Below are positions 1 to 42,626 of a stretch of 42,626 bases of DNA, one piece after another. Positions within the stretch are counted from its first letter, which is position 1. The number at the start of each line of letters is the position of its first letter. The stretch is from Eubacteriales bacterium (lineage in GTDB: Bacteria; Bacillota; Clostridia; Lachnospirales; Lachnospiraceae). Both the position numbers and the translations under genes were made by a program. The stretch is from positions 1 through 42,626 of the forward strand of contig JAUNGB010000043.1 in NCBI GenBank assembly GCA_030524715.1, written 5' to 3'. Below the pieces are notes generated by a model. It made no database searches. It was not told where the DNA came from and saw only the letters and a list, made by a program, of their open reading frames with translations.

Positions 1-87
1 TTAAGCAATTTTAAGTAATTTTGGTAAAATTTCAAATTTGCTCATTTATAGTATAATGGAAAGACGAGCCAATGCAAGCAGACAGCT

Positions 88-258
88 ATGAGCTGTTATA
101 ATAATGCACCTAATATTTTTAATGTTACCTCAAAGTCACACTATTCATCCGGAATGTATGCAATAGGAAATTGCAGGGCTGTACAGAAAAAAACAGGAAA
201 AACTTATTCGCAGTTGCTTCGAATTGGGGTAACACCTACAGGAAAAGTAGTTAAGTAA
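88..258 (+). CDS. Possible small protein, 56 aa, unknown
   Basis: An ATG-started frame of 56 residues ends at TAA 256-258. Its composition is protein-like (NIFNVTSK near the N-terminus, GKTYSQLLRIGVTPTGK at the C-terminus). The frame is open back to a stop at 49-51, so it could also be the tail of a truncated gene. A TATAAT-like box lies at 52-57. No good ribosome binding site precedes the ATG. I do not recognise the family. It is the only open frame of protein-like character in the first 300 bases. Confidence 0.35.
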   Translation: MSCYNNAPNIFNVTSKSHYSSGMYAIGNCRAVQKKTGKTYSQLLRIGVTPTGKVVK

Positions 259-344
259 TAGTGAGATGCTTATAATATGTTCAGTTGTAACTGCTTTGAG
301 AATTAAAGGTAGGGTAGCTATGAAGAAAGACACATTACTTAAAA

Positions 345-527
345 TCACTGAGCGAATGCTTCTTCTGCCCGCTTAAATGCCAGCATTGCGGAATTTTCAA
401 AATAAAACCTGCCGTTTTCCTCTAAAATCACAATCTTATCTCCGTGGGGAAGCAGAGAAAGCAGGCTTTGCATCCGAGAAAGAAATTCTGGAACGATATT
501 AAGAGTATGAAAGCAGGCAGTGTGCAA
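345..527 (-). pseudogene. Possible gene remnant, unknown
   Basis: This minus-strand frame has no ATG at its upstream end and begins at a TTG inside a terminator hairpin. From an internal ATG near residue 19 it reads like a real protein segment (GDKIVILEENGRFYF, then an Ala/Glu-rich end). The plus strand across the same bases is also partly open from an ATG at 375 to a stop near 502. Only one of these, at most, can be genuine. I treat the minus frame as a possible fragment of a degraded gene. Function unknown. Confidence 0.25.
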
Positions 528-554
528 AGAAAAAAGTACACTGTCTGCTTTTTT
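510..554 (+). terminator. Intrinsic terminator
   Basis: An inverted repeat (AAAGCAGGCAGTGTGC against GTACACTGTCTGCTTT) is followed by a T-run on the plus strand. The A-rich loop and upstream A-run could let it work in both directions. It separates the remnant region from the MATE gene. Confidence 0.7.
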
Positions 555-634
555 ATCTATCTTATCCTATCCCATCAGAAAGTTTTTACTCTTATCTTTT
601 TTGCAAGCAAAAGTTAAAATTATAGCTCTTTTTA

Positions 635-2587
635 CTACATTTTATTTTTGTAGTCAGAGACATATTGCAGAATGATATCCGCTGTTTCTTCGATACCAAC
701 GGAAGAATCTATCGTCAGTTCATAGTGCCCTGCATCTCCCCAGCGGTCTCCGGAGATATGCTTGTAATAGGCAGCTCTCGCCTTATCGGAGCGGCGAATG
801 TTGCGCCCGGCTTCCTTGAGGGTGTCGCCGTATACCTCCATTACTCTGCTGATGCGGTATTCCTCCGGCGCGTGAATAAACACGCGAACCACGTTATCAT
901 AGTCTTTCGGCATATGGTCTGCGGCTCTGCCGACAATTACACAACTTCCGTTATCCGCAATTTTACGAATGATACGGTTCTGAGCGACAATCGCATACTG
1001 CACCACCTTTGTGCTCAAATACAGATTGTGCAGAATCTCCGGCGCTTCTTTATGAAGATTGGAAATGAATTCCCTGTCCAATCCGCTTTCGTGGGCGGCA
1101 ATTGCAATCATCTCCTTGTAATAGAACGGGATTCCCAGTTTCTGCGCTGCCAGTCTGCCGATCTGCTTGCCGGAAGAACCATGCTCTCTGGCAATCGTAA
1201 TAATCACTCCCGGCTCAGACAGCTTCAGGGCAGGCGCCGCTTCCTCCGCCGGGGTGTCTGCTTTCGGCATCTTTACGTAGGCTTTCTGCAGGAACTGGCG
1301 GTAGAATACTGCACCGACAGCACTGGTAATGCACTCGGTAACGGGAAAGGTCAGCCAGAACCAATTCAGCCCGAAACGAGAAAACAGGTAACCCAGCGGC
1401 ACAAACAAAATGACCGTGCGGATTACAGTCAGAAGCGAACTCTTCAAGCTAAACCCCACTGCCTGAAAGAACACCGGGAAAATCAGCGATGTGACCATCG
1501 GCAGAAAACTGATGCCGATTATACGGAAGCCGATTTTTCCAATTTCGATAACTGCCGCATCCGAGGTAAACACCCGAAGCATCTGCGCAGGAACAAATAC
1601 AAAACAAAGCGTTCCCAATGACATCAATGCAAGACCAAAGCAAACGGAAACGGAAAGCGTCTTTTTGCAGCGGTCAATATTTTTCGCTGCATAGTTAAAA
1701 CTAACGACCGGGACAATACAGGTCTGCATGGCTCCCAGCGGGATAAAGAAGAAAGTCTGCCACTTGTAATATAACCCCAGCGCTGTAACCGCCTGATCGG
1801 AGAAGGAAGAAAGGATCAGGTTCAGCCCCAGTATGTAAAAGGTGTAAGCTGACTGCATCAGGATGTTTGGTGTGCCCAGTCGGAAAATTTCCCTGATATG
1901 ATGGGGATAAACTTCTTTTGCCGGAGATTTGCGACAGCCTTTTTTCATAACGATCAGGGCGGCTGCAATTTGCCCCGTAACTGTTGCTATGGCAGCGCCG
2001 ACAATGCCTGACCGGGGCAAGCCAAACATACCGAAGATCAGCAAAGGATCAAGCACGATGTTTACTGCCGCGCCGATGATCTGCGCCAGCATCGGTGTTT
2101 TCATATCGCCGGTTGCCTGCAGCACCTTTGTCCAGATGCTTTCAAGGAAAAGACCGAAACTGAACACACTGACAATCCTGCCATAGGAAATAATATCTGT
2201 AATAATTGCGGGATCACTGGTAGACATCCGGGCAAAATTCGGCATGATCCACCAGCAGATTACAGCAAACAGAATCCAGAGAACGAGTGCAAGAAAAGTA
2301 CCCACACCGGCATATTCGTTGGCTTTTTCTTTTTCGCCCGTCCCCAGCTTTGCTGCCATGACGGTATTGATTCCCACGCCGGTTCCAACGGCGAGAGCAA
2401 TCATCAAGAGCTGTATGGGGTAGACGATGGACAGGGCGGTGAGTCCCGAATCCGAGAATTTACCTACAAACAGGCTGTCCACAATGTTATAAAGAGCCTG
2501 GATGAGCTGCGCCAACATGACAGGCGGCGCAAGCCTGAATAATATTTTTTGTATTTTTTCTGTACCTAAAAATTCCGCAGTCTCCAT
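635..2587 (-). CDS. MATE family exporter fused to a cytidylate-kinase-like domain
   Basis: This 650-residue protein has two parts. Residues 1 to about 445 are a complete twelve-helix MATE (NorM/DinF-type) multidrug exporter, normally sodium- or proton-driven, with the typical opening APPVMLAQLIQALYNIVDS. After a Pro/Ala/Glu-rich linker, residues from about 460 to the end form a P-loop kinase of the cytidylate-kinase-like type (Cytidylate_kin2), with the nucleotide loop REHGSSGKQIG and later a VGRAAD segment. An ordinary MATE protein is about 450 residues, so the roughly 200-residue tail is a true fusion with no stop or frameshift between the parts. It lies 8 bases downstream of a MarR regulator on the same strand and is probably repressed by it. 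The kinase substrate is unknown. Confidence 0.9.
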   Translation of the reverse strand: METAEFLGTEKIQKILFRLAPPVMLAQLIQALYNIVDSLFVGKFSDSGLTALSIVYPIQLLMIALAVGTGVGINTVMAAKLGTGEKEKANEYAGVGTFLALVLWILFAVICWWIMPNFARMSTSDPAIITDIISYGRIVSVFSFGLFLESIWTKVLQATGDMKTPMLAQIIGAAVNIVLDPLLIFGMFGLPRSGIVGAAIATVTGQIAAALIVMKKGCRKSPAKEVYPHHIREIFRLGTPNILMQSAYTFYILGLNLILSSFSDQAVTALGLYYKWQTFFFIPLGAMQTCIVPVVSFNYAAKNIDRCKKTLSVSVCFGLALMSLGTLCFVFVPAQMLRVFTSDAAVIEIGKIGFRIIGISFLPMVTSLIFPVFFQAVGFSLKSSLLTVIRTVILFVPLGYLFSRFGLNWFWLTFPVTECITSAVGAVFYRQFLQKAYVKMPKADTPAEEAAPALKLSEPGVIITIAREHGSSGKQIGRLAAQKLGIPFYYKEMIAIAAHESGLDREFISNLHKEAPEILHNLYLSTKVVQYAIVAQNRIIRKIADNGSCVIVGRAADHMPKDYDNVVRVFIHAPEEYRISRVMEVYGDTLKEAGRNIRRSDKARAAYYKHISGDRWGDAGHYELTIDSSVGIEETADIILQYVSDYKNKM

Positions 2588-2595
2588 AATACAAT

Positions 2596-3039
2596 CTACC
2601 TCGGTTCATCCAATGCCTGATACAGCGCCATGCTATATTCCCGCACCGACTGCGTCAGCGCCTGTAATTTCTCTTTTCCTAAAGTTTCCAGCGCTCTGGT
2701 TTCCATCGAATCCAGAGACTCCATAAAACAAGCGGCATACGCTTTGCCTTTCTGGGACAGTACAAAGGCTTTTTCCCTTCCGTTGTTATGGCTTTCATCG
2801 CAGACTAAATATCCGGCTTTTCTCATTCTGGCAATGACATTGTGGATAGTCTGTTTTGGAAGCAGATAGTTTTCGCAAATCTGTTTTTGTGTGCAGTAGC
2901 TATTTTCCCTGATGGTATAGAGCACCAGCATCTCGTTATACGAAATGCCGTGCCTGCCCGACCACTCGGAATAGACTCCGCGAAATTTTATAATCGTATG
3001 ATTCACATCACTGAGTAATTTCAGATTTTCTTGTTCCAT
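2596..3039 (-). CDS. MarR family transcriptional regulator
   Basis: The 147-residue protein has the MarR layout: a first helix for dimerisation, a winged helix-turn-helix around residues 45-100 (NYLLPKQTIHNVIARMRKAGYL, then a basic wing) and a C-terminal dimer helix. MarR proteins are usually ligand-released repressors of an adjacent exporter. The gene is first in a two-gene operon with the MATE fusion. A near-perfect palindrome sits at 3050-3067, between its -10 box and its start codon, so autorepression is likely. The ribosome binding site is an AGGAGG-type sequence just upstream of the ATG at 3039. The inducing ligand cannot be predicted. Confidence 0.9.
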   Translation of the reverse strand: MEQENLKLLSDVNHTIIKFRGVYSEWSGRHGISYNEMLVLYTIRENSYCTQKQICENYLLPKQTIHNVIARMRKAGYLVCDESHNNGREKAFVLSQKGKAYAACFMESLDSMETRALETLGKEKLQALTQSVREYSMALYQALDEPR

Positions 3040-3049
3040 AATTCCTCCT

Positions 3050-3077
3050 AAGTCCTATTTGGGACTTTGAGATTATA
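3050..3077 (-). promoter_or_regulatory. MarR operon promoter and operator
   Basis: AAGTCC and GGACTT arms at 3050-3055 and 3062-3067 form an 18-bp palindrome. A TATAAT box read on the minus strand lies at about 3071-3076. The palindrome falls over the predicted transcription start and leader, a position suited to repression by the MarR protein. Confidence 0.55.
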
Positions 3078-3367
3078 ACTCTAAAAGATGTAATATACAA
3101 TAGATATCCGGAAAAAAGCAGGAAAAATTTATTGTTCATGTGCGAGTCTTGAAATATGCAACTTTCCCCGTTCACCTAACAAATGGAAAGGTTTAAGTGA
3201 CGGATAGGGATAGTTTTCCCCGCCGGTATCTCTTATAATGGCCTTACAGTAAAAAAGGCCGGCGCGTTAAAAATGCGCCGCATTTTAAAGAATAGAAGAA
3301 ATCCACGTAGCTTTAGATGCGCGGTTCAGGAAACAAACAAAATAAAAAATAAACGGAGGATAAACAA
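3068..3367 (+). promoter_or_regulatory. Intergenic region with alpha-galactosidase promoter
   Basis: The 300 bases before the alpha-galactosidase gene hold a good -10 box (TATAAT, 3234-3239) with a poor -35 (TAGTTT, 17 bases upstream), which suggests activator dependence. A small GC hairpin (CGGCGC / GCGCCG) lies near 3250-3277 in the presumed leader. No coding sequence is apparent. Confidence 0.45.
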
Positions 3368-5605
3368 ATGGGTATTATTTTTAATGAAAAATCCGGCGAA
3401 TTCCACTTATTTAATAATGAAATCAGCTACATCATGAAAATACTCCGCAACGGGCAGATGGGACAGCTTTACTTCGGCAAAAAGGTACCGGTAAAGGAGA
3501 CATACGATTATCTGGTTGAGAACAGATACCGTCCGGTTACCGCTTATGTATACGAAAATGAATACAGCTTTACCCTTGAGCATTTAAGACAGGAATATCC
3601 CGCGTACGGAACAACTGATTTCCGTATGCCGGCTGTAGAGATCGCACAGAAGAACGGAAGCACGATCACCAACTTTACCTATGTATCCCATAAGATCTAT
3701 CCAGGAAAACCAAAGCTTTCCGGTCTTCCGGCAACCTATACAGAAGATGATTCCGAGGCGGATACCCTGGAAATCCTTCTCTGCGATAAGCTGTTAAACG
3801 TAGAGATGACCCTTCTGTACACCATTTTCCAGAATGAAAATGCAATTGCAAGGAGCGTTCGTTTTAAGAATAACAGTGAAGAAAAATATCAGCTTACAAC
3901 AGCAATGAGTATGAGCATTGACCTGCCGGATGATGAATACGAATGGGTACAGTTCTCCGGAGCATGGGGCCGTGAACGCTATGTAAAGGACAGAAAGCTC
4001 CAGATGGGCATCCAGTCCGTTGGCAGCACACGCGGAGCATCCGGACATTTCCACAATCCGTTTGTGATCTTAAAGCGTCCCAATGCAGACGAATTTCAGG
4101 GGGAGGCTATGGGCTTTTCCCTTGTATACAGCGGAAACTTCCTTGCCCAGGCGGAGGTTGACACTTACCATGTTACCCGTATGATGATGGGAATCCACCC
4201 CATGGGATTTTCCTGGCGCCTTGGCACAGGAGACACCTTCCAGACTCCCGAGGCAGTGATGGTTTATTCCTGCGAAGGTATGAACGGTATGAGCCAGACC
4301 TTCCACAGACTGTACCGTACCCGTCTTGCAAGAGGCTACTGGAGAGATAAAGAACGTCCGGTTCTTGTAAATAACTGGGAAGCAACTTACTTTAATTTTG
4401 ATGAAGATAAGCTTATTGAGATCGCGAAGACAGCCAAAGAAGACGGTATTGAATTGTTTGTTCTTGACGACGGCTGGTTCAGCACCCGATGCGGCGAGAC
4501 AAGCGGCCTTGGGGACTGGTGGGCAAATACCGACCGTCTGCCCAATGGGATCAAGGGCTTATCCGAGCGGATCGAAGGACTTGGAATGAAGTTCGGCTTA
4601 TGGTTTGAGCTTGAGATGGTAAACAAAGACAGCGAGCTTTACCGCAGCCATCCGGACTGGATTCTTCAGACTCCCGGCAGAAGCGCTTCCCATGGAAGAA
4701 AACAATATGTGCTTGATTTCGCAAGAAAAGAGGTAGTAGATTATATCTACGAGATGGTTGCCAAAATCCTGCGCGAATCTAAAATTTCCTATATCAAATG
4801 GGATATGAACCGTAACATTACAGAGTGCTACTCCGCAGCTTACGGCGCAGATCAGCAGGGAGAGATCTTCCACAGATATATTCTTGGGGTTTATGACTTA
4901 TATGAGCGTCTGACCAGTGAATTTCCGGAAATCCTGTTTGAGTCCTGTGCAAGCGGCGGCGGACGTTTTGACCCGGGAATGCTTTACTACGCTCCGCAGG
5001 CATGGTGCAGCGACGACAGCGACGCGGTAGAGCGTCTGAAGATTCAGTACGGAAGCTCCTATGCTTATCCCATAAGCTCCGTAGGCGCGCACGTTTCCAT
5101 AGCGCCCAATCATCAGGTAGCCCGCAACACTCCAATGAAGATGCGCGGGGATGTGGCTTACTTTGGAGCATTCGGCTATGAACTGGATCTGAGCAGGCTT
5201 TCTGAGGAAGAAAGAGCACTTGTAAAAGAACAGGTTGCTTTTGTGAAGAAATACCGCAAGCTGCTCCATACAGGAAGCTATTACCGTTTGAAGAGTCCGT
5301 TTGAAGGCAATATCACCGCATGGGCTGTGGTATCTGAGGATAAGAAGCAGGCGATCGTTGGATATTATAAGGTTCTCAACGATGTAAACTGCGAATACCG
5401 CCGCCTGTATTTACAGGGACTTGATGAAAACCTGTGCTATGAGGTAGAAGCGGACGGTAAGCCGGAGGGAAGCTTTTTCGGAAGCGAAATGATGAACATT
5501 GGTCTGGTAACAACAGACGCATCCGCCGGTGAAAACCATGTGGGCGAAGATGCCTGCGGAGATTTCTGGTCACGGATTTATGTACTGACAGCGAAAGAAG
5601 CATAG
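3368..5605 (+). CDS. Alpha-galactosidase, GH36
   Basis: The 745-residue protein is a full-length bacterial GH36 alpha-galactosidase (AgaA/RafA type, normally about 730 residues and tetrameric). It releases galactose from raffinose, stachyose and melibiose. It has an N-terminal beta-sandwich, a TIM barrel with LFVLDDGWF near residue 363, the nucleophile motif KWDMNR (Asp479) and the acid/base motif WCSDDSDA (Asp549). Both spacings match the well-studied Geobacillus enzyme. There is no signal peptide, so it acts in the cytoplasm on imported sugar. The ribosome binding site (GGAGG) is 8-9 bases before the ATG. It stands alone between its own promoter and terminator; the AraC regulator at 14256 is a possible but unproven controller. 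Confidence 0.96.
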   Translation: MGIIFNEKSGEFHLFNNEISYIMKILRNGQMGQLYFGKKVPVKETYDYLVENRYRPVTAYVYENEYSFTLEHLRQEYPAYGTTDFRMPAVEIAQKNGSTITNFTYVSHKIYPGKPKLSGLPATYTEDDSEADTLEILLCDKLLNVEMTLLYTIFQNENAIARSVRFKNNSEEKYQLTTAMSMSIDLPDDEYEWVQFSGAWGRERYVKDRKLQMGIQSVGSTRGASGHFHNPFVILKRPNADEFQGEAMGFSLVYSGNFLAQAEVDTYHVTRMMMGIHPMGFSWRLGTGDTFQTPEAVMVYSCEGMNGMSQTFHRLYRTRLARGYWRDKERPVLVNNWEATYFNFDEDKLIEIAKTAKEDGIELFVLDDGWFSTRCGETSGLGDWWANTDRLPNGIKGLSERIEGLGMKFGLWFELEMVNKDSELYRSHPDWILQTPGRSASHGRKQYVLDFARKEVVDYIYEMVAKILRESKISYIKWDMNRNITECYSAAYGADQQGEIFHRYILGVYDLYERLTSEFPEILFESCASGGGRFDPGMLYYAPQAWCSDDSDAVERLKIQYGSSYAYPISSVGAHVSIAPNHQVARNTPMKMRGDVAYFGAFGYELDLSRLSEEERALVKEQVAFVKKYRKLLHTGSYYRLKSPFEGNITAWAVVSEDKKQAIVGYYKVLNDVNCEYRRLYLQGLDENLCYEVEADGKPEGSFFGSEMMNIGLVTTDASAGENHVGEDACGDFWSRIYVLTAKEA

Positions 5606-5654
5606 AAAATATTTACTGCATCTCTTTATACGGAAAAAGAATATCCGTTTTTCT

Positions 5655-5703
5655 AAAAAATCAGCCGCCGTCCGGTTCTTGCCGGGCGGCTGTGTTATTT
5701 TTT
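5655..5703 (+). terminator. Intrinsic terminator after alpha-galactosidase
   Basis: CAGCCGCC (5662-5669) pairs with GGCGGCTG (5685-5692) with further internal pairing, followed by a T-rich tail. Confidence 0.85.
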
Positions 5704-5733
5704 GATGAAGAAAGGAAAAATTGTTATTTGTTG

Positions 5734-5748
5734 AAATCGGTAAAAAGA
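5734..5748 (+). repeat. 15-bp repeat, copy 1 (upstream of symporter)
   Basis: AAATCGGTAAAAAGA occurs here and again, exactly, at 7288-7302 at the end of the symporter gene. This copy lies about 100 bases before the symporter start, near a TATAAT-like box at 5765-5770. It may be a binding site for the response regulator encoded downstream. Confidence 0.5.
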
Positions 5749-5848
5749 TAATCAATATTCGTAATATAATAGTTCACCGGGATTTGGGATAATAAGAGTA
5801 TCAAATTGTGCACATACGATAAAAAACGAAAATAATGGAGGTGTTTTT

Positions 5849-7297
5849 GTGGAACTATTTACGAATATGATGAATAGCCTGAACTCCATTTTGTGGAGTA
5901 TGCCATTGGTAATCTTGTGTCTTGGGGCAGGTTTATGGTTTTCTATCCGAATGAAATTTCCTCAGGTAAGAATGGTGAAGGAAATGATCCATCTGTTGGT
6001 TCATGGCGAAAAGTCAGATACTGGAATTACACCGTTTCAGGCATTTGCCGCAACCGTCGGATCCAGGGTTGGGATGGGGAATATAGCCGGCGTCGCAACC
6101 GCAATTTTCTTTGGAGGCCCGGGCGCTGTATTCTGGATGTGGGTGATTGCATTTATTGGGGCAAGTTCCGCTTTTATGGAGTCATCACTCGCTCAGGCAT
6201 ATAAGATAAAAACAGCGGATGGGGAATATTTGGGCGGTCCGGCATATTTTATTGAGCGGGCAATAAAGTGCAAACCGTATGCTGTGCTGTTTGCAATTAC
6301 CACTGTATTAGGACCGGGAATCTTAATGCCGGGGCTTCATGTTAATTCTATCGCGTCCACTTATGAAGAGGCATTCGGAGCAAACATGATTGTGGTTGGG
6401 GCAGTTTTTTGCGCGGTTCTTGCCATTGTCGTGTGCGGCGGAATCAAGAGGATCGGAAAAATAGCGGAATACATGGCGCCGGTAATGTGCGTGGTCTATG
6501 TCCTTATGGCGTTTGCTGTAATCGGGACAAATATTGAAAAGGTGCCCGGCGTATTTCAGATGATTTTTACCTCCGCCTTTGGATTGCATCCGGTTTTCGG
6601 AGGAATTGTCGGTTCAGCAGTTTCCTGGGGAGTAAAGCGCGGAATTTATTCCAATGAGGCAGGACAGGGCTCCGGGGCAATCGTAAGTGCGGCGGCGGAA
6701 TGTTCCCATCCGGCAAAACAGGGATTAGTACAGGCTTTTTCCGTATATATTGATACGCTGATTGTCTGTACCTCATCCGCCCTGATCATTCTTCTGTCAG
6801 GATGCTACAATACAGTAGACTCCGATGGAGTAACGATGCTGGCAGAAAATATCCCCGGTGTTGAATATGGAATCCGCTGGGCGCAGAATGCACTGAGCAG
6901 TTCTCTGGGGACATGGGCAGGAAAGCTTCTGGCAATCATCATCATTATGTTTGTCTTTACATCCCTGATGGGATATTACTATCAGGCAGAGTCTAATATC
7001 CGGTATTTGTTTAAAGGGAAAAAGGCTGCTGTCCTTGTTATGAGGGGCATTTTCATTTTTTCATGTTTTTCAGGCGTTCTGGTGAACGGGCAAGTGATCT
7101 GGACAATGGGGGATACCGGCGTGGCTATGATGGCCTGGCTGAACATTGTGGCGATTCTGATTCTTTCTAAAAAGGGTTTTGCGATCCTGAAAGATTATGA
7201 AGAACAGAAGAAAGCAGGAAAGGATCCGGTATTTGATCCGAAGAAATTTGATATTGAGGATACCACAGGTGTCTGGGACAGATATCAAAATCGGTAA
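5849..7297 (+). CDS. Sodium:alanine/glycine symporter (AGCS family)
   Basis: The 482-residue membrane protein belongs to the AGCS (DagA/AlsT) family of sodium-driven alanine, glycine and small D-amino-acid carriers. It has the family signature around residues 60-115 (TPFQAFAATVGSRVGMGN, then GGPGAVFWMW) and a second conserved stretch SNEAGQGSG near residue 270. Around ten to eleven hydrophobic segments are visible. The start is GTG, chosen because TGGAGG lies 6-7 bases before it. It begins a gene group leading to an SHMT homologue, a two-component system and D-serine ammonia-lyase, so glycine, alanine or D-serine are the likely substrates. Family usage does not separate these. Confidence 0.93.
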   Translation: MELFTNMMNSLNSILWSMPLVILCLGAGLWFSIRMKFPQVRMVKEMIHLLVHGEKSDTGITPFQAFAATVGSRVGMGNIAGVATAIFFGGPGAVFWMWVIAFIGASSAFMESSLAQAYKIKTADGEYLGGPAYFIERAIKCKPYAVLFAITTVLGPGILMPGLHVNSIASTYEEAFGANMIVVGAVFCAVLAIVVCGGIKRIGKIAEYMAPVMCVVYVLMAFAVIGTNIEKVPGVFQMIFTSAFGLHPVFGGIVGSAVSWGVKRGIYSNEAGQGSGAIVSAAAECSHPAKQGLVQAFSVYIDTLIVCTSSALIILLSGCYNTVDSDGVTMLAENIPGVEYGIRWAQNALSSSLGTWAGKLLAIIIIMFVFTSLMGYYYQAESNIRYLFKGKKAAVLVMRGIFIFSCFSGVLVNGQVIWTMGDTGVAMMAWLNIVAILILSKKGFAILKDYEEQKKAGKDPVFDPKKFDIEDTTGVWDRYQNR

Positions 7298-7302
7298 AAA
7301 GA
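7288..7302 (+). repeat. 15-bp repeat, copy 2 (end of symporter)
   Basis: Exact second copy of AAATCGGTAAAAAGA. It spans the stop codon of the symporter and lies about 95 bases upstream of the SHMT-like start, mirroring the distance of copy 1 from the symporter start. Confidence 0.5.
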
Positions 7303-7395
7303 GAAACAAAATCCGGAATATAAACAAAGAAATATTTATGATAGGGTATAGATAGAAAGCAGTACATAAAAATCATGAAAAAACGGAGGGAAATA

Positions 7396-8658
7396 ATGAT
7401 GTTAAAAGTGACAAGAGCGACAGACCCGGAACTGGCAGGATTGGTTGATGAAGAGCTGAAACGTCAGGAGCATAATATTGAGATGATCGCGTCAGAGAGT
7501 ACGGCTCCTCTGGCAGTTATGGAACTGACAGGAAGTGTATTTACCAATAAGACGCTGGAAGGATATCCGGGCAGAAGATTTCAGGCCGGTTCCCATGTAG
7601 CGGACAAGGTGGAAGAGCTGGCATGTGAGAGGGCAAAGGAACTGTTCCATGCAGACCATGTAAATATTCAGTCTTATTCAGGATCCACGGCAAACTACAG
7701 TGTTTTTGCCTCTGTACTGAACCCGGGAGACAAGGTATTGAGTATGCGTCTGGATCAGGGCGGGCATCTGACACATGGTTCACCTGCAAACTGGGTTAGC
7801 AAGATTTATCATTTTGAGTTTTACGCAATGGATCCGGAAACCGAACTGATCGACTATGATGCTCTGGAAGAAAAAGCAAAAGAATATAATCCTAAGCTGA
7901 TCATTGCAGGCGCAAGCTCTTATTCACGCCTGATTGATTATGAGCGTATTGCAAAGGTGGCAAAAGAGGTGGGCGCATATTTCATGGTAGATATGGCGCA
8001 TATTGCAGGCCTGGTAGCTGCCGGGGTGATCCCAAGCCCGATCCCTTATGCGGATTTTGTAACCTCTTCCACTACTAAGACTTTCTGCAGCGCAAGAAGC
8101 GGTATGGTATTCTGCAAAGCAGAGCATGCGAAAATCCTTGACAAAGGAACATTCCCGGGTGCCCTTGGCTCCATTCAGCTCCACACAATGGCTGCAAAGG
8201 CATGGTCATTTAAGTATGCTGCCACGGATGAATTTAAAGCCATTATGGAACAGGTAGTAAAAAATGCGAAATGTCTGGCAGAAGAACTGACAAAATATGG
8301 TTTCCGTATTGTCAGCGGCGGAACCGATAACCATCTCCTTGTTGCCGACCTGAGAGGAAAACACATTACGGGAAAAGCATTCCAGAATGCACTGGACGCA
8401 GTAGGCATTACGGTAAATAAAAACATGATTCCTTTCGATCCGGAGAAACCGGGCGTGACAAGCGGCGTGCGCATTGGGCTGACGGCGGTATCCCAGAGAG
8501 GGCTGAAGGAAGCTGAGATCAGGGAAATTGCTGCTATTATGAATAAAGTGGCGGAAGCACCGGAGGATGAGCAGAATCTTGCCCAGTGCAGGGCGCAGGC
8601 ACAGGCATTGATCGCACGTTTTCCGCTTTATCCGGCAGGGGCTTTTGACGAGAACTGA
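7396..8658 (+). CDS. Divergent serine hydroxymethyltransferase-like PLP enzyme
   Basis: From the ATG at 7396 the protein has 420 residues, the size of bacterial SHMT (417 in E. coli). I prefer this start to the ATG at 7375 because GGAGGG lies at 7385-7390. The fold-type I PLP core is intact: SGSTAN, GGHLTHGSP, DMAHIAGLVAAG and the PLP lysine Lys228 in STTKTF. Several residues normally fixed in SHMT differ: the KYAEGYPGKRYYGG region reads KTLEGYPGRRFQAG, losing both active-site tyrosines, and the THKT.RGPRGG region reads TTKTFCSARSG, losing His and a conserved Arg. It may therefore be an aldolase, racemase or alternative hydroxymethyltransferase rather than housekeeping GlyA. It follows the symporter gene and precedes the two-component genes. 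Confidence 0.85.
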   Translation: MMLKVTRATDPELAGLVDEELKRQEHNIEMIASESTAPLAVMELTGSVFTNKTLEGYPGRRFQAGSHVADKVEELACERAKELFHADHVNIQSYSGSTANYSVFASVLNPGDKVLSMRLDQGGHLTHGSPANWVSKIYHFEFYAMDPETELIDYDALEEKAKEYNPKLIIAGASSYSRLIDYERIAKVAKEVGAYFMVDMAHIAGLVAAGVIPSPIPYADFVTSSTTKTFCSARSGMVFCKAEHAKILDKGTFPGALGSIQLHTMAAKAWSFKYAATDEFKAIMEQVVKNAKCLAEELTKYGFRIVSGGTDNHLLVADLRGKHITGKAFQNALDAVGITVNKNMIPFDPEKPGVTSGVRIGLTAVSQRGLKEAEIREIAAIMNKVAEAPEDEQNLAQCRAQAQALIARFPLYPAGAFDEN

Positions 8659-8660
8659 AT

Positions 8661-8689
8661 TTGACAAAAAGCGGCATTTCCTCTAAAGT
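8661..8689 (+). promoter_or_regulatory. Promoter for the sensor kinase genes
   Basis: TTGACA (8661-8666), a 17-base spacer and TAAAGT (8684-8689) form a near-consensus promoter. The predicted start near 8696 leaves no room for a ribosome binding site before the ATG at 8704, which supports 8725 as the kinase start codon. Confidence 0.65.
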
Positions 8690-8724
8690 AGAGAAAAAGA
8701 AGAATGTGGAGGAGAATGCTGCAG

Positions 8725-10227
8725 ATGGCAATACAGATTACTGACTGGGGACAAATTGTATGGCTGGACGAGGAACAGGACATATTTTCTATACGGGGAC
8801 TGAAAGCAGGGATCGTAACCCTTGCCGCTGAAGCACACCAGCCAAGGCACAGACATTATGAAGAGCAGGTCATTTATGTAATAGAAGGACAGGCGCTTTC
8901 TATACTGGATGGTGTGGAAAGCCGTCTGTCTGCCGGAAGTTTTTTCCATTGGAAGGCCGGTGTAGAGCATGAAATATACAATGTCGGCCAGAAACCCTTC
9001 CGGCATCTGCTCATATCAAATCCGGAAGCTGAGATACCTGAAGAAACCGCATTTCGTAAAGAAGGCGTTCATCAGGAAGTTTCGCCGGAGCTGATCTATG
9101 TTGCTGTTGAGGCAATACGTACACAATTTCTGGAAACCCTTCATTATGGATATGCGATTTTTGATTCTTTTGGGAACCTGATTCTGCAAAGCCAGTTTTA
9201 TCCGGACTATTGTACGGCTTGCTGCCAACCGGCGCAAAATCCCGGGACATGCGGGTGTATGCGCCGGATTCCTCTGAAGGAGTGTTCCGGGGAAAAAGTG
9301 TTTTACTGCGAAAACGGAATGGAAGTTTTTCAGTATCCGATTCTTTTTGGGGGAACGTTTATGGGATATATCCAGAGCGGATATATCCGGCATTCTTCCA
9401 GCCAGAAGGGAAGGATTGAGGATGTCTATGACTCTCCGGAAAGTGTGGTGGCAGGGATCAAAGCCCTGATACGCAGGATAGTCAAGGCAATCCGTAATTA
9501 CTGTGAGTTTGAACAATTCCGGAGGGAATTGATGGAAAAAGAACTCCACATTTCCACGCAGGAAGAAGCGCAGCGTATTCTCCTGAAAAACCTGAAGGAT
9601 ACACAGTCGGCTATGACAGATTTGAAGATTAATAATCATTTTCTTTTCAATACCCTGAACAGTATGGCTTCCATGGCGCTGGATGAGGGCTCCATGCCAT
9701 TATACCAGTCTATCGTAGACTTATCGAAGATGTTTCATTATACGCTTCGCACACAGGCTTCCATGGTTCCCCTGGAGAAAGAAATTGATTATGTAAAGGC
9801 ATATCTGCAGCTTCAGAAATTAAGATATGGAGAAGAACTGGAGATTAGCTGGCATGTGGACCGGGGAGCAGTGCAGATAACAGTACCGTTTAATTTTCTG
9901 CAGCCGGTGGTAGAGAATGCGTTTGTGCATGGGTTTGAAGAGAGCGTACATAAAAAAATAAGGATTTTTGTCGAAAAGACAGATCATGATGTGGAGATCC
10001 GGGTAGTAAATTCAGGAATCAAATTAAGCGAACAGAAATGTAAAATGATAAATCAGGGAATAAAAAGCAATACTTCCCATGGCTTATCCATGCTGTACCA
10101 GAAGTTAAACGCAATATACGGAAAGGACTTTCGTTTTGAAATAGGGACAGACAGAAGAAAAAATACCCTTTTTCTTATTTGCATTCCAACATCAGACAGC
10201 TATAAGGCGGAGGGGGATGTAGTATGA
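8725..10227 (+). CDS. Cupin-PocR sensor histidine kinase
   Basis: About 500 residues, cytoplasmic with no membrane segment. Domains in order: a cupin barrel (residues ~15-95, metal-type motif PRHRHYEEQVIYVIEG and a second histidine in GVEHE); a PocR-type ligand-binding domain (~110-255) with a cysteine cluster (CTACC, CGC) and GGTFMGYIQSGYI; a helical linker; and a LytS/YesM-type kinase with phospho-acceptor His305 in NNHFLFNTLNSM, followed by an HATPase domain with NAFVHG. Start 8725 is preferred over 8704 because GGAGGAG lies at 8708-8714. It overlaps the response regulator by 4 bases. It probably senses a small intracellular metabolite of the amino-acid pathway encoded around it. PocR sites in other proteins bind small organic ligands; the ligand here is unknown. 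Confidence 0.88.
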   Translation: MAIQITDWGQIVWLDEEQDIFSIRGLKAGIVTLAAEAHQPRHRHYEEQVIYVIEGQALSILDGVESRLSAGSFFHWKAGVEHEIYNVGQKPFRHLLISNPEAEIPEETAFRKEGVHQEVSPELIYVAVEAIRTQFLETLHYGYAIFDSFGNLILQSQFYPDYCTACCQPAQNPGTCGCMRRIPLKECSGEKVFYCENGMEVFQYPILFGGTFMGYIQSGYIRHSSSQKGRIEDVYDSPESVVAGIKALIRRIVKAIRNYCEFEQFRRELMEKELHISTQEEAQRILLKNLKDTQSAMTDLKINNHFLFNTLNSMASMALDEGSMPLYQSIVDLSKMFHYTLRTQASMVPLEKEIDYVKAYLQLQKLRYGEELEISWHVDRGAVQITVPFNFLQPVVENAFVHGFEESVHKKIRIFVEKTDHDVEIRVVNSGIKLSEQKCKMINQGIKSNTSHGLSMLYQKLNAIYGKDFRFEIGTDRRKNTLFLICIPTSDSYKAEGDVV

Positions 10228-10925
10228 TTAAAGCAGTGATTTGTGATGATGAAAAAGCCGCTCTGAATATCATCCGGCATTTTATTGAGGCAAAGAAACT
10301 GCCTATTGAGATTGCAGGGACAGCGGAAAACGGACGGGACGCATGGAATCTGATCCAGTGTGTAAAGCCGGATCTGGTCTTTATGGATATCCATATGCCC
10401 TACATGAACGGCTTTGAGATCATCAGCAGAATGAAAGACAGCAAGGTAATTATCATAACAGCCTATGACTCTTTTGAATACGCGCAGCGGGCGCTGCGGC
10501 TGGGCGCCAGCGATATTCTTTCAAAGCCTATTGAGTTTGAACAATTAGAGCAGGCAATTGTGAGGGCCGTTGGCTGGAATTTTACTGGAAACGAAACGGT
10601 AGATACCATCCTTGCATATATTTACGAACATTATAATGAACAGATAGAATTGGATACACTGGCAGAATTAACCTTCTGTACGCCCAGCCATATAGCCAGA
10701 CTTTTTAAGAAATATATGGGAATGACCATTATATCCTATGTCCATAAGGTCAGGATTGAAAAGAGTATACACTTGATGGAAGAAAAAAAGCTGGCGATCA
10801 AAGAGGCGGCAGAGGCTGTGGGGTATCAGAATCTGAATCATTTTTATAAATATTTTCATATTCAGATGGGGGTCACACCGGCCGTTTATATGAAACAGGG
10901 CCGGGATGAAGGCCCGAAAATGTAA
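10224..10925 (+). CDS. Response regulator, REC plus AraC-type HTH
   Basis: A 233-residue YesN-like regulator. The receiver domain has the acidic pair CDDE near residue 8-10, phospho-acceptor Asp55 in DLVFMDIHMP and the conserved Lys in ILSKP. Two AraC-type helix-turn-helix units follow (residues ~130-228), with FCTPSHIARLFKKYMG and AVGYQNLNHFYKYF. The start codon overlaps the kinase stop (ATGA), showing translational coupling. It is shorter than the usual YesN (over 500 residues) because it lacks the middle domain. Likely targets are the symporter, SHMT-like and dsdA genes; the exact 15-bp repeats at 5734 and 7288 are candidate sites. Confidence 0.94.
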   Translation: MIKAVICDDEKAALNIIRHFIEAKKLPIEIAGTAENGRDAWNLIQCVKPDLVFMDIHMPYMNGFEIISRMKDSKVIIITAYDSFEYAQRALRLGASDILSKPIEFEQLEQAIVRAVGWNFTGNETVDTILAYIYEHYNEQIELDTLAELTFCTPSHIARLFKKYMGMTIISYVHKVRIEKSIHLMEEKKLAIKEAAEAVGYQNLNHFYKYFHIQMGVTPAVYMKQGRDEGPKM

Positions 10926-10963
10926 GATATAAAAAGGCAGCTTTACAGAAATGGAGGCGTAGT

Positions 10964-12286
10964 ATGAAAAATCTGGGAGAAAGGGTTCCGATTTTAAATG
11001 AAATGCAAAAAGGAGAGGAAGTCATCTGGGTGAATCCGGACAAAGTATCTTTTGCTGAGAGCATGGAGGGGTGCGAATTGTCCATGGCGGATGTGGAAGA
11101 CGCAGAGGAACGCCTGAAGCGGTTTGCCCCGTTTATTATGAAATGTTTCCCGGAAACCAAAGACAGGAATGGGCTGATCGAGTCCGTGCTGACGGATATT
11201 CCGACGATGAAAGATGTAATAAACCGAAAATACGGCAGCCATCTGGAAGGCCGGCTCTTATTAAAGCAGGACAGCCATCTTGCCATTGCAGGTTCCGTAA
11301 AAGCCAGAGGCGGAATCTATGAAATACTGAAGCATACGGAAGATCTGGCAATGGAACAGGGGATGCTTTCATTAGAAGATGATTATTCCTGTCTGGCAGA
11401 ACCGAAATTCCGGGAATTTTTTGCCCAGTATACGGTTCAGGTGGGTTCTACGGGAAATCTCGGCATGAGCATCGGAATCATGAGCGCCGCCATTGGATAT
11501 CAGGTAATTGTACACATGTCTGCTGACGCAAAACAATGGAAAAAAGATCTGCTGAGGAGCCATGGCGTTACGGTCATAGAATATGATTCTGATTATAGTG
11601 AAGCTGTTAAAAATGGAAGGCGCTTGTCTGATGAAAATCCCAGAAGCTATTTTGTCGATGATGAAAATTCAAGAACTCTTTTCCTGGGGTATGCGGTGGC
11701 GGCAAAACGCCTGGTGGGACAATTAGAGGAAAAAGGAATTGCGATAGATGAAGGGCATCCATTGTTTGTTTATATTCCCTGTGGAGTAGGCGGAGCCCCC
11801 GGCGGCATTAGTTTTGGACTGAAGCAGGTATTCAGGGATCATGTGCATTGCTTTTTTGTTGAGCCGACACAGGCACCCTGTATGCTACTTGGGATGGCAA
11901 CCGGGTTAAACAGCGAAATCTCTGTTCAGGATATCGGGCTGTCCGGTATGACCCATGCGGACGGACTGGCCGTAGGAAGACCGTCTGGTTTTGTTGGCGG
12001 GGTTATGAAGCCCATGCTGAGCGGGGAATTTACGGTTCAGGATGCAAAACTGTATGACTATATGAGGGATCTGCTGGAGGCGGAGGATATTTTTCTGGAG
12101 CCAAGTGCATGTGCGGCTTTTCAGGGCGTGATAAAACTGGGGCAAAGTGATGATATGCAAAGGTATTTGAAAGAGAATAACCTTACTGAGAAGATGCAAA
12201 GTGCAGTTCATATTGCATGGGCGACCGGAGGCAGTCTGGTCCCGGAGAAAATCAGGGAGGAGTATAAAAAAACATACCTTGATTGA
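10964..12286 (+). CDS. dsdA: D-serine ammonia-lyase
   Basis: The 440-residue protein matches DsdA in length (442 in E. coli) and motifs. DsdA is a fold-type II PLP enzyme converting D-serine to pyruvate and ammonia. The PLP lysine is Lys113 in AIAGSVKARGGIYE. The phosphate-binding glycine loop GSTGNLGMS and the later PCGVGGAPGG are intact. A ribosome binding site (TGGAGG) precedes the ATG. It is 38 bases after the response regulator and closes the gene group, ending at a strong terminator. This is the clearest clue that the locus handles D-serine or a related D-amino acid from food or peptidoglycan. Confidence 0.94.
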   Translation: MKNLGERVPILNEMQKGEEVIWVNPDKVSFAESMEGCELSMADVEDAEERLKRFAPFIMKCFPETKDRNGLIESVLTDIPTMKDVINRKYGSHLEGRLLLKQDSHLAIAGSVKARGGIYEILKHTEDLAMEQGMLSLEDDYSCLAEPKFREFFAQYTVQVGSTGNLGMSIGIMSAAIGYQVIVHMSADAKQWKKDLLRSHGVTVIEYDSDYSEAVKNGRRLSDENPRSYFVDDENSRTLFLGYAVAAKRLVGQLEEKGIAIDEGHPLFVYIPCGVGGAPGGISFGLKQVFRDHVHCFFVEPTQAPCMLLGMATGLNSEISVQDIGLSGMTHADGLAVGRPSGFVGGVMKPMLSGEFTVQDAKLYDYMRDLLEAEDIFLEPSACAAFQGVIKLGQSDDMQRYLKENNLTEKMQSAVHIAWATGGSLVPEKIREEYKKTYLD

Positions 12287-12339
12287 GTGACAGAGTATCG
12301 AAGCTGCGAAGTGGTTGCGTGTAATTTAATAGTAAAATT

Positions 12340-12402
12340 GGTTGAAAAATGAATCCGTTGACCTTGAATCCCATCAGCAGAGTTGTTTTTCAACCTTTTT
12401 TT
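12340..12402 (+). terminator. Terminator after dsdA
   Basis: A perfect 10-bp inverted repeat, GGTTGAAAAA (12340-12349) and TTTTTCAACC (12386-12395), followed by seven T. The loop is unusually long (36 bases). Confidence 0.75.
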
Positions 12403-12635
12403 ATGAATTGTAATTGACAAAGGAGAAACTTATGAAGATATTTTACCCTGATTTCCAAGACCATTCTTGACGGTCAGGCTGTCGTATGGTAAGTTGTTCC
12501 TATAACAGGTTCCCTGCTGGTACAAGGATGTACTGACCTTTTTGGAAATTGATATTTACAGGAAGTAATGGGGATATTTTTTGGCAGTTTGTCAACGCAT
12601 TGGAAACATAAGCGTTGGAAAGGAGTGTGGCTGGT
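12403..12635 (+). other. Intergenic stretch with a 12-codon ORF
   Basis: A 12-residue ORF (12432-12470) has a good ribosome binding site (AAGGAG). It could be a leader peptide or the truncated start of a lost gene. Nothing else coding is apparent up to the AAA protein. Confidence 0.3.
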
Positions 12636-14243
12636 GTGAGAAAAATATTTAATGTGACAGGGGAATGTAAGCCGGAGCTCCACTATATGGTAGATATTTC
12701 GGAAAAACTTAGGCAAATAAAAGTGATGGTCGATGCAGGACAGTATTTTACCATAAATCGCGCCAGACAATATGGAAAGACTACAACTCTGGCAGCATTG
12801 GAGAGGTTTCTTGGCAGTGAGTATTATGTGGTTAGTCTGGATTTTCAATATCAGATGAGCGATGCAAAGTTTCGTAACGAAAACACATTTTCGGTTGCTT
12901 TTGCAAAGGCTTTTATTTCAACACTGGAGGAATCAGGCAGTTGTCTTCCGGAGGAAATGAAAAAGAAAATCCTGATGTTGAAAACAGAGATTACTGAACA
13001 TAAAGAGGAAATAGATCTTGTTGAGCTTTTTCAGTATCTATGTATAATCTGCGGAGCGGCGGATAAGCCAATCGTCTTGATGATAGATGAGATTGACAGC
13101 GCAACGAATAATCAGGTTTTTCTGGATTTTCTTGCCCAGTTGAGAGGGTATTATATGAAACGTGATAAGCTTCATACATTCCAGTCTGTGATTTTGGCGG
13201 GTGTATATGATGTGAAGAATATTAAAAGGAAAATCAGGCCTGATGATGAACATAGGATGAATAGCCCGTGGAATATTGCAGCGGATTTTGATGTGGTGAT
13301 GAGTTTTTCCGGGAAGGAAATTGCCGGAATGCTTCTTGCATATGAAAAAGACAATCATACAGGTATGGATATTGAAGAAATTGCCGGGCTGATTTATGAT
13401 TATACAGAGGGATATCCTTATCTTGTGTCACGCATCTGTAAGTTGATCGATGAAAAAATAACAGGAACAGAGAGTTTTGCCGATAAGAAATCAGCGTGGA
13501 CTATGCAGGGATTTCTGGAGGCGGTCAGGATTTTGCTCTCCGAAAAGAACACTTTATTTGAATCGCTTATCGGAAAGATTGAGGATTATCCCACTCTTCG
13601 AAAAGTGCTTTATCATATTCTTTTTGGCGGTATAAAGATGATTTATAATCCTGATGATTCTGCTATAGATATCGCTACAATGTTCGGATTTGTAAAGAAT
13701 GATGCAGGAACACTCAGAATAGCAAACAGGATATATGAAACTCGCCTGTACAATTATTATTTAGCCGCGAATGAGGCGCAGAGCAGTGAAATCTTTATTA
13801 CGGCCGCGAATAATAAATCGCAGTTTATCTGTAACGGACATTTGGATATGGATATGGTAATGAAAAAATATGTAGAGTATTTTGACAGTATCTATGGAGA
13901 CCAGATGCAGGAATTTGACGAGGATGAAGGGCGCAGGCGATTCCTGCTTTATATACGCCCTATAATTAATGGAACAGGAAACTATTATATTGAACCACAG
14001 ACACGAAATGCGCGGCGGATGGATGTGGTAGTAGACTATCTGGGAGAACGGTTTGTTATTGAACTGAAGATCTGGCGTGGAAATTCCTATAACAGTCGGG
14101 GAGAAAAACAGTTATCGGATTATCTTGACTATTTTAACCTTAAAAAGGGTTATATGCTGAGTTACAATTTCAATAAGAAAAAGAGGATTGGAGTTCATAA
14201 AATACAATTAGGTGAAAAAGTCTTAGTGGAAGCAGTTGTATGA
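12636..14243 (+). CDS. AAA-like ATPase with C-terminal PD-(D/E)XK nuclease-type domain
   Basis: About 535 residues from a GTG at 12636; AAAGGAG at 12619-12625 and the family-typical opening (KIFNVTG.C.PE.HYMVDI) favour this over upstream TTG/GTG codons. The N-terminal half is an AAA-like P-loop domain with a nucleotide loop RARQYGKTT, lacking the first Gly of a classical Walker A, and a Walker B-like VLMIDEID. The C-terminal end carries a PD-(D/E)XK-type core (RRMDVVVDY then FVIELKIW). The family is common in Bacteroidetes and Clostridia and is uncharacterised; a nucleic-acid-processing or conflict role is only a guess. It ends 12 bases before the convergent AraC gene. Codon use is slightly more AT-rich than its neighbours. 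Confidence 0.85.
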   Translation: MRKIFNVTGECKPELHYMVDISEKLRQIKVMVDAGQYFTINRARQYGKTTTLAALERFLGSEYYVVSLDFQYQMSDAKFRNENTFSVAFAKAFISTLEESGSCLPEEMKKKILMLKTEITEHKEEIDLVELFQYLCIICGAADKPIVLMIDEIDSATNNQVFLDFLAQLRGYYMKRDKLHTFQSVILAGVYDVKNIKRKIRPDDEHRMNSPWNIAADFDVVMSFSGKEIAGMLLAYEKDNHTGMDIEEIAGLIYDYTEGYPYLVSRICKLIDEKITGTESFADKKSAWTMQGFLEAVRILLSEKNTLFESLIGKIEDYPTLRKVLYHILFGGIKMIYNPDDSAIDIATMFGFVKNDAGTLRIANRIYETRLYNYYLAANEAQSSEIFITAANNKSQFICNGHLDMDMVMKKYVEYFDSIYGDQMQEFDEDEGRRRFLLYIRPIINGTGNYYIEPQTRNARRMDVVVDYLGERFVIELKIWRGNSYNSRGEKQLSDYLDYFNLKKGYMLSYNFNKKKRIGVHKIQLGEKVLVEAVV

Positions 14244-14255
14244 TCAGTGTTGCTG

Positions 14256-15155
14256 CTAATCAACGAAATCAGAGGGTGCGCCTATGATATTTTCGTAGAC
14301 ATCCTCTGATATATTTTTGTCTGTAGCCGTATTTCTTGACAATACCTGCTTGCGGTAGGCAGTGGGAGACATGCCGTAATATTTGTGGAAGACCTTTGTC
14401 AGGGATTCGGCTTTCTGATAGCCGCAGGAGAAGGCAATGCTTTCCACGGATAAGGTGGAGGATTCCAGCATATGGAGAGCCTTGGTCAGGCGGTAATTCT
14501 GGATATATTTCATGGGAGAAAGACCTGTCTGCTTTTTAAACAGAACACTTAAATAGCTGCGGTTCAGGCCTACATAGTCCGCAACGCTTTCCACGGAGAC
14601 AGACTCCGTAATATGGCTCTGGATATAAGAAATAGCATGCTGCATATAGGTGTTGCTGTTAATGGAAAAGCCTACGTTGTGCTGGGAATTTGCCAGAGTT
14701 CCCATAAATAAATAAAACATGCCAAGCGCCCTGTAGTTATCTGCAGGGTTTAATTTATTATGGCGGATCATTTCCATTACGTATTTTTTCAGCTTTTCTC
14801 CTTCGTCGCAGGTGAAAACAGGAGTATCCTGGGATAAGCCTAAAGAGTGGACGATCTTGGAGGCGTTATTACCGGAAAATCCTACCCAGATATAGGTCCA
14901 CGGGGTATGCTCATTTGAGATGTAGGTGGTCTGATAGTCCGGCTCGATTAAAAATCCCTGACCCTTGGACAGGCTGTATTTAATGTTGTTTACCCAGAAT
15001 TCGCCTTTTCCCTCCAGAATATAGTGAATAAGGTAGTAGGATCGGACAGCGGGGCCGTATTTATGGCCGCCGTTGGTGATGGAATGTCCGAAGGAGTTAA
15101 GGCAGATATCCTGCTGGCTGTAGACCGGCAGAGCGATGGTAATCGAATTTTCCAT
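14256..15155 (-). CDS. AraC family regulator (sugar-type, MsmR/RafR-like)
   Basis: A 299-residue AraC/XylS protein: an N-terminal cupin sensor (residues ~15-150, with GKGEFWVNN and GQGFLIEPD) and two C-terminal helix-turn-helix motifs (residues ~185-280, with VADYVGLNRSYLSVLFKKQ and IAFSCGYQKAESLTKVFHKY). Members of this type often activate alpha-galactoside or sucrose genes; the window contains both GH36 and GH32 genes, but neither is adjacent. The start ATG has a GGAGGGG-type site a few bases upstream. The gene lies behind a promoter and a hairpin (15232-15341) that may attenuate it. Confidence 0.9.
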   Translation of the reverse strand: MENSITIALPVYSQQDICLNSFGHSITNGGHKYGPAVRSYYLIHYILEGKGEFWVNNIKYSLSKGQGFLIEPDYQTTYISNEHTPWTYIWVGFSGNNASKIVHSLGLSQDTPVFTCDEGEKLKKYVMEMIRHNKLNPADNYRALGMFYLFMGTLANSQHNVGFSINSNTYMQHAISYIQSHITESVSVESVADYVGLNRSYLSVLFKKQTGLSPMKYIQNYRLTKALHMLESSTLSVESIAFSCGYQKAESLTKVFHKYYGMSPTAYRKQVLSRNTATDKNISEDVYENIIGAPSDFVD

Positions 15156-15231
15156 AAGGACTCCCCTCCAAAGTAAGTATTTTTATGGCTGCAAAGCTTC
15201 TGCACGGAACAGGCGGAGGCTTATTTTCTTC

Positions 15232-15306
15232 TTAAAACAAAAGAGGGAGAGACCCACAGGTTCTCCCCCGGTCACGGGCTTCGCAAGTTTCCGCAACACG
15301 ATCACT
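15232..15306 (-). ncRNA. Candidate small RNA or attenuated leader
   Basis: A near-consensus promoter at 15313-15341 would start a transcript near 15306. The next 70 bases contain three short stems: a GCG/CGC stem, CCCG/CGGG, and a GGGAGA/TCTCCC hairpin near 15245-15267, followed by a pyrimidine-rich CTCTTTTGTTTT tail. This looks like a complete short transcription unit of about 70-75 nt, or a terminator in the AraC leader. It does not match an RNA family I know. Confidence 0.4.
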
Positions 15307-15312
15307 GAGTTT

Positions 15313-15341
15313 ACTATAGCAGAATTGACACAAGAAGTCAA
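15313..15341 (-). promoter_or_regulatory. Strong promoter upstream of AraC gene
   Basis: Read on the minus strand: TTGACT, a 17-base spacer and TATAGT. It drives the candidate short RNA and, by read-through, the AraC gene. Confidence 0.6.
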
Positions 15342-15607
15342 GATGCTGATTCAACTCTGTATTAAGTCATGCTTCCGGAAAGGATACTGGAAAACGGAAA
15401 AAAATAAGCCCGGTCATAATCGAGGTTTTACTACGCACTCTACTACTCTTGAATGGGGAAACATGAGGGAAAATAAGAATTTTTAAGAACATCTTCCGTA
15501 ATGAAAAATGTCGCTATAGCCTGTAAACACAGGCTATAACGGCATATAAGAACTTCTGAAAAGACAGTCAGTTTTTCTATATAGATTTTAAGTAAATATG
15601 AACGTTC
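15342..15607 (-). terminator. cstA downstream region with terminator hairpin
   Basis: A perfect palindrome at 15515-15538 (TATAGCCTGT and ACAGGCTATA, four-base loop) lies 70 bases after the cstA stop. On the minus strand it is followed by ATTTTTC, a weak U-run. The rest of this stretch appears non-coding. Confidence 0.6.
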
Positions 15608-17332
15608 TTATTTTTTCTTTGCTTCTCTGGAGATGGTCTTTACGCCCTCTACGGCAAGAACGACCGCAAGAATTACCAGCAGGGAACCGATTCCTGCACG
15701 GATCCAGCACCATACGGTTTCTCCCGTACCTGCAACTGCTGCGGTAAAGTTTGTGCTGATAGTCTGGCAGAGAGAGACAATAGTAACAACCAGCATGAAG
15801 GCCATGGGAAACAGGAACATTTTGTTATTCTTGCCCATGGTGCCGAGCCATGCTGCCACAGCCAGAAGGCCAAGTGCGGCAAGAAGCTGGTTGGCAGCTC
15901 CGAACAAAGCCCAGATCTTTGCATAGCCGGTCATACCAAGCGCGATTCCCAGGACTACGGTGATCGCGGTGGAAACATATGGATTGGTAAGTACGGCTTT
16001 AAAGCCTTTTGCGTCCTTGTAGGTCTGTCCCGGTTCAAGCCAGAATTCCTGAAACATGTAGCGTGCCAGACGTGTGGCAGTATCCAGAGACGTCAGGCAA
16101 AACGCGGATACGGCAAGGATCAGCATAGAGTAGATCACATTGCCTGCTCCTGACAGGAATGGTATCTCCGTGCACATGCGGGAGATACCTGTAGCGAAGA
16201 CTGCCGTCGGTGTGGTGATCCCGCCGGGAACATATTCTTTCCAGATGTAGCCTACTGCGCACAGAGAGATCAGTGCAAGACCGCATTCGATCAGCATACC
16301 GCCGTAAGCAATGGGACGTGCATCAGTTTCTTTATCCAGCTGTTTGGCGGTTGTACCGGAGCCAACCAGGGAATGGAAGCCTGAGATCGCGCCGCAGGCG
16401 ATGGTTACAAACAGTGCCGGGAACAGGCTCCCCAGGGATACGCCCGAGCCATACTCCGCGCTGTCTATAAAGCCTGTAAACGCAGGGATCTCCAGTGTCG
16501 GGTGGGCGCCGATGATACCGAAAACAGAAACGATCATCATACCGTAAAGCAGGAAGGAACTAAGATAGTCACGTGGCTGGAGCAGGATCCAGACAGGAGT
16601 AACCGAAGCTACTGCGATGTAAATTCCCACGATGATCATCCATGTGTTTCCGTTTAAATACAGAGGGTGCCAGTTATAACCAATGACCATGCAAAGGATG
16701 ATAGCCGCAACGCCGACTATGGTTGAAACCAGCAGAGACGCATTTCTTCTGTATACCATAATGCCGAAGATAATTGCAATTACAATAAACAGAATGGAAA
16801 TCATGGCGGTACGTGCATTGGCTGCGCTGGCTGCTGCATCGAGAGCGCCTGCTTCGTCATAGGTAGCCTTAAAGGTGTTCGCTACGATGGAAGCGAAGGC
16901 CGCTACGACCAGAATCAGCGTAAGGTAAGAGAAAATGATAAACAGCTTCTTTGCACGGGAGCCGATACTGGTCGCAATAACTTCGCCGATGGATTGCCCA
17001 TTGTTTCGGATAGATGCGAAAAGCGCACCGAAATCATGAACCGCGCCGAAGAAAATTCCTCCGATGAGTACCCACAGCATTACCGGGATCCACCCGAAAA
17101 CCGCTGCCTGAATCGGGCCGTTGATGGGGCCTGCGCCTGCAATGGATGAGAAATGATGTCCCATCAGAACCGGGGCCTTTGCCGGAACATAGTCATTGCC
17201 GTCTTCAAGTTCGTGAGCCGGGGTGGTTCTCTTTGGGTCTACGCCCCATTGCTCAGCCAGCCATTTACCGTACTTCAGGTATCCGATCGCAAGGATGGCG
17301 ATACCCACAAGTAAAATTACTACTGCATTCAT
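15608..17332 (-). CDS. cstA: Carbon starvation protein CstA family transporter
   Basis: The 574-residue protein has about sixteen hydrophobic helices and the CstA landmarks: DYVPAKAPVLMGHHFSSIAGAGPINGP near residue 50 (given as its conserved core), GAVHDFGALF, and SGFHSLVGSGTTAKQL near the middle. CstA-family members import peptides or pyruvate during carbon limitation (E. coli CstA, BtsT). Its length is nearer the shorter Gram-positive form than E. coli CstA (about 700). It follows a 172-residue unknown gene by 87 bases on the same strand, probably as one operon. A GGAGG site precedes the ATG. Confidence 0.94.
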   Translation of the reverse strand: MNAVVILLVGIAILAIGYLKYGKWLAEQWGVDPKRTTPAHELEDGNDYVPAKAPVLMGHHFSSIAGAGPINGPIQAAVFGWIPVMLWVLIGGIFFGAVHDFGALFASIRNNGQSIGEVIATSIGSRAKKLFIIFSYLTLILVVAAFASIVANTFKATYDEAGALDAAASAANARTAMISILFIVIAIIFGIMVYRRNASLLVSTIVGVAAIILCMVIGYNWHPLYLNGNTWMIIVGIYIAVASVTPVWILLQPRDYLSSFLLYGMMIVSVFGIIGAHPTLEIPAFTGFIDSAEYGSGVSLGSLFPALFVTIACGAISGFHSLVGSGTTAKQLDKETDARPIAYGGMLIECGLALISLCAVGYIWKEYVPGGITTPTAVFATGISRMCTEIPFLSGAGNVIYSMLILAVSAFCLTSLDTATRLARYMFQEFWLEPGQTYKDAKGFKAVLTNPYVSTAITVVLGIALGMTGYAKIWALFGAANQLLAALGLLAVAAWLGTMGKNNKMFLFPMAFMLVVTIVSLCQTISTNFTAAVAGTGETVWCWIRAGIGSLLVILAVVLAVEGVKTISREAKKK

Positions 17333-17419
17333 TTGTTAATCCTCCTTCTTTTGTTATGAATGCAATGCTTAGAACGTTAAGAGTTCAGCGCCGATGCACT
17401 GACTGTATTAACGGGCTAA

Positions 17420-17938
17420 TCATTTTAATATATTTTTCATTAATTTCGCATTTCCCCGTCCGCTGCTGTTTGTGCGGAAACGATTCTCGCTGCAGATCAG
17501 AAGGGCGGTATGGAAGTCCATCCATCCGTATAGCGAAAAATGAAAACTTTTGTAAATCCGGCACCTGCGAAGCGCCTTCTCAGCCTGTGGCGTACAGGTA
17601 TCACACAGAAATACTGCAGTGATATAGCTGTACATATGGTCAGGTTTCGGTTCAATAAGCTTCATGCCTTCTTTATATGCATAATCCCGGCATTTTTCAT
17701 AAAGCGTCTCATCCAGCTCCGACACGGAAAATATGTATACATACTCATAGCAGTCGGCAGCCCATAGCTGAGCCTTTTTCACAAGGACATACTTGGAGGA
17801 ATGCACGGAAAAACGGCAGTGGGCAGCCAGAGGCAGCCCGTCCTTTCCTGCATCTCCATAAGTTTCAATATCAAAATAAGCTTCATAGCTTCTGATCAGG
17901 CGTTCCAGTAATTCTTCCCGTGAAAAGTTATTTCCCAT
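17420..17938 (-). CDS. Conserved unknown protein upstream of cstA, 172 aa
   Basis: A soluble 172-residue protein with no signal peptide or membrane helix. It contains an aromatic-rich core (SSKYVLVKKAQLWAADCYEY), a CDTCTPQAEKALRRCR segment with three cysteines, and YKSFHFSLYGWMDFH near residue 135. I cannot assign a family function. It has a strong AGGAGG site and a promoter region with two 10-bp direct repeats. Being first in the unit before cstA suggests a link to regulation or function of that transporter. Confidence 0.75.
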   Translation of the reverse strand: MGNNFSREELLERLIRSYEAYFDIETYGDAGKDGLPLAAHCRFSVHSSKYVLVKKAQLWAADCYEYVYIFSVSELDETLYEKCRDYAYKEGMKLIEPKPDHMYSYITAVFLCDTCTPQAEKALRRCRIYKSFHFSLYGWMDFHTALLICSENRFRTNSSGRGNAKLMKNILK

Positions 17939-18034
17939 AGATTTCCTCCTGACAGTTATACATTAGCAGCCACAAGCCCGGGCAGCCAGTGCAGGGCTTG
18001 GAAGTAAACAGTAACATCTGATATATCCGGCACT

Positions 18035-18064
18035 ATTATGCCACGAACTGTAAGATTATGCCAC
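18035..18064 (-). promoter_or_regulatory. Direct-repeat site upstream of the cstA operon
   Basis: Two exact copies of a 10-mer (GTGGCATAAT on the minus strand; 18035-18044 and 18055-18064) are spaced 20 bases apart, about two helical turns. This spacing resembles sites of LytTR-type or other direct-repeat-binding activators, which control CstA/BtsT relatives elsewhere. No such regulator is encoded in this window. Confidence 0.45.
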
Positions 18065-18127
18065 ACTTTTTTTCAGAACTGGACAAAAAGTCAACTGGAC
18101 ATGCGGGCATATCGGCGGGCAAAAGAT

Positions 18128-18158
18128 AACTGCCGGACGCATTTCAGGTCCGGCAGTT
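18128..18158 (-). terminator. Terminator after the DAACS symporter
   Basis: A perfect 11-bp stem, AACTGCCGGAC (18128-18138) and GTCCGGCAGTT (18148-18158), with an ATCTTTT tail on the minus strand. Confidence 0.8.
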
Positions 18159-18192
18159 CAGTATAATCCTCAGTATGATCCATGGTAATCCG

Positions 18193-19809
18193 TTAGTTTC
18201 TCAACATATCAAGGTCAAGCATATCCAGCTTGGCGGAGGCCAGTGTCAGCTCGCACTGCAGGCTGGAGATATTTGCGGCGGTCATAGGGAATTCCAGAAG
18301 AAGGTTCACTGCGATCGCCAGCGGGAGTGCGGACATAGGAATCCCAAGCTGCATGAAGATGATCGTATAGCAGGTCATCGAGCCGCCCGGAACAGGAGGC
18401 GCGGCCATAGATAAAAGACTGCAGACCACTACACTGATAACCAGCCAGGGTATAGTAATGGAGACCCCACTGTTTTCCGCCATGCAAAGCGCAGTTGCCA
18501 GAAAACCGATGGCAGCTCCCGGCATAAAAATCACCTGACCCAGCGGAAGTGCGAAGTTATTGATTTTTGACGAAATGCCAAGTTTTTTCTCACAGGTTTC
18601 CAGATTGGTTCCGTATGCGGAGGCTCCGGACGCGGTGCTGAGTGCGATAATAAATGTGGGAAAAAGCTTTTTCAGCAGCAGGGGCAGCGAAACCTTCAGC
18701 CGCAGGGAAATAGCCAGCGCATAGAGGAATATGCACAGGAACGATCCGATAATAGTCAGAGGAACACATTTTATGGCGCCTCCCATATCCTCAAAGGAAT
18801 CAGACGCGATCATGGAGTAGACGCTGAGGAAAACAAACAGCGGTACTAATTTACCAATGGCGCTCATTAAAAATTGTAAGATTCCATTAAGCTGATCGAC
18901 CAGGGTCATGACAGTAGAAACCTTTTCTCCCAGAACAAGCAGTGCAATTCCGATACAGACTCCAAGAAAAATGATCTGCAGCGCATTTCCATTCAGAAAC
19001 GGCGAGAGCATGTCGCTGGGAACCACATCAAGGATCATCTCATAAATCTGTGCAAATGCGCCGGATTCTCCTGCCTGAAAGGTATCTCCTAAGGGGAAAA
19101 GACCCGTCAGCATTAAAGCGGCGCAGGTAATGATTTCAATAACGCCGGTAAAAATCAGCATCCGTCCGATGACGGTCCGTCCGATCTTCCCCAGTATGGT
19201 GATGTCACCGATGCTGATAATTCCCCCGCAAATGGCAAGGAAGATCATGGGTGATGATAATGCCTGCAGAGCCCCCATCATAGTATCGAACAGGGGATTG
19301 ACGATACCGTTTATCAGATTCCTTGCGGTTGTGGGCAGCATTCTGGAAAGAAAGCCGAAAAGAACCGCAAGAATGATTCCGATCAAAATCTGGGTGACCT
19401 GTCCGACGCGCATTCTGCGGGGCGGATTCATGGTGATACAGTTTACTCCGTCTTTGTATGAGTAGACCGGCCTGAGTACTGCCTGGGAAATCAGATTGGT
19501 GTATAAAAAGTCGCCGTAATATTCGTCTTCCCCGAAGATTTCAGCCGGGCCGGTTTTTTCACCGGGAGCTTTGATTTCTATGTAATGTCTGCGAAGCCGT
19601 GTGCCTGCCCGGAAGCTGCAGGTTGTCCCTTCACCGGATTTGGAAAGCCAGTAGCCCAGAGTTTCTTCCACTGCCAGCCGCAGACGGACGATATCCTTTT
19701 GGTCTGTTTCTGCTTCCCGGAGTGCGTTTACCGTCAGATCAGAGAAGTGATCTATTGTATTGGTATTCAGCGCGGCGGTTTCTTTATATGCTTTTATTTT
19801 TTGTGCCAT
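18193..19809 (-). CDS. Dicarboxylate/amino acid:cation symporter with N-terminal anti-sigma-kinase-like domain
   Basis: A 538-residue protein. Residues ~135-538 are a DAACS (GltP/SstT) carrier with hairpin-loop motifs SSPMIFLAICGG and STASGASAYGTN and the PPVPGG segment, moving glutamate, aspartate, serine/threonine or C4-dicarboxylates with sodium or protons. DAACS proteins are usually about 400-430 residues. The extra first ~130 residues are soluble and resemble the start of an RsbW/SpoIIAB HATPase fold (DIVRLRLAVEETLGYWL), but the ATP-binding Asn of the N-box is absent. A STAS protein, the normal partner of such domains, is encoded divergently. The intergenic DNA between them is highly repetitive. 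Confidence 0.88.
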   Translation of the reverse strand: MAQKIKAYKETAALNTNTIDHFSDLTVNALREAETDQKDIVRLRLAVEETLGYWLSKSGEGTTCSFRAGTRLRRHYIEIKAPGEKTGPAEIFGEDEYYGDFLYTNLISQAVLRPVYSYKDGVNCITMNPPRRMRVGQVTQILIGIILAVLFGFLSRMLPTTARNLINGIVNPLFDTMMGALQALSSPMIFLAICGGIISIGDITILGKIGRTVIGRMLIFTGVIEIITCAALMLTGLFPLGDTFQAGESGAFAQIYEMILDVVPSDMLSPFLNGNALQIIFLGVCIGIALLVLGEKVSTVMTLVDQLNGILQFLMSAIGKLVPLFVFLSVYSMIASDSFEDMGGAIKCVPLTIIGSFLCIFLYALAISLRLKVSLPLLLKKLFPTFIIALSTASGASAYGTNLETCEKKLGISSKINNFALPLGQVIFMPGAAIGFLATALCMAENSGVSITIPWLVISVVVCSLLSMAAPPVPGGSMTCYTIIFMQLGIPMSALPLAIAVNLLLEFPMTAANISSLQCELTLASAKLDMLDLDMLRN

Positions 19810-19830
19810 ATTCTACTCCCTCCCTTTGGT

Positions 19831-20100
19831 TAGTATCTGCTGATGCAGTAGTATCTGTTAATAGATCTGTTAATAGTAGTATCTGCTAATACAGATTTGC
19901 TGATGCAGATTTCCATAATTATATATCGTACCGCCGTAATGGAGGATACATCTTGTGCAGATTTTTTACATCTTGTGCAGATTAAATTGCGGAGAACAGG
20001 AAAAACAGGTATAAAATACTATGCCTAATGCCTATAATAATATAAATTAATATAGTGTGATACATAGATACATAGATAGTGTGATATAGTGTGATACCAG
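19831..20100. repeat. Repeat-rich intergenic region between symporter and STAS gene
   Basis: The 425-base gap (19810-20234) holds several short repeat families: about five degenerate copies of ATCTGCTRATRCAG at 19833-19910; an exact 16-bp direct repeat ACATCTTGTGCAGATT at 19948-19963 and 19968-19983 (20-base period); and three ATAGTGTGATA units near 20052-20097. The region is AT-rich and non-coding. These may be clustered regulator sites or simple-sequence expansion. Confidence 0.6.
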
Positions 20101-20234
20101 AATCCAGAATCAACAGAATCAAAAGTCATACTGTTGTCATACTTGTGTTATGTGTTATTTGTCATGTTTGCATGGATGGTTAAGGTATAGTATTATAGTA
20201 TGGCTGAAATAAAGAAAAAAGGGGGAATCTTGAT

Positions 20235-20546
20235 ATGGATATCAATATGGTAACAGAAAACGGAGAAATGATAGTAGTGCTTGAGGGAAGACTGGATACG
20301 ACCACTGCGCCGGATCTGGAGAAGAAGGTGGCGACGGCTTTAGACTGTGTAAGCCGACTGGTCTTAGATTTTGAGAAACTTTCTTATATTTCCAGCGCGG
20401 GGTTAAGAGTCCTGCTCTCTTTACAGAAAAAGATGACAGCCAGAAAAGGAACCATGATCGTGCGGAATCCTAACGAGGTAGTTATGGAGGTTTTCGAAGT
20501 AACGGGATTTGAGGATATCCTTACTATAGAGAGAAAGAAGCTGTAA
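20235..20546 (+). CDS. STAS domain protein (anti-sigma factor antagonist type)
   Basis: A 103-residue stand-alone STAS domain of the SpoIIAA/RsbV type. It keeps GRLDTTTAP near residue 18 and the phospho-site loop YISSAGLRVLL, where Ser54 aligns with the phosphorylated Ser58 of SpoIIAA. Such proteins bind HATPase kinases (RsbW/SpoIIAB) to release a sigma factor. Here no sigma factor or free anti-sigma kinase is seen nearby; the divergent symporter carries a domain resembling one. GGGGG precedes the ATG. It is followed by the nucleoside-phosphorylase-fold gene. Confidence 0.92.
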   Translation: MDINMVTENGEMIVVLEGRLDTTTAPDLEKKVATALDCVSRLVLDFEKLSYISSAGLRVLLSLQKKMTARKGTMIVRNPNEVVMEVFEVTGFEDILTIERKKL

Positions 20547-20553
20547 AGATAAA

Positions 20554-20637
20554 GATACATCTAAGTATGTCTGGCATATCTAAGATAAAATGTACGATAA
20601 CATCCAAGTATGTATGGTACGTCTAAGATACATCTGA
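20554..20637. repeat. Tandem 42-bp imperfect repeat
   Basis: Two units beginning GATACATCTAAGTATGT (20554) and GATAACATCCAAGTATGT (20596) fill almost the whole space between the STAS gene and the phosphorylase-like gene. Confidence 0.6.
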
Positions 20638-20664
20638 TTCAGGCTTATTCGGGAGGAGCACGAT

Positions 20665-21438
20665 ATGGGATACGATTATTTTGTAGCGCTTCTGACAGCG
20701 ACGAAAACAGAGGCGGAAGGCTTAAAGCGCATTTACAAAAACTGGTCTGAAAAGAGTTTTGATAATGACAGTCAGCTTTACTATGAAACCTGGTTTGAGA
20801 GGGAAGGGAAAAAATGTAAGGTGGTGACCGCAAACCAGAATGAAATGGGAATGACTGCCAGCGCGGTACTGACAATGAAAATAATTGAACACTTCCGTCC
20901 GCGGTACCTGATCATGGTAGGAATTGCCGCCGGTATTGCTACGGAAGAAATAGAGCAGCAGGAGTACGGAGATGTTATCGTCCCGACAATTATCTGGGAT
21001 TATTCCGCTGGAAAATTTGTCAACGCGAAGCAGGCGGATATCAAGTATGGTAAGATCGGATTTATTCCCCGGCCTGCCGTATTCCGTATGGACGCCGATA
21101 TAGAAAAATGCGTGCAGCGGGCGATAGAATCGCCGAAAAATGAATGTCATGCCTATATGGGACCAATGGCGTGCGGCACCGCTGTGGTCGCTAACAGGGA
21201 GATTCTGGATAAACAGATCCTGACGCAGTTCTCCCATACTGCCGGGCTGGATATGGAATCCTATGCGGTGGTTTACGCGGCATCCAACGCGACCTCACCC
21301 CGGCCTGTTCCCATTATCGTCAAAAGCGTAAGCGACTTTGCAGATGACAAAAAGTCCGATCAATATCAGAAGTTTGCCGTTTATACCAGTTCGGAGTTTG
21401 CAAAGCTGCTTTATGAAGAATTTTTACCAATGAATTGA
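20665..21438 (+). CDS. Nucleoside phosphorylase / MTA-SAH nucleosidase-fold protein
   Basis: The 257-residue protein has the PNP/UDP fold: an N-terminal ALLTATKTEAEG strand, the phosphate-loop-like MVGIAAGI, and the substrate motif DMES (Asp196-Glu198) followed by VKSVSDFADDKK with the catalytic-type Asp. Enzymes of this fold cleave or phosphorolyse purine nucleosides, including MTA and SAH. It is longer than Pfs-type nucleosidase (about 230) and closer to the group found alone or fused to signalling domains in bacterial conflict and stress systems. GGGAGGAG precedes the ATG. Its place next to a STAS gene is unusual. Substrate not predictable. Confidence 0.82.
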   Translation: MGYDYFVALLTATKTEAEGLKRIYKNWSEKSFDNDSQLYYETWFEREGKKCKVVTANQNEMGMTASAVLTMKIIEHFRPRYLIMVGIAAGIATEEIEQQEYGDVIVPTIIWDYSAGKFVNAKQADIKYGKIGFIPRPAVFRMDADIEKCVQRAIESPKNECHAYMGPMACGTAVVANREILDKQILTQFSHTAGLDMESYAVVYAASNATSPRPVPIIVKSVSDFADDKKSDQYQKFAVYTSSEFAKLLYEEFLPMN

Positions 21439-21538
21439 ACGCAGATAAGCATTTTCGGCTGCAAGTGCGCAGAGCACTAAGCGGAAGGTAGGGGGATGCT
21501 TATGTTAGAGCGTGTTTGAAGTTCCCACTGACAAGTTA

Positions 21539-21586
21539 CGCAGCGGCCTGCGTTCATGAGTATGCAGCAAAACGGAATGTGAATAT
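21539..21586 (+). repeat. 48-bp dispersed repeat, copy A
   Basis: Matches 23884-23931 at 44 of 48 positions, with all differences being transitions. It lies after the phosphorylase-like gene, before the alkyl sulfatase gene. Confidence 0.7.
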
Positions 21587-21647
21587 CCGTTTTATTCATT
21601 AAACTAAGACATAAAATTAAGACATTGATATGAGGGAGGAAAACGGA

Positions 21648-23816
21648 TTGAAGAAAAAAGTAGTGATAAGTATGCTGGCTTTTTTATTTGCAGCATCGGC
21701 TGTTGGGGGAAGATGTGATCTTGCCCGGGCGGAAGAGGCTTCCAGTCAGGAAGAGACAGAGAGCGAGCAGGAAGAATCCGGCCAGGAAGAGACGGAGAGC
21801 TCAGAAGAAGAATCCGGTCAGGAGGAAACAGAGAGCACACAGGAAGAGTCAGGGGCTTCTTCCGACGAGGGAGAGAGTGAGCCTTTAAACGGAGAGATAA
21901 AGGATGCTACCGAATATACGGCGGAAATAAACGCCGCTGTATATGAGCTCCTGGATTTTTCGGATGAGCAGGAGCGGGAATTTGCGGAGAAAGGATTTAT
22001 TGCCGCGCCGGACAGCCTGGAGATTAAGACAGAGGACGGAACAACCGTATGGAGCCAGGATGTATATCGGTTTGTGGAGGATGAGGATTCGCCGGACAGC
22101 GCAAATCCCAGCCTGTGGCGTAATACTCAGTTAAATGCTTTATATGGGCTGTTTGAGGTTACGGACGGCATTTATCAGGTCAGAGGCTATGATGTAGCGA
22201 ACGTAACGTTTGTACGCAGTGATAACGGCTGGATCATTTTTGACTGTACCACAAGTGTGGAAACAGCAGAAGCGGCTTTGGAGCTGTTTAAGGAAAACAT
22301 CGATAAGGAAGCGCATATTGCGGCGGTTGTCATAAGCCATGCCCATATCGACCATTACGGCGGTGTTGGAGGATTGATCAAGGAAGAAGATCTGGCAGAC
22401 GCCACGCTTCCTCTGGAAGAGCAGATCGCATCAGGGAAAACGCTGCTTATTGTGCCGGAGGGCTTTGAAAAGGCAGCAATGGAAGAAAATGTGTTTGCAG
22501 GGAATGCCATGAAGCGCAGATCAAACTATCAGTACGGCTCCCTTCTGCAAAAAGGAGAGAACGGCAGCCTTTCCGTGGGAATCGGACTTACTCCGTCAAA
22601 CGGTACGACCTCGTATCTTTCTCCCACATTTGAGGTGACAGAAGATGTTTTTGAAGTGACGGTGGACGGCGTGGATATGGTATTCCAGCTTACTCCGGAC
22701 ACAGAGTCGCCGGCTGAAATGAATACCTATCTGCCAGGGTATAAAGCCCTCTGGATGGCAGAAAACTGCACCGGCACCATGCATAACCTGTATACGCTGC
22801 GAGGCGCGGAGATCCGGGATGGGAATGCATGGGCGCAGTATATTATGGAGGCAAAGGCGCTGTTCGGGGATAAGACGGAAGTGGTTTTCCAGTCCCATAA
22901 CTGGCCGCACTGGGGAAGCGATGTGATCGACCAGTATCTTCTGGATACGGCATCTGTATACAAATACATTACCTCCCAGACCCTGCAGTATCTGAACGAA
23001 GGGTATACCTCCACAGAGATCGCCAACATGATCTCTCTGCCTGAAGAGCTTGAGAAGGTATGGTATACACGGCAGTATTACGGAACTCTGAAGCATAATG
23101 CAAAAGCTGTTTATCAGAAATATATGGGCTGGTATGACGCTAATCCGGTACATCTGGACGAACTGGAGCCCTCTGAATACGCCCAAAAGCTGGTGGAATA
23201 CCTCGGAGATACGGATAAGGTTCTGGAAATGGCCCGTGAAGATTTTGACAAAGGGGAATATCAGTGGGTAGCTGAGATCACAAACACGCTTGTTTATGCA
23301 CAGCCGGACAATCAGGATGCGCGCTATCTGTGTGCGGATGCCCTGGAACAGTTGGGATATCAGGCGGAATCCGGGGCATGGCGTAACGCATATCTGACGG
23401 CGGCTTACGAGCTGCGTCACGGAACAGAGGATTATCCTCAGACCACTGCCGGGGGTACAGGAGCCACTGCCCTTGGCATGAGTACGGAGACAATGATCGA
23501 CTATCTTGGAATCTGTATGGATGCGAAGAAAATGGAAGATGAGAATCTTGTCATTAATCTCGAAGTGACGGACGAGGGAGAAAAATATCTTCTGGAGATC
23601 AATCACGGCGTACTGCTTTATTCCAAAGAAGAGTGGAGCGATGAACCGGATGCCGTCATTAAGACAAAACGCGCCGGTATTCTGGGAATCGCGCGCAATA
23701 ACCAGCAGTTGATGGATGCAAGTATAGAATCTGTCAGCGGTGATGTGGATATCCTGGCGGTATTGACCGGAAGCTTGGCGGAATTTCCACCGTATTTCAA
23801 CATAATTGAACCGTAA
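21648..23816 (+). CDS. Secreted alkyl-sulfatase-type MBL-fold hydrolase
   Basis: About 722 residues. I choose the TTG at 21648 because GGGAGGA (21634-21640) sits at ideal spacing and the product then opens MKKKVVISMLAFLF, a clean signal peptide ending near LARA-EE; the upstream ATG at 21630 has no site. Residues ~30-75 are a low-complexity Glu/Ser/Gln linker of repeated QEETES/EESG units. The enzyme part has the metallo-beta-lactamase motif HAHIDHYGG (His231, His233, Asp235, His236), then the SdsA1/BDS1-type segments ENCTGTMHN and SHNWPHWGSD, a helical dimerisation region and an SCP2-like C-terminus. Relatives hydrolyse primary alkyl sulfates such as SDS. Substrate here unproven. Confidence 0.92.
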   Translation: MKKKVVISMLAFLFAASAVGGRCDLARAEEASSQEETESEQEESGQEETESSEEESGQEETESTQEESGASSDEGESEPLNGEIKDATEYTAEINAAVYELLDFSDEQEREFAEKGFIAAPDSLEIKTEDGTTVWSQDVYRFVEDEDSPDSANPSLWRNTQLNALYGLFEVTDGIYQVRGYDVANVTFVRSDNGWIIFDCTTSVETAEAALELFKENIDKEAHIAAVVISHAHIDHYGGVGGLIKEEDLADATLPLEEQIASGKTLLIVPEGFEKAAMEENVFAGNAMKRRSNYQYGSLLQKGENGSLSVGIGLTPSNGTTSYLSPTFEVTEDVFEVTVDGVDMVFQLTPDTESPAEMNTYLPGYKALWMAENCTGTMHNLYTLRGAEIRDGNAWAQYIMEAKALFGDKTEVVFQSHNWPHWGSDVIDQYLLDTASVYKYITSQTLQYLNEGYTSTEIANMISLPEELEKVWYTRQYYGTLKHNAKAVYQKYMGWYDANPVHLDELEPSEYAQKLVEYLGDTDKVLEMAREDFDKGEYQWVAEITNTLVYAQPDNQDARYLCADALEQLGYQAESGAWRNAYLTAAYELRHGTEDYPQTTAGGTGATALGMSTETMIDYLGICMDAKKMEDENLVINLEVTDEGEKYLLEINHGVLLYSKEEWSDEPDAVIKTKRAGILGIARNNQQLMDASIESVSGDVDILAVLTGSLAEFPPYFNIIEP

Positions 23817-23862
23817 CATAATTGAACCGTACAATAATAGAAATGTAACATTATTGAACTGT
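23799..23862. repeat. Four tandem 16-bp units over the sulfatase stop codon
   Basis: AACATAATTGAACCGT occurs exactly at 23799-23814 and 23815-23830, degenerately at 23831-23846 and with two changes at 23847-23862. The sulfatase stop codon (23814-23816) straddles the first junction. Confidence 0.8.
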
Positions 23863-23874
23863 AAATAAGGTGAG

Positions 23875-23931
23875 CGCAGGCCGCGCAGCGGCCTGCGTTC
23901 ATGAGCATGCAGCAAAGCGGAATGCGAATGT
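23875..23931 (+). repeat. 48-bp dispersed repeat, copy B, with hairpin
   Basis: The repeat (23884-23931) is preceded by bases that complete a perfect 10-bp hairpin, CGCAGGCCGC (23875-23884) and GCGGCCTGCG (23888-23897), loop GCA. Copy A and copy C (25411-25431) lack the full hairpin. Confidence 0.7.
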
Positions 23932-23947
23932 TTGTTTTACTGCAGAT

Positions 23948-23989
23948 AATGCCGCTGTATGGGAACGTCGTTTCCTGTACGGCGGCATT
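23948..23989 (+). terminator. Long hairpin, possible terminator of the sulfatase transcript
   Basis: AATGCCGC (23948-23955) pairs with GCGGCATT (23982-23989), and the pairing continues inward with wobbles to a 3-base loop. The T-run after it is short (CTATTTG), so termination strength is uncertain. Confidence 0.5.
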
Positions 23990-24007
23990 CTATTTGCTCA
24001 TGGGTCT

Positions 24008-24080
24008 AATACCCCGCTGCTTGCAGCGTTCTAAAAAAGAAACTAGGAGCGGATACCCCGTTGCTTGCAGCGGGGTGGTC
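24008..24080. repeat. Pair of REP-like hairpins
   Basis: ACCCCGCTGCTTGCAGCG (from 24010) and ACCCCGTTGCTTGCAGCGGG (from 24055) are near-identical; the second folds into a 10-bp hairpin with a very small loop. This is typical of short extragenic palindromes or ends of IS200/IS605-type elements. No transposase is present. The remainder of 23990-24283 holds no convincing gene. Confidence 0.5.
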
Positions 24081-24283
24081 CATTTTGATGTCCACCTTGC
24101 TCCGCCTTTGGGGGGAATAGTAAGTGCGATGTTAGTGCGAATCATGATAGACGGGAACCGTATAATTATGGTATGATAAAAAGCAGCAACTTTAAGGAAG
24201 AATTACTGTCTGCCGTATCAGGCTGCAGCAGTAGCTTCTGATATGGACAGATACCATAAAAAGTATGAAAGAGAGGTCATATT

Positions 24284-25411
24284 ATGAATGCAAATACTTT
24301 AAAACCGTCAAAAAAACTGGGCTTTGGTCTGATGCGTCTGCCGGTGCAGGAAGATAAATCCATCGATATCCCACGTCTGTGCGATATGGTAGATGCATTT
24401 ATGGAAAAGGGCTTTACATATTTTGATACGGCCTATGTTTACCATGAGGGAACCTCCGAGACAGCGGCAAAGGCTGCTCTGGTAGACCGTTATCCCAGAG
24501 ATACCTTTACTTTGGCTACGAAGCTTCCTGCGTGGGAAATTAAATGTCAGGAGGATGTACAGAGGATTTTTGATGAGCAGCTTGTACGTACCGGGGCGGG
24601 ATATTTCGATTATTATCTGCTTCATGCGGTACAGGCATCCAATCTTCCTGTTTATGATAAATATGATTGCTGGAACTGGGCGTTGAAGCTGAAGGAACAG
24701 GGACTTATCCGCCATTTTGGTTTTTCCTTCCATGATACGCCGGAGCTTCTTGACCGTTTATTGACGGAACATCCGCAGGTGGAGTTCGTTCAGCTTCAGA
24801 TCAACTATATGGACTGGGAGGACGGCAATGTCCAGTCACGCAAATGCTATGAAACTGCCGTGAAGCATCAGGTTCCGGTCATCGTTATGGAGCCTGTAAA
24901 GGGCGGCACGCTGGCATCCCTTCCGGAAAAGCCCGCCGCGATCCTGAAGGAATATGCGCCGGAGGTTTCCCTTGCTTCCTGGGCGCTGCGTTTCTGCGCT
25001 TCTCTTGACAATGTAATGGCAGTGCTGAGTGGAATGTCTGATGAGGCACAGATGAAAGATAACCTTTCTACTATGTCAGATTTTAAGCCGCTTACAGAAA
25101 AGGAACAGGAGGTCATAAAAAGAACTGTGGAGGAAATTCTTTCCGTTCCTACGGTGCCCTGTACGTCATGCCGTTATTGCGTGGACGGATGTCCCCAGCA
25201 GATTCATATTCCGGATCTGTTCCAAAGCCTGAATAAAGTAAAGCTTTACGGAGAGAACAAGCAGGCTTTCAATTCCTATGAGGAGCATTCCAAGGCAGGA
25301 AGCCCGGCGTCTGCGTGTATTCAGTGCGGACAGTGTGAATCCGTATGTCCCCAGCATCTGCCTGTTATAAAATATCTGGAGGAAGCAGCTTACACATTTG
25401 AACGCAGATGA
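24284..25411 (+). CDS. Aldo/keto reductase with C-terminal 4Fe-4S domain
   Basis: The 375-residue protein has an AKR barrel (residues ~10-270) with the catalytic tetrad motifs FDTAYVYHEG (Asp, Tyr), ATKLP (Lys) and YYLLHA (His). A ferredoxin-like tail follows with two cysteine clusters, CTSCRYCVDGCP (near residue 288) and CIQCGQCESVCP (near 343), fit to hold two 4Fe-4S centres. This architecture is common in anaerobic Clostridia and probably couples carbonyl reduction to electron carriers; its substrate is unknown. GAGAGG precedes the ATG. It is followed 68 bases later by the GH32 gene. Confidence 0.95.
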   Translation: MNANTLKPSKKLGFGLMRLPVQEDKSIDIPRLCDMVDAFMEKGFTYFDTAYVYHEGTSETAAKAALVDRYPRDTFTLATKLPAWEIKCQEDVQRIFDEQLVRTGAGYFDYYLLHAVQASNLPVYDKYDCWNWALKLKEQGLIRHFGFSFHDTPELLDRLLTEHPQVEFVQLQINYMDWEDGNVQSRKCYETAVKHQVPVIVMEPVKGGTLASLPEKPAAILKEYAPEVSLASWALRFCASLDNVMAVLSGMSDEAQMKDNLSTMSDFKPLTEKEQEVIKRTVEEILSVPTVPCTSCRYCVDGCPQQIHIPDLFQSLNKVKLYGENKQAFNSYEEHSKAGSPASACIQCGQCESVCPQHLPVIKYLEEAAYTFERR

Positions 25412-25431
25412 GCAAAGCGGAATGCGAACGT
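25411..25431 (+). repeat. Dispersed repeat, partial copy C
   Basis: Twenty of 21 bases match the 3' part of copy B (23911-23931). It starts at the last base of the aldo/keto reductase stop codon. The preceding TTGAACGCAGATRAGCA is also shared with the end of the phosphorylase-like gene (from about 21435). Confidence 0.55.
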
Positions 25432-25479
25432 CCGCATTATAGCAGAATAACTTGATAAGGAAAAGGAGTTTTATTTGAG

Positions 25480-26973
25480 ATGATAAGCCAGAAATTGGTA
25501 AATGCACGAGAATATGAAGCGAAAAAGGAGAAAGGGATTACCCCGGAGGAAAGACCGGCGTTTCACCTGTCTACCCGTGTAGGGTGGATGAACGATCCTA
25601 ATGGATTTTGTTATTATAACGGAGCGTATCATCTGTTCTACCAGTATCATCCCTATGATTCCCATTGGGGTCCCATGCACTGGGGCCACGCGGTGAGCAG
25701 GGATCTGCTGCACTGGGAGTATCTTCCGGCGGCATTGGCTCCGGATATGCCCTATGATAAGGACGGATGCTTTTCCGGAAGCGCCATGGAGCTTGAAGAC
25801 GGCAGACATATGCTGATGTACACGGGCGTGCGCAAGGAAAAGCAGCCGGACGGCACCCTGCGTGAGGTCCAGACTCAATGCATTGCTGTCGGGGACGGAA
25901 CGGACTACGAAAAATATGAGGGAAATCCGGTACTGGACGAAAAAGATCTGCCGGAGGGTTCCTGCAGGTTTGATTTCCGCGACCCCAAGATCTGGAGAAA
26001 AGAGGACGGCACTTTCAGATGTATTATAGGAAACTGCACGGAGGAAAGAGACGGCCGTATCCTTCTTTACAGCAGTGAGGACGGATACCATTGGAAATAC
26101 GAGAAGGTACTGGCGGAAAACAAGGGACGTTTCGGACAAATGTGGGAATGCCCGGATTTCTTTGAACTGGACGGAAAGTATGTTTTGCTGACAAGCCCCC
26201 AGGGAATGCTTCCGCAGGGACTGGAATACCATAACGGAAACGGTACGGTCTGCCTGATCGGGACGTACGATGAAGAGACGGAAACCTTTACGGAAGAGAG
26301 AAACCAGGCGATTGATTACGGAATCGATTTTTATGCGCCGCAGACCATTCTTACGCCGGAGGGACGAAGGATCATGATAGGCTGGATGCAGTGCTGGAGC
26401 ACAAGCGGCCTGCATTCTCCAAATCAACCCTGGTTCGGGCAGATGAACCTTCCAAGGGAGCTTTCCGTAAAGAACGGGCGTTTATATCAAAATCCCGTTC
26501 AGGAGCTTGAAAGCCTCCGCTGTCAGGGAGTAAAATATGAGAATGTTGACTTTGAGGATGACTGCATCTGTCTGGAGGGAATCGAAGGACGGACAATCGA
26601 TATGGAAGTGTCCGTTCGTCCGGGAAATGAAGCAGAATTATACCGTAAATTTACGGTACGGTTTGCGCAGGATGAAAATTATTATACGGCGTTCCATTTC
26701 TGGCCGGAGGATTCCATTGCAGAGGTTGACAGGAGATTTTCCGGTTCCAGGGAAGATGTCATCCATGAACGCCGTTGCTATGTAAACAGCGCGGACGGCA
26801 GCCTGAAGCTCCGTATCATTCTTGACCGCTTCAGCGCGGAAATTTTTGTGAACGACGGGGAGCATGCCCTTTCCCTGACTATGGAAACAGGACAGGAAGC
26901 AGACGGAATCAGCTTTGTGGCAGAAGGAGCCGTGGTCATGGATGTTGTGAAGTACGATTTATGTGTAGAATAA
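25480..26973 (+). CDS. Sucrose(-6-phosphate) hydrolase, GH32
   Basis: The 497-residue protein is a GH32 beta-fructosidase. It has the nucleophile motif WMNDPNG (Asp39), the transition-state motif FRDPKIW (Asp168) and the acid/base motif WECPDFF (Glu223), then a C-terminal beta-sandwich with AEIFVNDG. No signal peptide, so it cleaves imported sucrose, sucrose-6-phosphate or short fructo-oligosaccharides in the cytoplasm. AAAGGAG lies about 13 bases before the ATG. No sucrose transporter or regulator is adjacent; the upstream neighbour is the aldo/keto reductase. The gene ends at a strong bidirectional terminator. Confidence 0.95.
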   Translation: MISQKLVNAREYEAKKEKGITPEERPAFHLSTRVGWMNDPNGFCYYNGAYHLFYQYHPYDSHWGPMHWGHAVSRDLLHWEYLPAALAPDMPYDKDGCFSGSAMELEDGRHMLMYTGVRKEKQPDGTLREVQTQCIAVGDGTDYEKYEGNPVLDEKDLPEGSCRFDFRDPKIWRKEDGTFRCIIGNCTEERDGRILLYSSEDGYHWKYEKVLAENKGRFGQMWECPDFFELDGKYVLLTSPQGMLPQGLEYHNGNGTVCLIGTYDEETETFTEERNQAIDYGIDFYAPQTILTPEGRRIMIGWMQCWSTSGLHSPNQPWFGQMNLPRELSVKNGRLYQNPVQELESLRCQGVKYENVDFEDDCICLEGIEGRTIDMEVSVRPGNEAELYRKFTVRFAQDENYYTAFHFWPEDSIAEVDRRFSGSREDVIHERRCYVNSADGSLKLRIILDRFSAEIFVNDGEHALSLTMETGQEADGISFVAEGAVVMDVVKYDLCVE

Positions 26974-27028
26974 AGACAGATATGGGGATTTGTTGTGACG
27001 TAGACCAGAATTTCATAACTGGATAAAG

Positions 27029-27080
27029 AATACCTTGAAAGCAGCGCGTATTGAGATGAACTGCTTTCAAGGTATTTTTA
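27029..27080. terminator. Bidirectional terminator between GH32 and fraE
   Basis: A perfect 16-bp inverted repeat: AATACCTTGAAAGCAG (27029-27044) and CTGCTTTCAAGGTATT (27061-27076), followed by TTTATTT. It serves the two convergent genes. Confidence 0.85.
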
Positions 27081-27105
27081 TTTGAGAAATACTGAAAAGT
27101 TTTTA

Positions 27106-28296
27106 TTAGTATTTGTTGAAAATATCCTGTATTTCATTGATGTCATTTGTTACTGTAAGAGCCAATCTCAGCAGAACCGATGCTTTTTGAGGGGCAAGGT
27201 CATTCCCAAGTGCAAGATTTCCGAGAAAATAGTCGTCTTTGGTAATAAGACCAGAGGCGATTCTTGAGCATCGGATAACCGGGATACCGGTTTCTGACAG
27301 TTCATTTACTTTATCGTTCCAGGCAGCACTATAGCAACCGGAACCTGCTCCTGCAATGATAATACCTTTAGCGCCGTTTTCTACATAATAGTCAAGGACG
27401 CCTTCGTCTGCATCAATGGTAAAATATGCAACAGCTACGTCTGGCAATTCTGTGAGTTCAGAAATATCAAATTCCGTTTCGATAGTGTGAAGTTTGCTGC
27501 TTTCATTGTAGAAGTATGGTTTTCCTTCCAACATATATCCCATACAGCCAAAATCCTTGGAAGAAAATGCATCTGTCTGGAATGTGCTGATTTTCTGAAC
27601 ATCACGTCCTCCGTAAATGCCATCGGAGAATACTACCATGGAGCCGCGTCCAGATGCATCTTCACTTGCGGCAAGAGCAATAGACTGATACAGATTCATA
27701 GGACCATCAGCAGACGTTGCAGTGGAAGGACGCATAGCACCGGTCAAAACCACTGGTTTATCTGTCTTTACAGTCAGATTAAGGAAATATGCTGTCTCGT
27801 CTAACGTATCTGTTCCATGAGTTATGACAAAACCATCAATATTTTCGTCCTGTGCCATTTCATTGACAGTATTGGCAATTTGGATCCAATATGCGTCTGT
27901 AATATCGTCAGACCCTACATTGCATACCTGTACGCCGCGCACATTTGCAATTTCTGTAACTCCGGCAGCACTTTCTACAAGACTTCCGACATCTAGCTGG
28001 CCTGCGGAATAGTTAGTGGTTTTTCCTGCATCACCGGTACCTGCAATGGTTCCTCCGGTTGCGAGAACCGCTACTGTGGGTAAAGCTTCATTTTCTGTTT
28101 CTGAGACTGTTACGGATAAACCGCTTTCTGTTTCATAGAAGGTGTAACCGTCATCGGAGATTTTGGCTGTTTTATCAGCAGAAGTCACTGCTACTTCTCC
28201 GGAATTTTCTTCTTCGGCAAATGTGGTTACAGAGCTGCAGACAGTCCATGAGAGTGAAGCTGTGAGTAAAAGTGCCATGATCTTACGTGTTTTCAT
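27106..28296 (-). CDS. fraE: Secreted type II L-asparaginase of the fructose-asparagine locus
   Basis: From the ATG at 28296 (site AAAGGAAAAA upstream) the protein has 396 residues. I reject an upstream ATG at 28371 because 28296 gives a proper signal peptide (MKTRKIMALLLTASLSW, cleavage after TTFA). After a ~45-residue spacer, the asparaginase domain shows ATGGTIAGTG with nucleophile Thr83, Tyr96 in TTNYSAG, and the HGTDTLDET motif. Type II asparaginases make aspartate and ammonia. With a GntR regulator, SIS deglycase, Dcu transporter and PfkB kinase adjacent, this is the counterpart of Salmonella FraE, turning fructose-asparagine into fructose-aspartate outside the membrane. No lipobox is evident, so it may be released from the cell. 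Confidence 0.9.
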   Translation of the reverse strand: MKTRKIMALLLTASLSWTVCSSVTTFAEEENSGEVAVTSADKTAKISDDGYTFYETESGLSVTVSETENEALPTVAVLATGGTIAGTGDAGKTTNYSAGQLDVGSLVESAAGVTEIANVRGVQVCNVGSDDITDAYWIQIANTVNEMAQDENIDGFVITHGTDTLDETAYFLNLTVKTDKPVVLTGAMRPSTATSADGPMNLYQSIALAASEDASGRGSMVVFSDGIYGGRDVQKISTFQTDAFSSKDFGCMGYMLEGKPYFYNESSKLHTIETEFDISELTELPDVAVAYFTIDADEGVLDYYVENGAKGIIIAGAGSGCYSAAWNDKVNELSETGIPVIRCSRIASGLITKDDYFLGNLALGNDLAPQKASVLLRLALTVTNDINEIQDIFNKY

Positions 28297-28383
28297 TTTT
28301 ACTTTTTCCTTTCGATAAAAAATAATATGTTTGAAGGTATATATGTTTAAAGGTGGTGTGCACTCCCACATGTTAAAAAATAC

Positions 28384-28458
28384 AATAATACATTTTTAAA
28401 ATAAAATGTATTATTATGTATTTAATACAATAGTAAATTAAAAGCTTCGTATTGTCAA
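28384..28458 (-). promoter_or_regulatory. fraE promoter with two operators
   Basis: On the minus strand: TTGACA (28453-28458), 17-base spacer, TACTAT (28430-28435), directly followed by TGTATTAAATACA (28417-28429). A further perfect 13-bp inverted repeat (AATAATACATTTT, 28384-28396, and AAAATGTATTATT, 28403-28415) lies just downstream. Both are likely FraR sites. The rest of the 28297-28580 gap is AT-rich leader. Confidence 0.75.
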
Positions 28459-28580
28459 TGCTTTCTGCGAATTTGGCATTTTTTACAATTTTATATAAAG
28501 AAAATTAGGAAAGTTGCATAATGATATAAAACAAATGAGACTAACAATGTGGAAACAGGAAGAATAAAAGGCAGAAAGAT

Positions 28581-28626
28581 AAAACTCCTGAAAGAAAACA
28601 GATTAATGTTTCTTTTCAGGAGTTTT
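28581..28626 (-). terminator. Terminator after fraR
   Basis: AAAACTCCTGAAAG and its complement CTTTTCAGGAGTTTT form a strong stem immediately downstream of the fraR stop on the minus strand. Confidence 0.85.
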
Positions 28627-28637
28627 AAGGAAAAAGC

Positions 28638-29360
28638 TTATACCATTATTTTGAACTTGTCTCCGATACAAAGCTGCTGGCAAAGATTTGTAATAGTATC
28701 ATCTGTATTTTGTATTACACTATTGATGCGAAGCAGAGGATATCCTTTGGCAATGCCAAGAATTTTGGCTTCTTTTGAGGATGCAAACGTAATATCTATC
28801 GTCTTGGTGGAGTGCGACAAAAGAATATTATGTTTTGTTCTTAATAATTCAAATAGAGATGCATCATTCAGATTTTCACTGAATAAGAAGGAGAAGAATT
28901 CCGGAAATCTGTTTGTTTCCAGCAATACGGGCTTTCCGTCCGCATAGCGGATGCGTTCTAAAAGAATGATTTTTTCTTCGGGAGCCAGATGCATGAGTTC
29001 TGCTTCCTTTTCAGTAGGGTCTTCCAGGGCTATTTTTATGGTTTTGGCTCCTGGTGTAAAGCCTGTCATTTTACATAAATCTGAAAAACTGGTTACGCCG
29101 GAAATACCTCTTTGAAATTTTTTTTCTGCTACAAAGGTTCCTTTTCCAGATTTGCGCTCCAGATATCCCTGTTCGGAAAGCCCTGCCAAAGCCTTGCGTA
29201 CCGTAACTCTGCTTACATTGTATTGTTGACTTAACTCATTTTCTGTGGGAATCCGGCTTCCTACAGGGCGCTGGCCGCTTTCGATTTCCTGTTGGAGTTT
29301 ACTTTCCAACTGCTGATAGAGTGGTGTGGCGATTGTGTTGTCCAGTTCCATGTTAAACAC
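28638..29360 (-). CDS. fraR: GntR family regulator, HutC/UTRA type
   Basis: A 240-residue GntR/HutC regulator: winged helix-turn-helix at residues ~10-75 (NELSQQYNVSRVTVRKAL, then ERKSGKGTF) and a UTRA ligand-binding domain from ~95 to the end (PEEKIILLERIRYADGKPVLLE). UTRA domains bind sugar phosphates and related effectors; 6-phosphofructose-aspartate is the expected inducer by analogy with Salmonella fraR. It lies between fraE (same strand) and the divergent fraB. Palindromes at its own promoter and at fraE and fraA share an AATACA/TGTATT core, so it probably represses all of them including itself. Confidence 0.88.
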   Translation of the reverse strand: MFNMELDNTIATPLYQQLESKLQQEIESGQRPVGSRIPTENELSQQYNVSRVTVRKALAGLSEQGYLERKSGKGTFVAEKKFQRGISGVTSFSDLCKMTGFTPGAKTIKIALEDPTEKEAELMHLAPEEKIILLERIRYADGKPVLLETNRFPEFFSFLFSENLNDASLFELLRTKHNILLSHSTKTIDITFASSKEAKILGIAKGYPLLRINSVIQNTDDTITNLCQQLCIGDKFKIMV

Positions 29361-29387
29361 CTTTCTGCAATTATAGTAATAAATGAT

Positions 29388-29434
29388 AAAATGTATTGTC
29401 TGATATATTATAATACATTTTGCGCAAAATGTAT
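29388..29434 (-). promoter_or_regulatory. fraR/fraB intergenic operators
   Basis: A perfect 22-bp palindrome (29413-29434; arms ATACATTTTGC and GCAAAATGTAT) and a related half-site AAAATGTATT (29388-29397) lie upstream of fraR. They match the arms of the inverted repeat at fraE, marking likely FraR sites. Confidence 0.7.
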
Positions 29435-29474
29435 ATAGTCAAATGTTTTTTTGACAAAAAAGCGCAGAGGGATA

Positions 29475-29503
29475 TTGACTAATGTATTGCTTTGTATTAA
29501 TAT
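29475..29503 (+). promoter_or_regulatory. fraB promoter
   Basis: TTGACT (29475-29480), 17-base spacer and TAATAT (29498-29503). The motif TTGTATTAATATT (29492-29504), a diverged form of the fraE/fraA operator, overlaps the -10 box. Confidence 0.6.
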
Positions 29504-29559
29504 TACGTCAGAAATAAATGAATACAAAATAAAACAAAAAAACAAAAAGGAGAAAAACA

Positions 29560-30573
29560 ATGACGTACAAAAGTAGTGATATCAAGGCAATCGTTGCAGA
29601 AATTCTGGATGCAAAGAAAGACAAAGGAGGAGTAAATTCTCTTTACTTCGTAGGCTGCGGCGGTTCTCTCGGAGCGCTTTATCCGGCTAAGACCTTTATG
29701 GAAAGAGAAAGTGCAGCTATTAAATCCGCGTGGATTAACAGTAATGAGTTTGTTCACAGCACACCGAAGGATTTTGGGGAGAATTCCATTATTGTTCTTG
29801 CCTGCCATAAGGGAAACACACCGGAGACGATTGAGGCAGCAAAGCTTGGAAAAGAAAAAGGCGCGGCAGTTATTATTCTGACCTGGTTGGAAGAATCGGA
29901 AATTGTTGAATTTGGTGATTATATTGTATTATATTCCTTTGATGCAAGCCCTGATCATCTAGCAGGTGACATTGATTATTCCGGCGAAAAGACTATGTGT
30001 GCTCTTTATGTGGCAGTAGAACTTCTTGCACAGACAGAAGAAGGCTATGCAAACTACGATAAATTTTATGAGGGAGCAGGGATGCTTACTAACATTATCC
30101 GCAAAGCACGTGCTCATGTGGCAGAGCGTTCCCTTGCATTTGCAAAAGAATATAAAAATGATCCTGTAATTTATACGATGGGAAGTGGTGCTGCCTATGG
30201 TGCTGCTTATATGGAAAGTATCTGTATCTTTATGGAAATGCAGTGGCTGGATTCCAGTTCTATCCATACAGGTGAATTTTTCCATGGTCCTTTTGAGATT
30301 ACAGATGCTAACCGTCCGTTTATGATTCAGATTTCTGAAGGTACTACCCGCGAACTGGATGAGAGAGCACTGACATTCCTTAAAAAATATGCAAAACGTA
30401 TTGAAGTACTGGATGCTAAGGAACTTGGACTTTCTACCATTGATGCATCTGTTGTGGATTATTTCAATCATTCTTTGTTCAATAATGTATACCCGATTTA
30501 TAATCATGACCTTGCAACAGAACGTCAGCATCCGCTTTCGACACGCCGTTATATGTGGAAGGTTGAATATTAA
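29560..30573 (+). CDS. fraB: 6-phosphofructose-aspartate deglycase (SIS fold)
   Basis: The 337-residue protein is a two-SIS-domain deglycase of the FraB/FrlB family. Its first SIS domain shows GCGGSLGA and HKGNTPETI; the second shows MGSGAAYGAAYMES. Glu226 and His242 (in TGEFFHGPFE) keep the 16-residue spacing of the general base and acid reported, as I recall, for Salmonella FraB. The reaction splits the phosphorylated Amadori compound into glucose-6-phosphate and the amino acid. FrlB (fructoselysine) is the alternative, but the neighbouring asparaginase and C4-dicarboxylate-type transporter favour aspartate. AAGGAG precedes the ATG. A terminator separates it from fraA. Confidence 0.88.
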   Translation: MTYKSSDIKAIVAEILDAKKDKGGVNSLYFVGCGGSLGALYPAKTFMERESAAIKSAWINSNEFVHSTPKDFGENSIIVLACHKGNTPETIEAAKLGKEKGAAVIILTWLEESEIVEFGDYIVLYSFDASPDHLAGDIDYSGEKTMCALYVAVELLAQTEEGYANYDKFYEGAGMLTNIIRKARAHVAERSLAFAKEYKNDPVIYTMGSGAAYGAAYMESICIFMEMQWLDSSSIHTGEFFHGPFEITDANRPFMIQISEGTTRELDERALTFLKKYAKRIEVLDAKELGLSTIDASVVDYFNHSLFNNVYPIYNHDLATERQHPLSTRRYMWKVEY

Positions 30574-30635
30574 TAAAACCTGGGCTGCTTTTTGATTGGA
30601 TGGCAGGAGGCAACTGCACTTTCACGGCTTTTTAT

Positions 30636-30678
30636 GACCTCGGTGGAGAATATTCTTCGCTGAGGTTATATTTTTATT
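30636..30678 (+). terminator. Terminator after fraB
   Basis: GACCTCGGTGGAGAAT pairs with ATTCTTCGCTGAGGT through Watson-Crick and wobble pairs, followed by TATATTTTTA. The 30574-30966 gap otherwise holds the fraA promoter and no gene. Confidence 0.8.
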
Positions 30679-30810
30679 ATAAAGGAACGGCATCTGGAGT
30701 GGATTTAATGTAATATATAAGGGAGATGCTTTTAATGTATTACTGATTGTGAAAAACATATAAAAACAAATTGTAAATTTTATGAAACACGCTGAAAAAA
30801 CTTTTCTGTA

Positions 30811-30853
30811 TTGACAAAAATCGACTATGAATATATGATTGTATTAAATACAA
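30811..30853 (+). promoter_or_regulatory. fraA promoter and operator
   Basis: TTGACA (30811-30816), 17-base spacer, TATGAT (30834-30839), directly followed by the 15-bp palindrome TTGTATTAAATACAA (30839-30853). Fourteen of these bases are identical to the fraE site in the same position relative to the -10 box. Confidence 0.85.
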
Positions 30854-30966
30854 AGCAATACAAATGGATACAATATAGTTCTAAGGGATTGCGGAGTGTT
30901 AGTGGTTAAGGAGAGCGCGCATTTCTTTATGGACACAAAAAACAAAAAATTTAAGGAGGATCTACT

Positions 30967-32286
30967 ATGTTTTGGATTGAATTGATTCTTGTCCTTGCAA
31001 TTATTTTCCTGGGTGTACGTGTTGGCGGAACATTTCTTGCAATGGCTGGCGGTGTTGGAATGTTTATCATGACTTTTATCTTTCATGTTACTCCTTCGGA
31101 CCCGCCTATCACAGTAATTTTGATTATGATTGCCGTTATATGTGCGGCATCTACCATGCAGGCATGCGGAGGGCTTGACTATCTTGTTAAGATTGCCGAA
31201 AAAATTCTTCGTAAAAACCCGAAAATGGTTACGGTTCTTGCCCCTATCGTAGCATATATTTTTACATTTATGTGTGGTACCGGCCATATTGTTTATAGTT
31301 TACTTCCGGTTATTAATGAAATTTCTATTGAGACAGGCATTCGTCCGGAACGTCCGATTTCTGCGTCAATTATCTCTTCTCAGCAAGCGATCACCGCGTG
31401 CCCGATTTCGGCGGCAACAGTTGGAATTTTGGCTTTTATGGCAGAGTCACAGTATACAAGTGTAAATATATTTACTCTGCTTCTTGTCTGCATTCCAGCT
31501 ACATTGATCGGAACTGTTGCAGCAGCTCTGTCCGTAATCAAAAAAGGTAAAGAGCTTGCAGATGATCCGGAATTTCAAGCACGTGTTGCAGAAGGACGTA
31601 TTGAAGATTTCTCTAAAAAACATGCAGAAGAAAGGGAAACTACAAAAGAGGCAAAAATTTCTGTTGCTATTTTTATGATCGCTATGGTCGGTATTGTATT
31701 ACTGGGTGCAGTAAACAAACTGGTTCCCACTCTTTCAGACGGATCCAAGCTTCCTCTGACAACTGTAATTGAAATATTCATGTTGGTAGCTGCAGCAATA
31801 ACAGTTATCGTTACAAAGCTTGACAGCAATAAGGTGTTGGACCAGCCGGTATTCCGCACAGGTATGTTTGCAGTGGTTCTTGCGTTTGGACTGTGCTGGC
31901 TGGTAAACACATTTATTGGTGATCAGTCTTCCTTTATTACAGAAAATATGTCAGAATTGACAAACCAGTATCCATGGATTTACATCATTGCAGTATTTAT
32001 CGTAGGAGCAATTACAACCAGTCAGTCTTCCACAACCATGATTATGGTTCCTATTGGGATTGCATTGGGACTTCCTGTAAACATTATCGTGGCAGGATGG
32101 CTTGCATGCTCTTCCAACTATTTTATTCCGGCTTCCGGACAGTGTGTTGCTGCAATTGCTTTCGATTCGGCGGGAACTACGAAGATTGGAAAGTTTGTAT
32201 TGAATCACAGTTATATGCTTCCGGGACTTGTATGTACGGTAGTATCGGTTATCGTTGCTATTGTACTTGGAGCGGTTGTTTTCTGA
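30967..32286 (+). CDS. fraA: Dcu-family transporter, probable fructose-aspartate importer
   Basis: The 439-residue membrane protein belongs to the anaerobic C4-dicarboxylate (DcuA/DcuB) family: about ten to eleven helices, the conserved TGHIVYSLLPVI near residue 105, RPERPISASI, and a C-terminal ACSSNYFIPASGQ segment. Ordinary Dcu proteins exchange fumarate, succinate and aspartate. In the Salmonella fra locus the transporter FraA is also of C4-dicarboxylate type. Its placement between the deglycase and kinase genes and its shared operator with fraE suggest import of fructose-aspartate. AAGGAGG precedes the ATG. It starts the fraA-fraD-33355-33780 transcript. Confidence 0.87.
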   Translation: MFWIELILVLAIIFLGVRVGGTFLAMAGGVGMFIMTFIFHVTPSDPPITVILIMIAVICAASTMQACGGLDYLVKIAEKILRKNPKMVTVLAPIVAYIFTFMCGTGHIVYSLLPVINEISIETGIRPERPISASIISSQQAITACPISAATVGILAFMAESQYTSVNIFTLLLVCIPATLIGTVAAALSVIKKGKELADDPEFQARVAEGRIEDFSKKHAEERETTKEAKISVAIFMIAMVGIVLLGAVNKLVPTLSDGSKLPLTTVIEIFMLVAAAITVIVTKLDSNKVLDQPVFRTGMFAVVLAFGLCWLVNTFIGDQSSFITENMSELTNQYPWIYIIAVFIVGAITTSQSSTTMIMVPIGIALGLPVNIIVAGWLACSSNYFIPASGQCVAAIAFDSAGTTKIGKFVLNHSYMLPGLVCTVVSVIVAIVLGAVVF

Positions 32287-32422
32287 ATCTGGGCTGCCGC
32301 TAAGCTTTAATAAGCCGCAGTCCGGCATCTGAACTGTATTTAGGTGTACAGACTGCGGTTTTGGTTTATAGAATTAGATTGAGAAATAGAATTCTTTAAA
32401 TAAAAGGAGGACAAACACAAAA

Positions 32423-33310
32423 ATGGAAAATTGCAGGATTATTGCTATTGGGGACAATGTATGTGACAAGTATCTTTCCAGAGGAAAAATGTACCCGGGC
32501 GGACAGTGCGTGAATACATGTGTATACGCTGTAATGAATGGCGCTAAAGCAGCATATCTGGGAAAATACGGAAATGATGAGGTTGCAGCGTGTGTGCAGG
32601 ATACTTTAAAGGCAATCGGGATTGATGACAGCAGATGCCGCCATTTTGAAGGAGAAAATGGGTTTGCGCTGGTAACCTTAAAGGGAAATGACCGTGTATT
32701 CCTTGGTTCTAATAAAGGAGGAATTGCCAAAGAGCATCCGTTTGATTTTACGGAAGAGGATTTTACATATATAAAGGGCTTTCATTTGATCTATACAAAT
32801 TTAAACAGTTATATAGAAGAAAATCTTCCGGAACTGAAGGAGACGGGCGTACCGATAGCATATGATTTTTCAACCAGATGGACAGACGGATATCTGGAAA
32901 AAGTATGCCCGTATATTACTGTGGCAATTTTATCCTGTGCTCACCTGTCAAAAGAGGAGCGTGAGAGAGAAATGAAGAAGGTACAGTCTTACGGTGTCCC
33001 GGTTGTGCTTGGAACAGTCGGTGAGGATGGCTCTTATGTGCTTTATAAAGATGAGATTCTTTATGCAAAGGCTGTATATGCAGAGGATGTAATTGATACT
33101 ATGGGAGCAGGCGATTCATATTTTACAGCCTTCTTATGCTCTCTTCTGGAATCTTCTCAGACAGGCGCCATTGCGGAAGGGGATGATGAGAAAATGAAAG
33201 AACGTCTTCAGGATGCAATGGACAGGGGAGCTTCTTTTGCAGCACGTGTCTGTGCAATGGAAGGTGCATTCGGCTATGGTACTCCCGTACTTGGAAAAAC
33301 GGAAATATAA
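32423..33310 (+). CDS. fraD: PfkB family kinase, probable fructose-aspartate 6-kinase
   Basis: The 295-residue protein is a ribokinase/PfkB sugar kinase. It has the N-terminal signature GDNVCDKYL and YPGGQCVNTCVYA, and the C-terminal DTMGAGDSYFTAF carrying the catalytic Asp and anion hole. Among PfkB proteins it resembles FrlD/FraD, which phosphorylate fructosamine-type amino acids on the 6-hydroxyl. AAAGGAGG precedes the ATG. It follows fraA by 136 bases and is followed by a small unknown protein and a HAD phosphatase. Substrate assignment rests on context. Confidence 0.87.
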   Translation: MENCRIIAIGDNVCDKYLSRGKMYPGGQCVNTCVYAVMNGAKAAYLGKYGNDEVAACVQDTLKAIGIDDSRCRHFEGENGFALVTLKGNDRVFLGSNKGGIAKEHPFDFTEEDFTYIKGFHLIYTNLNSYIEENLPELKETGVPIAYDFSTRWTDGYLEKVCPYITVAILSCAHLSKEEREREMKKVQSYGVPVVLGTVGEDGSYVLYKDEILYAKAVYAEDVIDTMGAGDSYFTAFLCSLLESSQTGAIAEGDDEKMKERLQDAMDRGASFAARVCAMEGAFGYGTPVLGKTEI

Positions 33311-33354
33311 GCAACAAGCTTATAAATAAAAGCAAAAAAGAAAGGAAAACAAAA

Positions 33355-33768
33355 ATGAAACCAGATATTTACGAAAACAATGGAGAAGGAATCCTGTGTG
33401 TGTACAAAAATGAAAAATGGCTTGTCTGCATTAAAAACTGGAAGCCGGACAATGATATCGAAGGAATTGCACATCTGGAAATTCATCACTCTACAGACGA
33501 GCAGTTTATTCTTGCAGCAGGTAAGGCTATTTTAATTACTGCAGAAAAAGAAAATGACAGGTTTCAGATTGAACTTACTTTAATGGAGCAGGGAAAAGTT
33601 TATAATGTTCCCAAAGAAGTATGGTTCTATTCCATTACTCAGAAGGACACAAAGATGATGTATGTGCAGGACTCTGACTGTTCTATGGAAAATAGTGATT
33701 TTATGGATCTTTCCCCGTCAGAGATTGCATATATTCAGGAAACAGCGCGCAAATTGTTTGCAGAGTAA
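33355..33768 (+). CDS. Small protein of the fra locus, 137 aa, possibly cupin-like
   Basis: A soluble 137-residue protein with no signal peptide. Several alternating beta-type segments (ILCVYKNEKWLVCIKNW, FILAAGKAILITAE, KVYNVPKEVWFYSI) resemble a single cupin barrel, with HHSTDEQFILAAGKA near residue 43 as a possible cupin motif 1. It could be a sugar-binding or isomerase-type accessory. I do not recognise a named family. It lies between fraD and the HAD gene, 12 bases from the latter, in one transcript. Salmonella's fra locus has no counterpart that I know of. Confidence 0.7.
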   Translation: MKPDIYENNGEGILCVYKNEKWLVCIKNWKPDNDIEGIAHLEIHHSTDEQFILAAGKAILITAEKENDRFQIELTLMEQGKVYNVPKEVWFYSITQKDTKMMYVQDSDCSMENSDFMDLSPSEIAYIQETARKLFAE

Positions 33769-33779
33769 TCGGAAGCCGT

Positions 33780-34430
33780 ATGAAAATAAAGTATGTTTTG
33801 TTTGATTTTGACGGGGTAATTGCAAATACTGAGGAAAGTAATGCAGAGTATTTGAAAAAAGCTCTTAAAATTCATGGAATTGCGCTGAATGATGAGGACA
33901 GAAAAGTTTTAATAGGAACCAGTGATCGTTCCAGACTTCGGAAAATTCTGTCCAGAGATGGAATTTCCATTACTATGGAGGAGTTTGCAGACACCCGAAA
34001 AAAAGTGGGAAATACGTATGAGAACAGTGATATACACCCTTTGCCGGGGCTGATTCCCATGATTCTCTGGCTTCGTAAAAATGGAATAAAAACTGCAATC
34101 GCTACGTCCACAACTACGAAGCTGATTATTGTGGCCCTGAACCGGATGGGAATGAGTTCCATGTTTGATGCTGTAGTCTGTGGAGATATGTGTACCGAAA
34201 GTAAACCAAGTCCACAGATATATCAAAAGGCTATGGAATATCTGAGCGCTGTGCCGGAGGAATGTGTTGTGATTGAAGATTCTGCACCTGGCATACATGC
34301 CGGAAAAGCCGCAAATGCTTATGTGATTGCTTATTGTGGCTCCGGTATAAAACAGGATATTCATGAAGCAGATTTTTCAGCAGTTACTTATGAAGAGTGC
34401 AGGGAAAAATTGAAGGAACTCATTATATAA
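33780..34430 (+). CDS. HAD hydrolase, beta-phosphoglucomutase-like
   Basis: A 216-residue HAD phosphatase of the beta-PGM/GPP subgroup: motif I FDFDGVIANTEE at residues 7-18 with the nucleophile Asp, an alpha-helical cap, motif II (IATST), motif III lysine (ESKPSP) and motif IV IEDSAPGIHAG. It starts 12 bases after the preceding gene with a weak ribosome binding site, so it is probably translationally coupled. In this locus it might dephosphorylate phospho-Amadori intermediates to limit sugar-phosphate toxicity; this is inference. A terminator follows. Confidence 0.85.
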   Translation: MKIKYVLFDFDGVIANTEESNAEYLKKALKIHGIALNDEDRKVLIGTSDRSRLRKILSRDGISITMEEFADTRKKVGNTYENSDIHPLPGLIPMILWLRKNGIKTAIATSTTTKLIIVALNRMGMSSMFDAVVCGDMCTESKPSPQIYQKAMEYLSAVPEECVVIEDSAPGIHAGKAANAYVIAYCGSGIKQDIHEADFSAVTYEECREKLKELII

Positions 34431-34462
34431 ATTTTAAATCACCTTATTATAATGGCAGAAGA

Positions 34463-34509
34463 CCCTGATGGCAGGTCGCGGAAAACTGAACTGCTGTCGG
34501 GGCATTTTT
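34463..34509 (+). terminator. Terminator closing the fra transcript
   Basis: CCCTGATGGCAG (34463-34474) pairs with CTGCTGTCGGGG (34491-34502), with wobbles, followed by CATTTTT. Confidence 0.7.
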
Positions 34510-34617
34510 GTATAAAAAGCCAGTAAGTATTTTTTACAGAATGTTCATATTTTTCTTTTATAATAAATCCACAGGAAGAACATAAACTGAAAATACAGCG
34601 GAGAAGGAGAAAAGATT

Positions 34618-36057
34618 ATGGGGAAAAAGATGAACATCAGCAGAAAAACACAAAAGATTATTCTGGTAATATTGGTCGCAGCCGTTTTGATCCTTGGAAT
34701 AGGCCTGTTTGTTTATATACATACTGTGGATACCAGAACTCTCGGACGGGAGATTTCCATATACGGCCTGGATGTGTCGAGGCTTACCGTGGAAGAGGCG
34801 GGGCAAAAAATAACAGACGCTTTTGAAAACAGGTCTGTTATTTTCCGGGAAGACGGAGAGCAGGTTTATGAGACTGACTTAAAGGAATTGGGATATACGC
34901 TGGATCAGGAGGTCTTAAAAAATCAGCTTACCGCCCTGAAGGAGGAAAGGGATCAAAACCGAAAGCTTCTTCCTTCCCATAAGGATTACAGGATAGAATA
35001 TCAGGTTCAGAAAAATGAAGAACAGGAAAAAAATGCCCTGACTTCCGGGCATTTCGGCGATAAAGAAAGGACGAAGTCAGAGGATGCGTCTATCCGGTAC
35101 AGCAAGAAAAAGAAGAAGTTCGTTCTGGTCAAGCAGGTGCAGGGAAACGAGATTAATGAGGCAAGCCTCCAAAGCTATGTGAACAATTCTCTGGAGGCAG
35201 AGCTGAATACAAACTTACTTGGCGGTGAAATAGAAATAAATCTGGGAACAGAGGTTTATGAGCAGCCTGAGGTGAAAGCGTCCAAGGATATGAAGCGTCA
35301 GGTAAAAAGCCTGAACAGTCAACTGGCGGCCTACCGTTCGTCCACAGTCACCTATACTTTTGGGGCAGAAACGGTAGTGCTGGATTCTGCTACGGTTGAT
35401 TCCTGGATCATCATTGACGGAACGGAGATTTCCATTGACCAGGAGGCGGCAGGCGCTTATATTTCCGATCTGGCCAACAAATATAATACTATATACATTC
35501 CCCGTACCTTCTATACCTCTTCGGGAACGGAGGTAACCATTCAGGATAATGAGTACGGGTACAGGATCGATTATGATGGGGAAATGAGCCAGCTTCTGGC
35601 GGATCTGCAAAGCGGCGAGGCTGTTACCCGGGAGCCGGTTTACAGCAACAGCGGTATGCAGAGAAACGGAGTGGATGATCTTGCAGGAAGCTACATAGAG
35701 GTAAGTCTGGACGCCCAGCACTTATGGCTGTATAAGGATGGAGCTCTGGTGACGGAAACAGATATTGTCAGCGGTTCCCCTTCTAAAGAAGAAACATATA
35801 GAGGGGCATGGCCCATCGCTTATAAGGCAAGTCCGTTTACTTTAAGCAGTGAGGAAAACGGCTATGAAGTAGATGTAAAATACTGGATGCCTTTTGTTTA
35901 TGGGCAGGGACTTCATGACGCGTCCTGGCAGTCTGCTTTTGGCGGCGACCTGTACAGAACCGGCTCAGGAAGCCACGGATGTATTAATCTTCCGGAGGAT
36001 CAGGCCGCGATTATTTATAATACTATAGACGGCGGTTATCCCATTATTATTTACTGA
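34618..36057 (+). CDS. L,D-transpeptidase (YkuD) with N-terminal peptidoglycan-binding domains
   Basis: A 479-residue membrane-anchored cell-wall enzyme: cytoplasmic tail, one transmembrane helix (residues ~13-35), two extracellular repeats of the PG_binding_4/VanW-associated type (~45-330, YGLDVSRLTVEEAG near the start), and a C-terminal YkuD catalytic domain with SGSHGCINLPED, catalytic Cys455 and His453. It makes 3-3 peptidoglycan cross-links or attaches proteins to the wall. GGAGAAGG-type sequence precedes the ATG. It stands alone between the fra terminator and the two-component genes. No regulatory link to them is visible. Confidence 0.94.
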   Translation: MGKKMNISRKTQKIILVILVAAVLILGIGLFVYIHTVDTRTLGREISIYGLDVSRLTVEEAGQKITDAFENRSVIFREDGEQVYETDLKELGYTLDQEVLKNQLTALKEERDQNRKLLPSHKDYRIEYQVQKNEEQEKNALTSGHFGDKERTKSEDASIRYSKKKKKFVLVKQVQGNEINEASLQSYVNNSLEAELNTNLLGGEIEINLGTEVYEQPEVKASKDMKRQVKSLNSQLAAYRSSTVTYTFGAETVVLDSATVDSWIIIDGTEISIDQEAAGAYISDLANKYNTIYIPRTFYTSSGTEVTIQDNEYGYRIDYDGEMSQLLADLQSGEAVTREPVYSNSGMQRNGVDDLAGSYIEVSLDAQHLWLYKDGALVTETDIVSGSPSKEETYRGAWPIAYKASPFTLSSEENGYEVDVKYWMPFVYGQGLHDASWQSAFGGDLYRTGSGSHGCINLPEDQAAIIYNTIDGGYPIIIY

Positions 36058-36179
36058 TTGACTGAATTTCCCTGATTTATATACAGACTGTGGGAAAACA
36101 ACTTGTCTGCAAGTATCTACAAGTATTATACTGGTTATATACTACAGGATATTATTGTGTTTATACGGGGGAGAAGAAA

Positions 36180-37796
36180 ATGCTGAAGGTTTTTCTGGTA
36201 GAGGATGAAGCGATCATAAGAGAGGGGCTGCGGGACAGTATTCCGTGGCAGCAGTACGGATATACCTTTGTGGGGACCGCCGGGGACGGGGAGCAGGCGC
36301 TTCCCATGCTGCATGAGCTGCAGCCGGACGTACTGATCACAGACATTAAAATGCCTTTTATGGACGGTCTGGCTTTAAGTAAGCTGGTAGCCAAGGAATT
36401 TCCCAAAACAAGGATCATTATCATCAGCGGATATGATGATTTTGAGTATGCAAGGCAGGCGGTGGGAATAGGCGTGGAGCAGTATCTTCTCAAGCCTATA
36501 TCAAAAGCGATGCTTATTAAGACCCTGCAGGAGGTACAGGAAAAGATCCAGAGCGAACGGGAGCAGGAGAATTATATGGAAAAATTCCGCAGTGAGGTTC
36601 AGGAATACGAGCAGTTTTCCCGCAGGCGCCTTTTTGAAGAGATTGTGGCAGGGCAGCTTTCCGTGGAAGAAATCTATGAACGTGCGGGACAGCTCAGTAT
36701 GGATATCCATGCGCCCTGCTATAACCTGGTGCTTTACAGCCTCCAGGCGAAAAACAGCGGCGCTGCCGGAACCGGGGATTCTCTCACAAAGATCCGGGAC
36801 GAGCTTTTGCAGTTCCTTCTGGAGTATCCGGAATATCTTCCGGTACGCCAGAACCTGACAACCTATGCCGTACTTATCAAGGGCGACCGGGAGCAGGTGG
36901 AAATGTATACAGCCAGATGTATAGAAATGGTCCGGAATATTGCCTCAGACATCAGCGAGGCGGACTGGCATGTGGCGTCCGGCACGCCTGTTACGCGTTT
37001 GAGCTCGCTGCCGGAGTGCTATGCGGAGGTCAGCCGGATGCTGTCCTATCGCCATCTTCTGGTAAACCGCCATATACTCACAAAGGAAAGTATCGAAAGC
37101 ATGACCCCCGGCGATGAGGAAAGCAGCCTGAAAAACCTTGACATGGCCAAAATCGACCCGGCCATTCTGCGGGGCTTTCTGCAGAACGGGCAGCCCCAGG
37201 AGGTGGAGGGATTCGTCACAGAATATATCAGAAGCCTGCGGGACGCCGCCAAATCCAAACTTTTCTGCCAGTATCTGATGCTGAATGTACGTTTTACCGC
37301 GATCGCTTATGTGGAATCTCTGGGATATACGCAGGAGGAATTTTTGGATTCCCTGGAATGCCTGAAAATGACAGGACAGAACGTCTCCACAGAAGAGCTG
37401 CATAAATATATTACGGAAATGCTCAGCCGCGGACTGGAAATGCGGGAAAAAGAAACCATGAGCAAATCCCGCAGCATTGTATCACAGGCAGTTGCTTACA
37501 TAGACGAGCATTACGCGGACGAAAATATTTCTCTTGGGGAAGTGGCCGGTTATACAAATGTGAGCGCAAACTATTTCAGCGCCGTGTTCAGCCAGGAAAT
37601 GCAGCAGACCTTTGTGGAATATCTGACAGGCAAACGTATGGAAAAGGCCCGTGAGCTTTTGCGGAAAACAGATAAGCGTTCCGCGGAGATCGCCCTTGAG
37701 GTGGGCTATAAGGATCCCCATTATTTCAGCTTTGTATTCCGTAAGACTCAGGGCTGTACGCCCAGGGACTACAGGACGGGAGGAAAACGTTCATGA
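36180..37796 (+). CDS. Response regulator, YesN type (REC plus AraC HTH)
   Basis: A 538-residue regulator from the ATG at 36180 (GGGGGAGAAG upstream); an in-frame ATG at 36090 lacks a site and would add a non-conserved tail. The receiver domain has VEDE near residue 8, phospho-acceptor Asp55 in VLITDIKMP and YLLKP. A ~270-residue middle region follows, as in YesN, then two AraC-type helix-turn-helix motifs at the C-terminus (VAGYTNVSANYFSAVFSQ and IALEVGYKDPHYFSFVFRK). Its stop overlaps the kinase start by 4 bases. It probably activates the sugar ABC transporter starting at 41993. Confidence 0.94.
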   Translation: MLKVFLVEDEAIIREGLRDSIPWQQYGYTFVGTAGDGEQALPMLHELQPDVLITDIKMPFMDGLALSKLVAKEFPKTRIIIISGYDDFEYARQAVGIGVEQYLLKPISKAMLIKTLQEVQEKIQSEREQENYMEKFRSEVQEYEQFSRRRLFEEIVAGQLSVEEIYERAGQLSMDIHAPCYNLVLYSLQAKNSGAAGTGDSLTKIRDELLQFLLEYPEYLPVRQNLTTYAVLIKGDREQVEMYTARCIEMVRNIASDISEADWHVASGTPVTRLSSLPECYAEVSRMLSYRHLLVNRHILTKESIESMTPGDEESSLKNLDMAKIDPAILRGFLQNGQPQEVEGFVTEYIRSLRDAAKSKLFCQYLMLNVRFTAIAYVESLGYTQEEFLDSLECLKMTGQNVSTEELHKYITEMLSRGLEMREKETMSKSRSIVSQAVAYIDEHYADENISLGEVAGYTNVSANYFSAVFSQEMQQTFVEYLTGKRMEKARELLRKTDKRSAEIALEVGYKDPHYFSFVFRKTQGCTPRDYRTGGKRS

Positions 37797-39235
37797 GTTT
37801 TTGGAAACGTACCCCGGGGGAGAATCCAGTTACACTGGAAAGCAGGATACGCAAGCTGACGATCATGTTTGTGATACCCGTGCTCGTGCTATTGCTATTG
37901 ACCTTTTCCGTTTTGTTTTCCTACAGCAGTAATTATCTGGATATCCTTCATAATGTGACGACGGCCTCAGAGTTTAACCAGGATTTTAAAGAGGATATCG
38001 ACCTGAAAATGTACTACTATGTTGTGGACAGCCATTACTCCGAGGGGCTTCCCATTGAACAGGTACAGGATGCCCAGAAGCTTGCCAAAAGCCTTTTGGA
38101 CACCACCACCAAGCGTGAGAGTTACAAGGCCATCAATGATGTGCTGAATCTCTGCCTGAATCTGGAAAGCAAGATTTATCAGATCGAGGAAACCAAAAGC
38201 TACGACGACAGGCAGCAGCAGTTGGAAAATAATATCTATGTCCTGACTTCCCTGATCCAGGATTATATGTATAATTATCTGTATTATGAAGCGTCCCGGC
38301 TGAATGATCTGCAGGAGGAAATGACGCGGCAGTTATATATCGAAGCGGCTATTGTCCTTGTGGTGGGGGTCGGTGCTTTTATGATCCTGTTCCGATTGCT
38401 GATGCGGTTCGGCCATTCCATCACCTCTCCGGTAAGCGAGTTGTGCCGGCGTGTCCAGGCCATCAGCGACGGCGACCTGACTGTGCAGACGCCTATCGCT
38501 GCTGAAGAGTACGAGATCCAGATGCTGAGCGACGGGTTTGAAAAGATGGTCGGCAGACTGAACCAACTGATTGAACAGAACCGTCAGGAGCAGATCAGCC
38601 TGCGGAGCGCGGAGCTCGCCCTTCTGCAGGCGCAGATCAACCCGCATTTTCTTTATAATACGTTGGATACGATCATCTGGCTGATCGAAACGGAGAAATA
38701 TGAACAGGCAGTAGATATGGTAACAAGCCTTTCGGGGTATTTCCGTTCCTCGTTGAGCAAGGGCAGGGATATCATTACTCTCCGGGAGGAAGAGCAGCAT
38801 GTGAGAAGCTATCTGGAAATCCAGCACGTACGCTATAAGGATATTCTGGAATACAGGATAGAAATTCAGCCGGAGCTTGCCATGTATGAGATTCCCAAGC
38901 TCACCCTTCAGCCCCTTGTGGAGAACGCCCTGTATCACGGCATTAAGCTGAAACGCGGTCTTGGTATGATTTCCGTAAAGGGCTATGAAGAGGGAGAGGA
39001 TATCTGGCTTGTAGTGTCGGATAACGGCGCGGGAATGGATGCAGAGCGTCTGGAAGAGGTCAGAAAATCCATACGCAAGGAGCAGAGGGTCGGCTTCGGG
39101 CTTTCTACGGTGCATGAGCGGCTGCAGCTCTGGTTTGGGGCAGAGTATGGCCTTTCTATTGATAGTATGCCGGGAGAAGGAACGACGGTACGTGTGAAAA
39201 TTCCGAAACAGACAGAAAGAGGGAATCAGGGATGA
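37793..39235 (+). CDS. Sensor histidine kinase, YesM type
   Basis: A 480-residue membrane sensor: transmembrane helix 1 (~25-48), an extracellular helical sensor region (~50-175, rich in Tyr), transmembrane helix 2 (~180-205), a HAMP domain (RFGHSITSPVSELCRRV), and a His_kinase domain with phospho-acceptor His285 in QINPHFLYNTLD, then an HATPase domain with the N-box LVENALYHG. It overlaps the regulator upstream and the binding-protein gene downstream by 4 bases each. That tight coupling suggests that the lipoprotein binding protein and kinase form one sensor complex. Confidence 0.94.
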   Translation: MSFWKRTPGENPVTLESRIRKLTIMFVIPVLVLLLLTFSVLFSYSSNYLDILHNVTTASEFNQDFKEDIDLKMYYYVVDSHYSEGLPIEQVQDAQKLAKSLLDTTTKRESYKAINDVLNLCLNLESKIYQIEETKSYDDRQQQLENNIYVLTSLIQDYMYNYLYYEASRLNDLQEEMTRQLYIEAAIVLVVGVGAFMILFRLLMRFGHSITSPVSELCRRVQAISDGDLTVQTPIAAEEYEIQMLSDGFEKMVGRLNQLIEQNRQEQISLRSAELALLQAQINPHFLYNTLDTIIWLIETEKYEQAVDMVTSLSGYFRSSLSKGRDIITLREEEQHVRSYLEIQHVRYKDILEYRIEIQPELAMYEIPKLTLQPLVENALYHGIKLKRGLGMISVKGYEEGEDIWLVVSDNGAGMDAERLEEVRKSIRKEQRVGFGLSTVHERLQLWFGAEYGLSIDSMPGEGTTVRVKIPKQTERGNQG

Positions 39236-40239
39236 GACGGTTGGGAAAGCTTTGGAAAGGAATTGCGGCAGGGGCTGCGGCGGCAGTTCTTCTTGGGGGC
39301 TGCGGCCGGCCTGCAGACGACAGCCAGGAAAAGGATAAAAACCTGATCGTGGTGGGATTTTCTGAGGTAGGGGCAGAGTCGGACTGGCGTGTGGCAAATA
39401 CGGAGTCCATGCGGAATACCTTCGTGGAAGAAAACGGCTATGAGCTGATGTTTAATGATGCCAAGCAGAAGCAGGAAAGCCAGATTCTGGCTATCCGTAA
39501 TTATATTTTGCAGAAAGTGAATTATATTGTTCTTGCCCCGGTTATAGAAGAAGGGTGGGAAGAAGTCCTTCAGGAGGCAAAGGATGCAGAAATCCCCGTT
39601 ATTGTGGTAGACAGGAGAGTTAAGGTAGAGGATGACAGCCTGTATACCGCATGGGTAGGCTCTGATTTCCGTAAGGAAGGCGATATGGCGGTGGAATGGC
39701 TGGAAGAAGAGCTGGAAAAGCAGGGCAGGGAGGATGAGGAAATCAATATCCTGCACGTGCAGGGAACTGCAGGCGCTTCCGCCCAGCTAGGACGTACGGA
39801 AGGACTTGAGGCAGGGCTTAAGAAGCACAAAAACTGGAACAGGGTCGCAACGCTTCAGGGGGAATTTACCCAGGCAAAGACCTATGAGGTGGTTCTGGAC
39901 TTTCTGGAATCCGGCAAGGCTGCGGATGTGATCTACTGCGAAAATGATAATTCCGCATTCGGAGCAATTCAGGCTCTTGAGGAAGCCGGGGTAAGCTACG
40001 GGACGGACGGAGACGTTATGGTGATTTCCTTTGACGCTACCAGGGCAGGGCTTCAGGACTGTCTGGAGGGGAAGATTAATGTGGACGTGGAGTGCAATCC
40101 CCTGCATGGTCCCCGAGTGGAGAGCATCATCCAAAAACTGGAGGCAGGGGAAACCCCGGAAAAAGAATGGTATGTGGAGGAAACCTATTTTACTGCGGAT
40201 AATCTCAGCGAGGAATTTATCGAGGCAAGGGAATATTAA
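39232..40239 (+). CDS. Sugar-binding lipoprotein, YtfQ-like, probable kinase partner
   Basis: A 335-residue substrate-binding protein of the Peripla_BP_4 (RbsB/YtfQ) family. Signal peptide with lipobox LGGC (Cys23-25 region), then GFSEVGAESDWR, the hinge strands and AWVGSDF, GRTEGLEAG and NDNSAFGAIQALEEAG. Related proteins bind galactofuranose, fructose or other pentose/hexose sugars. It overlaps the histidine kinase gene by 4 bases and lacks adjacent permease genes, so its role is probably ligand presentation to the kinase. It is a close paralogue of the binding protein at 41993. A terminator lies 60 bases after its stop. Confidence 0.92.
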   Translation: MRRLGKLWKGIAAGAAAAVLLGGCGRPADDSQEKDKNLIVVGFSEVGAESDWRVANTESMRNTFVEENGYELMFNDAKQKQESQILAIRNYILQKVNYIVLAPVIEEGWEEVLQEAKDAEIPVIVVDRRVKVEDDSLYTAWVGSDFRKEGDMAVEWLEEELEKQGREDEEINILHVQGTAGASAQLGRTEGLEAGLKKHKNWNRVATLQGEFTQAKTYEVVLDFLESGKAADVIYCENDNSAFGAIQALEEAGVSYGTDGDVMVISFDATRAGLQDCLEGKINVDVECNPLHGPRVESIIQKLEAGETPEKEWYVEETYFTADNLSEEFIEAREY

Positions 40240-40295
40240 GGCAGGAGAATATTAAGGCAAGGGAATATCAGTGCAGCGATGCAGTAGGGTATGCC

Positions 40296-41387
40296 CTACA
40301 GGGACAGCGGGTCAGGATTTATCTGATCGCTGTCCTTTTTTTGCAGCCGCCAGGGCAGGTACTGGGAGTCGGCCTTCCTGCCCTTTGCCCCATCGATAAG
40401 CAGTTGGGCGGCGGCAAGCCAGGGCTTTTGCTGGGCGTAGGCCATGGTGGTGATCTTTACCGGGCTGATCTCGCTTAAATGGCTGTTGTCAAAGCCTGCA
40501 ACCGAGATCTGTCCGGGAATGGAGACTCCCCTCTGGCGCAGAGCGAAGATCAGATAATAGGCTGCCTCGTCGTTATGGCAGAGGACGGCGCTGCAGTGGG
40601 AGATGATATACGAAAGAAATTCCTCCGGATAGGCGACCCTTACAAGAGATTTGTGCTGCCCGCAGGGCATGGAGTCATACCAGAAGAAGGCCTGATCCCT
40701 TACCGGGAGCTTATGCGCATGCATGGCGGAAACACAGCCGAGATATTTTTCCTGGCTGTCCCGGTCGTCCTTGCAGAAAACGCCGGCAATGGCATGATGG
40801 CGGTTCTCTATAAAATAAGAAGCAAGCTGATAGCCTCCGGCATAGCCGTCTCCGGACACATTAACGGAGTCGGAAAGACGGAGATAGCTTCCGCCCCAGA
40901 ATATAAGGGGAATCCCCTGATTTTTGATTTTTTCGTATAAGTCCAGGTTAGGGTTGGGAAAGGCCGTGTGGATTCCCTTTGCCAGTATGACGGATACGGC
41001 GCTTTTTAAAAGGCTCAGAAGGATCTCTCTTTCTTTTTCAAATAAGTATTCTGTGGTGAAGACCTGTACGGAGTAATTCTGCGCCGTAAAAAAAGACTGG
41101 ATCTCCCGAAGGACGGAAGGATAGATGTAGGAGCGCGTATCCGGCAGAATAACAGCGGCAATACGGGGAGCGGAAACGGCCGCCGCGGGGTAGGTGCCGC
41201 TTCCCTGCCGCCGGATAATAAGCCCTTCCTTCTCAAGGACAGAAAGGGCCTGACGGACAGTCTGGCGGCTGACATGATAAGATCTGGTCAGTTCCATTTC
41301 AGTGGGCAGGCGGTAGGATTGGTCTGATCTGTGCTGCTCCAGCTCCGTTCTCAGGGCGGCGGCGAGGCGTTGGTATTTGTTCGGCAT
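40296..41387 (-). CDS. GntR/LacI hybrid repressor (AraR type)
   Basis: A 363-residue regulator: an N-terminal GntR winged helix (residues ~1-68, YHVSRQTVRQALSVLEKEGL then RRQGSGTY) fused to a LacI-type sugar-binding domain (~72-345, RIAAVILPDTRSYIYPSVL, CHNDEAAYYLIFAL, ISVAGFDN). This is the AraR architecture, usually a sugar-released repressor. It is convergent with the binding-lipoprotein gene and divergent from the sugar ABC binding protein at 41993, which it may control. AAAGGAG precedes the ATG. The last residues are encoded across the terminator of the opposite gene. Confidence 0.93.
   Translation of the reverse strand: MPNKYQRLAAALRTELEQHRSDQSYRLPTEMELTRSYHVSRQTVRQALSVLEKEGLIIRRQGSGTYPAAAVSAPRIAAVILPDTRSYIYPSVLREIQSFFTAQNYSVQVFTTEYLFEKEREILLSLLKSAVSVILAKGIHTAFPNPNLDLYEKIKNQGIPLIFWGGSYLRLSDSVNVSGDGYAGGYQLASYFIENRHHAIAGVFCKDDRDSQEKYLGCVSAMHAHKLPVRDQAFFWYDSMPCGQHKSLVRVAYPEEFLSYIISHCSAVLCHNDEAAYYLIFALRQRGVSIPGQISVAGFDNSHLSEISPVKITTMAYAQQKPWLAAAQLLIDGAKGRKADSQYLPWRLQKKDSDQINPDPLSL
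40302..40342 (+). terminator. Terminator of the kinase/lipoprotein transcript
   Basis: GGACAGCG (40302-40309) and CGCTGTCC (40328-40335) form a stem, followed by seven T. It lies inside the 3' end of the opposite-strand AraR-type coding sequence. Confidence 0.85.
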
Positions 41388-41992
41388 GGGGGAGATCTCC
41401 TTTGGGCATGTACATTGTCAGTTTGGTTTTGTTCTATAGTGTGATGAAAAGGTCAAAAGGTATTTGGACATGCAGGCATGACAAATATGATTTTTGTTTC
41501 TGATTATAGTATATCATATTTTTCCAGAAAGTTTTTAATTTTTACAGCTAAAGCTGCATGGAAAATGAAAGACTCTATGTTCCCGGACAGGGGGAAATGG
41601 TAAGAATTTTAACTATGGGAGGAAAATTTTACAAAAAAAATTTCTGTATGGACAGATTGCCAATAAGAAATAAAACGGTTTTTGGAAGGAAAATGAAACG
41701 GAAAGCGGAAGATTTTTAACTTATTTTTGAGGAAATATTAGAAAATCAAACTTTTTTTATCTTGACAGCCCCGAAAATGATAAATTTGTATTGTTTTTGA
41801 ACAGATTGATTAAAATTTGTATTGTTAAATAAGATGAAATTGTTAAAGGTGTATAAAAATCATTGACATTCTTTGAAAAATAGGTAAAATTATATATGTG
41901 AAAAGCAGTAAATGAAATGTCCTGCGAAGCTGGCCGGCAAGGAAGACATTTAATTTTAATTAAAATCAAAAACGGAAAGCGAGGAAATTAAA
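41388..41992 (+). promoter_or_regulatory. 605-base regulatory gap with promoter and direct repeats
   Basis: This AT-rich gap holds TTGACA (41863-41868), 16-base spacer and TAAAAT (41885-41890) as the likely promoter of the downstream binding-protein gene. Two exact 14-bp copies of AAATTTGTATTGTT (41782-41795 and 41813-41826) lie 31 bases apart, upstream of it, as would suit an activator dimer. A leader hairpin (AAATGTC and GACATTT arms) spans about 41916-41952. No gene is seen. Confidence 0.6.
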
Positions 41993-42626
41993 ATGAAGAA
42001 GAAACTTGCTCTTATCGCAATTATGGCTGTAGCTATGTGTGCATCCACTATGACTGTACACGCAGAAGAAGAGGATCTTACCGTAATCGGTTTTGCACAG
42101 GTTGGACATGAATCTGACTGGCGTACCGCATCCACACAGTCCTGCCAGGATGTTTTCACCGAAGAGAACGGATATGACCTTCAGTTCGTAGACTGTGACA
42201 ATGACTCCGCAGTTCAGTTAGAGGCAGTTCGTGGATTTATTGAGCAGGAAGTTGATTATATTATCATCGACCCGATCGTTTCCACAGGATGGGACACCGT
42301 ACTTACAGAGTGTGAAGACGCAGGTATTCCGGTTATCGTTATTGACCGTACTATTGACGATTCCGATAAATATGCCGCATGGGTAGGCTCCAACTTTAAG
42401 ACAGAGGGTCTTGCAGCAGGCGAATGGCTGAAGGCTTATGCAGAAGCAAAAGGCATTGAAGAGATCAACGCGCTGGTAATCGAAGGAACCAACGGTTCTT
42501 CCGCACAGATCGGGCGTACTGAAGGCTTCAAGGAAATCGCAGATGCTAACGGATGGAACATTCTTGACTCTCAGGATGGTAACTTTGACCAGGCTACAGG
42601 CCAGGAAGTTATGGAATCCTACTGCA
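41993..42626 (+). CDS. Sugar ABC transporter substrate-binding protein, YtfQ-like (partial)
   Basis: The gene runs off the right edge after about 211 codons. It opens with a signal peptide (MKKKLALIAIMAVAMC, likely cut after TVHA) and shows GFAQVGHESDWR, IIIDPIVSTGWDTVL, AWVGSNFKTEG and GRTEGFKEI. The same blocks occur in the lipoprotein at 39232, so these are paralogues. GAGGAAA precedes the ATG. A long upstream region with promoter and direct repeats suggests a highly regulated operon, with ATPase and permease genes expected beyond the window. Unlike most Gram-positive binding proteins, I see no good lipobox. Confidence 0.9.
   Translation, partial: MKKKLALIAIMAVAMCASTMTVHAEEEDLTVIGFAQVGHESDWRTASTQSCQDVFTEENGYDLQFVDCDNDSAVQLEAVRGFIEQEVDYIIIDPIVSTGWDTVLTECEDAGIPVIVIDRTIDDSDKYAAWVGSNFKTEGLAAGEWLKAYAEAKGIEEINALVIEGTNGSSAQIGRTEGFKEIADANGWNILDSQDGNFDQATGQEVMESYC

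Follow-up and report, generated by a model that had tools for sequence, protein, structure and literature searches.

A probable fructose-asparagine utilisation locus in a member of the Lachnospiraceae

Genes and control regions of the locus

The window analysed here, the whole stretch of 42,626 nucleotides of contig JAUNGB010000043.1 (GenBank assembly GCA_030524715.1), harbours a group of catabolic genes that was compared with known systems for sugar-amino-acid compounds. On the minus strand a type II asparaginase gene, fraE, is found (27106-28371 as an open reading frame, 27106..28296 from ATG), with a TIGR00520 score of 381.5 bits (cut-off 314.3). The ATG at 28296, preceded by AAAGGA and followed by a hydrophobic N-terminal segment, was judged by eye to be the likelier start and yields a protein of 396 amino acids. 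FraE carries the TGGTIAG and HGTDT motifs and, again by eye, a signal-like segment at its N-terminus. The same strand encodes FraR (28638..29351, or 28638-29360 from GTG), a GntR/UTRA regulator of the HutC type according to its GntR and UTRA family match; the ATG at 29351 is a likelier start than the GTG at 29360. On the plus strand fraB (29560..30573) encodes a SIS protein, a putative 6-P-fructose-aspartate deglycase as judged by its family match, tree position and catalytic positions. It is followed by fraA (30967..32286), coding for a Dcu-family transporter (DcuA_DcuB, 464.8 bits), and by fraD (32423..33310), coding for a kinase matching the PfkB family. Further downstream on this strand are a 137-aa ORF (33355..33768), an orthologue of Clostridium acetobutylicum CA_C3497 by its full-length match to the protein of PDB 3d0j, and a gene for a HAD hydrolase (33780..34430) with family matches of the beta-phosphoglucomutase/phosphatase-like kind.

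A sequence-only reading of this DNA had listed the asparaginase, regulator, SIS protein, Dcu transporter and PfkB kinase as adjacent genes. Indeed, five intact ORFs with strong family matches lie at this place, on the strands and in the order described (fraE and fraR on one strand, fraB, then fraA-fraD), but the two genes downstream of fraD were missing from that list. The grouping is not due to chance, since the same set recurs near FraB homologues in many genomes among the sampled loci.

The promoter-operator of fraE (28407..28459, minus strand) consists of TTGACA and TACTAT at a spacing of 17, overlapped by ATTGTATTAAATACA at 28417-28431; that of fraA (30810..30875, plus strand) consists of TTGACA and TATGAT at the same spacing, with ATTGTATTAAATACAAAGCAATACAAATGGATACAATA. 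The two control regions have a 53-nt promoter-operator in common (39/53 identical), while the next-best 53-mer in the window reached 30/53 and coincides in part with the fraA promoter, read on the opposite strand. Across all 5,275,956 bases of the genome (5.28 Mb) the 15-bp operator core was found exactly only at the fraE and fraA sites. The same operator was found upstream of fraA in other clostridia, and in one further locus (L016) fraE is also preceded by a fraA-type operator. Because this element is common to both genes, has a core unique to their two sites genome-wide and is kept in other clostridia, the asparaginase gene probably belongs to the fra regulon. The control region between fraR and fraB (29352..29559, no strand assigned) contains TAAAATGTATTGTCT at 29387-29401 and TGTATTGCTTTGTATT at 29483-29498, the latter being the exact inverse of one half of the fraA operator. 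A literature search for a FraR operator returned nothing relevant. The promoter-operator of fraE and fraA is an addition to the sequence-only reading, and the fra operator provides a sequence test for membership of genes in the pathway. A terminator-like hairpin of 17 pairs with a T-rich tail lies 3' of fraB (30633..30670, plus strand); it has the longest stem listed among six such sites, a class that is not enriched (5.4 expected). Rfam gave zero matches across the window at gathering thresholds.

Affiliation of the deglycase, kinase and transporter

The window proteins are identical to their Salmonella counterparts for about 59-60 % (FraB), 48 % (FraA), 45 % (FraR; 45.3 % to that of Salmonella arizonae), 42 % (FraD) and 42 % (FraE; 42.4 % to that of S. 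arizonae). Phylogenetic analysis placed FraB in one clade with Salmonella FraB, comprising 34 of the 52 rows (support 100/99), and its nearest named relatives are from Lachnospiraceae and other Clostridia. The structure entry 3fkj, presumably a Salmonella Gfr-type deglycase (database text 'putative phosphosugar isomerases'), and Bacillus subtilis FrlB (3eua) both fall outside this clade in the tree, and E. coli FrlB is very distant. Among solved structures FraB matched best (426.7 bits); 3fkj (322.6 bits) and 3eua (265.4 bits) are the nearest solved deglycases after it, yet outside its clade. Residues E226 and H242 occupy the places of E214 and H230 of Salmonella FraB, of which we take H230 to be a catalytic residue. 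E214 is given as catalytic in the available text of PMC12755824.

In the FraD tree E. coli FrlD is separated from the window protein by a supported split (SH-aLRT 99). Gram-positive and enterobacterial FraD are joined with weak support (81), in a group that also includes four rows from other loci. The combination of SIS protein, PfkB kinase and GntR regulator is also the frl gene set, and the best NCBIfam models for the two enzymes are fructoselysine-6-phosphate deglycase (93 bits) and fructoselysine 6-kinase (172.6 bits). These scores, however, are below the respective equivalog cut-offs of 430 and 247, the deglycase and kinase trees disfavour the FrlB and FrlD clades, and a Dcu-type transporter with a coregulated asparaginase is found in place of the FrlA-type permease of E. 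coli. A fructoselysine- or glucoselysine-type (frl/gfr) locus was therefore rejected and is hardly credible. In the trees neither FraB nor FraD fell within an frl clade, a placement that the sequence-only reading had named as evidence against its fra assignment.

FraA grouped with 51 other transporters from FraB loci, these 52 rows being separated from three DcuA/DcuB rows (SH-aLRT 97). The fra assignment is thus supported by FraB in the Salmonella clade, FraD apart from E. coli FrlD and FraA apart from DcuA/DcuB. It could be argued that an asparaginase and a Dcu carrier for asparagine/aspartate and C4-dicarboxylates lie here by chance beside an Amadori deglycase and kinase, since FraE shares 45.8 % identity with E. 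coli AnsB and FraA shares 38 % with DcuA/DcuB. Such plain asparagine/C4-dicarboxylate use is disfavoured by the FraA tree, by the finding that 56 of the 78 sampled FraB loci include fraA and by the control sequence common to fraA, fraB and fraE; we consider it very improbable. Membership of the FraB clade alone is no proof of substrate, because 12 FraB-clade loci among the 78 sampled are without any fraA.

The asparaginase and the genes downstream of fraD

FraE is an AnsB-type enzyme that is about equally close to E. coli AnsB (45.8 %) and to Salmonella FraE (42.4 %). Direct orthology to Salmonella FraE was not supported: the two are not sisters in the tree (p-AU 0.03), a small one of 12 rows from which L040, L059 and both pieces of L072 were left out. 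In only 6 of the 78 sampled FraB loci is an asparaginase linked. A fra core without fraE occurs, among others, in Paenibacillus and Lacrimispora. When 12 clostridial genomes with fra genes were searched in full, 11 proved to lack a close FraE relative, and six of the 12 have distant asparaginases of 30-33 % identity. Among the 37 genomes drawn from the genus, two have fraE, and the same two are those with true fraB. The asparaginase had been proposed as a mark of fra loci; it is present and linked here, but it is a weaker mark than claimed, since 72 of the 78 loci show none and FraE is not the sister of the Salmonella enzyme.

These same observations (rare linkage, separate descent and fraE-less cores) would also fit a Gram-positive FraA-FraD-FraB core serving fructose-aspartate or a related glycated acid such as fructose-glutamate, with the asparaginase captured later in a few lineages, where it adds fructose-asparagine to the diet or merely supplies aspartate. 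However, fraE bears the fraA operator both in the window and in L016, which makes fructose-asparagine use the simplest reading here, and elsewhere the function could be filled by asparaginases that are cytoplasmic or of lower similarity, such as the distant ones noted above. We therefore regard this explanation as unlikely.

The 137-aa ORF, another addition to the sequence-only reading, is identical to CA_C3497 (3d0j) at 120 of 137 residues over its full length (profile E 1.1e-78), while no Pfam match was obtained even at E 10. It travels with the fra genes: of 44 sampled Bacillota that have both FraB and fraA, 42 have an orthologue, against none of 12 Pseudomonadota loci. Of 39 family members 22 matched the WbuC cupin model (best E 0.00023, below the model cut-off) and nine matched ureidoglycolate lyase; a cupin dioxygenase match was obtained at E 0.017. 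By these profile matches the protein may be a cupin. CA_C3497/3d0j is described as of unknown function, and a literature search found no link to fra; sugar binding was suggested for 3d0j from cleft likeness in the available part of PMC3892921. Genes for its relatives are either neighbours of the FraB deglycase gene or flanked, in sugar operons, by split-transketolase and transaldolase genes. As all of these enzymes require a ketose or ketose phosphate in its open-chain keto form, a ring-opening role is possible. It may be speculated, with considerable doubt, that this protein is a needed and overlooked part of Gram-positive Amadori-acid catabolism, perhaps a ketose ring-opening catalyst (a mutarotase-like cupin) or a holder of toxic 6-P-fructose-aspartate, and that a FraR regulon originally devoted to fructose-aspartate acquired secreted asparaginases on more than one occasion. 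The linkage gives the solved structure a concrete and testable role. A relative of the HAD protein at ≥40 % identity is found in 21 of 41 core clostridial loci and in 0 of 37 others.

Proposed pathway and comparison with known systems

Fructose-asparagine (F-Asn) is a sugar-amino-acid compound of heated foods. Judged from the gene content, clades, conserved catalytic positions, common promoter-operator and linkage of the 137-aa ORF, all observed or computed here, the locus very likely serves F-Asn utilisation. Secreted FraE would deamidate the side chain of F-Asn in the extracellular space, yielding fructose-aspartate (F-Asp) and ammonia. F-Asp would be imported by FraA, a Dcu-type carrier of presumed substrate and direction, phosphorylated at C6 of the sugar by FraD and, as 6-P-F-Asp, converted by FraB to glucose-6-phosphate and aspartate. 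The chemistry is that of the Salmonella pathway as described in the available text of PMC4941530, PMC10100877 and PMC4072780. FraR is predicted to repress three units, fraE, fraB and fraA-fraD-137-aa ORF-HAD, by binding operators of the ATTGTATTAAATACAAAGCAATACA type that overlap the -10 hexamer. A separate transcription unit for fraB, placed before the kinase gene, would limit accumulation of the toxic intermediate 6-P-F-Asp. For the 137-aa protein a role in binding the sugar moiety of the substrate or of an intermediate is probable, and excess sugar phosphate may be dephosphorylated by the HAD protein.

According to the available text of PMC12755824, gut Clostridia consume dietary F-Asn until inflammation by Salmonella removes them, and FraB has been proposed as a narrow drug target. 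At least 63 Bacillota loci with FraB homologues were found when counted by record title, including those of Roseburia faecis, Faecalibacterium hattorii and Ruminococcus torques, which bears on the selectivity of a FraB drug.

The frlABCDR system of E. coli for fructoselysine resembles the window locus in its SIS deglycase, PfkB kinase and GntR regulator, but its FrlB and FrlD fall outside the fra groups, and where the window has a Dcu carrier and an asparaginase it has the permease FrlA and the epimerase FrlC. Also known are the clostridial fra loci, for which Sabag-Daigle 2018 is reportedly the primary paper. The window locus is a further case of this published type. As the earlier reading had stated, fra homologues in a few Clostridia have been reported (PMC10100877 and PMC12755824, in the parts available). 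The clostridial loci belong to the same FraB clade, and the sampled ones share fraR, fraB, fraA, fraD and the 137-aa ORF; unlike the window, most are without linked fraE, and in 22 of 41 core loci there is an additional gene cassette, which is absent from the window. The fraR-fraBDAE locus of Salmonella enterica provides all five functions and likewise has fraB before fraD. The gene order differs from it, as had been noted: in the window fraE and fraR are on the other strand, fraB apparently forms its own unit and fraA precedes fraD. In addition, the window FraE is of other descent within the AnsB-type asparaginases, as far as the small tree indicates, and the window adds the 137-aa and HAD genes.

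Gene content and phylogeny of the locus

The five functions named in the sequence-only reading, FraE (asparaginase), FraR (GntR/UTRA regulator), FraB (SIS deglycase), FraA (Dcu-family transporter) and FraD (PfkB kinase), are all intact and give strong family matches, in the gene order described there (fraE and fraR on one strand, fraB alone, then fraA-fraD). The region 27106-34430 additionally encodes a 137-aa ORF (33355-33768, forward strand) and a HAD hydrolase (33780-34430, forward strand). FraE contains the asparaginase motifs TGGTIAG and HGTDT, and the ATG at 28296 is its likelier start, considering the AAAGGA upstream and the hydrophobic N-terminal segment. Ahead of fraA lies TTGACA-17-TATGAT, a promoter-like sequence that fits at 11 of 12 positions (as a class such sites are mildly enriched, 33 vs. 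22.5 expected), and a hairpin with a T-rich tail is located 3' of fraB at 30633-30670 (terminator-like sites as a class are not enriched, 6 vs. 5.4 expected).

Residue 234 is E in the chain of PDB entry 9otj and A in that of 9otu, which with an offset of 20 gives E214A, a mutant of Salmonella FraB (PMC12755824); since the 9otj chain is also nearly identical to Salmonella arizonae FraB (tree branches 0.016 and 0.0074), 9otj is identified as Salmonella FraB. The PDB label of the 9otj entry reads merely 'SIS domain protein', and FraB of the window is 60% identical to this protein. Where Salmonella FraB has E214 and H230, the latter a catalytic residue, window FraB has E226 and H242. A careful 52-row tree, its members collected by likeness to FraB so that clade limits mirror sampling, places window and Salmonella FraB in one 34-row clade (support 100/99). 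A deglycase of the fructoselysine (frl) type is disfavoured: 3fkj and B. subtilis FrlB fall outside this clade in the 52-row tree, from which E. coli FrlB, with its very long branch, was excluded. A quick 125-row tree agrees, showing a FraB clade of 78 rows (SH-aLRT 99) and E. coli FrlB far off.

Separation from frl also holds for the kinase. Window FraD, 42.0% identical to S. arizonae FraD, falls among 51 kinases of Gram-positives and spirochaetes, taken from FraB loci, that form a starred set; E. coli FrlD is found across a supported split and clusters with a second PfkB present in many clostridial loci. The set uniting Gram-positive and enterobacterial FraD has a support of 81 and includes four kinases from other loci. 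FraA is set apart from DcuA and DcuB: its identity is 48.4% with S. arizonae FraA but 38% with these two, and 52 FraB-locus rows split from DcuA, DcuB and the DcuA-like second copy of locus L076 (SH-aLRT 97).

Ahead of the locus, at 24284-26973, lie the genes of an aldo-keto reductase that carries ferredoxin domains and of a protein resembling GH32 sucrose-6-phosphate hydrolases, which are not common to the close relative L016; at 36090-40239, 3' of the locus, an AraC-type response regulator, a histidine kinase and a periplasmic sugar-binding-type protein are encoded. The genus mate G029 carries this locus between different flanks. The window's assembly measures 5.28 Mb (genus mates are listed at 1.6-5.1 Mb) with 5.02% contamination, so membership of the contig in this genome is not fully certain.

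Distribution of fra loci and of the asparaginase

A profile search with a two-member FraB alignment in the contigs of 84,980 species was ordered by likeness, and the best 80 of 237 relatives represent 78 loci, some cut by contig ends. They were sorted by hand into 41 core clostridial, 13 Bacilli plus Mitsuokella, 12 Pseudomonadota and 12 other FraB-clade loci (7 Lachnospiraceae/Clostridium, 2 Oscillospiraceae, 3 Spirochaetaceae). Among these best 80 of 237, and in this order of groups, FraA is present in 31/41, 13/13, 12/12 and 0/12 loci, FraR in 32/41, 13/13, 12/12 and 5/12, and a FraD-like kinase in 40/41, 13/13, 12/12 and 8/12; those of core loci L040, L042 and L054 are just 40-41% identical and have another SIS gene as their neighbour. 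At L040, L042, L054, L056, L059 and L062 a FraB-clade gene adjoins an opposite-strand second SIS gene (40-42% identical) without fraA; such pairs may serve the use of a different glycated compound. Duplicate fraB genes within one locus occur in L046 (9001-9987 and 11981), L048 (1316 and 9001) and L030 (301 and 5164). In many clostridial loci, though not in the window, an additional cassette separates fraA from fraD, e.g. L017:11968-17262, in which Pfam models identify a xylose-isomerase-like epimerase, BtpA, an FGGY kinase, an amidohydrolase, UPF0047 and a second PfkB. Among the 41 core loci (same best 80 of 237), BtpA and FGGY are found in 16, and the amidohydrolase, UPF0047 and the second PfkB in 22 apiece.

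Of 393 genomes drawn from the window's order, 34 encode a FraB-like SIS protein (E 1e-30), with at least 60% identity in the window's own assembly and G424 only and at most 43% in the remainder. In 37 genomes of the genus FraB is confined to the own assembly and G029 (96%), other matches reaching at most 46%. The distribution is thus patchy, and fra may have spread by transfer.

A linked asparaginase (at least 38% identity and 40% coverage) occurs in 6 of the 78 loci from the best 80 of 237 relatives: 2/41 core clostridial, 1/13 Bacilli plus Mitsuokella, 3/12 Pseudomonadota and 0/12 other. The Mitsuokella gene is split over two reading frames (L072:7996-8391), and that of Samsonia (L070:17037), ~4.6 kb from fraA on the opposite strand, may be unrelated to the fra genes. 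In the genus draw FraE (E 1e-30) was found in 2/37 genomes, the same two as true FraB. Whole-genome searches of 12 fra-bearing clostridia revealed a close FraE in one (72%; the genome with a linked copy), distant relatives (30-33%) in six and none at E 1e-20 in five. A sister relation of window and Salmonella FraE is not supported, the pair not being joined in a 12-row tree. A constraint uniting the five fra asparaginases is mildly rejected in this small tree (p-AU 0.03), which fits separate captures of FraE. Fructose-asparagine (F-Asn) can also be converted to fructose-aspartate (F-Asp) by AnsB (PMC12755824), so the role of FraE can be filled by an AnsB-type enzyme with a different ancestry.

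A repeat shared by the fra control regions

A repeat search revealed that the control regions of fraE and fraA match across 53 nt. Counted from the -35 hexamer, 39/53 positions are identical; the runner-up 53-mer in the window (30/53) covers part of the fraA promoter on the opposite strand, and the best elsewhere reaches 29. At both genes the core ATTGTATTAAATACA, picked after the repeat was seen, starts within the final two bases of the -10 hexamer. With at most 2 mismatches it has three matches in the window (0.08 expected), one of which is the fraA site read on its opposite strand; exact copies genome-wide are limited to the fraE and fraA sites, and the reversed control has none in the whole genome. 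One-mismatch copies are present on other contigs (G000:C154:32837-32851 and G000:C159:29160-29174). The neighbouring half AATACAAAGCAATACA has an exact inverted copy ahead of fraB and 7 window matches at up to 3 mismatches (0.71 expected), and TAAAATGTATTRTYW, common to the fraR-fraB and fraE control regions, has 2 (0.03 expected).

Among loci of at least 60% identity, duplicates removed, the core (up to 3 mismatches) lies within 350 nt upstream of fraA in 18/26 (2.0 expected from mononucleotide shuffles), at a differing distance in two of the 18 (L092, L036). It precedes FraE in 2/3 loci (0.6 expected; L035 lacks it) and FraB in 8/44 (2.3 expected), and the congener locus L016 has it at both fraA and fraE. 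A 24-nt degenerate form, partly circular as it was built from these sites, has a single perfect match per genome in 9/12 genomes and, equally partly circular, 15 matches vs. 6 for the reversed control at up to 3 mismatches in the 12 genomes. The confinement of the repeat to the fra gene group marks it as a putative FraR operator.

The 137-aa ORF and comparison with Salmonella

The 137-aa ORF is identical to C. acetobutylicum CA_C3497 (PDB 3d0j) at 120/137 positions. In the 78-locus sample (best 80 of 237) it lies inside the fetched stretch of 38 of the 44 Bacillota loci with fraA; four of the remaining six break off where it would lie or short of that point, and the genomes concerned encode it at 85-89% identity, bringing the total with genome search to 42/44, and the Paenibacillus ottowii and Mitsuokella genomes have no relative at E 1e-20. 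It was not found in the fetched stretches of the 12 Pseudomonadota and 12 other FraB-clade loci (same best 80 of 237); L049, a short contig, has it without fraA. The ORF has no Pfam match. Weak matches of its family to cupin models and the invariant E42, H44, E49, Q50 and G56 suggest a cupin; the glycerol-bound cleft of 3d0j was described as similar to sugar sites (PMC3892921).

Order-wide, 16/393 genomes have a relative (E 1e-10), mostly away from fra. Members of 46-52% identity follow a GntR regulator and transport genes in L137-L140 and L143; in L140 the Pfam order, from a scan covering selected genes of L139, L140 and L143, is solute-binding protein, two permeases (ABC-type transporter), split transketolase, ORF and transaldolase. 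The family thus extends beyond Amadori compounds, and the shared point of its contexts could be enzymes requiring the open-chain form of a ketose.

In the accessible parts of the open-licence literature no mention was found of the putative operator, of the asparaginase as a member of the regulon or of a CA_C3497-fra link. Homologues of fra in Clostridia are already published (PMC10100877, PMC12755824), so the window locus is a further case of a known type. In Salmonella, FraE was found to be periplasmic, 6-phosphofructose-aspartate is made by FraD and cleaved by FraB, and fraB mutants accumulate this intermediate, which is held to poison them (PMC4941530, PMC10100877, PMC4072780). It was suggested there that the position of fraB ahead of fraD limits the toxic intermediate (PMC4941530), and as in Salmonella, fraB stands ahead of fraD in the window too.
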